A stretch of 64,000 nucleotides of DNA from an uncultured Pelagibacteraceae bacterium (GTDB taxonomy: Bacteria; Pseudomonadota; Alphaproteobacteria; Pelagibacterales; Pelagibacteraceae). Positions 1 to 64,000 of the stretch are shown in pieces; within the stretch, counting starts at the first letter, position 1; each line of letters starts with the position of its first letter. The DNA lies in NCBI GenBank assembly GCA_902598125.1, contig CACKAJ010000003.1, positions 103,590 to 167,589 on the forward strand. Reading direction: 5' to 3'. The notes under the pieces were generated by a model. The model was not told the DNA's origin, searched no databases, and was given only the letters and a program-made list of their open reading frames with translations. The position numbers were made by a program, and so were the translations under genes.

Positions 1-2043
1 AAATCTGTCTCTATCTTCGGCAAGATCAATCGATGTATACTGTGTACCTAAAATTGGAAGCTTGTTTTCGTGTAAAAATTTTGCAAGTTTGATAGGAGTT
101 TGTCCTCCGAATTGAGTTATTACACCTTTTACATTACCTTTTGATTTCTCTTTTTTAATAATGTTAAAAACATATTCATCAATTAAAGGTTCAAAATATA
201 ATCTATCACTTGTATCGTAATCTGTTGATACAGTTTCCGGATTACAATTGACCATTATAGTTTCATACTTAGCCTCTTTAAGAGCAAAACTAGCTTGGCA
301 ACAACAGTAGTCAAACTCTATTCCTTGACCAATTCTATTTGGACCTCCACCGAGTATTATAATTTTATTTTTGCTAGAAGGGTCAGACTCACATTCTACA
401 TAAGATGAAAAATTTCTTTGATAAGTAGAATACATATACGGCGTAAAAGATTTAAATTCTGCAGCACAAGTATCTACTTTTTTATAAACTGGTAAAACTT
501 TTAACGCAGTTCTTTTCTTTCTAATTAAAGTTTCCGAAGTATTAGTTAGTTCAGATAATTTTTTATCAGAAAATCCGATTGATTTAACATAATTGAATTC
601 ATTGAAAGTTTTTGGAATACCTTTTTTTCTTATTTTGATTTCATTATCTACTATTTCTTTAATTTGGCTTAAAAACCAAGGATCAATTTTTGAAAGTTTA
701 TGTATTTTATTTAAGTTAATTTTTTTTCTTATAGCTTCAGCAACAAGTAAAATTTTATTTGGGATATTTTCTTTTAGCTTCTTTTCTATTTTTTCTTTAC
801 TAAGATTAAATATTTGATCTAATCCTGAGAAACCTGTCTCCAAGGAAACCAAAGCTTTTTGTAAAGACTCTTTAAAGTTTCTGCCTATTGCCATAGCTTC
901 ACCAACAGATTTCATTGATGTACCTAAAACTGCAGCTGAAGTTGAGAATTTTTCAAAGGTAAATCTAGGAATTTTTGTCACTACATAATCTATTGTAGGC
1001 TCAAAAGATGCAGGAGTTACTTTTGTGATTTCGTTTTTTAATTCATCTAAAGTGTACCCAACTGCTAGCTTTGCAGCTACTTTTGCTATTGGAAACCCAG
1101 TTGCTTTAGAAGCTAAAGCAGACGATCTTGAGACTCTTGGGTTCATCTCAATAATCACCATCCTTCCATTTTTTGGATTGATTGCAAATTGAACATTAGA
1201 TCCACCAGTTTCCACTCCAATTTTTCTTAGGCAAGCTAAAGAAGCATTCCTCATTACTTGATACTCTTTGTCAGTTAAAGTAAGCGCAGGAGCAATAGTA
1301 ACGGAGTCCCCAGTATGTATGCCCATAGGATCAACGTTTTCTATCGAACAAATAATAATACAGTTATCATTTTTATCTCTTACTACTTCCATCTCAAATT
1401 CTTTCCAACCCTCCAGACACTCCTCTACTAAAACTTGATTAACAGGTGACTCATGTAATCCATTCTTTATTATCTTAAAAAACTCTTTTTTATTTTTAGC
1501 AATACCACCACCCAATCCGCCAAGAGTGAAAGCTGGTCTAATTATTGCAGGTAATCCAATTTGTTTTAATGCATTAGCGGACTGATTAAAATTATTTACA
1601 ATTTTTGATTTAGGAAGATCTAAACCAATCTCGATCATGTTTTTTCTAAACTTTTTTCTATCTTCAGCATTAGATATTGCTTTTGAATTTGCACCTATTA
1701 GTTCAATTTTATATTTTTTGAGAATTCCTTTTTTTTCAGCCTCCATTGCTAAATTTAATGCAGTTTGACCTCCCATAGTTGGTAAAATTGCATCAGGTTT
1801 TTCTTTAATAAGAATTTGCTCAAGAACTTCAATCGTAATAGGCTCGATATAGGTTTTATCTGCAACATTTGGATCAGTCATTATAGTTGCTGGATTAGAG
1901 TTAATTAAAATTACTTTAAATCCCTCGTCTTTTAATGCTTTACATGCTTGAGTTCCTGAGTAATCAAATTCACAAGCTTGTCCAATGATAATTGGTCCAG
2001 CTCCAACAACTAAAATCTTTTTAATATCTTTTCTTTTTGGCAT
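1..2043 (-). CDS. carB: carbamoyl-phosphate synthase large subunit (partial, runs off the window start)
   Basis: Reverse-strand translation from ATG at 2043 reads [58 protein letters not shown]..., the CarB N-terminus; adjacent to carA. Not in ORF track because it is truncated. Confidence 0.95.
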
Positions 2044-3229
2044 TTTTTTTCATATAATTTACAAATTTTTCAAATAAATAAACACTATCCTGTGGACCAG
2101 GGTTGGACTCAGGATGATATTGTACAGAATAAACAGGTTTGTTTTTTAATTTTAATCCTTCAATACTGTTATCAAAAAGAGATTGGTGAGTAATTTGTAT
2201 ATTTTTTTTTAAACTACTTTTCACAACTTCAAATCCATGGTTTTGACTGGTAATTTCTACACGCCCATTAATTAAATTTTTGACTGGATGATTTGCACCT
2301 CTATGACCAAGACTCATTTTTTTTGTCTTTGCACCCAATGCTAAAGCAAGAATTTGATGACCTAGACAAATACCGAATACAGGTAAATTATTTTTAATTA
2401 ATTCTTTTATTATTGGTACGGCATATTTACCTGTTGCAGCTGGATCACCTGGTCCATTAGATAGAAAAACTCCATTTGGTTTTAATTTAATTATATCTGT
2501 TGCTAATGTTTTGCACGAGACTACAGTAACTTTACAATTAAAATCTGAAAAGTATCTTAAAATATTTTTTTTTACTCCATAATCTATCGCGACAACGTGA
2601 AAGTTTTTTTTGTTATTTCTTACAAAACCTGACTCTTTTTTCCATGTTTTATAACCTTTCCAAGTGTAATTCTTCTTCGTAGAAACTTTTTGAGCTAAAT
2701 CTAAATCTTTAAGACCACTCCAATTTTGGGTTTGTCTAAGAAGTTTTTTTATATTTAGTTTATTATTTTTGGAGAATGATATGGTTCCTTTCGGAGCCCC
2801 TTTATCTCTAATAAAATTTGTAAGATTTCTTGTGTCGATGCCAGTGATGCCTACAATTTTATTTTTCCTTAGCCATTCATCAAGGTGTTTAAGCGCTCTA
2901 TAGTTAGAAGGATTTGTAATCTCAGAATTTATGATAACTCCCTTAGTCCAGATTTTATTAGATTCATGATCTTCTAAGTTAGTTCCAACATTTCCAACAT
3001 GGGGAAATGTAAAATTAATAATTTGCTCAGCGTAAGATGGGTCTGATATTATTTCTTGATAACCAGTGATAGAGGTATTAAAACACACTTCCCCTGTAGC
3101 AGTACCTTGATAACCTAGCCCTAAACCTTTAAAAAATTTACCGTTTTGTAGAATTAAAATAGCAGTGGAATCGATCTTATTAAGATTTTTAATTGAGTTT
3201 ATATTTTGAATAGAAGGTTTCAAATACAA
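2021..3229 (-). CDS. carA: carbamoyl-phosphate synthase small subunit
   Basis: 402 aa; GATase class I motif [19 protein letters not shown]-terminal CPSase domain; overlaps carB by 23 nt. Confidence 0.96.
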
Positions 3230-3349
3230 CTCATGAGTTAAAGTAAAAAACTTATAAACATGATTTTGCGCAACATATGAAATAGTAATAAAATCGTCAA
3301 GAAAGTTCTTTTTAATTATCTAAGAATTGTGATTAAAATAATTTTAAAC

Positions 3350-3805
3350 ATGTCTTTGAAAAAGCAAATCGAAGAAAAATTAAATGAAGCACTTAAGGCT
3401 AAGGATAAGAGCACGTATCCAACCCTTAGGTTAGTAGTATCAGCCATAAAAGATGCTGAGATAGCAGGTCGAACCAAAGGTCAAAAAGGGATGTCAGATA
3501 GTGAATTAACCTCTATTTTAAAAAAAATGATTAAACAGAGAAACGAGTCGTGCGAAGTGTATAAAAAAGCAGGACGGAAAGAACTTCTAGAAAATGAAAC
3601 TAAAGAAATAGAAGTTATAAGTGCATTTTTACCTAAACAACTTAGCGAAGCTGAGACTAAAAAAATATGTGAGGAAGCCATAAAATCATCCGGGGCATCT
3701 TCAATGAAAGATATGGGAAAAGTCATGGGAATTTTAAAATCAAAACATGCAGACACACTTGATTTTTCAAAAGTAAGCTCAATTATAAAAGAACTATTGC
3801 ATTAA
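3350..3805 (+). CDS. GatB/YqeY domain-containing protein
   Basis: MSLKKQIEEKLNEALKAKDKSTYPTLRLVVSAIKDAEI... YqeY family; ORF-track start 3329 is an upstream in-frame alternative. Confidence 0.88.
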   Translation: MSLKKQIEEKLNEALKAKDKSTYPTLRLVVSAIKDAEIAGRTKGQKGMSDSELTSILKKMIKQRNESCEVYKKAGRKELLENETKEIEVISAFLPKQLSEAETKKICEEAIKSSGASSMKDMGKVMGILKSKHADTLDFSKVSSIIKELLH

Positions 3806-5593
3806 ATGAAATATCCAAAAGAATATCTTGATGAAATAAAATTAAGATTAAAAGTGTCTCAAGTAGTGGGAAAAACAGTTCAATTAAAAAAAAGAGGAAA
3901 AGAGTTTATTGGGCTTTCGCCCTTCAAGAACGAAAAAAGTCCATCCTTCACCGTCAATGATGAAAAGGAATTTTACCATTGTTTTAGTAGTGGTGAGCAT
4001 GGAAATATTTTTGATTTTGTAATGAAAACAAAATCTATGGGCTTTGGTGAAGCTGTAAGAATTTTGGCTGCAGAAGCCGGAATGCAACCTTTTAGATTTT
4101 CAAACTTCGATAGAAAAAAAGATTTAAGATTTCAAAATTACAAAAGCATTTTAAGAGATTATTCAAATTTCTTTAATCAGCAATTATTTGATGTCAATAA
4201 CAGCGAAGCGTTAGAATATCTAAAAAAGAGGGGATTGAACAAAAAAATTATTGAAGAGTTTCATTTAGGTTATGTTCCCTGGAAAAATAATTTTTATAAT
4301 GATTTGATTAAAAAATATTCAGAAGAAGAAATAAATCTAACGGGATTGTTTTACAAAAATGAAAAAACAGGTAGATATGTAGATCGTTTTAATTCAAGGA
4401 TAATTTTTCCTGTAAATAATTTATCTGAAGATACCATTGCATTTGGAGGAAGAATAATTAAAGAGAGCAAATTTGCAAAGTACATTAATTCTCCAGAGAC
4501 TGAATTTTATAAGAAAGGAAATATCATTTTTAATTTGGATAAAGCTAAAAATATGAGATCAGAGACAGATGAAGTATTAATTGTAGAGGGTTATATGGAT
4601 GTTGTAAGTGTTTATTCATCTGGAGTAAAAAATGTAGTTGCAAACTCGGGCACAGCTCTTACTGATAGGCAAATCAACTTAATTTGGAAATTTTTTTCCA
4701 ACCCAACTATATGTTTAGATGGAGATGATAGCGGACAGAAGGCTGCTTTAAGAATTGCTGAAAAGTTATTTCCTTTGATAAATGAAAAAAATAAAATTTT
4801 TTTTTCGATAATGCCCGAAGGAAAAGATCCGGATGATTTTATAAAACAAAATGGTAAAGATGGATTATTAAAATTGTTAAAAAGAAAGGAAATTATCCAA
4901 TCATTTATTTGGAATTATCATCTTAACAATATTGATTTAAGTAATCCTTACGAGATATCAAAATTTGAAAAAGAAATTAAAAAACTTTCTTATTCAATTC
5001 AAGATGAAACATTAAAAAAATATGTTTTAGAGGATTATTTAGAAAAAATTAGAAAATTAACTCCAATTCAATCTTTTGATCAAAGAAAAAAACTTTCTAG
5101 ATTTGAGAAGAAAAAAGATTATAGGATACTTAAAGAAACTAAAATTTTGCATCAAAAAAGAAAAAATTTATCAAAAATACAAATTTTAGAATTTTCAATT
5201 TTATATATTATTTTAAATAATTTCAAAGTAGCTTCAAAAAAATTAGAAGAGTTATCTGAAATTAACTTTTTAACTGAAAACAATGAGGCGCTTAAAAATA
5301 AAATTTTAAATTCAGTCACTCATGACGAAAGTGGAGAAATAATTATGAATTCTATAAATACAGAATATGAAAAAATTATTAACACAATAAATGAAAACAC
5401 AAATATTCAGATGATAATTCAAAATAAATCAGATCAAGATGTTTTAAATTTGCTCACCGATCTAATTCTTGACCATAAAGAGCAAAACAATTTAAAAAAA
5501 ATAGAATCTCTCGAGCAAAAATTGATTAATAACTTAGACGAAAACTCTTATTCGGAACTAATTAAGCTCAAAAGCCAGCTAAATAGGGATTAA
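3806..5593 (+). CDS. dnaG: DNA primase
   Basis: 595 aa; N-terminal CHC2-like domain (degenerate ligands), TOPRIM region (VLIVEGYMDVVSVYSSGVKNVVANSGTALT); next to rpoD. Confidence 0.95.
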   Translation: MKYPKEYLDEIKLRLKVSQVVGKTVQLKKRGKEFIGLSPFKNEKSPSFTVNDEKEFYHCFSSGEHGNIFDFVMKTKSMGFGEAVRILAAEAGMQPFRFSNFDRKKDLRFQNYKSILRDYSNFFNQQLFDVNNSEALEYLKKRGLNKKIIEEFHLGYVPWKNNFYNDLIKKYSEEEINLTGLFYKNEKTGRYVDRFNSRIIFPVNNLSEDTIAFGGRIIKESKFAKYINSPETEFYKKGNIIFNLDKAKNMRSETDEVLIVEGYMDVVSVYSSGVKNVVANSGTALTDRQINLIWKFFSNPTICLDGDDSGQKAALRIAEKLFPLINEKNKIFFSIMPEGKDPDDFIKQNGKDGLLKLLKRKEIIQSFIWNYHLNNIDLSNPYEISKFEKEIKKLSYSIQDETLKKYVLEDYLEKIRKLTPIQSFDQRKKLSRFEKKKDYRILKETKILHQKRKNLSKIQILEFSILYIILNNFKVASKKLEELSEINFLTENNEALKNKILNSVTHDESGEIIMNSINTEYEKIINTINENTNIQMIIQNKSDQDVLNLLTDLILDHKEQNNLKKIESLEQKLINNLDENSYSELIKLKSQLNRD

Positions 5594-5644
5594 AAAAGCA
5601 TAGATTTTTTAAACTTAGTCATTATATATAACACTCTATTCAAT

Positions 5645-7519
5645 ATGGCTGAAAAACTCATAACTAAATCTTTTGAAAGACTTCTAGATAAAGGCAAACA
5701 CAGAGGTTTTATAACCTATGAGGAATTGGGTAAATCGCTTGGAAAAAGAAATAGCACAAATGATAACATTGAACGTGCATTTTTAATCTTAGTTGATGAA
5801 AAAATTACGTTAGTTGAAAAAAAATCTCAATATCAATCAAATAAAAAAAAAGAGACAACAACTCAAACCGAAGACAAAACATCTGATAAAAGTGACGATC
5901 CTATTAGAATGTATCTTAGAGAAATGGGTGGGGTTGAGCTCCTTTCTAGAGAGGGTGAAATTGCAATAGCTAAAAGGATTGAGGCAGGAAAAGATGTTAT
6001 GATTAACGCGCTAACCCAAAGCCCTATCGTAGGAAAAAAAATATTTGAATGGAAAGAACAAATAGAAAATCAACAGATGCTAGTAAGAGATATCATTGAC
6101 ATAGATTCTACTTACGAAGATTTTGAAGCTTCAAATGAAGATGATGATTTAAAGATAAGCAAAAAAGCAAAACCTAAAAAAGATAAAGAAAAAGAAAAAA
6201 ACGATGAGGCTAATGAGAAAAAAGATGAAAATTCCAATAGTGAAGACGATGAATTTAATGTCTCTTTAGCAAAAATGGAAGAAGAAATAAAACCTAAAAT
6301 TATAAATATTTTAGATTCATTAAATAAAAATTATTCCAAACTTCAAAAGTATCAAATCGAAAAACTTGAATGTTTACTTGAGTCCAAAGAATTATCAATT
6401 TCAAAAAGTAAAAATTTTAAGAAGATACAAGAAATTTTAGTAGATAATTTTAAAAACTTACAATTAGCTCCTCACGTAGTCGAAGAACTTGTACAATCTC
6501 ATTACAAAGAAAATAAAAAGATAGTTTCTCTAGAGGGTGTCTTGCTAAGATTAGCTATGGATAACAAAATTTCTCGTGAAGAATTCTTAAAATATTATGT
6601 TGGGAATGAAATAAATCCAAAATTTGAAAGCTTTTTAAAAGAAAATCAAACTTGGAAGTCTTTCTTTAAAAAATATAAAAAAGATTTCAAAGAAATAAAA
6701 GATAGATTAATAGAATTTAGTAAAAAAATTGGTTTATCTGTAGGTGAATTTAAAAAGTTAGTAAGTAGAATTCAAAAAGGTGAGAGAGAGTCTAGAATAG
6801 CCAAAAAAGAGATGGTAGAAGCAAATTTAAGACTAGTTATCTCTATTGCTAAGAAATACACTAATCGAGGTCTTCAATTTTTAGATTTAATTCAAGAAGG
6901 AAACATTGGCTTGATGAAAGCTGTCGATAAGTTTGAATATAGGCGGGGCTACAAGTTCTCTACTTACGCAACCTGGTGGATTAGACAAGCTATAACTAGG
7001 TCGATAGCTGATCAAGCTCGAACAATTAGAATACCAGTTCATATGATTGAAACAATAAACAAAATTGTTAGAACACAAAGACAAATTATGAGTGAGTTCG
7101 GTAGAGAACCCACACCAGAAGAGTTGGCAAAAAAGTTAGCTATGCCACTTGAAAAAGTAAGAAAAGTTTTAAAAATTGCAAAAGAGCCAGTGTCTTTAGA
7201 AACGCCAGTAGGAGATGAAGAAGATAGTAGTTTAGGTGATTTCATAGAAGATAAAAATGCTCTTCAGCCATTAGATACAGCTATTCAATCTAATTTGAGC
7301 GAGTCTACTACAAAAATTTTAGCATCTTTGACACCTAGGGAGGAGAGAGTGTTAAGGATGAGGTTCGGAATTGGAATGAATACCGATCACACCTTAGAAG
7401 AAGTAGGTTTGCAGTTTTCAGTGACAAGAGAAAGAATAAGACAAATAGAAGCAAAGGCATTGAGAAAATTAAAACATCCAAGCAGATCTAAACAATTAAA
7501 AAGTTTTCTTGAAAAATAG
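5645..7519 (+). CDS. rpoD: RNA polymerase primary sigma factor (sigma-70)
   Basis: Region 2 ([59 protein letters not shown]) and region 4 ([23 protein letters not shown]). Confidence 0.97.
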
Positions 7520-7550
7520 CTGATAACTTCTTTAAATATAAACAATAAAA

Positions 7551-8327
7551 ATGTCTTTTGCATTAAAAAGAAAATTTCCACAAACCTATAATATTTTTAA
7601 AAAATTTGAAAAATATGTTCCTGCTTTTACAAAACTTTGGGATAAAAAAAGTTATCTTGTTAATTTAAAAATAGTTTCAATGCTAAGATATTGGAGACAT
7701 TATCCAAGGCTAAAAGCAGAAGCAGATATTGTTTATAATTATTATAATGGTGGAGACTTTATAGATATTGGTGCATATGAGGGCATTTACTCATTTCTTC
7801 TTGCTCCAAAAGCGAAATTAAATGATACTTTTGTATCATGTGAACCTAATACTAAAGAAAAACAAGTTCTCACCGAAAATTTAAATATTTTAAAAAGACA
7901 TTTTAAAAAGTTAAAATTTGTTATTGAATTTAATCCTGTTGGAGATGGAAACGATGTAATCGAGACTCCCACTCTTTACGGCCATCCAGTATTTACAAAA
8001 AAAAATAAAAATTATTCTAATGAAATTGATGGAAGCATCTCAGTTAAATCAATTTCTATTGATGAGTTGGTAAGAATTAACAATTTAAAACCAAAGTTTA
8101 TAAAAATTGATGTTGAAGGTGCAGAATTCGGAGTCCTTCAAGGTATGACTGAGGTTTTTGAAAAACATATGCCTTCAATCATGATTGAAAAACATCCGAC
8201 ACTCATACCTAAGAACCTTAAAATTTCCCAAATAGATAATTTTTTAGTTGAAAAAGGCTATAGGATTAATAGGTCAATTTTCAAAGATGATATAGCTATC
8301 ACTGAAATCTGGGAAAAATCTAAGTAA
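7551..8327 (+). CDS. FkbM family SAM-dependent methyltransferase
   Basis: FIDIGAYEGIYSFLLAPKA...SISIDELVRINNLKPKFIKIDVEGAEFGVLQGM is the FkbM pattern. Confidence 0.85.
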   Translation: MSFALKRKFPQTYNIFKKFEKYVPAFTKLWDKKSYLVNLKIVSMLRYWRHYPRLKAEADIVYNYYNGGDFIDIGAYEGIYSFLLAPKAKLNDTFVSCEPNTKEKQVLTENLNILKRHFKKLKFVIEFNPVGDGNDVIETPTLYGHPVFTKKNKNYSNEIDGSISVKSISIDELVRINNLKPKFIKIDVEGAEFGVLQGMTEVFEKHMPSIMIEKHPTLIPKNLKISQIDNFLVEKGYRINRSIFKDDIAITEIWEKSK

Positions 8328-8393
8328 CCTCAAAACCTTAATAACTATCTCTTGAAGGTTAGGTCAAACACTTGTAAAAAAGGTTTTATTAAA

Positions 8394-8470
8394 GGGCCTG
8401 TAGCTCAGTTGGTTAGAGCAGTACACTCATAATGTATTGGTCCCAGGTTCGAGTCCTGGCGGGCCCACCA
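8394..8470 (+). tRNA. tRNA with CAU anticodon (elongator Met, or Ile2 if lysidine-modified)
   Basis: 77-nt cloverleaf GGGCCTG...CGGGCCCACCA with encoded CCA; anticodon loop CTCATAA, CAT at 8428-8430; T-arm GGTTCGAGTCC. Confidence 0.93.
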
Positions 8471-8474
8471 AATA

Positions 8475-9071
8475 TTAATTGTTAATAAACTCTTCAAGTT
8501 TTTGTATCAGAATTTCAACTTTGTTATCATTAGAACTTAAAATTGAGGAAAATTCCTCTTTTTGAGTTCGAGCTAAACTTAATCCTTCTACAATCAAGTC
8601 TCTTATAAGAGGCTTCTCCGGATTCTTCGTGTAAATCCTCCAATCAATTTTAATTTTTGGACCACCATCTACTGGGACTATTTGAGAGTTTACAATAGTA
8701 TAATTTACGCTTTTTTTATCTGCCTCTATTACTTTAAAATCACTATTCGAATAATCTGATAATCTTGAAGTTAAGCTTTTTAGAAAATATTTTTCAAAAG
8801 TATTTTGATATTTAATTAAAATTTGCTTTTCAGAGGATTTTCTAATTTCCCCTAATGTATATAAACTTAAAGCTTTAATATCTACATTTTCAAGAGCTAT
8901 TTCTTCAACAAATTTTGCTTTCTCATCATCAGTTAAATTTTTATCTGACAATTTACTTATGACTTCAGTTACAAGTTCAGAAACAAACTCTTTTGGATCA
9001 GTACTGTAAGCAAATAATGAAGTATGTATTATGAAAATATAAGTAATTAAATAAACACAAATTTTATTCAT
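8475..9071 (-). CDS. MlaC/Ttg2D-family phospholipid-transport periplasmic protein
   Basis: Signal peptide then FVSELVTEVISKLSDKNLTDDEKAKFVEEIALENVDIKALSLYTLGEIRKSS...; adjacent to mlaA-like gene. Confidence 0.85.
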   Translation of the reverse strand: MNKICVYLITYIFIIHTSLFAYSTDPKEFVSELVTEVISKLSDKNLTDDEKAKFVEEIALENVDIKALSLYTLGEIRKSSEKQILIKYQNTFEKYFLKSLTSRLSDYSNSDFKVIEADKKSVNYTIVNSQIVPVDGGPKIKIDWRIYTKNPEKPLIRDLIVEGLSLARTQKEEFSSILSSNDNKVEILIQKLEEFINN

Positions 9072-9079
9072 TGTTTAAA

Positions 9080-9823
9080 TTAATTATCTAACCCGCCCCA
9101 GTCGTCTTCCTCTTTTATAGAATTATTAATTTTATTTTCTCTATCTTGTAAGTAAATACTTTTTAAAGAAGAATATAAATCTATAGAATTTGCCTCCAAA
9201 CTTTCAAAATTTTTATCATTATCAGCTCGAAAATCGATCGAGCTTGTTATCTTAACTGAGTAATAATCTAAAGTATTTCCAGACGTACTTAACAATTCTT
9301 TTTCTCTTAGTGTAATGTGTGCAAAAGGATCTACAAAAGTGTCTGCGAGCATCCCGAGCGAGTCTCTTAATGTTGATGGTCCTAAAATTGGAAGAACAAA
9401 ATAACATCCTGGTCCAAAACCGTAATGTCCTAAAGTTTGTCCCACATCCTCATTATGAGGTATTAAGCCAATTTTTTCTGCTGGATTCAAGAAACCAAAA
9501 ATACCTACAGTTGAGTTAATTGCAAAGCTACCGACCGAATGTCCAAGTTGTTTAAAATTTCCTTGTAAGATATTATTAGGTATAGACAAAAGCGTACTAA
9601 TATTTGATGTAAAATTACTTGTGCCTTTTTTAATTGGATCAGGTAATTTATTATATCCTTTGGCTAGTGGTTCGAAGACTAGGTCATCAAAAGCCATATT
9701 AAATTTAAAAATTGCTCTACTTGTGTTTTCAAAACATTCTTCTGTAGACTGTGCATTAGGTGCAAAAGTTAATAAAATAACTAGAACTGACAGTAAAATT
9801 TTTAAATTTTTAATAAGATACAT
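9080..9823 (-). CDS. MlaA/VacJ family phospholipid-transport protein
   Basis: RAIFKFNMAFDDLVFEPLAKGYNKLPDPIKKGTSNF...EDVGQTLGHYGFGPGCYFVLPILGPSTLRDSLG is characteristic of MlaA/VacJ. Confidence 0.92.
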   Translation of the reverse strand: MYLIKNLKILLSVLVILLTFAPNAQSTEECFENTSRAIFKFNMAFDDLVFEPLAKGYNKLPDPIKKGTSNFTSNISTLLSIPNNILQGNFKQLGHSVGSFAINSTVGIFGFLNPAEKIGLIPHNEDVGQTLGHYGFGPGCYFVLPILGPSTLRDSLGMLADTFVDPFAHITLREKELLSTSGNTLDYYSVKITSSIDFRADNDKNFESLEANSIDLYSSLKSIYLQDRENKINNSIKEEDDWGGLDN

Positions 9824-9915
9824 AATGGCTATATATATAATTTTAATCTATTATCTATATAAATTTAAGCTTAAAAATGTTTAAATTATGCAAATAAAAA
9901 GCCCCATCTTAGATT

Positions 9916-10623
9916 ATGAAGATAAAATTTGACCTTTCACCGAATTACTCCAAAAAAAAAAGAGTTAAAAAAAATATCAAATTTGTAATAATACATTACA
10001 CAGGAATGCAATCAGAAATTGAATCATTAAATAGACTTAAAGACCCTAAAGCCAAAGTAAGTTGTCATTATTTAATTAATAGAAAGGGTATGATAATTCA
10101 GATGGTAAAAGAGAAATATATTGCCTGGCATGCTGGAAAGTCTAGATGGAAAAACTATAAAAATCTCAATTCTTATTCTATAGGCATTGAGTTAGTAAAC
10201 AAAGGACATGAATATGGATATCAAAATTTTACAAATAAACAGATTAGCGCCCTTTTACAATTATGTAAAAAATTAAAGAAAAAATATGCTTTGAAACAAA
10301 TCAATTTTTTAGGGCATTCTGATATTTCACCTCTTAGAAAAGCTGACCCTGGAGAGAAATTTCCTTGGAAAAAATTATATAAAAATAACATAGGAAGTTG
10401 GTATAAAAAGCTTGATAGAATTCCAAATAAATTTATGAAAGAAAAAAATAATCTATTTTTCAAAAATTTACATAAACTTGGGTATAGATATTTTAGTCTT
10501 TCTAAAAAAAGTAAAACGGATTCGAGATTAATTAAATCATTTCAACAGCATTTCTTACCTAACAATGTTACTGGAAAAATAGACGAAAAAACCTTTAAAA
10601 TAAGCCATTTTCTCATACAATAG
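9916..10623 (+). CDS. N-acetylmuramoyl-L-alanine amidase (Amidase_2/AmpD-like)
   Basis: KFVIIHYTGMQSE...VSCHYLINRKG..IAWHAGKSRWKN...NSYSIGIELVNKGH...GHSDISPLRKADPGEKFPW. Confidence 0.93.
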   Translation: MKIKFDLSPNYSKKKRVKKNIKFVIIHYTGMQSEIESLNRLKDPKAKVSCHYLINRKGMIIQMVKEKYIAWHAGKSRWKNYKNLNSYSIGIELVNKGHEYGYQNFTNKQISALLQLCKKLKKKYALKQINFLGHSDISPLRKADPGEKFPWKKLYKNNIGSWYKKLDRIPNKFMKEKNNLFFKNLHKLGYRYFSLSKKSKTDSRLIKSFQQHFLPNNVTGKIDEKTFKISHFLIQ

Positions 10624-10668
10624 TTTTAATTTCTTGATTGTTAACGATTAATTAAATAATGTACACGT

Positions 10669-11024
10669 GCCAGATAGTTGGATAGTCGCTATTATTTTTT
10701 TAATAGAGGAAAGTCCGGGCTCCATAAAGACACAGTGCCAGTTAATGACTGGCGAGGGTGACTTCAGGGATAGTGCCACAGAAAAAAAACCGCCTAATCA
10801 AGGCAAGGGTGAAACGGCGAGGTAAGAGCTCACCGGTTTTTTGGTAACAAAAAACGCATGGCAAACCCCACTGGGAGCAAGGTTAAATAGAGAAGGCATT
10901 GTGTTAATGCACTAAAAACAGTCTTTAGTTAGTCTTCTGGGTTAACCGCTTGAGCTTAAATGCGAATTTAAGCCTAGAGAAATGACATCTTCAATGACAG
11001 AACCCGGCTTACAGATTATCTGGC
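10669..11024 (+). ncRNA. rnpB: RNase P RNA (bacterial class A)
   Basis: Conserved GAGGAAAGTCCGGGCTCC, GGGTGAAACGGCGAGGTAAGAGCTCACCGG, CAAACCCCACTGGGAGCAAGG and ATGACAGAACCCGGCTTA; ends pair as P1 (GCCAGATA...TATCTGGC). Confidence 0.96.
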
Positions 11025-11078
11025 AATAATCACTAAAACAATGTTCATCTTTTGTACTAAAAGCAAAATATAAAATTA

Positions 11079-11106
11079 TTGACTAATTTATAAAAACCCA
11101 TACTAT
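11079..11106 (+). promoter_or_regulatory. candidate sigma-70 promoter of mraZ
   Basis: TTGACT (11079-11084) - 16 nt - TACTAT (11101-11106), about 65 nt upstream of the mraZ ATG. Confidence 0.6.
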
Positions 11107-11120
11107 CCCAATTAATCCCA
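11097..11120 (+). promoter_or_regulatory. candidate MraZ box: three CCCA (TGGG on complement) repeats at exact 10-bp spacing
   Basis: CCCA at 11097, 11107 and 11117 (CCCATACTATCCCAATTAATCCCA); TGGGN-type repeats spaced 10 bp upstream of mraZ are the described MraZ operator architecture. Confidence 0.75.
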
Positions 11121-11171
11121 TAAAGGAGGGTTTGTTGAAAAATTTAATTTTGAAAAGGTTTTTATTTAAGA

Positions 11172-11636
11172 ATGTTTCTATCAAGTTACGAAAACAAACT
11201 AGACAAGAAAGGACGTGTCTCAGTGCCAGCTACATTTAGATCCCATTTAAATTCGATGGGTTATAATGGTTTTATAAGCTACCCCTCTTTTAATCACTCA
11301 GCACTTGAAGCATGTTCTCAAGATAGAATAGAAAGACTCTCAAACACTATAGACTCACTTAATCCTTTCGAGGACAAAAGAGATTATTTTGCAACTTCAG
11401 TCCTATCAGAAAGCGAGAATTTGCAATTTGATACTGAAGGCAGAGTTTCTTTTTCTGAAAAATTACTCAGTCATGCAAAAATAAAAAATAATATTTTATT
11501 TGTTGGTCTTGGAAAAACTTTCCAAATTTGGGAACCTAAATATTTCGAAAAATTTAAATTAGTTGCTAGAAAAAAAGCTTACCAAAATAGATCAAATCTT
11601 AAATGGGAGAATAAACAGAAGGGAGAGCAATCATGA
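11172..11636 (+). CDS. mraZ: transcriptional regulator MraZ
   Basis: Two AbrB-like motifs YENKLDKKGRVSVPATFR and LQFDTEGRVSFSEKL; dcw cluster start. Confidence 0.95.
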   Translation: MFLSSYENKLDKKGRVSVPATFRSHLNSMGYNGFISYPSFNHSALEACSQDRIERLSNTIDSLNPFEDKRDYFATSVLSESENLQFDTEGRVSFSEKLLSHAKIKNNILFVGLGKTFQIWEPKYFEKFKLVARKKAYQNRSNLKWENKQKGEQS

Positions 11637-13141
11637 GTATAAATATTGGAGGAGGAGAATTGAAAGAATTGAAACCTAGAATACTTGTTTTGGGAGTCGG
11701 TGGCGCTGGTGGTAATGCTATAAATGCAATGATTGAGTCTGGTATGGAAGGAGTTGAATTTGTTGCAGTAAATACTGACGCTCAAGATTTAAAAATGAGT
11801 AAAGCTCACGCAAAAATACAAATAGGAATGAATTTGACTAAAGGCTTAGGAGCGGGAGCAAAGCATGATATTGGACAAGCTGCTGCTGACGAGTCTTTAA
11901 ATGAAATTATAAGTTATATGCAAGGAGCAAATATGGTGTTTATTACTTCAGGCATGGGTGGAGGCACAGGTACAGGTGCATCTCATGTGATAGCTAGAGC
12001 AGCTAGAGAATTAAACATTTTAACTGTTGGTGTTACTACTTTACCTTTTTCGTATGAGGGGCCTAAAAGAATGAGAAGAGCAGTTGAAGGACTGGAAGAG
12101 TTTAAAAAACATTTAGATACAGTTATCGTTGTACCAAATCAAAATCTTTTTAAGATTGCTAGTGAAACTACAACTTTTGAACAGTCATTTAATTTATCTA
12201 ATAACGTTTTAAAGCACGGGGTACAAAGTGTCACTGATTTAATGGTGAGGCCAGGTATGATAAATTTAGATTTTGCTGATGTTGAAACAGTAATGAGTTC
12301 AATGGGTAAAGCCATGATGGGTACTGGAGAAGCTGAAGGTGAAAATAGAGCTATGGAAGCCACAGAGATGGCTCTTAACAATCCACTAATTGATGAATAT
12401 TCATTACAAGGAGCGAAAGGTTTATTAATTAATATCACTGGTGGAAATGATCTTACATTATTTGAAGTTGATCAATCAGTTAACAAGATAAGAGCAGAAG
12501 TTGATCCAGAAGCAGAGTTGATATTTGGAGCAATCAAAGATGAAAATATGACTGGTAAAATTAGAGTTTCTGTGGTGGCTACGGCTCTTGATGGCCATAA
12601 AACAGAAAACAAAACAGTCTTGAATATGGTATCACGAATTCAAAATAGAAATACCGGGTATTCAGAAAACTTATTTTCTCATAACAAGAGAGTAGAGAGT
12701 AACACTCTTAGTTCTATCGATGGAGCTACTGCTCTTAAGCTAGATGAGAGTTTTGAAATAGATGAAGAACAAAATAATTCATTAAATAATTATGAACATA
12801 AATCTGAAGAAAATAATATACCAAGAACGTCAAACGAAGCACATTACGTAGCTGATGATAATGTTGCAGGTAGTATTCCATCTGGAGTTTCTATTGAAAG
12901 TGCATCATACATAGAAAATAATAACATTGAGGAAAATGAAGCTCAATTTCCAATCTCAGAAAAAAGTGATGATGAGCACACACCTAAATTATTTTCTGAA
13001 GACCAAAGTAATGAGGTCGATGCAAATATTCCAGAAGATAGAGAAAAAACAGATGATGTATCTGAACAGCTTTTTGAACAAGACGTAAATGAAGAAGAAG
13101 ATTTTGAAATACCAGCATTTTTAAGAAAACAAAAGTTTTAA
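11633..13141 (+). CDS. ftsZ: cell division protein FtsZ
   Basis: Tubulin signature GMGGGTGTGASHVIARAAREL; C-terminal conserved peptide EEDFEIPAFLRKQ; overlaps mraZ by ATGA. Confidence 0.97.
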   Translation: MSINIGGGELKELKPRILVLGVGGAGGNAINAMIESGMEGVEFVAVNTDAQDLKMSKAHAKIQIGMNLTKGLGAGAKHDIGQAAADESLNEIISYMQGANMVFITSGMGGGTGTGASHVIARAARELNILTVGVTTLPFSYEGPKRMRRAVEGLEEFKKHLDTVIVVPNQNLFKIASETTTFEQSFNLSNNVLKHGVQSVTDLMVRPGMINLDFADVETVMSSMGKAMMGTGEAEGENRAMEATEMALNNPLIDEYSLQGAKGLLINITGGNDLTLFEVDQSVNKIRAEVDPEAELIFGAIKDENMTGKIRVSVVATALDGHKTENKTVLNMVSRIQNRNTGYSENLFSHNKRVESNTLSSIDGATALKLDESFEIDEEQNNSLNNYEHKSEENNIPRTSNEAHYVADDNVAGSIPSGVSIESASYIENNNIEENEAQFPISEKSDDEHTPKLFSEDQSNEVDANIPEDREKTDDVSEQLFEQDVNEEEDFEIPAFLRKQKF

Positions 13142-13159
13142 TGATTCACAATTGTATTA

Positions 13160-14170
13160 ATGGAAAAACAAATCTCATCACTGGAACCCTCCCATTTTCC
13201 AGTGATGCTGGATGAGGTAATAAAAATATCCTCTCCCTCAGCTAAAGGAAAATATATTGATTGTACTTTTGGAGGAGGAGGTTACTCAAAAGAAATTCTA
13301 AAGTTTCCCGAAACGCATGTTGAAGCATTCGATAGAGATGAAAAAGCACTTAAAATTTCCAAAAAATTTGAGAAAAAATTCCCTCATAGATTTAAGTTTC
13401 ACCATAATAGATTCAGTAAATTAGATAAAGTTTTAAAAGGAAGCGCTGATGCAATAATTTTTGACTTGGGACTGTCATCTATTCAGTTAGACGATCATGA
13501 CAGAGGTTTCTCTTTTAAATCAAAAAAAAAATTAGACATGTCAATGGGTTTAAATGAATTTACAGCTTCTGATGTAATTAATAATTTAAGTGAAACAAAT
13601 TTAAGATCAATTATAAAAATTTTAGGTGATGAAAAAGAAGCCTCAATTATTGCAAAAAATATTGTTAAATTTAGAAAACTTAAAAAAATTATTTACACAA
13701 ATGATCTTGTCAAAATTATAGAAAAAAGTAAAAAAAAAATTTATAAAAAAAAGATAAATCCAAGCACCAAAACTTTCCAAGCACTTAGAATATTCGTAAA
13801 TAAAGAAATTACGGAATTAATTTACGGAATAATCAAAGCTACAAAATTTCTTAAACCTGGAGGGAAAATTTTAGTTATTAGTTTTCATTCTATAGAGGAT
13901 AAAATTGTAAAATATTTTTTTAATTTTTTTTCAAACAATAAATCTAGGTCATCTAGATATATACCAGACAATGAAGATATGAATATCCGGTTATTTGATA
14001 ATTATAAAAATAGAGTATTTAGGCCTACTAAAAATGAACTCGATAAAAATAATAGATCAAGATCTGCAAAACTTAGATTTGCGACACGAAGCAAAAGTGA
14101 ATTTGAATACCCTTATGAGTTGATCAAAAAATTTAAAAAATATTTAGACTTGGAGGATATTGATGTTTAA
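13160..14170 (+). CDS. rsmH: 16S rRNA (cytosine1402-N4)-methyltransferase
   Basis: HFPVMLDEVIKISSP...YIDCTFGGGGYSKEIL...FDLGLSSIQLDDHDRGFSFK. Confidence 0.96.
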   Translation: MEKQISSLEPSHFPVMLDEVIKISSPSAKGKYIDCTFGGGGYSKEILKFPETHVEAFDRDEKALKISKKFEKKFPHRFKFHHNRFSKLDKVLKGSADAIIFDLGLSSIQLDDHDRGFSFKSKKKLDMSMGLNEFTASDVINNLSETNLRSIIKILGDEKEASIIAKNIVKFRKLKKIIYTNDLVKIIEKSKKKIYKKKINPSTKTFQALRIFVNKEITELIYGIIKATKFLKPGGKILVISFHSIEDKIVKYFFNFFSNNKSRSSRYIPDNEDMNIRLFDNYKNRVFRPTKNELDKNNRSRSAKLRFATRSKSEFEYPYELIKKFKKYLDLEDIDV

Positions 14171-14501
14171 AAAAAAACTTCTTGTTTCTTCAGCCATTTT
14201 TATTTCGCTCTTGATAATTACTTCAATCATTAAAAATAAGACAAGATTTATTGAAAAAAATATTACAAGTTTAAGTAGCAAAGTTTTATTAAAAGAAAAA
14301 AATATTAATGAGGCTCAGCTTGAATTCTTTTATCTTACTTCACCGAAAGAACTTGAAAATAGATTAAGTTTAATTGGATTTGAGAATTATAAGCCGATCA
14401 AGTATTCAAATATTTATTTTAATATTTCAGACTTGATTGGTAATGAAACAACGATTTTAAGTTTAAATGATTTAAATGAAAAAAAAATACAAAAAAAATA
14501 A
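14160..14501 (+). CDS. small single-TM protein, FtsL candidate by position and topology
   Basis: 113 aa, N-terminal TM, between rsmH and ftsI where ftsL normally sits; weak primary sequence signal. Confidence 0.6.
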   Translation: MMFKKKLLVSSAIFISLLIITSIIKNKTRFIEKNITSLSSKVLLKEKNINEAQLEFFYLTSPKELENRLSLIGFENYKPIKYSNIYFNISDLIGNETTILSLNDLNEKKIQKK

Positions 14502-16197
14502 GAACAATAACCAAACGAGTTTTTATTTTGAAGATTTTTTAGAAACTAATAAAAAAACAAAAATATTAAAGAAACCAAATAACTTTCAAGACAGAATTTA
14601 TTTATTATTTTTTCTTTTTTTTTCACTAATTTTAATTTTCTCAATTAAAATAACTCATATTTCACTAAACAATAAAGATATTTTCAACTTGAAGGATCAG
14701 AATTCAAAATTCACACTATTGAGAAGGGATATAGTCGATCGAAACGATGTAATTATCTCTAGAAACATAAACACATTTCATGTTGGTGTTGACCCAAAAT
14801 TAATAAAAGATAAACAGAATTTTTTAATAAAACTAAGACTAAATTTTCCAGAAATTCAAATAGAAGAAATTAAAAAAAAAATATATGGCAAAAAATATTT
14901 CCGTTTAAAAACCAGAATTAATCAAGTTCAAAAAGAAAAATTTTGGGCTTTAGGAGAAAAAGGAATAAGATTTGAACCGTTTCAAGCAAGAATGTACACC
15001 CACGGCGATTTATTTAGTCATATAATTGGTCAAGTTGATTATGATAATTATGGTGTCTCTGGCTTAGAAAAATATTTTGATAGGGAGTTAAAAAAAAAGG
15101 AATTAATCCATCAACCTTTAAAACTTACCTTAGATAGTAATATTCAACATATTATAAAAAAAGAATTAAACAATGCTTTAGAAACTTTTAGAGCTACAGG
15201 TGGTGCAGCTCTCTTGATGGATGTAAATAACGGAGAAATATTATCTTTGGTTTCATTACCTAATTATAATATTAATAGAAGAATAACAATCAAAGATCAA
15301 AATTACATAAATAAAATTACAAAAGGTGTTTATGAACTTGGTTCAATTTTTAAAACTTTTACCGTTGCTTTAGCAATTGATCAAAAAATAGTACAGCCAG
15401 AAACTATTATTAAAAATATTCCAAAGAAAATTAAGTGTTCAATACATGAGATTACTGATATGAAAGAACATCCTGCAAATTTATCAGTCGAAGAAATATT
15501 AGTAAGATCATCTAATGTTGGCTCAGTCATTTTAGCAAAAAAAATAGGTGAGGAAAGATATAAAAATTTTATTGATAAAACAAAATTAACCAAAAATCCA
15601 ATTATTGAATTGGAAGAGGTTGGCGTTCCACATAAATTAAAATGGAATAGATGTAAATTAGAGACAATTTCATTTGGTCACGGAATAACAACAACGCCAC
15701 TCCAAGCAACTACATTGTATGCAAGTATGGTTAATGGCGGAAGATTAATCACACCTAGTTTTATTCAAAAGAATAATAAAAAAAATTCAGATAAAATAAT
15801 ATCTAGCAAAACAAGTAAACAAATCAGCGGTATTTTAAGACAAGTGGTGACTAGTAGAGAGGGCACCGCCAGTTTAGCCGATAAAAAAGGCTATCATGTT
15901 GGTGGAAAGACAGGTACAGCAGAAAGTTACGGTAATAGTAAAAAAAGAATAAATACTTTTATATCTATATTTCCATCTAATGAACCTAATTACACTTTAT
16001 TCTTGATGTTAGAAAATCCGAAAATAAATAAAGATCTTATTTACGATTATAGAGGAGTAAAGACTAAAGCGCCTTACAACACTTCTGGTTGGAATTCTGT
16101 TTATGTCGCGGGCAAAATAATAGAAAAAATTGGGCCAATTTTAGCCATAAATAATAAAGATTTTACTGATCAGTATGTTGTTGAAAAAATTAATTAA
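14476..16197 (+). CDS. ftsI: peptidoglycan transpeptidase FtsI (PBP3)
   Basis: N-terminal TM, PBP dimer domain, transpeptidase motifs (STFK-like GSIFKTF, SSN, KTGTAES). Confidence 0.93.
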   Translation: MKKKYKKNKNNNQTSFYFEDFLETNKKTKILKKPNNFQDRIYLLFFLFFSLILIFSIKITHISLNNKDIFNLKDQNSKFTLLRRDIVDRNDVIISRNINTFHVGVDPKLIKDKQNFLIKLRLNFPEIQIEEIKKKIYGKKYFRLKTRINQVQKEKFWALGEKGIRFEPFQARMYTHGDLFSHIIGQVDYDNYGVSGLEKYFDRELKKKELIHQPLKLTLDSNIQHIIKKELNNALETFRATGGAALLMDVNNGEILSLVSLPNYNINRRITIKDQNYINKITKGVYELGSIFKTFTVALAIDQKIVQPETIIKNIPKKIKCSIHEITDMKEHPANLSVEEILVRSSNVGSVILAKKIGEERYKNFIDKTKLTKNPIIELEEVGVPHKLKWNRCKLETISFGHGITTTPLQATTLYASMVNGGRLITPSFIQKNNKKNSDKIISSKTSKQISGILRQVVTSREGTASLADKKGYHVGGKTGTAESYGNSKKRINTFISIFPSNEPNYTLFLMLENPKINKDLIYDYRGVKTKAPYNTSGWNSVYVAGKIIEKIGPILAINNKDFTDQYVVEKIN

Positions 16198-18934
16198 AAA
16201 TATTCCAAATAAGTTTAGCAATATAGATATTAAGGGGCTTTCTTCTAATAGCAAAGAAGTTAAGCGGAACTATATCTTTTTCGCAATAAAAGGAAATAAA
16301 ACTAATGGGGAAAAATTTATAAAGGATGCTATAAAAAAAGGAGCAGCAGTAATTATTTGCTCAAAAAACTGCAATTTTAAAAGTGAAAAAATTTTAATTA
16401 TTAAAAAAAATAATATTAGAAATTATTTAAGTATAATATCCTCAAAATTTTATAAATTAAAACCTCAAAACATTATTGCCGTGACCGGCACTAATGGCAA
16501 AACATCTATAGCAGATTTATTTTTTCAAATATTTAATTTAAACAAAATACCAGTTGGATCTATTGGAACTTTAGGAATAAAATATAATAACAAAACAATT
16601 AAAACCAATCTTACTTCTCCAGATACGATCTCAATACATAAATATTTAGATTTTTTTAAAAGAAAAAAAATTAATAATGTGATCGTTGAAGCATCAAGTC
16701 ACGGTCTAGATCAAGACAGATTAAATAATATAAACTTTAAAGCAGGAATTTTCACTAATTTCAGTCAAGATCATCTAGATTATCATAAAACTATGAAATC
16801 TTATCTAAATGCGAAAATGATACTATTTAAAAAAATTTTGAAAAAAAATTCAGTGATAATCTCAGATAAAGAAATTAATCCTTTCAATTTATTAAAAAAA
16901 ATCTCAGTCAAAAAGAAAATTAAGTTATTAGATATTACAAATGATATTCAAAAAATTAAAAGTATTCTACCGAATTTAACTAACGACTTTAAAATTAAAA
17001 ATTTAGCGATGACGATACGAGCAGTAAAAATTTGTGATTTGAAAAATGAAATAATAATAAAAACAATAAAAAAAATTAAGGATGTAAATGGTAGATTAGA
17101 GTTGGTAAAAAATTACCCAAACGGTATAAAAGTTTTTATCGATTACGCACATACACCTGATGCATTATTGAAAGCATTATCGTTTTTAAATAAAGAGTAT
17201 GGCCCAAATATTTCTTTAGTTTTTGGTTGTGGAGGAAATAGAGATAAAAAAAAAAGACCTTTAATGTCTAAAATAGCTAATAACAAATGCAAAAAAATTT
17301 ACGTTACCGACGATAATCCAAGAGATGAAAATCCCAGTAAAATTAGAAATCAATTAGCTAGGTATATTAATAAAAATAAATGCTTTAACATTGAAAATAG
17401 ATCCCTAGCGATAAAAAAAGCAATTACAAATGCTGAACCTAAAGAGGTTATTTTGATAGCAGGAAAAGGACATGAAGAAAAACAAATTTACAAAGATAAA
17501 GTTTATTATATCTCAGATAAAAAAATTGTAAAAAAATTGAAAATTAAAAAAAAAGTATTTTCAAAAAAACAAATAAGTTATTTACAAAATAAATCAATAA
17601 TTAAAAAGTTAGTCCCCAAATTCAAACCATTAGATTTTAATGGTCTTTCAATAGACTCAAGAACTGTTAAAAAAGATAATTTATTTCTTACTATTAAAGG
17701 AAATAGAAATGATGGTAGTAAATTTATTAATGAGGCACTTAAAAAAGGAGCATCAGCAATTGTTACAACTTCAAATGTAAAAAAAAATAACAAGATTGTT
17801 AGGATAAATGACTCTTTCTACTTTTTAAATCAGTTTGCCAAATTAAAACGTGAATGCTCAATAGCTAAAATAATTGCAATCACTGGAAGCGCAGGAAAAA
17901 CGTCATTAAAAAATATTTTGAAAGATCTATTATCTAACTATGGCAATACTTACTCATCGCCAAAATCTTTCAATAATCACTATGGTGTGCCTGTAAGTTT
18001 ATCAAATTTAAATTTTGATGACAAATACGGTATTTTTGAAGTAGGGATGAGTAGATCAGGAGAAATAAAAAGACTATCTAAATTGATCAAGCCACATCTT
18101 GCTGTAATCACCAATATTGGTGAAGCTCACTTAGAGAATTTTAAAAATATTAGAGGTATAGCAAAAGCTAAATCAGAGATCATTGAAAACATTCAAGCCG
18201 GAGGAACAATTGTTCTCAACAGAGATGATAAATTTTTTAAATTTTTATTTAAAAAAGCAAAAACATTTAAATTAAAAATTTCTACATTTGGAAAGCATAA
18301 TAACTCAGATATATGTTTAAAAAAAATTGAAAGGGTGGGTGAATTTTCAAAAATTTATTTAAAAGTAAATAATCAAATATTTGATCTTAAAATTAAAGAT
18401 ATAAATATTTATAATTTACTTGCATCAGTAGCGGTTTTAAAACAACTTGGAGTAAATATTAACAAAATTCACTCGAAAATAAAAAAATTAGAACCATCGG
18501 AAGGTAGAGGTAAAAAGTATTCTATCCTACGCTATAAGAAAAAATTTAATTTGATAGATGAAAGCTATAACGCTAATCCTTTGTCAGTAAAAAATGCAAT
18601 TAAAAAGTTAAATTTGATTAAAAAAGATAAATTTAAGAAATATCTAATACTTGGAGACATGTTAGAACTAGGCCCTAAAACAAAAAAATTTCATGAGGAA
18701 TTATCTAAAGTTATTAACAATTCCGATATTGATAAAGTTTTCGTTAAAGGAAAAAAAACAATTTTCACCTATAAATATCTAAATAAAAAAAAAAGAGGAA
18801 ATATTTTGCAAAACAATGAAGATATAGATTTAAGTTTAAATAATATAATTTCAAATAACGATTATCTAATGATTAAAGGTTCAAACGCAACAGGTCTTAA
18901 TAATTTTAGCAAAAGAATGATAAAAGGGATTTAG
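16175..18934 (+). CDS. murE-murF: fused MurE-MurF: UDP-MurNAc-tripeptide synthetase / UDP-MurNAc-pentapeptide synthetase
   Basis: Single 919-aa ORF with two Mur ligase modules: MurE (VTGTNGKTSIADLF, DNPRDENP) to about aa 465, then MurF (GLSIDSRTVKKDNLFLTIKGNRNDGSKF, ITGSAGKTSLKNIL, LIDESYNANPLSVKNAI). Confidence 0.95.
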   Translation: MLLKKLIKNIPNKFSNIDIKGLSSNSKEVKRNYIFFAIKGNKTNGEKFIKDAIKKGAAVIICSKNCNFKSEKILIIKKNNIRNYLSIISSKFYKLKPQNIIAVTGTNGKTSIADLFFQIFNLNKIPVGSIGTLGIKYNNKTIKTNLTSPDTISIHKYLDFFKRKKINNVIVEASSHGLDQDRLNNINFKAGIFTNFSQDHLDYHKTMKSYLNAKMILFKKILKKNSVIISDKEINPFNLLKKISVKKKIKLLDITNDIQKIKSILPNLTNDFKIKNLAMTIRAVKICDLKNEIIIKTIKKIKDVNGRLELVKNYPNGIKVFIDYAHTPDALLKALSFLNKEYGPNISLVFGCGGNRDKKKRPLMSKIANNKCKKIYVTDDNPRDENPSKIRNQLARYINKNKCFNIENRSLAIKKAITNAEPKEVILIAGKGHEEKQIYKDKVYYISDKKIVKKLKIKKKVFSKKQISYLQNKSIIKKLVPKFKPLDFNGLSIDSRTVKKDNLFLTIKGNRNDGSKFINEALKKGASAIVTTSNVKKNNKIVRINDSFYFLNQFAKLKRECSIAKIIAITGSAGKTSLKNILKDLLSNYGNTYSSPKSFNNHYGVPVSLSNLNFDDKYGIFEVGMSRSGEIKRLSKLIKPHLAVITNIGEAHLENFKNIRGIAKAKSEIIENIQAGGTIVLNRDDKFFKFLFKKAKTFKLKISTFGKHNNSDICLKKIERVGEFSKIYLKVNNQIFDLKIKDINIYNLLASVAVLKQLGVNINKIHSKIKKLEPSEGRGKKYSILRYKKKFNLIDESYNANPLSVKNAIKKLNLIKKDKFKKYLILGDMLELGPKTKKFHEELSKVINNSDIDKVFVKGKKTIFTYKYLNKKKRGNILQNNEDIDLSLNNIISNNDYLMIKGSNATGLNNFSKRMIKGI

Positions 18935-20020
18935 ATGTTATTTAATTTACTTACTTCATTAATTGATCATTATTCTTTTCTAAACGTTTTTAAATATTTA
19001 ACTTTTAGAACAGGATTATCAGTTGTTACTTCGCTTATAGTTGTTTTTATTATTGGAGGACCTTTAATTAAAATTTTTTCAGAAAAAATGATTACAGGCC
19101 CTATAAGGCAAGATGGTCCTATAGATCATATTATAAAAAAATCTGGTACACCTACTATGGGAGGTGTAATCATAATTGTCGGCATTATTTCCAGTACGCT
19201 ACTTTGGTCTGATCTATCCAATATTTATGTTTGGACTTTGATATTTGTTTCACTTTCCTTAGGGGCTTTAGGGCTACTAGACGATATACTCAAAATAAAA
19301 CATAGAAATTCGAGAGGCCTTAAATCAAGTTACAAATTTTTAGGTCAGATAATTATAAGTTTTTTGACATTAGCAATTTTAATAAAATATTCTAATCATG
19401 AATATTTATTTAATCTTTACTTTCCTTTTTTTAAAAATTTAATTTGGTACATGGGTTGGTTTTTCATACCTTTCGGTTTATTTGTAATTATTGGAGCTTC
19501 TAATGCAGTGAACTTAACTGATGGTTTAGATGGTTTAGCTACTGTGCCAGTGATGCTAGTGGCTTTATCTTTTACTCTAATTTCATACGTTGTAGGAAAT
19601 ACAATTTTCTCAGAGTATTTACAAATACAATACATTCCTGACGTTGGGGAGCTATCAATCTTTTGTGGGTCAGTTGTCGGTGCATGTCTAGGTTTTCTTT
19701 GGTACAATGCACCTCCTGCTAAAATATTTATGGGCGATACCGGTTCACTTTCTCTTGGTGGGTCACTTGCAGCTATAGCCATTATTGTCAAACATGAAAT
19801 CGTTTTAGCAATAATTGGTGGTTTATTTGTTTTGGAAACTGTTTCAGTGATTATTCAAGTAGCTTCTTTTAAATTATTTGGAAAAAGAATATTTAAGATG
19901 GCTCCAATTCACCATCACTTTGAAAAAAAAGGGTGGGCGGAGTCAACTATAGTTATCCGTTTCTGGATAATTGCTATTATTTTAGCGTTGGTTGGATTAG
20001 CAACATTAAAATTAAGGTAA
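18935..20020 (+). CDS. mraY: phospho-N-acetylmuramoyl-pentapeptide transferase
   Basis: GTPTMGGVIII, NAVNLTDGLDGLA, MGDTGSLSLGG, APIHHHFEKKGW. Confidence 0.98.
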   Translation: MLFNLLTSLIDHYSFLNVFKYLTFRTGLSVVTSLIVVFIIGGPLIKIFSEKMITGPIRQDGPIDHIIKKSGTPTMGGVIIIVGIISSTLLWSDLSNIYVWTLIFVSLSLGALGLLDDILKIKHRNSRGLKSSYKFLGQIIISFLTLAILIKYSNHEYLFNLYFPFFKNLIWYMGWFFIPFGLFVIIGASNAVNLTDGLDGLATVPVMLVALSFTLISYVVGNTIFSEYLQIQYIPDVGELSIFCGSVVGACLGFLWYNAPPAKIFMGDTGSLSLGGSLAAIAIIVKHEIVLAIIGGLFVLETVSVIIQVASFKLFGKRIFKMAPIHHHFEKKGWAESTIVIRFWIIAIILALVGLATLKLR

Positions 20021-20021
20021 T

Positions 20022-21302
20022 ATGCCTCAATTACAAAAAATTAAAGAACTGTCGTTCCTTATTTACGGTTTAGGATTATCTGGAAGTTCAGTAGTAAAAT
20101 TCTTCAAAAAAAAAAAAATTAAAAACTTTAAAGTTTGGGATGATAAAAATAAAAAATTATTTAAAAATCATAGGACACAAAATTTAAATCATTCATTAAA
20201 TGATGTGGACTATATTGTTTTATCACCGGGAATAAGTTTAATCAAAAACAAACACTTAAAAAAATATAAAAAAAAGATAATTACAGATATTGATTTATTT
20301 TATTTATTTAAGATAAATATAAAAAGTATAGTTGTTACAGGAACCAATGGAAAGTCAACCACATGTAAATTATTAGCTCATCTTTTAAAAAAAAATAAAT
20401 TTCAATGTTTCTTGGGTGGAAATATAGGTACACCAATTTTAAATATTAAAAATAAAAAAAAAAAGTTTGTAATAATTGAGGCTTCCTCATTTCAATTATC
20501 TCACTCTCAATTTATTCATCCCGATTATGCTTTTTTAATTAACATAACTAATGACCATTTGGACTGGCATGGTAGCAAAAGTAATTATTTAAACTCAAAA
20601 TTAAAAATATTTAATCATCAAACAAAAAAAAATATAGCTATCGTAAATAAAAAATTTTCTTATATTTTTAAAAAAAAAAAATTCTTAAGTAAATTTAAAA
20701 TACCCGAGAACGGAAAATATAAAAAAATCAAACATAAAATTAAAAATAGTTATTTAACTTCAAATATAAATGACGAAAATATGGGATTTGTTTTTACTTT
20801 TTCAAAACTTTTAAAAATAAAAGAAAAAATATTTATAAATTCTATGAATTCATTTAAAGGATTACCTCATAGGTTTGAAATATTTTTAAAAAAAAATAAT
20901 ATTTCATTCATTAATGACTCTAAAGCTACATCATTCAAGGCATCCTTGTCAGCTCTACAAAGTTTGAGAAATATTTATTGGATACTCGGAGGTCTCCCAA
21001 AAAAAAAAGACAAAATAAATTTATCTAGTTGTAAGCAAAATATTTCAAAGTGTTATCTGATTGGGAAAAACATTCAATTTTTCAAAAATCAAATTAGAGG
21101 AAAAATACCTTTCGCCGAAACAAAAAATCTTAAAAATTCAATAATTCAAATATTAAAGGATTGTAAAAACGAACAAAATAATTATCACAAATTTGTCCTT
21201 TTTAGTCCAGCTGCAGCGTCATTTGACCAATTTATTAATTTTGAAAGTAGAGGAGAAAAATTTAAAAAACTAAGTAAAATATATGCAAGAAAACTTATTT
21301 AA
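20022..21302 (+). CDS. murD: UDP-N-acetylmuramoylalanine--D-glutamate ligase
   Basis: VVTGTNGKSTTCKLLAHLL, EASSFQL, NDSKATSFKASLSAL, YWILGGLPKK. Confidence 0.94.
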   Translation: MPQLQKIKELSFLIYGLGLSGSSVVKFFKKKKIKNFKVWDDKNKKLFKNHRTQNLNHSLNDVDYIVLSPGISLIKNKHLKKYKKKIITDIDLFYLFKINIKSIVVTGTNGKSTTCKLLAHLLKKNKFQCFLGGNIGTPILNIKNKKKKFVIIEASSFQLSHSQFIHPDYAFLINITNDHLDWHGSKSNYLNSKLKIFNHQTKKNIAIVNKKFSYIFKKKKFLSKFKIPENGKYKKIKHKIKNSYLTSNINDENMGFVFTFSKLLKIKEKIFINSMNSFKGLPHRFEIFLKKNNISFINDSKATSFKASLSALQSLRNIYWILGGLPKKKDKINLSSCKQNISKCYLIGKNIQFFKNQIRGKIPFAETKNLKNSIIQILKDCKNEQNNYHKFVLFSPAAASFDQFINFESRGEKFKKLSKIYARKLI

Positions 21303-22410
21303 ATTTTTTTTTATAAATTATTGGAGAAGTATCGATAAAAAAATTCTTTTGAGTTTTTTGGTTTTATTTTTTTTAGGTTTATTTTTTTCCTTCTCTTCCA
21401 CATCATCTTTAGCTGGAGAAAGACTTAATAAGGATTTCTATTTTTTTTTTACTAAGCATTTTATTTTTACACTCCTAGCTTTAGTTATAATGTTGATAAT
21501 TTCACTTATTAATACTGAAATGCTAATAAAGTTTACTCTCCCTTTATTTTCTTTATCTCTATTTTTTTTAATTTTAGTACCGATTTTGGGTGTTGAGGTT
21601 AAAGGTGCGAAAAGATGGTTGGATCTCTATTTCTTTAGATTACAGCCAATTGAAATATTAAAGCCTTTTTTTATTTTAATGACAGTTAAAATATTAACAT
21701 CGGAGAAATTTCAAAATTCACAATTTAAGTATTTTATAAGCTTTATAGTTTTAAGTTCAGTTATAATTTTATTAATTGATCAACCTGATTTAGGGCAATC
21801 AATACTATTAATTCTGGTTTGGATTGCGACAGTTTTTGTTTCCGGGGTCAGTCTTCTTTACATGATTGTTTTTTTCTCAATTTTTTTTATTGCTTTAGGT
21901 TCTTTATTATTTTTTCTTCCTGAAAAATTTGGATATATAATTAATCGTTTGATAACTTTTTTTGATCCAAGTCAGGGAGATAAATTTCAATCATCTTCAG
22001 CTTTAGATGCTATAAAATTAGGTGGGTTAACAGGACAAGGTATGGGTGAGGGTATTCTAAAAGAAAGCGTTCCAGAGGCGCACACTGACTATGTTATAGC
22101 AGTTATTTCTGAAGAATATGGATCTATAGTTTCTATAATGATTTTAATGATATTTTTGTATATTTCATTCAGAATTATTAAAAATTGTTTTAATCAAGAA
22201 AATCAATTTTTAAAAATCTCTCTAAGTGGTTTAGCTTCTTTATTAATTTTTCAAACGTTTATTCACGCGGGTGTAAATACAAATTTATTACCCACAACTG
22301 GAATGACTTTGCCTTTTTTAAGTTACGGGGGCTCATCTTTAATTGGCAGTGCTGTGTTAGCCGGGTTAGTATTAAATTATACTAAAAATAAAGTTTACTT
22401 ATATGACTAA
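21283..22410 (+). CDS. ftsW: SEDS-family peptidoglycan glycosyltransferase FtsW
   Basis: VKGAKRWLDLYFFRLQPIEILKP...PEAHTDYVIAVISEEYG...TGMTLPFLSYGGSSLIG; between murD and murG. Confidence 0.95.
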   Translation: MQENLFKFFFINYWRSIDKKILLSFLVLFFLGLFFSFSSTSSLAGERLNKDFYFFFTKHFIFTLLALVIMLIISLINTEMLIKFTLPLFSLSLFFLILVPILGVEVKGAKRWLDLYFFRLQPIEILKPFFILMTVKILTSEKFQNSQFKYFISFIVLSSVIILLIDQPDLGQSILLILVWIATVFVSGVSLLYMIVFFSIFFIALGSLLFFLPEKFGYIINRLITFFDPSQGDKFQSSSALDAIKLGGLTGQGMGEGILKESVPEAHTDYVIAVISEEYGSIVSIMILMIFLYISFRIIKNCFNQENQFLKISLSGLASLLIFQTFIHAGVNTNLLPTTGMTLPFLSYGGSSLIGSAVLAGLVLNYTKNKVYLYD

Positions 22411-23497
22411 TAAAAAGATATTAATTGCAACCGGAGGAACTGGCGGGCATATTTTCCCAGCTTATAGTTTATCTAATTATTTTAAAAAGAAAGGTTATTT
22501 GGTAAACTTAACTAGTGATAAAAGAGGCTTAAAATATTTAAGCAACTTAAAAAATTTAGATATCATAAATATTTCATCTTTTCCTTTAAATAAAAAAAAT
22601 ATTTTCAAAACATTTTTTTCACTATTGATGATTTTGTTTTCAACTTCAAAATCTTTATTTTTTCTTATATCAAATAGACCACTATTAGTTTTTGGGATGG
22701 GAGGATACTCATCTTTTCCAATTTGTATTGCTGCATATATTTTAAGAATAAAGTTAGTTATTTATGAAAATAATTTAGTTATTGGAAAAACAAATAAATA
22801 TTTATTACCTTTTGCCAAAAAAATATTAGTTGCTTTTAAAGATTTAGAGGGTATTCCTAAAAAATATAAAAAAAAAGTGTTCGAAGTTGGGAATGTAATA
22901 AGAGATGAAATTATTTACTCAAATAATCAATTAGATGAATTAAATAATTCGCAGAGTCTAAACATACTTGTTTTAGGAGGAAGCCAGGCGGCTAAAATTT
23001 TTGGTGAAGTTTTACCTCCCGTGTTTGAAAAGATCCAAAAAACAGGCGCATCAATAAAAATTTTCCAACAATGCCATAAAACTCAGAATAAACAATTAAT
23101 TGATTTTTATGAAAAAATAAAAATCGATAGTGAAATTTTTAATTTCACTGAAAATATTAAAGAATATTACAATAAAGCTAATTTAGTAATAACGCGCTCT
23201 GGAGCATCGGTGTTAGGTGAAATTATAAATGCTAAAATTCCTTTTATTTCAATTCCCTTACCAACTTCAGCTGATAATCACCAATATAAAAATGCTAAGT
23301 TTTATTCAAAAAGGGGTTATGGATATTTTATAGAGGAAAAAAATATAAAAAATCAATTATTTGAATTACTTAATTCAATTATTAAAGATAAATATTTACT
23401 TGAAAAATTTTTATCTAATCAAAGTCAATATTCTGACAAAGATGTTTTTAAAAATATAAATAAAATTACAGAGGAAATTTTAAATGAAAAAAATTAA
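22403..23497 (+). CDS. murG: UDP-GlcNAc--MurNAc-pentapeptide-undecaprenol GlcNAc transferase
   Basis: ATGGTGGHIFPAYSLSNYF, FGMGGYSSFPICIAA, TRSGASVLGEI. Confidence 0.96.
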   Translation: MTNKKILIATGGTGGHIFPAYSLSNYFKKKGYLVNLTSDKRGLKYLSNLKNLDIINISSFPLNKKNIFKTFFSLLMILFSTSKSLFFLISNRPLLVFGMGGYSSFPICIAAYILRIKLVIYENNLVIGKTNKYLLPFAKKILVAFKDLEGIPKKYKKKVFEVGNVIRDEIIYSNNQLDELNNSQSLNILVLGGSQAAKIFGEVLPPVFEKIQKTGASIKIFQQCHKTQNKQLIDFYEKIKIDSEIFNFTENIKEYYNKANLVITRSGASVLGEIINAKIPFISIPLPTSADNHQYKNAKFYSKRGYGYFIEEKNIKNQLFELLNSIIKDKYLLEKFLSNQSQYSDKDVFKNINKITEEILNEKN

Positions 23498-24881
23498 TTT
23501 AGGTCAGAAAGATAATATTCATTTTGTTGGAATAGGCGGAATAGGTATGAGTGGCCTTGCTCAAGTAATGAAAAATATGGGTTTCAAAATTCAAGGTAGT
23601 GATCAAAATAAAAATAAAAACACAATAAGTTGTCAAAAACTTGGAATAAAAATATTCATTGGTCATTCTTTAAGAAATATTAAAAAAGCTTCAATTATTG
23701 TTAAATCAACTGCTATTAAAAGCACTAATGTGGAGATTAAATACGCAAAAAAAAATAAAATACCCATATATTCAAGAGCAGAGGTTTTAGCAGATGTTGT
23801 TTCTTTAAAAAAAAATATAATTATAACTGGTTCACATGGAAAAACTACAACAACCTCTTTGGTTGCAAAAATCTTATCTGATCAAAAATTAGATCCAACG
23901 ATTATTAATGGAGGAGTAATAAACTCTTTAAAAAGTAATGCTAAATTAGGAAAAGGTGATTGGGCAATTTTAGAGGCCGACGAGTCAGATGGTAGTTTTT
24001 TGAAACTTCCAATTAATTATTCGATAGTAACTAATATTGATCATGAGCATCTTGATTATTATAAAAACTATAAAAATTTAGAAAATTCATTTTTAAAATT
24101 TATAAATAAAACACCTCCTACTGGAAAAGCTATTATTTGCTTAGATAATGATAATATTAAAAAAATTAAAAGTAAAATTAAAAACAAAAATATAATTACT
24201 TATGGAGAGAATATTAAGGCTGATTATCGAATAACCAATATAAAATATGATTTTGAAAGAACTTACTTTAATCTTAATTTTAAAAATGCTGAAAAAAAAA
24301 TAAAAAAGATTAAAAATATAAATGTTAAATTACTGGGAAAACACAATGTGCTTAATGCAGCAGCAGCATTAATTGTTTGTTTAAATTTAGGTGTGAGTCA
24401 AAATTTAGCAAAAAAATCTCTTAAAACTTTTTCAGGTGTTCAAAGAAGAATGACAAAAGTTTTTTCTAAGAACAAAAATGATTTTTATGATGATTATGCT
24501 CACCATCCAACTGAAATAAGATCAATTTTAGATGGAGTAAATAATGTTAGTCCTACAAGAAAAATAATTAGTGTATTTGAACCGCATAGATACTCTAGAG
24601 TTATGTCTTTAAAAGATGAATTTTCAAAATGCTTTTTGAAGTCAAATTTGGTAATTATTTGTCCTTTGTACGCTGCGGGAGAGAGAAAATATACAAAATT
24701 TAATATGATTAAATTTGCAAATTTAATTGCTAATAATTCAAAAACTCAAGTGGTTATTATTAAAAAAGAATCCGAGCTTAGTAACTTTTTTAAAAAACAC
24801 TTAAAAGATGATGAAATAATAATTGGTATGGGTGCAGGACTAATTTCTAAATGGATGACACAACTTAAATTTTCTTTATGA
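23484..24881 (+). CDS. murC: UDP-N-acetylmuramate--L-alanine ligase
   Basis: IHFVGIGGIGMSGLAQVM, ITGSHGKTTTTSLVAKIL, EADESDGSFL, YDDYAHHPTEI. Confidence 0.97.
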   Translation: MKKINLGQKDNIHFVGIGGIGMSGLAQVMKNMGFKIQGSDQNKNKNTISCQKLGIKIFIGHSLRNIKKASIIVKSTAIKSTNVEIKYAKKNKIPIYSRAEVLADVVSLKKNIIITGSHGKTTTTSLVAKILSDQKLDPTIINGGVINSLKSNAKLGKGDWAILEADESDGSFLKLPINYSIVTNIDHEHLDYYKNYKNLENSFLKFINKTPPTGKAIICLDNDNIKKIKSKIKNKNIITYGENIKADYRITNIKYDFERTYFNLNFKNAEKKIKKIKNINVKLLGKHNVLNAAAALIVCLNLGVSQNLAKKSLKTFSGVQRRMTKVFSKNKNDFYDDYAHHPTEIRSILDGVNNVSPTRKIISVFEPHRYSRVMSLKDEFSKCFLKSNLVIICPLYAAGERKYTKFNMIKFANLIANNSKTQVVIIKKESELSNFFKKHLKDDEIIIGMGAGLISKWMTQLKFSL

Positions 24882-25786
24882 TATCAGAAGAAGAATTCAT
24901 TAAAAAATACGAAAATTACTTAAGTAAAAATGTTAAACTTTCTAATTATAGTTGGTTTAATCTAGGTGGTAATGCTGAGTATTTTTATAAAGCAAACAGT
25001 GAAAATCAATTATTAGAATTTTTAAGAGAAGCTACAAAAAAAAATTTAAAAACAACAATTATTGGCGCCGGTTCAAATACTTTATTTAGGGATAAAGGAA
25101 TAAAGGGAGTTGTTGTAAAATTAGGCCAAAATTTCTCCTATACAAAAATATTAGAAAACGATGTTATAGAAGCAGGAGCAGCTACTTTAGATCGTAAAGT
25201 CGCAAATTTCGCAAAAGATAATAATTTAAGTAACTTAGAATTTTTATCATGTATTCCAGGTTCAATTGGTGGTGCAATTATAATGAACAGCGGTTGTTAT
25301 GATAATGAAATATCTAAAGTTTTATTATCTATCAAAGTAATTGATAAAAAAAAATTAATAAAAAGTGAAATTAGTAAGGAAGATATAAAGTTTTTATATA
25401 GAGGAACAAATTTGTCTGAAGATTTTATCATTTTATCAGCTAAGCTGAAAGGTTCTAAAGCTGTCAAAAATACAATTGAAAAAAAACAACTTGATTTTAT
25501 TGAACGCAAAAAAACATCTCAACCTAGTCGAACTAAGACGTGTGGAAGTACTTTTAAAAATATCAGCAAAGAAAAAAAAGCGTGGATGTTAATTAAGGAT
25601 TCAGGATGCGATAATTTTAAAGTCGGGGATGCTATGATTTCAAAGAAGCATTGTAATTTTTTTGTTAATAATGGTAACGCAAAATCTCAAGATATTGAAA
25701 ATTTGATTATGAGAGTAAAACAAAAAGTCTATGAAACAACAGGGATAAATCTAGAATTAGAGATTAAAATTATTGGTGAAGAATAA
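24878..25786 (+). CDS. murB: UDP-N-acetylenolpyruvoylglucosamine reductase
   Basis: SWFNLGGNAEYF, IIGAGSNTLFRDKGIKGVVVKL, CIPGSIGGAIIMNSGCY, CGSTFKN. Confidence 0.96.
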   Translation: MISEEEFIKKYENYLSKNVKLSNYSWFNLGGNAEYFYKANSENQLLEFLREATKKNLKTTIIGAGSNTLFRDKGIKGVVVKLGQNFSYTKILENDVIEAGAATLDRKVANFAKDNNLSNLEFLSCIPGSIGGAIIMNSGCYDNEISKVLLSIKVIDKKKLIKSEISKEDIKFLYRGTNLSEDFIILSAKLKGSKAVKNTIEKKQLDFIERKKTSQPSRTKTCGSTFKNISKEKKAWMLIKDSGCDNFKVGDAMISKKHCNFFVNNGNAKSQDIENLIMRVKQKVYETTGINLELEIKIIGEE

Positions 25787-26714
25787 AAAATATAAAAATG
25801 TTTTAGTTGTACTTGGTGGCACTTCTGGTGAACGAGCCGTGAGTTTGGAAAGTGGAAAAGCTTGTGCAATTGCCCTGAAAAAAAAAGGCTATAAAGTTTC
25901 AATTTTCGATCCAAAGAGAAAAAATTTTAATTTAATTAATAAACTAAAAACTGACGTAATATTTAATGCTTTACACGGTAGAGATGGAGAGGATGGTATT
26001 GCTCAAAGTTATTTTGAGTATCTAAAAATTCCTTACACTCACTCTGGAGTTATAAGTTCCTATATATCTATGAATAAAGTTTATTCAAAAAAAATTTTTA
26101 TCAAAAATAAAATAAAAACACCTAAATATTTTTCAATTAAGAAAAATCAATATAGTAAAAAATTTATTCAAAAAAAAATTAAGATTAAAAGGATGAATTT
26201 TCCGATTGTTTCTAAGCCGGTTAATGAGGGTTCTAGTTTAGGCGTAGAAGTTTGTAAGGATAAAAAAAAATTATATAGATCAGTTATCAATCTCACAAAA
26301 AAATATGAGGAACTAATATTAGAAGAATACATCGGAGGCCAAGAGATTCAAGTTGCAGTCATTAATGGTAAAGCGCTTGGTGCTATTGAATTAATTCCAA
26401 AACGATTATTTTACGATTACAAAGCTAAATACACTAAACAAGCCAAAACAAAACATGTAATGCCAGCTAACTTGTCAAAGTTAAAATATTTAGAGGTTTT
26501 GAAAATAGCTAAAAAGGCACACGAAACATTAAACTGTAGAGGTGTTACAAGATCTGATTTTAAATTTTATAAAGGTAATTTTTATTTATTGGAAACCAAT
26601 ACACAACCAGGTATGACAGGACTTTCTTTGGTACCAGAAATAGCAAATTATACAGGTTTAAACTTTGAAAATTTAGTTGAGAAAATTCTATTAGATGCAA
26701 GTATCAATAGATGA
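25773..26714 (+). CDS. ddl: D-alanine--D-alanine ligase
   Basis: GGTSGERAVSLESGKA, HGRDGEDG, KPVNEGSSLGV, RSDFKF...LETNTQPGMTGLSLVPEIA. Confidence 0.96.
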   Translation: MVKNKKYKNVLVVLGGTSGERAVSLESGKACAIALKKKGYKVSIFDPKRKNFNLINKLKTDVIFNALHGRDGEDGIAQSYFEYLKIPYTHSGVISSYISMNKVYSKKIFIKNKIKTPKYFSIKKNQYSKKFIQKKIKIKRMNFPIVSKPVNEGSSLGVEVCKDKKKLYRSVINLTKKYEELILEEYIGGQEIQVAVINGKALGAIELIPKRLFYDYKAKYTKQAKTKHVMPANLSKLKYLEVLKIAKKAHETLNCRGVTRSDFKFYKGNFYLLETNTQPGMTGLSLVPEIANYTGLNFENLVEKILLDASINR

Positions 26715-27367
26715 AAAAACGATTAGTTATTTCAATTTTTATATTACTTTTTTTAACCACAATAACCTCAAAACAAACAATTAAAGTTGCAAAGTTTGAT
26801 TTAAAAGAAATTTATATTGAAAATAATTCTTTATTAAATGCTGATGATATTAAAAAACAATTGATTTCAATTTATGGTAAAAATTTGATATTTTTAAAAA
26901 ATATTGAAATTGAAAAAAAACTTATGAAGAATAGTTTTATAGAAGGTTTTAATATAAAAAAAAAATATCCAAATACTTTAAAAATAAAAATCTTTGAAAA
27001 AAAACCAATCGCAATTCTTATTAAGAATAAAAAAAAATATTATCTCAGTGAGAAAATTGATTTAATAGAATTCAATAATTTCCAAAATTTTAAAAACTTA
27101 CCGTACGTAATAGGAAATGAAAATGAATTTAAAATTTTTTATTATAACTTGAAAAAAGTTGATTTTCCTCTAGGGCTCGTAAATAAATTTGTATTATATG
27201 ACTCAAAACGATGGGATATAGAAACTATTAACAAAAATACTATTAAACTTCCATCTGAAAATTATCTAGAAAGTTTAGAAAATTATTTAAAATTCAGAAA
27301 TCAAATTGAGTCTAAAAAATATAAATTATTCGACTATCGAATAAATAATCAGCTAATATTAAAATAA
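26711..27367 (+). CDS. ftsQ: cell division protein FtsQ (POTRA)
   Basis: N-terminal TM and POTRA-like IYIENNSLLNADDIKKQL...; position between ddl and ftsA-like gene. Confidence 0.8.
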   Translation: MKKRLVISIFILLFLTTITSKQTIKVAKFDLKEIYIENNSLLNADDIKKQLISIYGKNLIFLKNIEIEKKLMKNSFIEGFNIKKKYPNTLKIKIFEKKPIAILIKNKKKYYLSEKIDLIEFNNFQNFKNLPYVIGNENEFKIFYYNLKKVDFPLGLVNKFVLYDSKRWDIETINKNTIKLPSENYLESLENYLKFRNQIESKKYKLFDYRINNQLILK

Positions 27368-27384
27368 AAAAATAAAAGATAAAA

Positions 27385-28581
27385 ATGAAAAATTCTTTAC
27401 TCACTCTATTCATAGAAATTGATAATTACAATTTAACTTTTTTTGTGTGTGAGAGCGATTTTCAAAATTATTTTAAAATAACTTTTAAATCTGAAGTACA
27501 GATAAATAGACAAAAAGATATAAGAATTTCTGATTTTAATGAAGTTTATAATATTATAAAAAAAAATATTTTTATAATCGAAAAAAAAATAAATTTTACT
27601 TTTAAAGAGGTTGTTTTAATACTAGAAAATTTTAATCCCTCATTTATAAGCTTATCAGGTTTCAAAAAATTAAACGGGTCTCAAGTATTGAAAGAAAATA
27701 TTACTTATATTTTAAATTCATTAAAATCTTGTGTTGAAGAAATAGAAAAAAAGAAAAAAATTTTACATATTTTTAATTCAAAATTTAATTTAGATAATAA
27801 AAATATTGAAAATTTACCTATAGGATTGTTTGGCGATTTTTATAGTCACGAGTTATCTTTTGTATTAATTAATTCAAATAATTTTAAAAATTTAAATAAT
27901 ATTTTTGAAAAATGTAATTTAAGTATTAAAAAGACTTTGCTTAAAAGTTTTGTCAGTGGAGCTCATATAAGTGATAACAACATAAATGCTGATACTTTTT
28001 TTCAAATTCAAATTAATAATACAAATTCAAAAGTGTTTTATTTCGAAAACAATTCTTTAAAATTCGAGCAGGATTTTAATTTTGGATCAGAAATTATTAT
28101 TAAAGATATTTCTAAAATCACATCACTTAGTACAAAAAAAGTAAAAGAAATTTTAAATGAAATTGAATATAAAGAAGATTATACAGATGACGAAGTAATA
28201 GAAAAAAAATTTTTTGATAAAGATAATTATAGAAAGATAAAAAAAAAATTAATCTGCGATATTTCTTTAGCCAGAGTGGAAGAAATTTTTGATTTAATAA
28301 TATTAAAGAATAATAATCTCAAATTTTATAGCGAATTATCAAAAACAATTTTTTTGCAGCTTAATAAAAATATTGGATATGACTATTTAAAAAGTATTTT
28401 TGATACTGAATTGAATAAAAAAGGCAAATTTGAATTAAAGTTTTTAGACTTCATCAAGACAGATGGGATGATGGAAACAGCAAATAAGCTTGTTCATTTT
28501 GGTTGGAAAAAAGAAGCAATACCTGTTACCAGATCCAAAAAGACAGTAATTGCTAGGATTTTTGAAGCAATTTTTGGTTAA
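27385..28581 (+). CDS. ftsA: highly divergent FtsA-like protein
   Basis: 398 aa at ftsA position (after ftsQ, before lpxC); C-terminal amphipathic tail KKTVIARIFEAIFG as in FtsA membrane-targeting helix; SFVSGAHISD... and EEIFDLIILKN...LVHFGWKKEAIPV fit the FtsA layout; nucleotide motifs degenerate. Confidence 0.72.
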   Translation: MKNSLLTLFIEIDNYNLTFFVCESDFQNYFKITFKSEVQINRQKDIRISDFNEVYNIIKKNIFIIEKKINFTFKEVVLILENFNPSFISLSGFKKLNGSQVLKENITYILNSLKSCVEEIEKKKKILHIFNSKFNLDNKNIENLPIGLFGDFYSHELSFVLINSNNFKNLNNIFEKCNLSIKKTLLKSFVSGAHISDNNINADTFFQIQINNTNSKVFYFENNSLKFEQDFNFGSEIIIKDISKITSLSTKKVKEILNEIEYKEDYTDDEVIEKKFFDKDNYRKIKKKLICDISLARVEEIFDLIILKNNNLKFYSELSKTIFLQLNKNIGYDYLKSIFDTELNKKGKFELKFLDFIKTDGMMETANKLVHFGWKKEAIPVTRSKKTVIARIFEAIFG

Positions 28582-28647
28582 TATTTGTTTTTTTTAGAAA
28601 CATTAGTTGTTTTAATTATAAAACCACACTCAAGTATAACACTTTTG

Positions 28648-29574
28648 ATGAATAATATATTTCAAAAAACTTTATCAAAAAAAGTGAGTTTCAAAGGGAT
28701 AGGTTTACATTCTGGAGAAAACTCTACAATTAATCTGCATCCTGCAAAAGAAGATAAAGGAATTATATTTAAAAGAGTTGATCTTAAGCATAATAACATT
28801 ATCGAAGCTAACTTCCAAAATGTAACATCAGCTAGATTATGCACTACTTTGGAGAATAGTCATGGTGTTAAAGTTTCAACTGTCGAACATTTACTTGCTG
28901 CACTTTATATAGTTGGAATAGATAATGCCATTGTAGAAATAGACAATGAGGAGGTTCCAATAATGGATGGATCAGCAAAAGATTTTATCGAAATCTTGAA
29001 TGAAGTTAAAGTCGTTAATCTTTCAAAGAAAAGAAAATACTTAAAAGTTACAGAAAAGGTCGAATTATTTGATGGTGATAGAAAAATATCTATTGAGCCT
29101 AATGATTTAGCTTTTGAAGTTGATTTTCAATTAAACTATCAAAATAAAATTATCGGGAAACAAAGAAATAAAATTAATTTTTTTTCTGATGAATTAGAAG
29201 ATGTTTATTTATCAAGAACGTTTTGTTTGTTTCATGATATCGAAAAGATAAAAAAAAATGGATTAGCTAAAGGTGGATCTTTAGATAATGCTATAGTTGT
29301 TGATGATGAAAAAGTTTTAAATAAAAGCGGTCTTAGAAATGATAAAGAGTTTGTAAATCATAAAATTTTAGATTTAGCAGGTGATTTTTTACTTTCAGGT
29401 CATAGAGTATTGGGAAAAGTAAAATGTTACCAAGGTGGTCACAAATTAACAAATATGTTTTTAAGAAAATTATTAAACTCAAAATCAGCAACAACCTTAT
29501 ATGAACTTAACGAGCTTATAATTTCTGATAACAAAAAATCCAATCAAATTAATAAAATAGCGGTTAACGCATAA
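28648..29574 (+). CDS. lpxC: UDP-3-O-acyl-N-acetylglucosamine deacetylase
   Basis: FQKTLSKKVSFKGIGLHSGENSTINLHPA, STVEHLLAALYIVGIDNA, DGSAKDF, NHKILDLAGDFLLSGHRVLG; ORF-track TTG start at 28585 judged too far upstream. Confidence 0.97.
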   Translation: MNNIFQKTLSKKVSFKGIGLHSGENSTINLHPAKEDKGIIFKRVDLKHNNIIEANFQNVTSARLCTTLENSHGVKVSTVEHLLAALYIVGIDNAIVEIDNEEVPIMDGSAKDFIEILNEVKVVNLSKKRKYLKVTEKVELFDGDRKISIEPNDLAFEVDFQLNYQNKIIGKQRNKINFFSDELEDVYLSRTFCLFHDIEKIKKNGLAKGGSLDNAIVVDDEKVLNKSGLRNDKEFVNHKILDLAGDFLLSGHRVLGKVKCYQGGHKLTNMFLRKLLNSKSATTLYELNELIISDNKKSNQINKIAVNA

Positions 29575-29596
29575 AAATAATTTTTTACATATAAAT

Positions 29597-29623
29597 TTTA
29601 AATTAATCTGATATTAATTTAAA
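29597..29623 (+). repeat. 11-bp perfect inverted repeat (TTTAAATTAAT-CTGAT-ATTAATTTAAA) directly before the bamD start codon
   Basis: Both arms read directly; ends 1 nt before ATG at 29625. Confidence 0.8.
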
Positions 29624-29624
29624 T

Positions 29625-34185
<4,561 letters not shown>

Positions 34186-34198
<13 letters not shown>

Positions 34199-36231
34199 TT
34201 TAACATTTTATTTTTTTTATATCGATCCCATCCAGGACTTCTATATTCTTCATCAAATTCAATGGAATTATCCTGATTAAATTCAAAATCATCGTCTTCA
34301 GTTATATTTATCTCATTTTTTTCTACACTTTCTTCAGGTATTTCATTTATGAACCTAGATGGTAAAGCATCAATCCAATCTCCATGGTATGCTCTTTTCA
34401 TGGCAAATGATAAATAAGCTTCTTTCTTTGCTCTTGTTATTCCCACGTAAGCCAATCTCCTTTCTTCCTCTAAAGCAAAATCTCCTTTTTCCTCTAATGA
34501 CTTTTGATGAGGAAACAATCCTTCTTCCCATCCGGGTAGAAACACAACGTTAAATTCTAAACCTTTAGCAGCATGCATTGTCATCAGATTTATTTTTGCC
34601 CCCTCCCATTCTTGATCAATTGAGGTAGCTAAAGCTACATGTTCTAAAAAACTTTGCAAGTTGTCATAATCCTGCATTGCTCTTAGAAGTTCTTTTAAGT
34701 TTTCTAGTCTATTTTCATTCTCTAAATCTTTTTTATTTTTTAACATTGATGAATAACCTGACTCATCTAAAACTAATTTTAATAAATCAAAATGCTTCAT
34801 TTTTGATGACTCTTTTCGCCATTTTTGTATCATCTTTATTAATTGACTAAGTGCAGTATTGATTTTTGGTTTTAAATCTCCTTTTTCTATTAACTTAATT
34901 ATAGAGTCTTCCATACATAGATTATTACTTTTTCCAAAAGTATGAATTTGGTTTAAGGTGCTTTCACCAATCCCTCTCTTTGGTACGCCGATGACTCTTT
35001 CTAATGCTAAATCATCAAACTTTTGATTAATAATTCTAAGATAAGATACCGCATCCTTTATTTCTGCTCTTTCATAAAACTTAATTCCCCCTAAAACTCG
35101 ATATCCAATCCCAACTTGAAGAAATCTTTCCTCAAATTCACGAGTTTGATATATCGCTCTAACTAATATTGCGACATCATTAAAAGAATATTTTTTTTTT
35201 ATTTTTTGCTCTATAATATCGCTTACGCCTTGTGCCTCTTCCTTTCCAGTCCTATAGCAATTAAGTTTTACCAATTCTCCTTGATTTGCAGATGACCACA
35301 ACTTTTTACCAACTCTACTTGAATTATTTGAAATAAGCCCTGAAGCGATTTCTAAAATATTTTTTGTAGATCGGTAGTTTTGTTCAAGCTTAAATACCTT
35401 ACAACTTTTATAAATTTGATCAAAAGTAAGAAAATTTTTTATCTCTGCTCCCCTCCAACTATAGATTGATTGATCATCGTCACCGACACAACAAATATTT
35501 TCATTTTCGTTTACAAGTAAATTTAACCATTTGTTTTGTATAAAGTTAGTATCTTGAAATTCATCAACTAAAATATATTTGAAATTTTTTTGATAAATTT
35601 CTCTAACATCTTTATGTTCTTCAAAAAGTTTTACACAAAAAAGAATTAAATCTCCAAAGTCAAATGCATTTAGATCTTTCGTTTTATTTTGATAAATATT
35701 GTAAACTTTTAATATTGATTTCAGAATTATACTAGATTTTTCTAATTTTACATCCTTTGGAAGAAGACCTTTATTTTTCCACTGGTCGATGTGATACAAA
35801 ATTAATTGAGGGGAAAATTTTTTGGCATCTAAATCTTCGCCTTTAACAATATTTCTTATTAATTTTTTTTGATCATCTGTATCTAAAATTGTAAAATTAC
35901 TTTTGTATCCTAAAGCTTCAGCATGCCTTCTTAGAAATTTAACACTTATTGAGTGAAAGGTACCTAACCAAGGCACTGCATTAGTACTACCCTTGACATA
36001 CTGCATCACTCTATTTTGCATTTCTTTAGCAGCTTTATTTGTAAAGGTGACACAAAGTATTTGATTAGCCCAAGCTTTTTTCTGATTTATTATATGAATA
36101 AGTCTAGTTGTTAAAACTCTAGTTTTTCCTGAGCCTGCTCCAGCTACAATTAAATTAGGTCCCTCTGTGCTGAGAACTGCTTCTTTTTGTTCTTTGTTAA
36201 GGTTTTCAATTAATTTATCTATGTTATTCAT
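34186..36231 (-). CDS. uvrD: UvrD/PcrA-type superfamily 1 DNA helicase
   Basis: LIVAGAGSGKTRVLTTRLIHII, CVTFTNKAAKEMQNRV, LVDEFQDTN, CCVGDDDQSIYSWRGAEIKN, LMTMHAAKGLEFNVVFLPGWEEGLFPH. Confidence 0.95.
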
Positions 36232-36275
36232 ATGAGAGAATTTTCTTTTATATACTAGTTATAAAAATAACAAAA

Positions 36276-37676
36276 ATGTTAAATAAATCTTTTAAAAATA
36301 TTAACAATAAATTTTCTAGATTTTTTAGATTTATTTTTTTTTTAAGATACTTATTTTTATTATTTTTTATAGCATTAGCCTCATTTATAACAATACCTTA
36401 CTTTTTTGATTATGAAAAAAGAGTAGAAATTTATAAAAATTATTTATCACAAAAATACAATTTCAAAATAAACAAATATGAAGAAATAAAATATAAGGCT
36501 TTTCCAATACCAAGATTAGTTTTTAAAGATGCTGTAATAAATATCAACTCATCTCCAGTTATTATGAATATTCAAAGTTTAAAAGTGTATCCCAAAATTT
36601 TTAATATTTATGATTTGAAAAATTTTAAATCAGAGAAAATTACCTTTTTGAATAATTATTCTATGATTAAATCCTCAAATTTAAAATTTTTAAACTCATT
36701 TTTATTTGATCAAAAAAATAAATTTTCTTTAAATAATTTTAATCTTAAAATAAATAATGAAAATAAAACCATCATCAATGTTAAAAATATCAGCTTTTCT
36801 AATTATGGATATAAAAAGAACTTAGTTAAAGGTGAGGTATTTGGAAAAAAATTTAAAAGTAGAATTATTAATAATTTTAAATCTATAAATTTTGAATTAT
36901 TGGATACAGGAATAAACGCAGAACTAAACATTGATAAACAAACAGATGAATTAATAATCGGTTCTTTTAAGTCGAAAATACTAAACACAAAATTGAGATT
37001 TGACTTTAATTATAATGAAAAAGAATTAAATATTTACAATTCCTTTCTCAGAAATAAGAATTTTTCTTTAAAAAATCAAACTTTAATTGTCCTTGATCCA
37101 TTTTTTGATATCCGTTCAGAGATTGACTTAGACGAGTTTAATTTTCAAATACTTCAAAAAATAAATTTTAGTGAATTGCATAAGTTTAAAGATTACGTAA
37201 AAAAAATTAATATTAAAAATGAAATATTTTTCAAATCTAAAGGTTTAAAACTTAATCCGGTCGATGATATTTATTTAAAAATTGACTTAGCTTATGGAAG
37301 ATTAAATTATGTAAAAAAATATTTATTGTCAGATGACACAGTTCAGTGTGAAGGTAGTATAAATCTTTTTGATGAGTTTCCATTATTATATTTTAATTGC
37401 AAAATAATTTCAGCAAATAAAAAGAATCTTTTTAAAAAATTTTCTATTAATACAAAAAACAAAGATCAAAGATTTGAACTAAACGTCGTAGGGAATTTAA
37501 GTTTATTAAATAAAAAAATTAATTTTAAAAATATTTCAATAAATGAAAATTATAAGGCATCAAAAGATGATTTAGAATACTTTAAATTATCTTTTGAGAA
37601 AATCATTTATGATAAGAGCTTTTTTGAAATTTTCGATTTAAAAAAGATAAAAGACTTTATTCAAGAAATTTCTTAA
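36276..37676 (+). CDS. AsmA-like membrane-anchored protein
   Basis: N-terminal TM then YNFKINKYEEIKYKAFPIPRLVFKDAVININSSPVIMNIQSLKVYP resembles AsmA family; otherwise divergent. Confidence 0.6.
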   Translation: MLNKSFKNINNKFSRFFRFIFFLRYLFLLFFIALASFITIPYFFDYEKRVEIYKNYLSQKYNFKINKYEEIKYKAFPIPRLVFKDAVININSSPVIMNIQSLKVYPKIFNIYDLKNFKSEKITFLNNYSMIKSSNLKFLNSFLFDQKNKFSLNNFNLKINNENKTIINVKNISFSNYGYKKNLVKGEVFGKKFKSRIINNFKSINFELLDTGINAELNIDKQTDELIIGSFKSKILNTKLRFDFNYNEKELNIYNSFLRNKNFSLKNQTLIVLDPFFDIRSEIDLDEFNFQILQKINFSELHKFKDYVKKINIKNEIFFKSKGLKLNPVDDIYLKIDLAYGRLNYVKKYLLSDDTVQCEGSINLFDEFPLLYFNCKIISANKKNLFKKFSINTKNKDQRFELNVVGNLSLLNKKINFKNISINENYKASKDDLEYFKLSFEKIIYDKSFFEIFDLKKIKDFIQEIS

Positions 37677-37677
37677 A

Positions 37678-39066
37678 TTATTTTGGTTTTGTCATTTTAA
37701 GAGGATTCATAATTTTATCATATTCCCCTTCTTTTATAAGCCCTAATTTTATTACTTCCTCTCTTAAAGTTGTTCCGTTCCTATAAGCTTTTTTTGCAAT
37801 ATAAGCTGCTTTATCGTAACCGATTTTTGGAGCTAAGGCAGTTACAAGCATTAACGAGTTATCTAATAAATTTTTTATTCTTTTCTTGTCTGCTTTAATT
37901 CCTTTGACACAATACATTGCAAAAGTTTTTGAGGAGTCACTCATTATCTCAATAGACTGTAAAATATTGTGTATGATTAACGGTTTGAAAACATTTAGTT
38001 CAAAGTGCCCATGAGAACCCGCCATAGTAATTCCATTATGATTTCCAATTACTTTTACGCAAACCATTGTAACTGCTTCTGATTGTGTTGGATTAACTTT
38101 ACCTGGCATTATTGATGAGCCTGGTTCATTTGAAGGAAGAATTAGTTCCCCATATCCCGCCCTAGGACCAGAGCCTAAAAATCTAATATCATTAGCAATT
38201 TTCATTAAACACACAGCTGTAGTATTTAAAGTTCCTGAAAAGTTAACAATTTCATCATGGGCTGCTAATGCAGCAAATTTATTTATAGTGGGTTTAAAAG
38301 GAACTTTTGTAATTTTACTTATTTCTTTGATTATTTTTTTGTCAAAACCTTTTCTAGTATTTAGTCCAGTTCCGACTGCAGTACCTCCTTGAGCTAAATA
38401 ATAAATTTCTTTTAGTGCGCTCTCTATTCTAAAGATGCATTTTTTTAATTGAACATGGTATCCTGAAAATTCTTGACCTAATGTAAGTGGGGTAGCATCT
38501 TGTAAATGAGTTCTGCCAACTTTAACAACATTTTTAAATTCTTTCGATTTTTTAAGTAATTCTTTTTCGAGCATTTTTAGCGATGGCAAAAGTTTTTCTC
38601 TTGTTTTAAGAGCTATTGCAATGTGCATAGCTGTAGGAAAAACATCATTAGTGGACTGGGATTTGTTTACGTGATCATTGGGGTGTACTGGTTTTTTTGA
38701 TCCTAATTTACCGCCCATCATTTGAATTGCTCGATTAGCTATAACTTCGTTTACATTCATATTAGTTTGTGTACCTGAACCAGTTTGCCATACTTTTAAA
38801 GGAAAATGAGATACGAGTTTTCCTTTTATAACTTCATCAGCTGCTTTTATGATGTACTTGCTAATTTTAGGATCTAAATCTTTATTTTTTGCATTAACTA
38901 TTGCTGCGGCTTTTTTTATTATAGCGATAGATTGAATTACTAGAGGTCTTACTAGAAAATCGCCTATATTAAAATATTTATTAGATCTTTCAGTGGATGC
39001 ACCCCAATACTTATCACCAGGAACTTTAATTTTTCCAATACTATCAAATTCTGTTCTGTATTTCAT
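37678..39066 (-). CDS. fumC: class II fumarate hydratase
   Basis: Signature [43 protein letters not shown] start at 39066 (ORF-track start 39174 overlaps the next gene). Confidence 0.96.
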
Positions 39067-39126
39067 ATTTGATTCATTTATATAATACACTCTTATTAAA
39101 TAATTATAAAATATAAAGGATAAGAA

Positions 39127-39498
39127 ATGACTAATTTTGAAAATGTTAAAAAATTTATGGAAAAATTTGGTCAAGAAATCAAAGAAAAAGCAAGTTTTCC
39201 TGATGATAAAATCACTTCTCTTAGGTACGATTTAATAAAAGAAGAGCTCAGTGAGTTAAAAGAAGCAATGGATAAAAAAGATTTAAAAGAAGTCGCTGAT
39301 GCCCTAACAGATATTCTTTATGTGACTTATGGAGCGGGACATGCATTTGGAATAGATTTGGATAAGTGTTTTGAAGAAGTGCAAAATTCCAACATGAGTA
39401 AATTAGGGTCTGACGGAAAACCAATTTATAACGATAAAGGTAAAGTCATGAAAGGACCTAACTACTTTAAGCCTAATTTAGGTAAGTTTGTAGCATGA
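39127..39498 (+). CDS. MazG-like / phosphoribosyl-ATP pyrophosphohydrolase-like protein
   Basis: [58 protein letters not shown]: all-alpha NTP-PPase pattern EExxE...DxxxD. Confidence 0.87.
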
Positions 39499-39578
39499 TA
39501 AAAGATAATTATTATTGGATATTGCTCGGTGTTGCTGTTGGAATATTAATTTATTTAGGAGATAAATATATTTTTTAG
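39495..39578 (+). CDS. candidate 27-aa single-TM microprotein
   Basis: [31 protein letters not shown] overlap with upstream MazG-like gene; too short for the ORF track. Confidence 0.5.
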   Translation: MIKDNYYWILLGVAVGILIYLGDKYIF

Positions 39579-39835
39579 GGGCGTTCTGTTGCCAGGTGCC
39601 CCGGACCCCGTTACTTAATTAACAATGTTAATTAAGCTGCAAGTGCGTAACTTTCGTTAGCATTTGTAAATTGGCCCGTTACGTCGGAACCATCTCGTAC
39701 GAAAGAATAGCCTTTAGACATCCGTCGATCCTAATTCACCCCCTTAAGATTAATTGGTGGAGGTGGTGGGTACTGCCCCCACGTCCGTAATGTTTATTAC
39801 GAAATTCGTTTATCGTCATAGTTGGAAAACCAACT
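39578..39835 (-). ncRNA. ssrA: circularly permuted two-piece tmRNA (acceptor piece ~39835-39755, intervening segment 39754-39744, coding piece 39743-39578)
   Basis: Minus strand: GTGGG-GGCAGTA-CCCAC T-arm, CACCTCCACCA 3' end, 11-nt segment ATTAATCTTAA, then GGGGGTGAATTAGGATCGAC; GGGGGTG pairs with CACCTCC; tag reading frame GCTAACGAAAGTTACGCACTTGCAGCTTAA = ANESYALAA* (39661-39632). Outer boundaries approximate. Confidence 0.93.
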
Positions 39836-39864
39836 CCTTATTATAACCTATAAAAAAAATTTAA

Positions 39865-41448
39865 CTATTTTATTTTATATAATTTAAAATATTTAGAGCA
39901 GTCGTCGCATATTAATAAAAGCTGATCATTTTCAATATTATTTTTTGATAAAACATAATCAGCACCGATATCTTTAGCAATATTAAAGTTAATAAGTATG
40001 TTCTGATAATCATTATTAAATGCGTAGACTCTACTTCCCCAATTATCGTAATAGTCTTTTAAAAATTTATTGACGCTCAATTCTTTCTCAATAACTTTTC
40101 TAAATTTTTTTTTATAAGATAAAGGGTAAATTGCGTGATAACCATCAATAACATAGATATTATTCATCACTGCTGCTAAAGGATCTAAATTTATTGAAAT
40201 TATCCTTTTTTCTTTTACAATTTTTTTAATTTTTTTATAGTCTTCATATAAAAAATATTCATCAAAAGTATATATATTTCTATAGTCTTTTTCTTTCATA
40301 ATAAATTTTTTGTGAATAGGAACTAATGATGAATTTAATTGAAATAAAAATATCGAAACAAAACTTAAAAATATTAGAAACTTTTTTGTATTTACGCTAC
40401 TGCCTTTAATTAAAAATATCAACATTAATGAATGAATAAATGGTAAGTAATAGCTTATCCAAAATGGATTGAACATTTTTAAATAATTATAATTATTTGA
40501 AATATCTATTATAAATTTTGTATTAAATAAAAAAATTACTAAGTGAATAAAGAAAACAAATATTAAAAGTTTTTTTGCAATATTGTTTTTAGAAAATAAA
40601 ACAATAAATAAAATTGGCGTTAAAATTATAGTGTAAGGAATAAGTTTGAATAGAGACCAATTTATACTATTTGGAAATTTAAAAATATTCAAAATAGTTT
40701 GTACTAAATTATCTAAAAAAGGTTTAGCATAATTTACAAATTCTACCCGATGCATTTTAAAATCAAGAAATAGTAAATATATTAAATTAGCACTTGTCAG
40801 CAAAGAACACATAAAAAATATACCTAGAATTTTTATTAAATGATTAATTTTTATGAGTAAGATCTTTTTATCAATTAAATAAATGAGAATTAAAATAGTT
40901 GGTAAAAAAAGAAAATCTGCAACGATATCAGTATTCAATCCAAAAAAGACTATTAGCAGATAATGCTTAATATTTATTTTTGATTTATATATAGTCAAAT
41001 AAAGTAAATAAGGAAAAATAGCCAATCCAAAACCTAAAGTAGTAAATGGAGCCAAACACGAAAATAGCGCGGAGCTTAAAAAAGAAATAAAATTATTATT
41101 TTGTATTTTTTTTGATAAACAATAAAAAGACAAGTAACTTGTAATCTTGAATAATAAGTCTGTAATCCAATAAGCCAGCTCTGGATTTAAAAAAGAGTAA
41201 AGTAAAATAAATGGTTTAAATATATGTCTTAGAAAATAGAATTCTAACTCACCAGCTAAAAATATCTTTACTTGGTTGAAATTAAAACCCTCTCTATAAA
41301 TTTCTCCAATGATCTTATTGTAAACAATTATACTGTCCAAGTTATCATGATAAAATGTAGTGATACTGCCAAAAACAATATAAGGGAAAATATAATTAAT
41401 CGAAATTATTGCTAAAAATATATAATGATAATAATTTTTATTTGTCAT
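39865..41448 (-). CDS. polytopic membrane protein of unknown function (GT-C or DUF6044-like topology)
   Basis: 527 aa, about 10 hydrophobic segments, then soluble C-terminal domain; family assignment tentative. Confidence 0.5.
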   Translation of the reverse strand: MTNKNYYHYIFLAIISINYIFPYIVFGSITTFYHDNLDSIIVYNKIIGEIYREGFNFNQVKIFLAGELEFYFLRHIFKPFILLYSFLNPELAYWITDLLFKITSYLSFYCLSKKIQNNNFISFLSSALFSCLAPFTTLGFGLAIFPYLLYLTIYKSKINIKHYLLIVFFGLNTDIVADFLFLPTILILIYLIDKKILLIKINHLIKILGIFFMCSLLTSANLIYLLFLDFKMHRVEFVNYAKPFLDNLVQTILNIFKFPNSINWSLFKLIPYTIILTPILFIVLFSKNNIAKKLLIFVFFIHLVIFLFNTKFIIDISNNYNYLKMFNPFWISYYLPFIHSLMLIFLIKGSSVNTKKFLIFLSFVSIFLFQLNSSLVPIHKKFIMKEKDYRNIYTFDEYFLYEDYKKIKKIVKEKRIISINLDPLAAVMNNIYVIDGYHAIYPLSYKKKFRKVIEKELSVNKFLKDYYDNWGSRVYAFNNDYQNILINFNIAKDIGADYVLSKNNIENDQLLLICDDCSKYFKLYKIK

Positions 41449-41999
41449 TTAAATTTACAGTAAAAAATATCTGTAATCCCAAATATTCCTAATTTTTTTC
41501 TTATAATTTTAGTTTTATTGTTAAGTTGTTCTATCTGTTCTGAATACGAAGATTTAGTTTTTTCATGAGCCTTAAAATTAAAACTTAAGATCATAGCGAT
41601 TTTACTGATCAAGTTTTGTCTTGAAAGACTTAGAATAATTTCACACTTAGGGTTCTTTTTTTTAATTTCTGTAAGTAGTTTATTAATTCTTTGAGGTGTT
41701 AAATACATTAGAACATGATTGAATATTACTAAATCAAAGTTGTGATTTTTATAATTTTTGATTTCAGAAAATAAAGGGTTGATGTCATAATTTAAAATTT
41801 TTTTATTAGGTAAATATTTACTAAAAATTTTTTTGCCACATCCATAATCTAAAATTATTTTTTCCGATTTATCTAAACTTGCAATATTTATTATTTCTTT
41901 AACAATTGATAAAAAATAGTAATTTTGTGGAAATTTATTGTACTCAGTTACCGGATATTGATTTAATTTCTTCATATTTTTATAAAAATTGTTATACAT
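41445..41999 (-). CDS. class I SAM-dependent methyltransferase
   Basis: KIILDYGCGKKIFSKYLPNKKILNYDINP...NHNFDLVIFNHVLMYL. Confidence 0.75.
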   Translation of the reverse strand: MYNNFYKNMKKLNQYPVTEYNKFPQNYYFLSIVKEIINIASLDKSEKIILDYGCGKKIFSKYLPNKKILNYDINPLFSEIKNYKNHNFDLVIFNHVLMYLTPQRINKLLTEIKKKNPKCEIILSLSRQNLISKIAMILSFNFKAHEKTKSSYSEQIEQLNNKTKIIRKKLGIFGITDIFYCKFK

Positions 42000-42007
42000 A
42001 AACTATA

Positions 42008-43216
42008 TTGAAAAACTACTGTGAAATCTGTAGAAAAAAAAATCTTCCCACAGTTCTTAACTTGGGAAAACATCCACTTTGTGATGATTTAATACAAATC
42101 GGATCAAAAAAAAAAAATAGATTATATAAAATAGAAATTGTTTACTGCAAAGATTGTGTAACTGCCTATCAAAAATTTCAAGTAAAGAAAAAAATTTTAT
42201 TTCCTCTGAATTACCATTATAGAGCTAATCTAACTAAAGATGTTTTAAATGGCATGAAACAATTAGTGAATGATTGTAAAAATAATTTTAACGGGCTTAA
42301 AAATAAAACAGTTTTAGATATCGGTTGTAATGATGGAAGTTTATTAAATATTTTTAAAAAATATAAATGTACCACAATTGGTATTGAGCCAACTAATGCT
42401 AGTAAGGAAGCAAAAAAAAATGGGCATCATATTTATCAAGGTTATATTGATAATAAAATAATAAAAAAAATTAAAAAAAAATTTAAAAAAATTGATATCA
42501 TTACTTTTACAAACGTTTTTGCTCACATTGAAAACCTTGGAGCTCTAATATCAAATGTTAAAAAAATTGTTAATGATGAAACACTTTTAGTAATTGAGAA
42601 CCATTACTTAGGCTCAGTGATTGAAAAAAATCAGTTTGATACTTTTTACCATGAACATCCTAGAACCTACAGTTTAACCTCATTTTTTAAAATCTCAAAA
42701 ATTTTAGGAATGAATCTTTTTAATTATAAGCTTCCAAAAAGATATGGAGGCAATATAAGGGTTTTTTACTCACGCAAAAAAAAATGTAATTTAAAAGAAT
42801 TAAGATTAATGAAAAAAGAAAAAATTTTTTTCAAACGATTTAAAAACCTAAATAGATCAATTAATATTTGGAAGAAAAAAAAGAAAAATCAGATCATGAA
42901 ACTTAATAAAAAATATGGTCCATTACCCGCTAAAGCTTTTCCTGGAAGAGCAGCTATCTTGCTTAAGATGTTAAACTTAAAAAAAATAAATATTGATTGT
43001 ATTTTCGAACAACCAAATTCAATTAAAATTGGGTTCAATGCACCAGGTACTAATATTCCAATCAAATCAGATAAATATTTAAAAAAAAGGCTTCATAAAA
43101 GACCGATAATAAATTTAGCATGGCATATTAAAAAAGAAATTAAAAAATATATAATCAATTTAAAGATTAATTCAAAAATGATTAATATAATTGATAATAA
43201 AGATTTTAAAAAATGA
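42008..43216 (+). CDS. class I SAM-dependent methyltransferase with N-terminal zinc-binding domain (sugar C-methyltransferase-like)
   Basis: CEICRKKNLPTVLNLGKHPLCDDL...YCKDCVTAYQ, VLDIGCNDGSLLNIFKKYKCTTIGIEPT, FYHEHPRTYSLTSFFKI; TTG start. Confidence 0.85.
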   Translation: MKNYCEICRKKNLPTVLNLGKHPLCDDLIQIGSKKKNRLYKIEIVYCKDCVTAYQKFQVKKKILFPLNYHYRANLTKDVLNGMKQLVNDCKNNFNGLKNKTVLDIGCNDGSLLNIFKKYKCTTIGIEPTNASKEAKKNGHHIYQGYIDNKIIKKIKKKFKKIDIITFTNVFAHIENLGALISNVKKIVNDETLLVIENHYLGSVIEKNQFDTFYHEHPRTYSLTSFFKISKILGMNLFNYKLPKRYGGNIRVFYSRKKKCNLKELRLMKKEKIFFKRFKNLNRSINIWKKKKKNQIMKLNKKYGPLPAKAFPGRAAILLKMLNLKKINIDCIFEQPNSIKIGFNAPGTNIPIKSDKYLKKRLHKRPIINLAWHIKKEIKKYIINLKINSKMINIIDNKDFKK

Positions 43217-44340
43217 AAAAAATTAAATTTTATGAAATAGCTAAAATTAATAAAAATTATGAAAATAATTTTATAAAAAACTTTAAAAGAATTAATAAGG
43301 GTGGAAGATATATTTTAGGAAAAAATGTAAATATTTTTGAAAAAAAATTGGCAGATTATTGTAATGCCAAATATTGCGTCGCAGTTGGAAATTGTGTTGA
43401 TGCAATGAAAATTACATTTATGGCATATAAGATAATGGGAAGTATGAAAGATGGTGATGAAGTTCTAGTTCCCGCAAATACATATATTGCAAGTATATTG
43501 GGCATAACTTCAGTAAATCTTAAACCTGTTTTTGTTGAACCTGAATATGACACTTTTAATATTTCCGTAGCAAACATAAAAAAATTAATCAGTAAAAAAA
43601 CTAAAGCAATCTTGGCTGTGGATTTATATGGGCGTCCAGCAGACTTATTTGAAATAAAAAGAATTATTAAGAAAAAAAATATAAAATTAGTAGAAGATGC
43701 TGCGCAATCTTTAGGAGCAAAAATCAAAAATAAAATGGTTGGATCCGTTAGTGACGCAACGTGTTTTAGTTTCTTCCCAGGAAAAAATTTAGGCGCCTTT
43801 GGAGACGCAGGTGCCATAACTACAAATGATAAAAACTTATTTGATATTTTAAAGTCCCTGAGAAATTATGGCGAAGACGTTTTTGATAATCTGAAAGATA
43901 GAAAATATAAGAATACTTTTAAAGGAGTAAATTCAAGAATGGATGAAATTCAAGCAGCAGTTTTAGTTGATAAATTAAGAAATTTCAATTATTTGCAAAG
44001 TAAAAGAAAAAAGATTGCAAAATTTTACCTTAATAATATAAAAAATAATAAAATTTTATTACCAGAAGTTAATAAAAATTTTGATCATGGATGGCATCTT
44101 TTTGTCATAAGGTGTAAATCAAGAAATAGATTAAAAAATTACTTACAAAAAAAAAATATTGAAACTATGATCCATTACCCTATTCCGCCACATAAACAAA
44201 AAGCTTTTTCAGAATTGAATAAAAGAAGATTTTATGTAACAGAAAAAATTACCAAAGAAATTTTAAGTTTACCCATTTTTCCAACATTAACAAAATTTGA
44301 AACTAAACGTATAGTCAACACATTAAATAGCTTTAAATGA
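43213..44340 (+). CDS. DegT/DnrJ/EryC1/StrS-family PLP-dependent sugar aminotransferase
   Basis: CVAVGNCVDAMKITF, EVLVPANTYIASILGI, LVEDAAQSLGAKIKNKMVGSVSDATCFSFFPGKNLGAFGDAGAITT. Confidence 0.94.
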   Translation: MKKIKFYEIAKINKNYENNFIKNFKRINKGGRYILGKNVNIFEKKLADYCNAKYCVAVGNCVDAMKITFMAYKIMGSMKDGDEVLVPANTYIASILGITSVNLKPVFVEPEYDTFNISVANIKKLISKKTKAILAVDLYGRPADLFEIKRIIKKKNIKLVEDAAQSLGAKIKNKMVGSVSDATCFSFFPGKNLGAFGDAGAITTNDKNLFDILKSLRNYGEDVFDNLKDRKYKNTFKGVNSRMDEIQAAVLVDKLRNFNYLQSKRKKIAKFYLNNIKNNKILLPEVNKNFDHGWHLFVIRCKSRNRLKNYLQKKNIETMIHYPIPPHKQKAFSELNKRRFYVTEKITKEILSLPIFPTLTKFETKRIVNTLNSFK

Positions 44341-45248
44341 AAAAAATATCAATTTGCGTTCCAGTTTTAAATGAAGAAGAAAATATAATTAACGCTTATG
44401 ATAAAATTATAGAAATCTTCAAAGAAAAAATTAACTCATATGATTATGAAATAATTTTCACAGATAATCATAGCAGTGATAATACAGAAAAAATTTTATT
44501 AGATTTATGTAAAAAAGATAAAAAAGTAAAATATATAAGATTTAGAAATAATTTTGATTACGATAAATCAATTTTAGAGGCTTATAAACATTCAACAGGA
44601 GATGCCGCAATTGTAATAGATTGTGATTTACAAGACTCTCCAGATTTATTTACTAAATTTATTAAAAAGTGGGAGGAAGGACATGATTTAGTTTATGGAG
44701 TTGTAAAAAGTAGAAAAGAGAATTTTTTTTTAAATTTTATGAGAAAGTTTTTTTATATCATAATGAATTTAAATGCTGATATAAAATATCCATTAAACGC
44801 CCATGATTTTAGATTAGTAGATAGAAGAGTAATTAATAATTTTAAAGATAATAGTAATTTATTTCCATACGTAAGAGGTTTAACTTTTGCATTATCTACA
44901 AGTCCTCTTGGAATTGAATATGATAGGGAAAATAGAAAAAAAGGTAAGAGTAAATTAGGATTTTATAATTCTTTTACATACGCTGTTAATGCATTGCTTG
45001 AAGAAACTTTCTTTTTTACAAAAGTTTTTAGAAGAATTTCATTAATTTTATTTTTTTTAACAATAATTGGTTCTTTAATAAATTTTTTTCAAGAATTTAA
45101 ATTTATTAATCTTTTTGAAAACTTAGTTCTTATTTTATTAATTTCAATTCTTGTTTTATTATCTATAGTTTGTGAGTATGTTACAAGAATATATTTCCAA
45201 TTAAAGAAAACCGAGAGAATTATCTATGAAAAAAAAATCAACTTTTAA
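44337..45248 (+). CDS. family 2 glycosyltransferase (DPM1/GtrB/ArnC-like) with C-terminal TM segments
   Basis: ISICVPVLNEEENIINAYDKI...DYEIIFTDNHSSDNTEKILL...AIVIDCDLQDSPDL. Confidence 0.9.
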   Translation: MKKISICVPVLNEEENIINAYDKIIEIFKEKINSYDYEIIFTDNHSSDNTEKILLDLCKKDKKVKYIRFRNNFDYDKSILEAYKHSTGDAAIVIDCDLQDSPDLFTKFIKKWEEGHDLVYGVVKSRKENFFLNFMRKFFYIIMNLNADIKYPLNAHDFRLVDRRVINNFKDNSNLFPYVRGLTFALSTSPLGIEYDRENRKKGKSKLGFYNSFTYAVNALLEETFFFTKVFRRISLILFFLTIIGSLINFFQEFKFINLFENLVLILLISILVLLSIVCEYVTRIYFQLKKTERIIYEKKINF

Positions 45249-45254
45249 TTCAAA

Positions 45255-46325
45255 GTGAAAACAAAAATAAATTCTAATTTCTGGAAAAATAAAAAAGTTT
45301 TCGTTACTGGTCATACTGGATTTAAGGGTAGCTGGCTTTGTATAATTTTAAATCTTTTAGGAGCAAAAATAACAGGATATGCTTTAAAACCAAAATCAAA
45401 CCCAAACCTTTTTAAACTTGCAAAAGTAGGAAATTTAATTAATAAATCAATTATTGCTGATGTTCGGGATTTTAAAAGGCTTAATAAAGAAATTAAAAAA
45501 TCGAACTCTTCAATTTTATTTCATTTAGCTGCACAGCCTCTTGTTAGATATTCTTATCTTGAGCCTAAAGAAACATTTGATACAAATTTTAATGGGACTT
45601 TAAATATTCTTGAATCAGTTAGAAGAATAAAAAAAGTAAAGACTTCAATAATAATAACTACAGATAAAGTTTATGACATTTCAAAAAATAAAATCTTTAA
45701 AGAAACTGACATTTTAGGGGGGATAGATCCTTACAGCGCATCAAAAGTTTGCTGTGAATACTTGTTTACTTCTTATATGAGTTCTTTTTTTAAAAATTCA
45801 AATTATCAAAGTCTCGCAACTGTTAGAGCAGGTAATGTAATTGGAGGTGGTGATTATTCGGAGGACAGATTAATTCCAGATATTTATCTTTCTGCAAAAA
45901 AAACTAAACAAATAATTTTACGAAATCCAAAATCAGTTAGACCTTGGCAACATGTTCTGGAGCCTTTGAGTGGATATTTAATACTAGCTGAAAAACTTTA
46001 TAAAAATAAATTAAAAAACCAAGATCAAAATTGGAATTTTGGTCCAAATATTAGTAGTTGTAAACCTGTAAAATATGTAGCTGAAAAATTTGCTAGGGCA
46101 CTAGGCCTAAAATTAAAAACAATCAAATTTAGATCTAAGTCATTTTCATCTGAAACAGACTTATTAAGATTAAACAACTATAAAGCTAAAAAATTTTTAA
46201 ATTGGCACCCAAAATGGAAACTTAACAAATCAATTGATAAAATACTTGAATGGAATAGTGTAAAAAATAAAAATAATGCGTTAAAAGTTTGTCAAAAACA
46301 AATTATAGAATTTCTAGAAGATTAA
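45255..46325 (+). CDS. rfbG: CDP-glucose 4,6-dehydratase
   Basis: KVFVTGHTGFKGSWLCIILNLLGAKITGYALKP...ADVRDFKRL...HLAAQPLVRYSYLEPKETFDTN...GGIDPYSASKVCCEYL; GTG start. Confidence 0.92.
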   Translation: MKTKINSNFWKNKKVFVTGHTGFKGSWLCIILNLLGAKITGYALKPKSNPNLFKLAKVGNLINKSIIADVRDFKRLNKEIKKSNSSILFHLAAQPLVRYSYLEPKETFDTNFNGTLNILESVRRIKKVKTSIIITTDKVYDISKNKIFKETDILGGIDPYSASKVCCEYLFTSYMSSFFKNSNYQSLATVRAGNVIGGGDYSEDRLIPDIYLSAKKTKQIILRNPKSVRPWQHVLEPLSGYLILAEKLYKNKLKNQDQNWNFGPNISSCKPVKYVAEKFARALGLKLKTIKFRSKSFSSETDLLRLNNYKAKKFLNWHPKWKLNKSIDKILEWNSVKNKNNALKVCQKQIIEFLED

Positions 46326-46341
46326 ATAGCAAAAAAATTAT

Positions 46342-47289
46342 ATGAAACTCACAAAAGAACAAAAACAAGAAATCACAGATCAACAAGCACAAAAAAATAC
46401 AACAAAAAGGGTAACTTCACCTGCTTTAGAAAAGATTTTATACGAGGCAATACCAGTTTTAGATCATGGATTTGTTAGAGTGGTAGATTATATGGGTGAT
46501 GACAGCTCTATTGTTCAGTCAGCAAGAGTTTCTTATGGAAAAGGAACTAAAAAAGTTTCAACAGATGAAGGTTTAATAAAATACTTAATGAGGCATTGGC
46601 ACTCAACACCGTTTGAAATGTGTGAAATTAAATACCATGTTAAATTACCAATTTTTATTGCTCGTCAGTGGATTAGACATAGAACAGCAAATGTTAATGA
46701 ATATTCTGCTAGATATTCGATTTTAGATAAGGAATTTTATATTCCAGCTAAAGATCAATTGTCTGCACAGTCGACCTCTAACAGACAAGGAAGAGGAGAT
46801 TTAATCAAGGGTGCTCAAGCTGATGAAGTTTTAAAGATTTTAAAAGATGATGCTACAAGGACTTATGACAACTATGAAAAAATGTTAAACGAAAGATTTG
46901 ATGGTAGTACAATAGATGAAAGTAAGTCAGGTTTAGCAAGAGAACTTGCTAGAATGAATCTTACTTTAAATTCCTACACTCAGTGGTATTGGAAAACTGA
47001 TCTTTTGAATCTTTTAAATTTTTTATTTTTGAGAGCTGATAGTCATGCGCAGTATGAAATAAGAGTTTATGCTGAGGCTATGTTAAATACAGTACAAAAA
47101 TGGGTTCCAATTACCCATGCAGCATTTTTAGATTACAGAGTGGGAGCTGTTCATGTTTCTGCTAAGGGAAAAAAAGTAATTCAGCAAATGGCAAAAGGTG
47201 AAAAAGTAAGTCATGAAAGTTCAGGTCTCTCAAAAAGAGAGTGGAATGAATTAATGAGTTCTTTTGATTTTAAAGAAGAGATTGTTTAA
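46342..47289 (+). CDS. thyX: flavin-dependent thymidylate synthase
   Basis: ThyX motif [15 protein letters not shown] (RHRx7S). Confidence 0.96.
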
Positions 47290-48097
47290 TTTTTTCAGCT
47301 ATATTTTTAAATAACTTTGAAACCTCATGATTAGGGTCAGAATGTGTTAATGGTTCACCTTTGTCAGCCGAATTTCTTAAATCTTGGTGAATAGGAAGGT
47401 GACCTAAAAAATCTTTATTAAATTCTTTAGCAGTTTTTTCAACACCACTTTCTCCAAAAATTTTATATTTTTTTTTATCATCGCCCTTAAAATAACTCAT
47501 GTTATCAATTAATCCTAAAATTTTTACACCTGTTTTTTCAAACATTTGGATTCCTCTTTTAACATCTAATAAAGCCAAATCTTGAGGAGTTGAAACAATT
47601 ATCGCTCCATCAACTTTTACTTCTTGCGCAAACGTTAATTGGGTATCGCCAGTTCCAGGCGGCATATCAATTATTATCACATCACGATCTTTCCATAATA
47701 CTTTTTGTGTCATAGTTTTAATTGCACTAATCACCATTGGACCTCTCCAAATCATAGGAGTTTGTTCGTCAACTAAAAACCCCATGGACATAAATTGAGC
47801 ATCATATTTTTCTAAAGGAGACATTGCTTTACCATCTTCACTTTTTGGCTTTTCATTTAAGTTAATTAATTTTGGCAAAGATGGTCCATAAACATCTGCG
47901 TCCAAAATACCGATTTTTAATCCTAAATTTTGTAAAGCAAATGCGAGATTAATTGCGACCGTAGATTTTCCCACACCACCTTTTGCACTTGAAACTAATA
48001 TTGTATTTTTAGTCCCATATATTGGAGTTTTGGTAAATTGCTTAGGAGCAAGCTTTTCTTTCATTGTTTTGCTCATTTCTACTTTTTTTTCAGACAT
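47270..48097 (-). CDS. mrp: Mrp/ApbC family P-loop ATPase
   Basis: [53 protein letters not shown]. Confidence 0.95.
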
Positions 48098-48151
48098 AAT
48101 ATCGCTCTTACATAACTTGTTTTTGCAGTAAAAGTCACTATATAAAGTGTC

Positions 48152-49267
48152 ATGAGTTTCAAAGACAAGATTTTTAAAAATCAGTCTCCGTGGGGATCGC
48201 CTCCTCCGGGTGGAGGCGGACGTATGCCTGGTGGAAATGGTTCAGGTTCAAGACAAGATCCACCAAATCTTGACGATATAATTAAAAATTTTCAAAAAAC
48301 AATAAATAAATTTTCGGGTGGCAAATCTGGAGGATCAAAACCGATAATAATTGGTCTATTAATTCTTTTAGGGCTATATATTGCAAGCGGTCTTTACAGG
48401 GTATTACCAGATGAGCAAGGCGTAGTTTTAAGATTCGGTAAATTTGTAAATACAACACAACCAGGATTGCACTATCATTTACCAATGCCAATAGAGAGAG
48501 TGCTGACTCCTAAAGTTACAAAAGTAAATAGAGTTGATGTTGGTTTCAGACCTGCGAGCGATAGCGGAAGATCTTCTGGAGTTGGAAACGTTCCTGAAGA
48601 AAGTTTGATGCTTACTGGGGATGAAAACATTGTAGATATTAATTACTCTGTATTCTGGGTTATAAAAGATGCTGGTAAGTTTTTATTTAACATTCAAAGC
48701 CCAGTTGAAACAGTAAAAGCAACTTCAGAGACAGCAATGAGGGAAGTTATTGCAAAAAATAATATTCAAACAATTTTAACTGAAGGAAGAGCAAATATTG
48801 AAGTTGAGGTACAAGAAATTACTCAAATGATTTTAGATGAATACGAGTCAGGTATTCAAATTACTCAAGTACAAACCCAACAAGCCGACCCACCTGAACA
48901 AGTTATTGATGCATTTAGGGACGTACAAGCAGCTCGAGCTGATAGAGAAAGATCAAAAAATGAAGCTGAAGCATATGCCAATGATGTTATTCCAAGAGCG
49001 CGAGGAGAAGCAGAACAAGTTTTACAACAAGCAGAAGCTTATAAAAAAGAAGTAGTTGCAAAAGCAGAGGGTGAAGCTAGCAGATTTCTAGCAATTTACA
49101 ATGAATACAAAAATGCAAAACAAGTAACTCAAGAAAGAATGTATTTAGAAACAATGGAAAAAGTTTTGGCTGATATTGATAAAGTAATTATAGATAAAGA
49201 GTCTGGATCGGGTGTTGTTCCTTACTTACCTTTACCTGAATTAAAAAAATCAGGAGGAAATAATTAA
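48152..49267 (+). CDS. hflK: FtsH protease modulator HflK
   Basis: Gly-rich N-terminus, TM, SPFH domain; upstream of hflC. Confidence 0.95.
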   Translation: MSFKDKIFKNQSPWGSPPPGGGGRMPGGNGSGSRQDPPNLDDIIKNFQKTINKFSGGKSGGSKPIIIGLLILLGLYIASGLYRVLPDEQGVVLRFGKFVNTTQPGLHYHLPMPIERVLTPKVTKVNRVDVGFRPASDSGRSSGVGNVPEESLMLTGDENIVDINYSVFWVIKDAGKFLFNIQSPVETVKATSETAMREVIAKNNIQTILTEGRANIEVEVQEITQMILDEYESGIQITQVQTQQADPPEQVIDAFRDVQAARADRERSKNEAEAYANDVIPRARGEAEQVLQQAEAYKKEVVAKAEGEASRFLAIYNEYKNAKQVTQERMYLETMEKVLADIDKVIIDKESGSGVVPYLPLPELKKSGGNN

Positions 49268-50142
49268 TGAGAGGTATTAAACTTATAATTCCAGCAATAA
49301 TATTAATTGCAATTGTTGTGTTTCAATCTTTATTTATCGTTCAAGAAATTAGCCAAGCAATCGTACTTCAATTTGGTGATCCTAAAAAAATTGTTACTAA
49401 AGCTGGATTGAATTTTAAATTACCATTCATACAAAACGTTGTTTTCTTAGATAAAAGAATTTTAAATTTGGACAATGATCCAGAAGAAGTAATTGCTGCC
49501 GATCAGAAGCGTTTAATTGTAGATGCAATCGCAAGGTTTAAGATTGTAGATCCTTTAAAATTTTATATTTCAGTTGGAAATGAAAGAGTTGCAAGATCAA
49601 GACTTTCAACAATTATAAATTCAAGGATAAGGGGTGTTTTAGGTAAACAAGAATTAGCAACACTTCTATCAACGGATAGAACAAAACAGATGGCAATAAT
49701 TCAAAATGATGTAAACACTGAAGCTCAAAATTTTGGAATTGAAATTGTTGATGTGAGAATTAAAAGAGCTGATTTACCTCCAGCAAACAGTGAGGCAATT
49801 TATAAAAGAATGCAGACAGAAAGAGAGAGAGAGGCAAAAGAATTTAGAGCGCAGGGTGCAGAGATTGCTCAAAAAATTAGATCAACAGCAGATAAAGATG
49901 TTACTGTTATTTTAGCTCAGGCCAATAAAAAATCAGAAATCATGAAAGGTGAGGGCGATGGAGAAAGAAATAAAATTTTTGCCAATGCGTTTGGACGAGA
50001 CCCTCAGTTTTTTGCATTTTACAGAGCAATGCAGGCTTATGAAAAAGCTTTGATAGGCGGAGAGACTTCACTAGTTTTATCTCCCGATAGTGAATTCTTT
50101 AAATTTTTTGGTAAGTCAATTAAACCAAATATTAAAAGATAA
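49267..50142 (+). CDS. hflC: FtsH protease modulator HflC
   Basis: SPFH domain, EISQAIVLQFGDPKKIVTKAGLNFKLPF; follows hflK. Confidence 0.95.
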   Translation: MRGIKLIIPAIILIAIVVFQSLFIVQEISQAIVLQFGDPKKIVTKAGLNFKLPFIQNVVFLDKRILNLDNDPEEVIAADQKRLIVDAIARFKIVDPLKFYISVGNERVARSRLSTIINSRIRGVLGKQELATLLSTDRTKQMAIIQNDVNTEAQNFGIEIVDVRIKRADLPPANSEAIYKRMQTEREREAKEFRAQGAEIAQKIRSTADKDVTVILAQANKKSEIMKGEGDGERNKIFANAFGRDPQFFAFYRAMQAYEKALIGGETSLVLSPDSEFFKFFGKSIKPNIKR

Positions 50143-50154
50143 ATAAATCACTCT

Positions 50155-50340
50155 GTGAAAGAGCTTATTACTGCAATTGGATTGCTTTTTTTCATAGAGG
50201 GTCTTTTACTTGCCATTTTCCCGTCAAGAATAAAAAATATGTTAGAGGTGATTAAGAATACGCCAGAAAACAAACTAAGATCATTCGGACTGTTTTTTTT
50301 GATTATTGGTTTTTTAATAATTTGGTATATAAAAAATTAA
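50155..50340 (+). CDS. DUF2065-family small membrane protein
   Basis: 61 aa, two TM segments, KELITAIGLLFFIEGLLLAIFPSRIKNMLEVI; standard hflC neighbour; GTG start. Confidence 0.85.
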   Translation: MKELITAIGLLFFIEGLLLAIFPSRIKNMLEVIKNTPENKLRSFGLFFLIIGFLIIWYIKN

Positions 50341-50341
50341 T

Positions 50342-51745
50342 ATGAAACTATTTAAAAAGATATTTTTTTTAATAATAATTTTTAATTTTTCATTCATTCA
50401 AGCTAAAGCCGTTCCTAGCTCATTTGCAGATTTAGCAGAAAAATTAATGCCATCAGTGGTCAATATTTCAACAACTCAAACTGTAAAAACAACAACTAAT
50501 CAATTTCCTTTTCAGTTTCCTCCAGGATCACCATTTGGTGAAATGTTTAAAGATTTTGAAAGACCTACGGAGAGAAAAGCCTCGTCTTTAGGATCTGGTT
50601 TTATAATTAAAGAAGATGGTATCGTAATTACAAACAATCATGTGATTGCCAATGCAGAGGATATTTTAATACGAGTTGGTGACAAAGAATATAATGCAGA
50701 AGTCTTAGGAGCAGACCCTTATATGGATCTTGCGGTTTTGAAAATGAAGACTAAAGATAAATTTAAACCTGTGCGGTTTGGTGACTCAACTAAAGCAAGA
50801 GTGGGTGACTGGGTCGTAGCTATTGGTAATCCTTTTGGTTTAGGAGGTACTGTTACCTCTGGAATTATTTCAGCAAGGAATAGACAAATTGGTTTAACGA
50901 GATATGAGGATTTTATTCAAACTGATGCATCAATTAACCAGGGAAATTCCGGCGGTCCTCTATTTAACCTCAAAGGAGAAGTAATCGGAGTTAATACTGC
51001 CATCATAGCCCCAGGTCAATCAGGATCAATCGGAATTGGATTTGCAATTCCAGCTAATGCTGCATCTAATGTAATTGATCAATTGATAAAATTTGGTGAA
51101 ACAAAAAGAGGATGGTTAGGAGTAAGAATTCAAGAAGTAACAAAAGAAATAGCAGATGTTGAAAAACTAAAAAAACCTGAGGGAGCCCTCGTGGCAAGTG
51201 TTGGACAAAATAGTCCAGCAGAAAAAGCAGGAATTAAAGCAGGTGATATCATTTTAGAATTTGATGGAAAAAAAATAAATACAATGAAAAAACTTCCTAA
51301 CGTTGTTGCAAGTACAGAAGTAGGAAAAAGTGTAGAGCTTAAAATTTGGAGAAATAAAAAACTAATTTCAAAAAGATTAACTCTAGGAAGACTTGAAACT
51401 TCAGAAGAATTTAAAGAAACAAAACCAAAAATTGTTAAAAAAGATGTAGATATTCAAAGTTTAAAAATTGCAGTTAGAGATTTAAATGATCAAGATATCT
51501 CTAATAGAGATTTAAACAAAAAAACTGAAGGCGTTGTAATAACTGATATTTCTAATCGGAGTCCTCTAGCGAATCTTTTGAATGTAAACGATATAATCAT
51601 AGAAGTTCAAAAAACTTCTGTAAAAAATTCTTCAGACTTGAATAAAATTGTAAATAGCATTTTTAAAAAAGGTGAAAAAACTTTATTATTGACTATAATA
51701 AACAATAACAATCGAAGAAGATACCTTGGTGTAAAGATAAATTAA
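50342..51745 (+). CDS. degP: DegP/HtrA-type periplasmic serine protease (Do family)
   Basis: GSGFIIKEDGIVITNNHVI, DLAVLK, DASINQGNSGGPLFNLKGEVIGVNTAI; two PDZ-like regions. Confidence 0.95.
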   Translation: MKLFKKIFFLIIIFNFSFIQAKAVPSSFADLAEKLMPSVVNISTTQTVKTTTNQFPFQFPPGSPFGEMFKDFERPTERKASSLGSGFIIKEDGIVITNNHVIANAEDILIRVGDKEYNAEVLGADPYMDLAVLKMKTKDKFKPVRFGDSTKARVGDWVVAIGNPFGLGGTVTSGIISARNRQIGLTRYEDFIQTDASINQGNSGGPLFNLKGEVIGVNTAIIAPGQSGSIGIGFAIPANAASNVIDQLIKFGETKRGWLGVRIQEVTKEIADVEKLKKPEGALVASVGQNSPAEKAGIKAGDIILEFDGKKINTMKKLPNVVASTEVGKSVELKIWRNKKLISKRLTLGRLETSEEFKETKPKIVKKDVDIQSLKIAVRDLNDQDISNRDLNKKTEGVVITDISNRSPLANLLNVNDIIIEVQKTSVKNSSDLNKIVNSIFKKGEKTLLLTIINNNNRRRYLGVKIN

Positions 51746-51746
51746 T

Positions 51747-52664
51747 TTGTCAAAAAAAATAATTCTTTTAGCGGGACCTACAGCTTCAGGAAAATCAAAA
51801 CTAGCTATCTATTTAGCAAAAAAAATAAATGGAGAAATAATAAATGCAGATAGTATGCAAATTTATAAAGAATTTTCCATTTTATCCTCTAGGCCAAAAA
51901 GATCTGAAACTATAAAAATTAAACATCATTTGTATGGCATAGTTTCAGTTAAAAAATATTTCTCGGCAGGCGATTGGCTTAAAGAAGCGAAAAAAAAAGT
52001 AAATTCATGCTTAAAGAATAAAAAAGTTCCAATTATTGTTGGGGGCACTGGTTTATATTTTAACACTATTACAAGGGGAATTAGTAAAATCCCAGATATA
52101 GACATTAAAACAAGAAAAAAAGTGAGAGTTTTATTTAAAAAACTCGGCTTTAAAAAGTTTTATGAAAAACTTTTAGTACTAGATCCTAAAGTTAAAAATA
52201 GAATAAATCCAAAAGACTCCCAAAGGATACAAAGAGCCTTTGAAGTAAAACTTAAAACGAAAAAGTCTTTGTTTGACTGGTTCGCTAAAACGAAATCAGA
52301 TTTTTTGGATTTCGATTTAAGAAAAGTTTTTATTGATATTCCAAGGATAGATCTACTTCCGAATATTTCAAAAAGAACAGAACTTATGTTTAAGGAAAAT
52401 TGCATAAAAGAGGTAAAAAAATTTAATTCAATGAGGTTGAATAAAAACCTATCAGCCAATAAATTGATAGGAGTTCAAGAAATTAATCAATTTATTAAAG
52501 ACAGTATCTCATTAGACGAATGTAAAGAGCTTATCAATATTAAGACAAGACAGTACGCTAAAAGACAAAATACATGGGCTCGGGGACATATGAAGAATTG
52601 GAACAAGCTATATTCCAAAAATTTCTCTATTCTTTTAAAAAAAACATTAAAAGTCATCAGCTAA
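51747..52664 (+). CDS. miaA: tRNA dimethylallyltransferase
   Basis: ILLAGPTASGKSKLAIYLAKKINGEIINADSMQIYKEFSILSSRP, GGTGLYFNTITRGI; TTG start. Confidence 0.95.
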   Translation: MSKKIILLAGPTASGKSKLAIYLAKKINGEIINADSMQIYKEFSILSSRPKRSETIKIKHHLYGIVSVKKYFSAGDWLKEAKKKVNSCLKNKKVPIIVGGTGLYFNTITRGISKIPDIDIKTRKKVRVLFKKLGFKKFYEKLLVLDPKVKNRINPKDSQRIQRAFEVKLKTKKSLFDWFAKTKSDFLDFDLRKVFIDIPRIDLLPNISKRTELMFKENCIKEVKKFNSMRLNKNLSANKLIGVQEINQFIKDSISLDECKELINIKTRQYAKRQNTWARGHMKNWNKLYSKNFSILLKKTLKVIS

Positions 52665-52701
52665 AACTTGACGGTTGGTATTTCTAGGCTAGATTGTATG
52701 A

Positions 52702-54471
52702 ATGCCAAAATTATTCAGTGGTGCGGAAATAGTATTTAAAGCATTGGAAGACCAAAAAGTTGAGTATATTTTTGGTTATCCAGGGGGAGCTGTGCTTCCA
52801 ATTTATGATGAATTAAAAAATCATAAATCAATCAAACATATTTTAGCTAGACATGAACAAGGTGCAGGCCATGCTGCAGAAGGCTACGCAAGATCAAGTG
52901 GTAAGCCTGGAGTTTTATTAGTTACATCAGGTCCAGGAGCAACAAATGCAGTTACAGCTTTGACTGATGCTTATATGGACTCAATTCCTGTAGTTTGCAT
53001 TTCAGGACAGGTTCCAACTCATTTAATTGGAACAGATGCATTTCAAGAATGTGATACAACAGGAATCACAAGACCATGTACAAAACATAATTGGTTAGTG
53101 AAAGACGTAAATGATTTAGCAGACATCATGAACCAAGCTTTTAAAATTGCAACAACTGGTCGACCGGGACCTGTTTTAGTTGATATTCCCAAAGATATCC
53201 AATTCAACAAAGGTATTTATAAGGTAAGTAAAAACAAATTAGAAAAAAAATTGAATGGCGCCATCTCGAATAAAATAAATTTAAAAAATGTAGATAAATT
53301 TATTGAGATGATCAAAAAATCATCTAAACCAATTTTTTATACAGGTGGTGGAGTAATTAATTCAGGTCCAAAAGCAAGTGAACTTTTAAGAGATCTAGTT
53401 TCAATAACTGGTTTTCCTATTACTTCTACTCTTCAAGGTTTAGGAGCATACCCTGGCGATGATCCTCAATTTTTAGGAATGCTTGGAATGCACGGAACTT
53501 ATGAAGCTAATAATGCTATGCATGATTGTGATCTGATGATTAATATCGGAGCAAGATTTGATGACAGAATAACAGGAAAAATTGACGAGTTTTCCCCGAA
53601 GTCAAAAAAAATTCATATTGATATAGATCCATCTTCAATTGGAAAAAATGTAAAAGTTGATTTAGCTATCACAAGCGATGTAACAGAATTGTTACAAGCA
53701 GTTATAAAAAGATTTAAGGAAAAAAATAAAAATTTTATCGACTCAAATAAACAAAAAACTGCAAAATGGTGGAGCCAAATTGACAAATGGAGAGAAAAAA
53801 AATCTTTAAACTTTATCAACAGCAAGGAAACTATTAAACCACAGCATGCTGTACAAAGATTATATGAATTAACAAAACACCAAGACACTTTTGTTACTAC
53901 AGAAGTTGGACAACACCAGATGTGGGCTGCTCAACATTATAAGTTTAATAAACCTAATAGATGGATGACATCTGGAGGTCTAGGCACTATGGGATATGGT
54001 TTACCTGCAGCTATCGGTGTTCAAATTGCTCATCCTAAAAAGCTTGTAGTAGATATAGCTGGTGAAGCTTCAATATTAATGAATATTCAAGAAATGTCGA
54101 CCGCAATACAATATAGACTACCAGTCAAGATTTTTATTTTAAATAATGAATACATGGGAATGGTTCGACAATGGCAAGAATTGTTGCACGATAAAAATTA
54201 TTCTGAAAGTTACACAGAAGCTTTACCAGATTTTGTTAAGTTAGCCGAAGCTTATGGCGCAGTTGGTATGAGAGCTAAAACACCTGATGAATTAGATGAA
54301 AAAATCAAAGAAATGATTTCTGTAGATAAACCTGTAATTTTTGATTGTGTAGTAGATAAAGTAGAAAACTGTTATCCAATGATACCTTCTGGAAAACCTC
54401 ATAACCAAATGCTTCTCGGGCCTGAAGACGAAAAAGAAGAAGTTTCAGATGAAGGAAAAACTCTAGTTTAA
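52702..54471 (+). CDS. ilvB: acetolactate synthase large subunit
   Basis: [41 protein letters not shown] motif [14 protein letters not shown]. Confidence 0.97.
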
Positions 54472-55022
54472 TGCCAAAACCAAAATCAGCATACAGCCAA
54501 CCAACTAAATTTGGAAAAGAGGAACATCATATATTTGTTGTGTGGGTTGATAACGAAGCTGGAGTTTTAGCTAGAGTAATCGGCTTATTTTCTGGCAGAG
54601 GATATAACATTGAGTCACTAGCAGTTGCTGAAGTAGATAAAAAGAAACACGTTTCTAGAATAACTATCGTGACTAAAGGAACACCTGAAGTTATTCAGCA
54701 AATTAAGTTACAGCTAGGAAAACTGATACCGGTTCATAAAGTTGCAGATTTTTCAAGGAATGATCCTGATATAATATTTAAAGAGCTAGCACTCTTTAAG
54801 TTAGTTGGAACCGCCACAAAGCAAAAAAAAGCTAAATTAATGTGCAAAAAATTTAATCCAGTAGTACTAGATAAAACACAAAAGTCTTTTGTAATTCAAG
54901 TGACTGCACTAAGAAGAGACATTGATAAATTGATTGCAAATTTAAAGCCTTTAGGGTTAATTAGCACTTCAAGAACTGGTGCAGTTGCAATGACTAGGGG
55001 AAAAGAAATTTTTACACAATAG
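54471..55022 (+). CDS. ilvH: acetolactate synthase small subunit
   Basis: ACT domain HHIFVVWVDNEAGVLARVIGLFSGRGYNIESLAVAEVDK; overlaps ilvB stop. Confidence 0.95.
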   Translation: MPKPKSAYSQPTKFGKEEHHIFVVWVDNEAGVLARVIGLFSGRGYNIESLAVAEVDKKKHVSRITIVTKGTPEVIQQIKLQLGKLIPVHKVADFSRNDPDIIFKELALFKLVGTATKQKKAKLMCKKFNPVVLDKTQKSFVIQVTALRRDIDKLIANLKPLGLISTSRTGAVAMTRGKEIFTQ

Positions 55023-56051
<1,029 letters not shown>

Positions 56052-56148
56052 CCCAATCTGACTCATTAATAGCTCTTATTGAATATATAATAATTTGCAA
56101 ATTCTATCTTTGATTGTATTATGAGAAACTTTTGAATTTACAAATGTT

Positions 56149-58760
<2,612 letters not shown>

Positions 58761-58778
58761 TTTGTCTTTACAAAAAAA

Positions 58779-59624
58779 ATGTCAGTTAGTAGAGATGATT
58801 TTAGTATAGCTTTTCGTTCAGCTCTTTTACAAAGAGGAGCAACTCAAAAATTTTCAATTTTCTCTCTTATAATTGTAGCTTTAGTAGTGTTCTTTTTAGA
58901 TGTTTATGGATTTACTGCGGTAAAAACAGCAAGAAGTTTTATCAATGATGTTGTTTATAGAGTAACGTATTTAGTATCTGCTCCAACAAGATTATTTCCA
59001 GGTATTAATCAGGGAATTGCAAATCATTTTAATTTAAAAAAAGAAAACGAAGAATTAAGACAAGTCATAGAGCGATATAAATCTCTTGATCTGAACCTAG
59101 AATATATATCAAATGAAAATAAAAATTTGAAAAAAGTTTTAGATACTGAAGATGTAGAAAGCGTTTCGAATGTAGTCTTAGCTAAAGTTTTAGTTGATCG
59201 GAATAGTCCATTCTTAAAATCAATTATTATTAATAAAGGAAGTAGAGAGGGCATAATAAAAGGAATGCCTGTTACTCAAAACAAATATTTGGTTGGACGT
59301 ATTGTTGAGACTAATTATTTATCATCAAGAGTGTTATTATTAAATGACTTAAATAGTAGAATTCCAGTAACATTTGATGAAAAAAGTACCCAAGCAATTT
59401 TAACAGGAGGCGGTACGCGTAAACCTACACTGTCTTACTTACCTGAAGATTATCAATTTGAAGAAGACATTACAGTATTTGCTTCTGGAAAAGATGGAAT
59501 TTTCAATGCTGGTACTCCTATTGGAAAAACTAAAGATAATGGAGAAGTAAAGTTATTTGTAGACCCTAACCAGTTGTCGTTTGTAACAGTTAATTTAATT
59601 AAACCAACTAAGGAAGTTTTTTAA
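58779..59624 (+). CDS. mreC: rod shape-determining protein MreC
   Basis: TM then coiled coil then beta domain (VDRNSPFLKSIIINKGSREGIIKGMPV); follows mreB. Confidence 0.94.
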   Translation: MSVSRDDFSIAFRSALLQRGATQKFSIFSLIIVALVVFFLDVYGFTAVKTARSFINDVVYRVTYLVSAPTRLFPGINQGIANHFNLKKENEELRQVIERYKSLDLNLEYISNENKNLKKVLDTEDVESVSNVVLAKVLVDRNSPFLKSIIINKGSREGIIKGMPVTQNKYLVGRIVETNYLSSRVLLLNDLNSRIPVTFDEKSTQAILTGGGTRKPTLSYLPEDYQFEEDITVFASGKDGIFNAGTPIGKTKDNGEVKLFVDPNQLSFVTVNLIKPTKEVF

Positions 59625-60136
59625 TGGCTAAATCAAGTATAATACATAAAATATTTGCGGCTGGTCCTTTAGTTTTATTATATTATTTATCAGTAAGCGA
59701 AATAGATACGAATCTAGAAAAATTATTTGAAATATTTTCTTTAAATTTACAAATCATAATAATTTATTTTTGGATAATAAAACGTCCAAATTTAATGGGC
59801 ACAGGTCACATATTCTTAGCAGGACTTATTAACGATGTAGTGATGGGATTTCCGTTAGGAATAAGCTCACTTTCTTACCTTGTGGTTTGTTTTGTAGGTA
59901 ATTACGTTAGAAACAAAAGTGTTAATACCACTATAGCTTCTGATTGGTTTACTTTTTTAATTGCTTTATTGTTTGCTAATTTACTATTTTTTTCTTTATT
60001 AAATAATTTTTCAGAAGTAGCAATTTCCTATACTAAGATTGGTTATAATACTTTCTTTACTTTATTTATGTTTCCAGTTTTTTGGCTTTTATTTAATCTT
60101 TATCAAATAAACTTCATAGGATCCAAAGATGCTTAG
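59624..60136 (+). CDS. mreD: rod shape-determining protein MreD
   Basis: Polytopic membrane protein between mreC and PBP2 gene. Confidence 0.85.
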   Translation: MAKSSIIHKIFAAGPLVLLYYLSVSEIDTNLEKLFEIFSLNLQIIIIYFWIIKRPNLMGTGHIFLAGLINDVVMGFPLGISSLSYLVVCFVGNYVRNKSVNTTIASDWFTFLIALLFANLLFFSLLNNFSEVAISYTKIGYNTFFTLFMFPVFWLLFNLYQINFIGSKDA

Positions 60137-62063
60137 CCCAGGTTCAGGGAATACTGTCATCAAATCGAAACTTATAAGCAGAAGAATGTTTTTAATTTCT
60201 GCAGCAAAAGCTGTTGTGATGGTTGGCTTAGTAGGAAGACTAATATCACTTCAAATTAACCAAGCTACAAAATACAAGTCTTTGTCAGATAAAAATAGAT
60301 TTAGAGAATGGAAGTTGGCCCCAGAAAGAGGAGCTATAAAAGATTTCTTTGATACAAAAATTGCATCAAGCGAGCCCCTTTACCAATTACATTTAATTCC
60401 AGAAAATGCTAAAGATTTAGATAATTTATTCGTAAGACTAAAAGCAATTCTTAATATTACTGATCGAAAAGTTTCCTACTTAAAAAGAGTTATTAAAAAA
60501 CAGAAACCTTGGGAGCCAGTAATAGTCTCTGAGAATTTGGATTGGTCTGACTTTTCAAGAATAAACTTATTTTTACATGAGTTAGAAGGAGTAGAGCCTA
60601 TTGTATCTGTTGCTAGAACTTATCCTGATAATTCTTCTGCCCATATTTTAGGTTATGTCTCTCAAATAAGTACAAAGGATTTACAAACGAAAGAATATCT
60701 TAAAGATTTAGCTGTACCAGGAATGGCTATTGGAAAAACTGGATTAGAGAGAAAACTTGATGAGCAAATAATTGGTAAAGTTGGTTATCAACGTTATGAA
60801 GTTAATGCTTACGGAAAAAGAATAAGAGAAATTAAAATTGACCAAGGTCAAGCAGGTAAAAGTTTTAAAACAACTTTAGATTATGAAGTTCAAAAATATA
60901 CTAATGAACTCTTAAAAGATAAAGCAGCCGCAGTGTGTGTAATGGATGTATATAATGGAGATATAGTATCTTTGGTTTCATCTCCAACTTTTGAGCCTAA
61001 TGAATTTGTTCATGGTTTAGATAAGGCCTATTGGAATAGTTTAATTAAAGATGACAAGAAACCTTTAGCTAATAAAGCACTATCAGGATTATATCCTCCA
61101 GGATCTACAATTAAAACTTTAGTTGCTTTGAGTGCTTTAGAAAATAAAATTATTAGACCTTTAGATACTTTTAGATGCAAAGGAAAAATAGAGTTGTACG
61201 GTGAAAAATTTCATTGCTGGGAGAAAGATGGACATGGAATTGTAAATCTTAGGAAAGGAATCCAACGATCTTGTGATGTTTATTTTTATGAAGTTGCTAG
61301 AAAATTGGGTGTTGATCGATTAGCAGAAACTGCAAAAAGATTTGGTTTAGGGAAAAAAGTATTAAGTGATTTTATCGAAGAAAGATCCGGAGTGGTACCT
61401 AATACAAAATGGAAGAAAAAATTTATAGGGCAAAATTGGTATTTAGGTGAAACTCTTCACTCAGGTATTGGTCAAGGATACTTTCAAAGTACCCCTTTAC
61501 AATTATGCTTAATGACGGCTCAAATTGCTAATGGAGGGTTTAAAATAAAACCAAGAATTATTTTCGATGCAAAAAATGATAACCTTAGAAAATATTTGAA
61601 ACACAAAAATGAAAATCCTAATGAACCCCTCCCAACAGACTTACTGGTATCAAATTTTGATTTAAAACCTTTATTTAAAAATCAAGAGCATATAAACCTA
61701 ATTAAAGACGCTATGTTTTCGTCATCGAATGAACCCGGCGGAACTTCTTATAGACATAGATTCGAAAATCCAAAATATACTTTTGCAGGAAAAACGGGTT
61801 CATCTCAGATTAAAAGATTTACAGAGGCGCAGCGAGAAGCAGAGGTCAAACAAGAGAGTTTACCTTATAATGATAGAGACCATGCACTGTTTGTAGCATT
61901 TGCTCCTTATAAGAATCCGCAGTATGCAATTAGTGTTTTAGTTGAGCATGGTGGTTCTGGTGGTAAAGCTGCAGCACCAATAGCAAAAAAAGTGATCAAA
62001 AAAGTTCTTGAAAGACATGAATTAAGAAGAAGCGTAAATAATCAAATAGGAGAGTCTGTTTAA
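60129..62063 (+). CDS. mrdA: peptidoglycan transpeptidase PBP2
   Basis: APERGAIKDFFDTKIASSEPLYQLHLIPE, SxxK motif YPPGSTIKTLVALSAL, KTGSSQ. Confidence 0.95.
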   Translation: MLSPGSGNTVIKSKLISRRMFLISAAKAVVMVGLVGRLISLQINQATKYKSLSDKNRFREWKLAPERGAIKDFFDTKIASSEPLYQLHLIPENAKDLDNLFVRLKAILNITDRKVSYLKRVIKKQKPWEPVIVSENLDWSDFSRINLFLHELEGVEPIVSVARTYPDNSSAHILGYVSQISTKDLQTKEYLKDLAVPGMAIGKTGLERKLDEQIIGKVGYQRYEVNAYGKRIREIKIDQGQAGKSFKTTLDYEVQKYTNELLKDKAAAVCVMDVYNGDIVSLVSSPTFEPNEFVHGLDKAYWNSLIKDDKKPLANKALSGLYPPGSTIKTLVALSALENKIIRPLDTFRCKGKIELYGEKFHCWEKDGHGIVNLRKGIQRSCDVYFYEVARKLGVDRLAETAKRFGLGKKVLSDFIEERSGVVPNTKWKKKFIGQNWYLGETLHSGIGQGYFQSTPLQLCLMTAQIANGGFKIKPRIIFDAKNDNLRKYLKHKNENPNEPLPTDLLVSNFDLKPLFKNQEHINLIKDAMFSSSNEPGGTSYRHRFENPKYTFAGKTGSSQIKRFTEAQREAEVKQESLPYNDRDHALFVAFAPYKNPQYAISVLVEHGGSGGKAAAPIAKKVIKKVLERHELRRSVNNQIGESV

Positions 62064-63187
62064 TGTTACAACCAAGATCTATTCAATCTTCATTAGGTAT
62101 AAGAGACAAAATATTGTCCTTAGATTTTATTTTAGTAATTTCAATTTTTGTTTTAGGATTAGTAAGCATGTTCGCTATGTACTCAACGGACGGTGGAGAA
62201 TTTAAATATCATACGAATAGCCATATTTTAAGATTTTTTGTTTTCTTTGGAATGTTTTTCGTTGTGTCGTTTATTTCTATAAGATTTTGGCACGAAACAA
62301 GTTATTTAATTTATATAGGAGTATTTATTCTATTACTGGGAGTAAAGTATTTTGGACTAACATCTTCAGGATCTAAAAGATGGCTTGACCTTTATTTCAT
62401 GAATTTACAACCATCGGAATTAATGAAAATAGGACTAATTTTATTTTTAGCTAAATATTATCATCGTATTTCAATAGAAGGTGTTAATAGTTTTAGATAT
62501 TTACTTTTGCCAATAACAGTTCTTATTGCGCCTGTAATTTTAGTTGCGACACAACCTGATCTTGGAACATCTATATTAATTGCAGCGGGTGGTGTGATTG
62601 TAGCCTGGTTAGCAGGTGTAAGAGCTAAATTTTTTACAATATCTGGAATTGCAATGCTAGCTTTGCTACCAATAGCTATTTCATTCTTAAAACCTTATCA
62701 AAAGACCAGAATTTTAACTTTCCTAAATCCTGAAAGAGATCCTCTAGGAGCTGGATATCAGATCATCCAATCCAAAATTGCAATTGGTTCCGGAGGTCTA
62801 TTTGGTAAGGGTTTTTTAAATGGATCCCAAAGTTATTTAGATTATTTACCAGAGAAACACACTGACTTTATTTTTACTTTATTTTCGGAAGAATTTGGGT
62901 TTTTTGGATCATTATTTATTTTATTGCTTTATGCATTAATTATCTCAAGAATTATAAAGATAGGAAATGTAACAAGAAGCAACTTTGGTAAATTATACTG
63001 TTATAGCTTTGCTACAGCTTTCTTCTTATATGTAGTAGTAAATATGATGATGGTATTAGGCCTACTACCTATTGTAGGATCTCCTTTACCTATTATGTCA
63101 TATGGTGGATCTTCAATGATGGCAATAATGCTTGGTTTGGGAATTGTTATGTCTTGTAAAATTTATAAAGATGTTCCAGTGAACTAA
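62063..63187 (+). CDS. rodA: SEDS-family peptidoglycan glycosyltransferase RodA
   Basis: GSKRWLDLYFMNLQPSELMKIGLILFLAKYYH, LPEKHTDFIFTLFSEEFGF, PIMSYGGSSMMA; after mrdA. Confidence 0.96.
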   Translation: MLQPRSIQSSLGIRDKILSLDFILVISIFVLGLVSMFAMYSTDGGEFKYHTNSHILRFFVFFGMFFVVSFISIRFWHETSYLIYIGVFILLLGVKYFGLTSSGSKRWLDLYFMNLQPSELMKIGLILFLAKYYHRISIEGVNSFRYLLLPITVLIAPVILVATQPDLGTSILIAAGGVIVAWLAGVRAKFFTISGIAMLALLPIAISFLKPYQKTRILTFLNPERDPLGAGYQIIQSKIAIGSGGLFGKGFLNGSQSYLDYLPEKHTDFIFTLFSEEFGFFGSLFILLLYALIISRIIKIGNVTRSNFGKLYCYSFATAFFLYVVVNMMMVLGLLPIVGSPLPIMSYGGSSMMAIMLGLGIVMSCKIYKDVPVN

Positions 63188-63267
63188 TTAGACCTATTAT
63201 GGTTAAATTTTTATTAATTTACTACTTGTTTATTTTCTTAATTGATGCTTAATTAACTGAAAAAATT

Positions 63268-63720
63268 ATGTTTGGTGATAAGAAAATTAAGATTAAAGAT
63301 TCTGAAAGATCGCTTATAAGCGAAACTGTTAGTATCGAGGGTACAATAAATAGCTCTGGAGCAATAGACGTTGCTGGTTTGGTTAAAGGCCCAGTATTCT
63401 CGAAAGAATTAATCGTAAGAGATACAGGTTCAATCACAGGAACTATAGAAGCTGATGATGTAGAAATCCATGGACACTTGGATGGAAAAGTTTCAGCACA
63501 AAATATCGTTATAGGAGCTACTGGAACTGTTAAGGGTGATATTGAGTTTGGGAACAACTTAAGAACTGAAAATGGAGCTGATATAGACGGTTACATTAAA
63601 AAAACTAATAGCTCTAAATCTAAATTAACAGGCGATTTCTTATTTAAGAAAAAAGATAAAAAAGAGAGCTCCGACAACGAAGAGAGACCAGACGTAGTTA
63701 ATAAAGAAGCTATAGCATAA
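63268..63720 (+). CDS. bactofilin
   Basis: SLISETVSIEGTINSSGAIDVAGLVKGPVFSKELIVRDTGSITGTIEADDVEIHGHLDGKVSAQNIVIGATGTVKGDI: bactofilin beta-helix repeat. Confidence 0.93.
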   Translation: MFGDKKIKIKDSERSLISETVSIEGTINSSGAIDVAGLVKGPVFSKELIVRDTGSITGTIEADDVEIHGHLDGKVSAQNIVIGATGTVKGDIEFGNNLRTENGADIDGYIKKTNSSKSKLTGDFLFKKKDKKESSDNEERPDVVNKEAIA

Positions 63721-63765
63721 TCTACCGCACTACTATTTTTCTATTCATTGCAATATAATTTCCTA

Positions 63766-64000
63766 ATGGAAAATTATAAATGTAAGTCCGTTGGCATAGT
63801 TGGTGCAGGTATACAAGGTATATGCACCGGTCTACAATTAATTAAAAAAGGTATACCCGTCACAATTTTTGATAGATACGATCCATTATCAAAAGAATTT
63901 AAAGCAGCCTCCTATGGGAATGCTGGTCATTTTTCTCCTTACGCTGTTTTGCAGTTTAATCGTCCTGATGTTTTATACGATGTTCCCAAAATGCTAATTA
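63766..64000 (+). CDS. FAD-dependent oxidoreductase (DadA-like), partial at window end
   Basis: MENYKCKSVGIVGAGIQGICTGLQLIKKGIPVTIFDRYDPLSKEFKAASYGNAGHFSPYAV: GxGxxG dinucleotide-binding N-terminus; runs off window. Confidence 0.82.
   Translation, partial: MENYKCKSVGIVGAGIQGICTGLQLIKKGIPVTIFDRYDPLSKEFKAASYGNAGHFSPYAVLQFNRPDVLYDVPKMLI

Follow-up and report, generated by a model that had tools for sequence, protein, structure and literature searches.

In FtsA of Escherichia coli, most of the inactivating substitutions lie in the ATP site (PMC5832921), and the need of FtsA for ATP, and its purpose, are a standing question. The site for the FtsZ peptide is located in domain 2B (PMC9098913), while in FtsA of V. 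maritimus the IC and IA domains form the cleft for FtsN and the longitudinal filament contact is made by IIA-IIB (PMC7613929). Here we compare with these systems the FtsA of an uncultured Pelagibacteraceae bacterium (GCA_902598125.1), encoded in a 64,000-nucleotide stretch of contig CACKAJ010000003.1 (positions 103,590 to 167,589), hereafter called the window. It is orthologous by profile and gene position to canonical FtsA (E. coli, V. maritimus, T. maritima; TIGR01174), with which it has the IC domain, an Arg/Glu pair in IIB and the C-terminal tail in common, but every nucleotide-binding motif is gone and its score falls under the curated cut-off of the family. We consider it quite probable that the gene encodes a functional orthologue of FtsA that became a pseudo-actin independent of nucleotides in the ancestor shared by two Pelagibacteraceae genera, with its links to FtsZ, the membrane and the divisome kept. 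No report of FtsA degeneration in SAR11 was found in the open-access literature. The locus and the central domain of the protein are as follows.

26711..27367, + strand, ftsQ, upstream neighbour of ftsA (PF08478 POTRA_1, E 7.4e-11)
27385..28581, + strand, ftsA orthologue of 398 aa without nucleotide motifs (hhalign and gene position)
27649..27837, + strand, core of the IC (SHS2) domain, residues 89-151, the domain with the highest conservation in the clade (PF02491, E 1.5e-4)
28585..29574, + strand, lpxC, downstream neighbour of ftsA, whose true start may be further in (PF03331, E 8.1e-97)

The ORF thus stands where the sequence-only reading had placed it, between ftsQ and lpxC, and the strings quoted there are correct. 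The gene order of the dcw cluster is mraZ-ftsZ-rsmH-ftsL-ftsI-murEF-mraY-murD-ftsW-murG-murC-murB-ddl-ftsQ-ftsA-lpxC, with the gene names given partly by sequence recognition. A profile of ten members of the window's genus aligned end to end with canonical SAR11 FtsA in hhalign (100%, E 4.6e-40, 394 columns), the HMM-HMM comparison that had been proposed, and in a PDB search with the window-genus profile all the matches up to E 0.1 were FtsA chains. TIGR01174 (ftsA) matched the window protein with E 5.6e-27 and 94.8 bits, the curated cut-off being 175.85. PF02491 (SHS2 inserted in FtsA) scored just under its cut-off on the single window sequence (22.5 vs 25.4), and the IC/SHS2 domain within IA is present, since the whole domain is aligned in the profile comparison with canonical SAR11 FtsA. 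By profile and locus, therefore, the predicted protein is FtsA by descent; misannotation of an unrelated protein was ruled out by the TIGR01174 match, the profile alignment and the FtsA-only PDB matches. That the ORF is not FtsA, or that a shifted alignment makes the motifs merely seem absent, is barely credible: the Pfam and NCBIfam scores under their cut-offs would speak for it, but the profile comparison runs at 100% over 394 columns, the gene order is conserved, and no nucleotide motif is found anywhere in the protein. A second FtsA was not found in the window genome, which is 87.7% complete, the other strong match being MreB. Several other features of the cluster were observed. The murE and murF genes form one fused gene of 919 aa (window 16175-18934) with two Mur ligase middle and C-terminal domains, and ftsZ is not located between ftsA and lpxC but opens the cluster, overlapping mraZ (window 11172-13141); the spacing of roughly 15 kb between ftsZ and ftsA recurs in many relatives.

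Alignment of the window protein to E. coli and canonical SAR11 FtsA located the regions of the nucleotide motifs, for which MreB of the same window serves as an intact control.

27406..27450, + strand, phosphate-1 region, residues 8-22, DxG[ST]xK absent (alignment to E. coli and canonical SAR11 FtsA)
27997..28047, + strand, phosphate-2 region, residues 205-221, DxG absent (same alignment)
28153..28155, + strand, Leu where canonical FtsA has the AExxK lysine (E. coli K258)
28345..28377, + strand, adenosine-motif region, residues 321-331, GxG absent (alignment and glycine positions)
57723..58760, + strand, mreB, intact actin-family control (PF06723, E 1.2e-138)

Residues 8-22 of the window protein read LFIEIDNYNLTFFVC, with E-I-D-N-Y-N in place of the phosphate-1 motif D/E-x-G-S/T-x-K, and residues 205-221 read FFQIQINNTNSKVFYFE, with Q-I-N in place of the phosphate-2 motif D-x-G and the string QINNTNSK at 28009-28032. 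Both losses had been claimed from the sequence alone and are seen again here, as is the preservation of the MreB motifs (DLGTANT and an intact second motif). In addition, the adenosine GxG is replaced by L-N-K, a loss absent from the earlier claim. The glycines of the window FtsA are found only at positions 92, 98, 147, 150, 192, 234, 331, 347, 361, 373 and 398; residues 1-91 are free of glycine and residues 280-370 of GxG, and thus the loops are not relocated to another part of the protein. Structure prediction, for which the alignment held the window protein and two relatives only, gave an unusable model (pLDDT 40, pTM 0.32).

The distribution of the loss was followed in FtsA directly upstream of lpxC at 180 Pelagibacterales loci, with about eight genomes included twice. 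In this sample g1 is the window's genus (23 sequences), g2 is its sister genus (14 sequences), and 25 sequences from the genera g5, g6, g7, g9, g11 and g12 make up the canonical SAR11 reference set. Canonical FtsA of g5, g9, g12 and other SAR11 genera is of the same family as the window FtsA and has the ftsQ-ftsA-lpxC locus and the FtsZ C-terminal peptide in common with it, but these genera keep DxGS, DFGxxKTS and GxGS, whereas the window clade does not. Seven residues are near-invariant in the 25 canonical sequences, namely the equivalents of E. coli D14, G16, D210, G212, K258, G336 and G338; they are kept, in this order, in 0, 0, 0, 2, 0, 0 and 0 sequences of g1 and in 0, 1, 0, 4, 0, 0 and 0 sequences of g2. 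The lysine at position 258 is present in 45/45 full-length sequences of the genus g4. The alignment across SAR11 that the sequence-only reading had called for therefore shows motif loss in 23/23 g1 and 14/14 g2 sequences. Among 30 near-invariant canonical positions, g1 lost 10/10 in the pocket vs 8/20 of the others (one-sided Fisher p = 0.0015), the 10 positions having been assigned to the pocket by us on the basis of the FtsA and MreB folds. In the LpxC tree, one branch, with SH-aLRT of 97, separates the eroded g1 and g2 from the rest. Taken on the alignment and this tree, the motif loss is clade-wide in g1 and g2 with a single origin. As to the possible simplification of the divisome in small cells that the sequence-only reading had suggested, genera with equally small genomes keep the canonical motifs.

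Could ATP or another nucleotide still be bound via a pocket rebuilt without the classic motifs? FtsA loops vary naturally, and both genus g3 and family f2 have partial motifs, but all four nucleotide elements are gone together and there is no conserved replacement across g1, where the phosphate-2 Asp is changed to Lys, Glu, Gln or Asn, which makes such a pocket improbable. As for the intermediate cases themselves, g3 shows an intermediate motif state; the sister family f2 (L209-L213) keeps the adenosine GxG and has mostly DIR and DIQ at phosphate-1 and phosphate-2, a partial erosion of the pocket; and in the single genome of g8 (L051:1501-2760) the glycines of phosphate-1 and phosphate-2 are missing together with the adenosine GxG, possibly by an independent loss.

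The eroded ftsA is under purifying selection, as the dN/dS of eroded pairs is 0.06-0.15, like that of canonical clades, which ruled out a pseudogene reading. Decay of the gene towards its loss has some points in its favour, namely that FtsA is faster-evolving than LpxC in g1 (mean identity 47% vs 58%), that the score is far under the TIGR01174 cut-off and that one g2 genome has many stops in its FtsA match; however, the dN/dS refutes decay for the clade as a whole, and in all 23 g1 and 14 g2 sequences compared the FtsA frame immediately preceding lpxC runs uninterrupted for 376-401 aa, so we regard it as extremely unlikely. The exceptional g2 locus (genome G107, C2:10138-11183, L094), in which many stops break the FtsA match, represents either assembly trouble or a true pseudogene.

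Moreover, the parts of the protein that would connect it to its partners are retained.

11633..13141, + strand, ftsZ, 502 aa, proposed partner (TIGR00065, 379 bits)
13106..13138, + strand, FtsZ C-terminal peptide EIPAFLRKQKF (FtsZ comparison)
28273..28284, + strand, R297-E300 in IIB (E. coli R300/E303), putative FtsZ-peptide contact
28537..28578, + strand, C-terminal tail KKTVIARIFEAIFG, probable membrane helix (position and hydrophobic pattern common to relatives)

The Arg and Glu of IIB are invariant in 145/145 full-length FtsA sequences. Their equivalents presumably contact the FtsZ peptide, as we take from the FtsA-FtsZ structure of T. maritima and from E. coli genetics, although the invariance of the pair could be structural. 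On the side of FtsZ, EIPAFLR[KR]Q is present in 52/52 proteins compared. Positions E69, H129, D138, P146, N170, G235, D242, R300, E303 and E394 are kept in 37/37 sequences of g1 and g2. With domain borders that are approximate, IC is the best conserved domain (0.76 in g1 and 0.86 in g2), and the second, adenosine half of IIA is the worst conserved (0.32 and 0.46). By these comparisons the loss of motifs is selective, sparing the putative FtsZ-contact pair, IC and the FtsZ peptide. The tail had been described as amphipathic; its position and hydrophobic pattern are common to relatives, but its helical moment is reached by 26% of same-letter shuffles, and its amphipathicity thus rests on composition and position, because the moment is not above the shuffles.

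The simplest reading of these data is an ATP-free FtsA that would still bridge the membrane, FtsZ and the divisome. Domains I and II, kept at the sequence level, would neither bind nor hydrolyse ATP; the C-terminal tail would attach the protein to the membrane, IIB would bind EIPAFLRKQ of FtsZ, and IA-IC would contact the divisome downstream, while any change of oligomer would depend on the binding partners and not on ATP. A nucleotide-free pseudo-actin still holding FtsZ is well supported by the sequences, from which we infer the absent ATP binding, the binding of FtsZ and the membrane and the partner-driven mechanism; 'passive' and 'tether' would likewise describe a mode that we infer. SepF, a non-actin FtsZ membrane anchor, works by a membrane helix and FtsZ-peptide binding without nucleotide, which is similar to the mode proposed here, although it has no homology to the window FtsA. 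The proposal of a pseudo-actin FtsA without nucleotide holds up as regards FtsA descent, the complete and clade-wide loss of the ATP motifs, selection, and the retained IIB pair and FtsZ peptide. The description 'passive FtsZ tether' is incomplete for SAR11, where the short FtsA proteins of g4 drop the FtsZ half and IC is the best conserved domain of the window clade.

Genus g4 is probably Pelagibacter in the strict sense, with genomes of 1.0-1.5 Mb, and its gene between ftsQ and lpxC often encodes merely 220-244 aa. In a search of 119 g4 genomes, full-length ftsA (370-401 aa) was found in 38 and an open frame of 220-241 aa in about 56; most of the remaining genomes have a partial gene, in many cases probably truncated where a contig ends, and in 9 there is no match. 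Examples of these mini-FtsA genes, of about 232-244 aa and all between ftsQ and lpxC, are given below.

L079:1890-2594, mini-FtsA
L086:2507-3208, mini-FtsA
L087:1842-2576, mini-FtsA
L093:1914-2615, mini-FtsA
L149:15880-16578, mini-FtsA
L153:15799-16503, mini-FtsA

When the minis L087, L260 and L262 (236-244 aa) were aligned with the full-length proteins of close relatives (L084, L151, L203 and L224, 368-378 aa), the two forms matched as far as about ...YAKS, and the match resumed at the IC-x-x-G...KQEV helix and went on through the GFFEKLFHFFK tail. The missing segment of about 130 residues corresponds to a clean excision of IIA and IIB, so that IA, IC and the C-terminal tail are kept and domain II with the FtsZ site is gone. 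Consistently, TIGR01174 matched mini-FtsA L087 at profile positions 45-185 only (E 6.3e-13), with SHS2 over its cut-off and PF14450 absent. The mini form is present in single-contig, 99%-complete genomes (G003, G017, G035 and G063), and its dN/dS of 0.11-0.28 indicates purifying selection. In one single-contig genome (G077, L148:15763-16462), a frameshift near an A-rich stretch breaks the mini-FtsA frame, as a sequencing error or a real loss. The LpxC+FtsQ+Ddl tree requires three changes to account for the mini state, with weak rejection of a single mini clade (AU p = 0.043); therefore repeated excision of domain II is likely, short of proven, with recombination in g4 genomes as a caveat. Mini-FtsA resembles the window FtsA in its locus, IA, IC, C-terminal tail and absent nucleotide motifs, but differs in the excised domain II and the lack of a canonical FtsZ site, an event separate from the erosion in the window clade.

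Since mini-FtsA is without the domain that carries the FtsZ site, tethering cannot be the sole conserved job of SAR11 FtsA; that job is probably IA-IC scaffolding. This raises the question whether the window FtsA is itself no longer an FtsZ tether, but a membrane-bound IA-IC adaptor for the late divisome (the FtsQ, FtsW and FtsN side), its domain II being a folding remnant on the way towards mini-FtsA. The high conservation of IC and the poor conservation of the second half of IIA in g1 and g2 fit such an adaptor, as do the g4 lineages in which domain II is gone and purifying selection maintains IA, IC and the tail; against it, R300/E303 together with G235 and D242 of IIB are invariant in 37/37 eroded sequences, where a mere remnant should drift, and we hold it to be unlikely. 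Keeping the pseudo-actin that still holds FtsZ as our explanation for the window clade, we think that, on balance, SAR11 FtsA abandoned the ATPase cycle of actins repeatedly and in different ways, namely by erosion of the pocket with the putative FtsZ contacts kept (the window clade) and by excision of domain II to a hemi-actin IA-IC module on a membrane tail (g4); the excised lineages would hold FtsZ by other means than FtsA-IIB, and the part of FtsA function that cannot be given up would be IA-IC signalling to the divisome.

Because the FtsZ-binding half is deleted while the FtsZ peptide is invariant, another peptide-binding protein may exist in SAR11. SepF was not found in 13 Pelagibacterales genomes, and the FtsX model gave weak matches, far under its cut-off, to frames about 410-420 aa long, apart from one with 831 aa. 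The SPOR matches, lipoprotein-like proteins whose neighbours are mltB- and dacA-like genes by sequence recognition, were rejected as FtsN. The alphaproteobacterial ftsN sits between argS and nagZ, and in every Pelagibacteraceae locus examined this gap holds an open frame for a protein of about 75-90 aa that apparently spans the membrane once, has a very short end in the cytoplasm and is without a recognisable SPOR domain; in most loci the protein ends near a W-x-L-L or W-x-L-x motif.

L286:1232-1498, small argS-nagZ membrane protein
L287:3150-3413, small argS-nagZ membrane protein
L288:1238-1498, small argS-nagZ membrane protein
gaps of L273-L281, small argS-nagZ membrane protein

It is possibly a reduced FtsN, named by position only; if so, it would also lack the basic tail on the cytoplasmic side with which E. 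coli FtsN binds FtsA. The absence of NagZ/ScpA from the window genome was rejected as a correlate of the erosion and is probably an assembly gap, because argS is missing from the same MAGs; other members of g1 and g2 have the locus.

None of the five proteins scanned (four from mini-FtsA loci and one of window type) reached the TIGR01174 cut-off, and mini-FtsA L149 had no NCBIfam match at all, suggesting that annotation pipelines will often miss eroded and mini FtsA. The canonical, pocket-less and domain-II-less forms make a natural series within one family in which evolution has separated ATP binding, FtsZ tethering and IC signalling, each of them testable. For SAR11, which are among the commonest bacteria of the ocean and the most abundant cells on Earth, our results suggest that FtsA can serve cell division even when it is not an actin that binds ATP.
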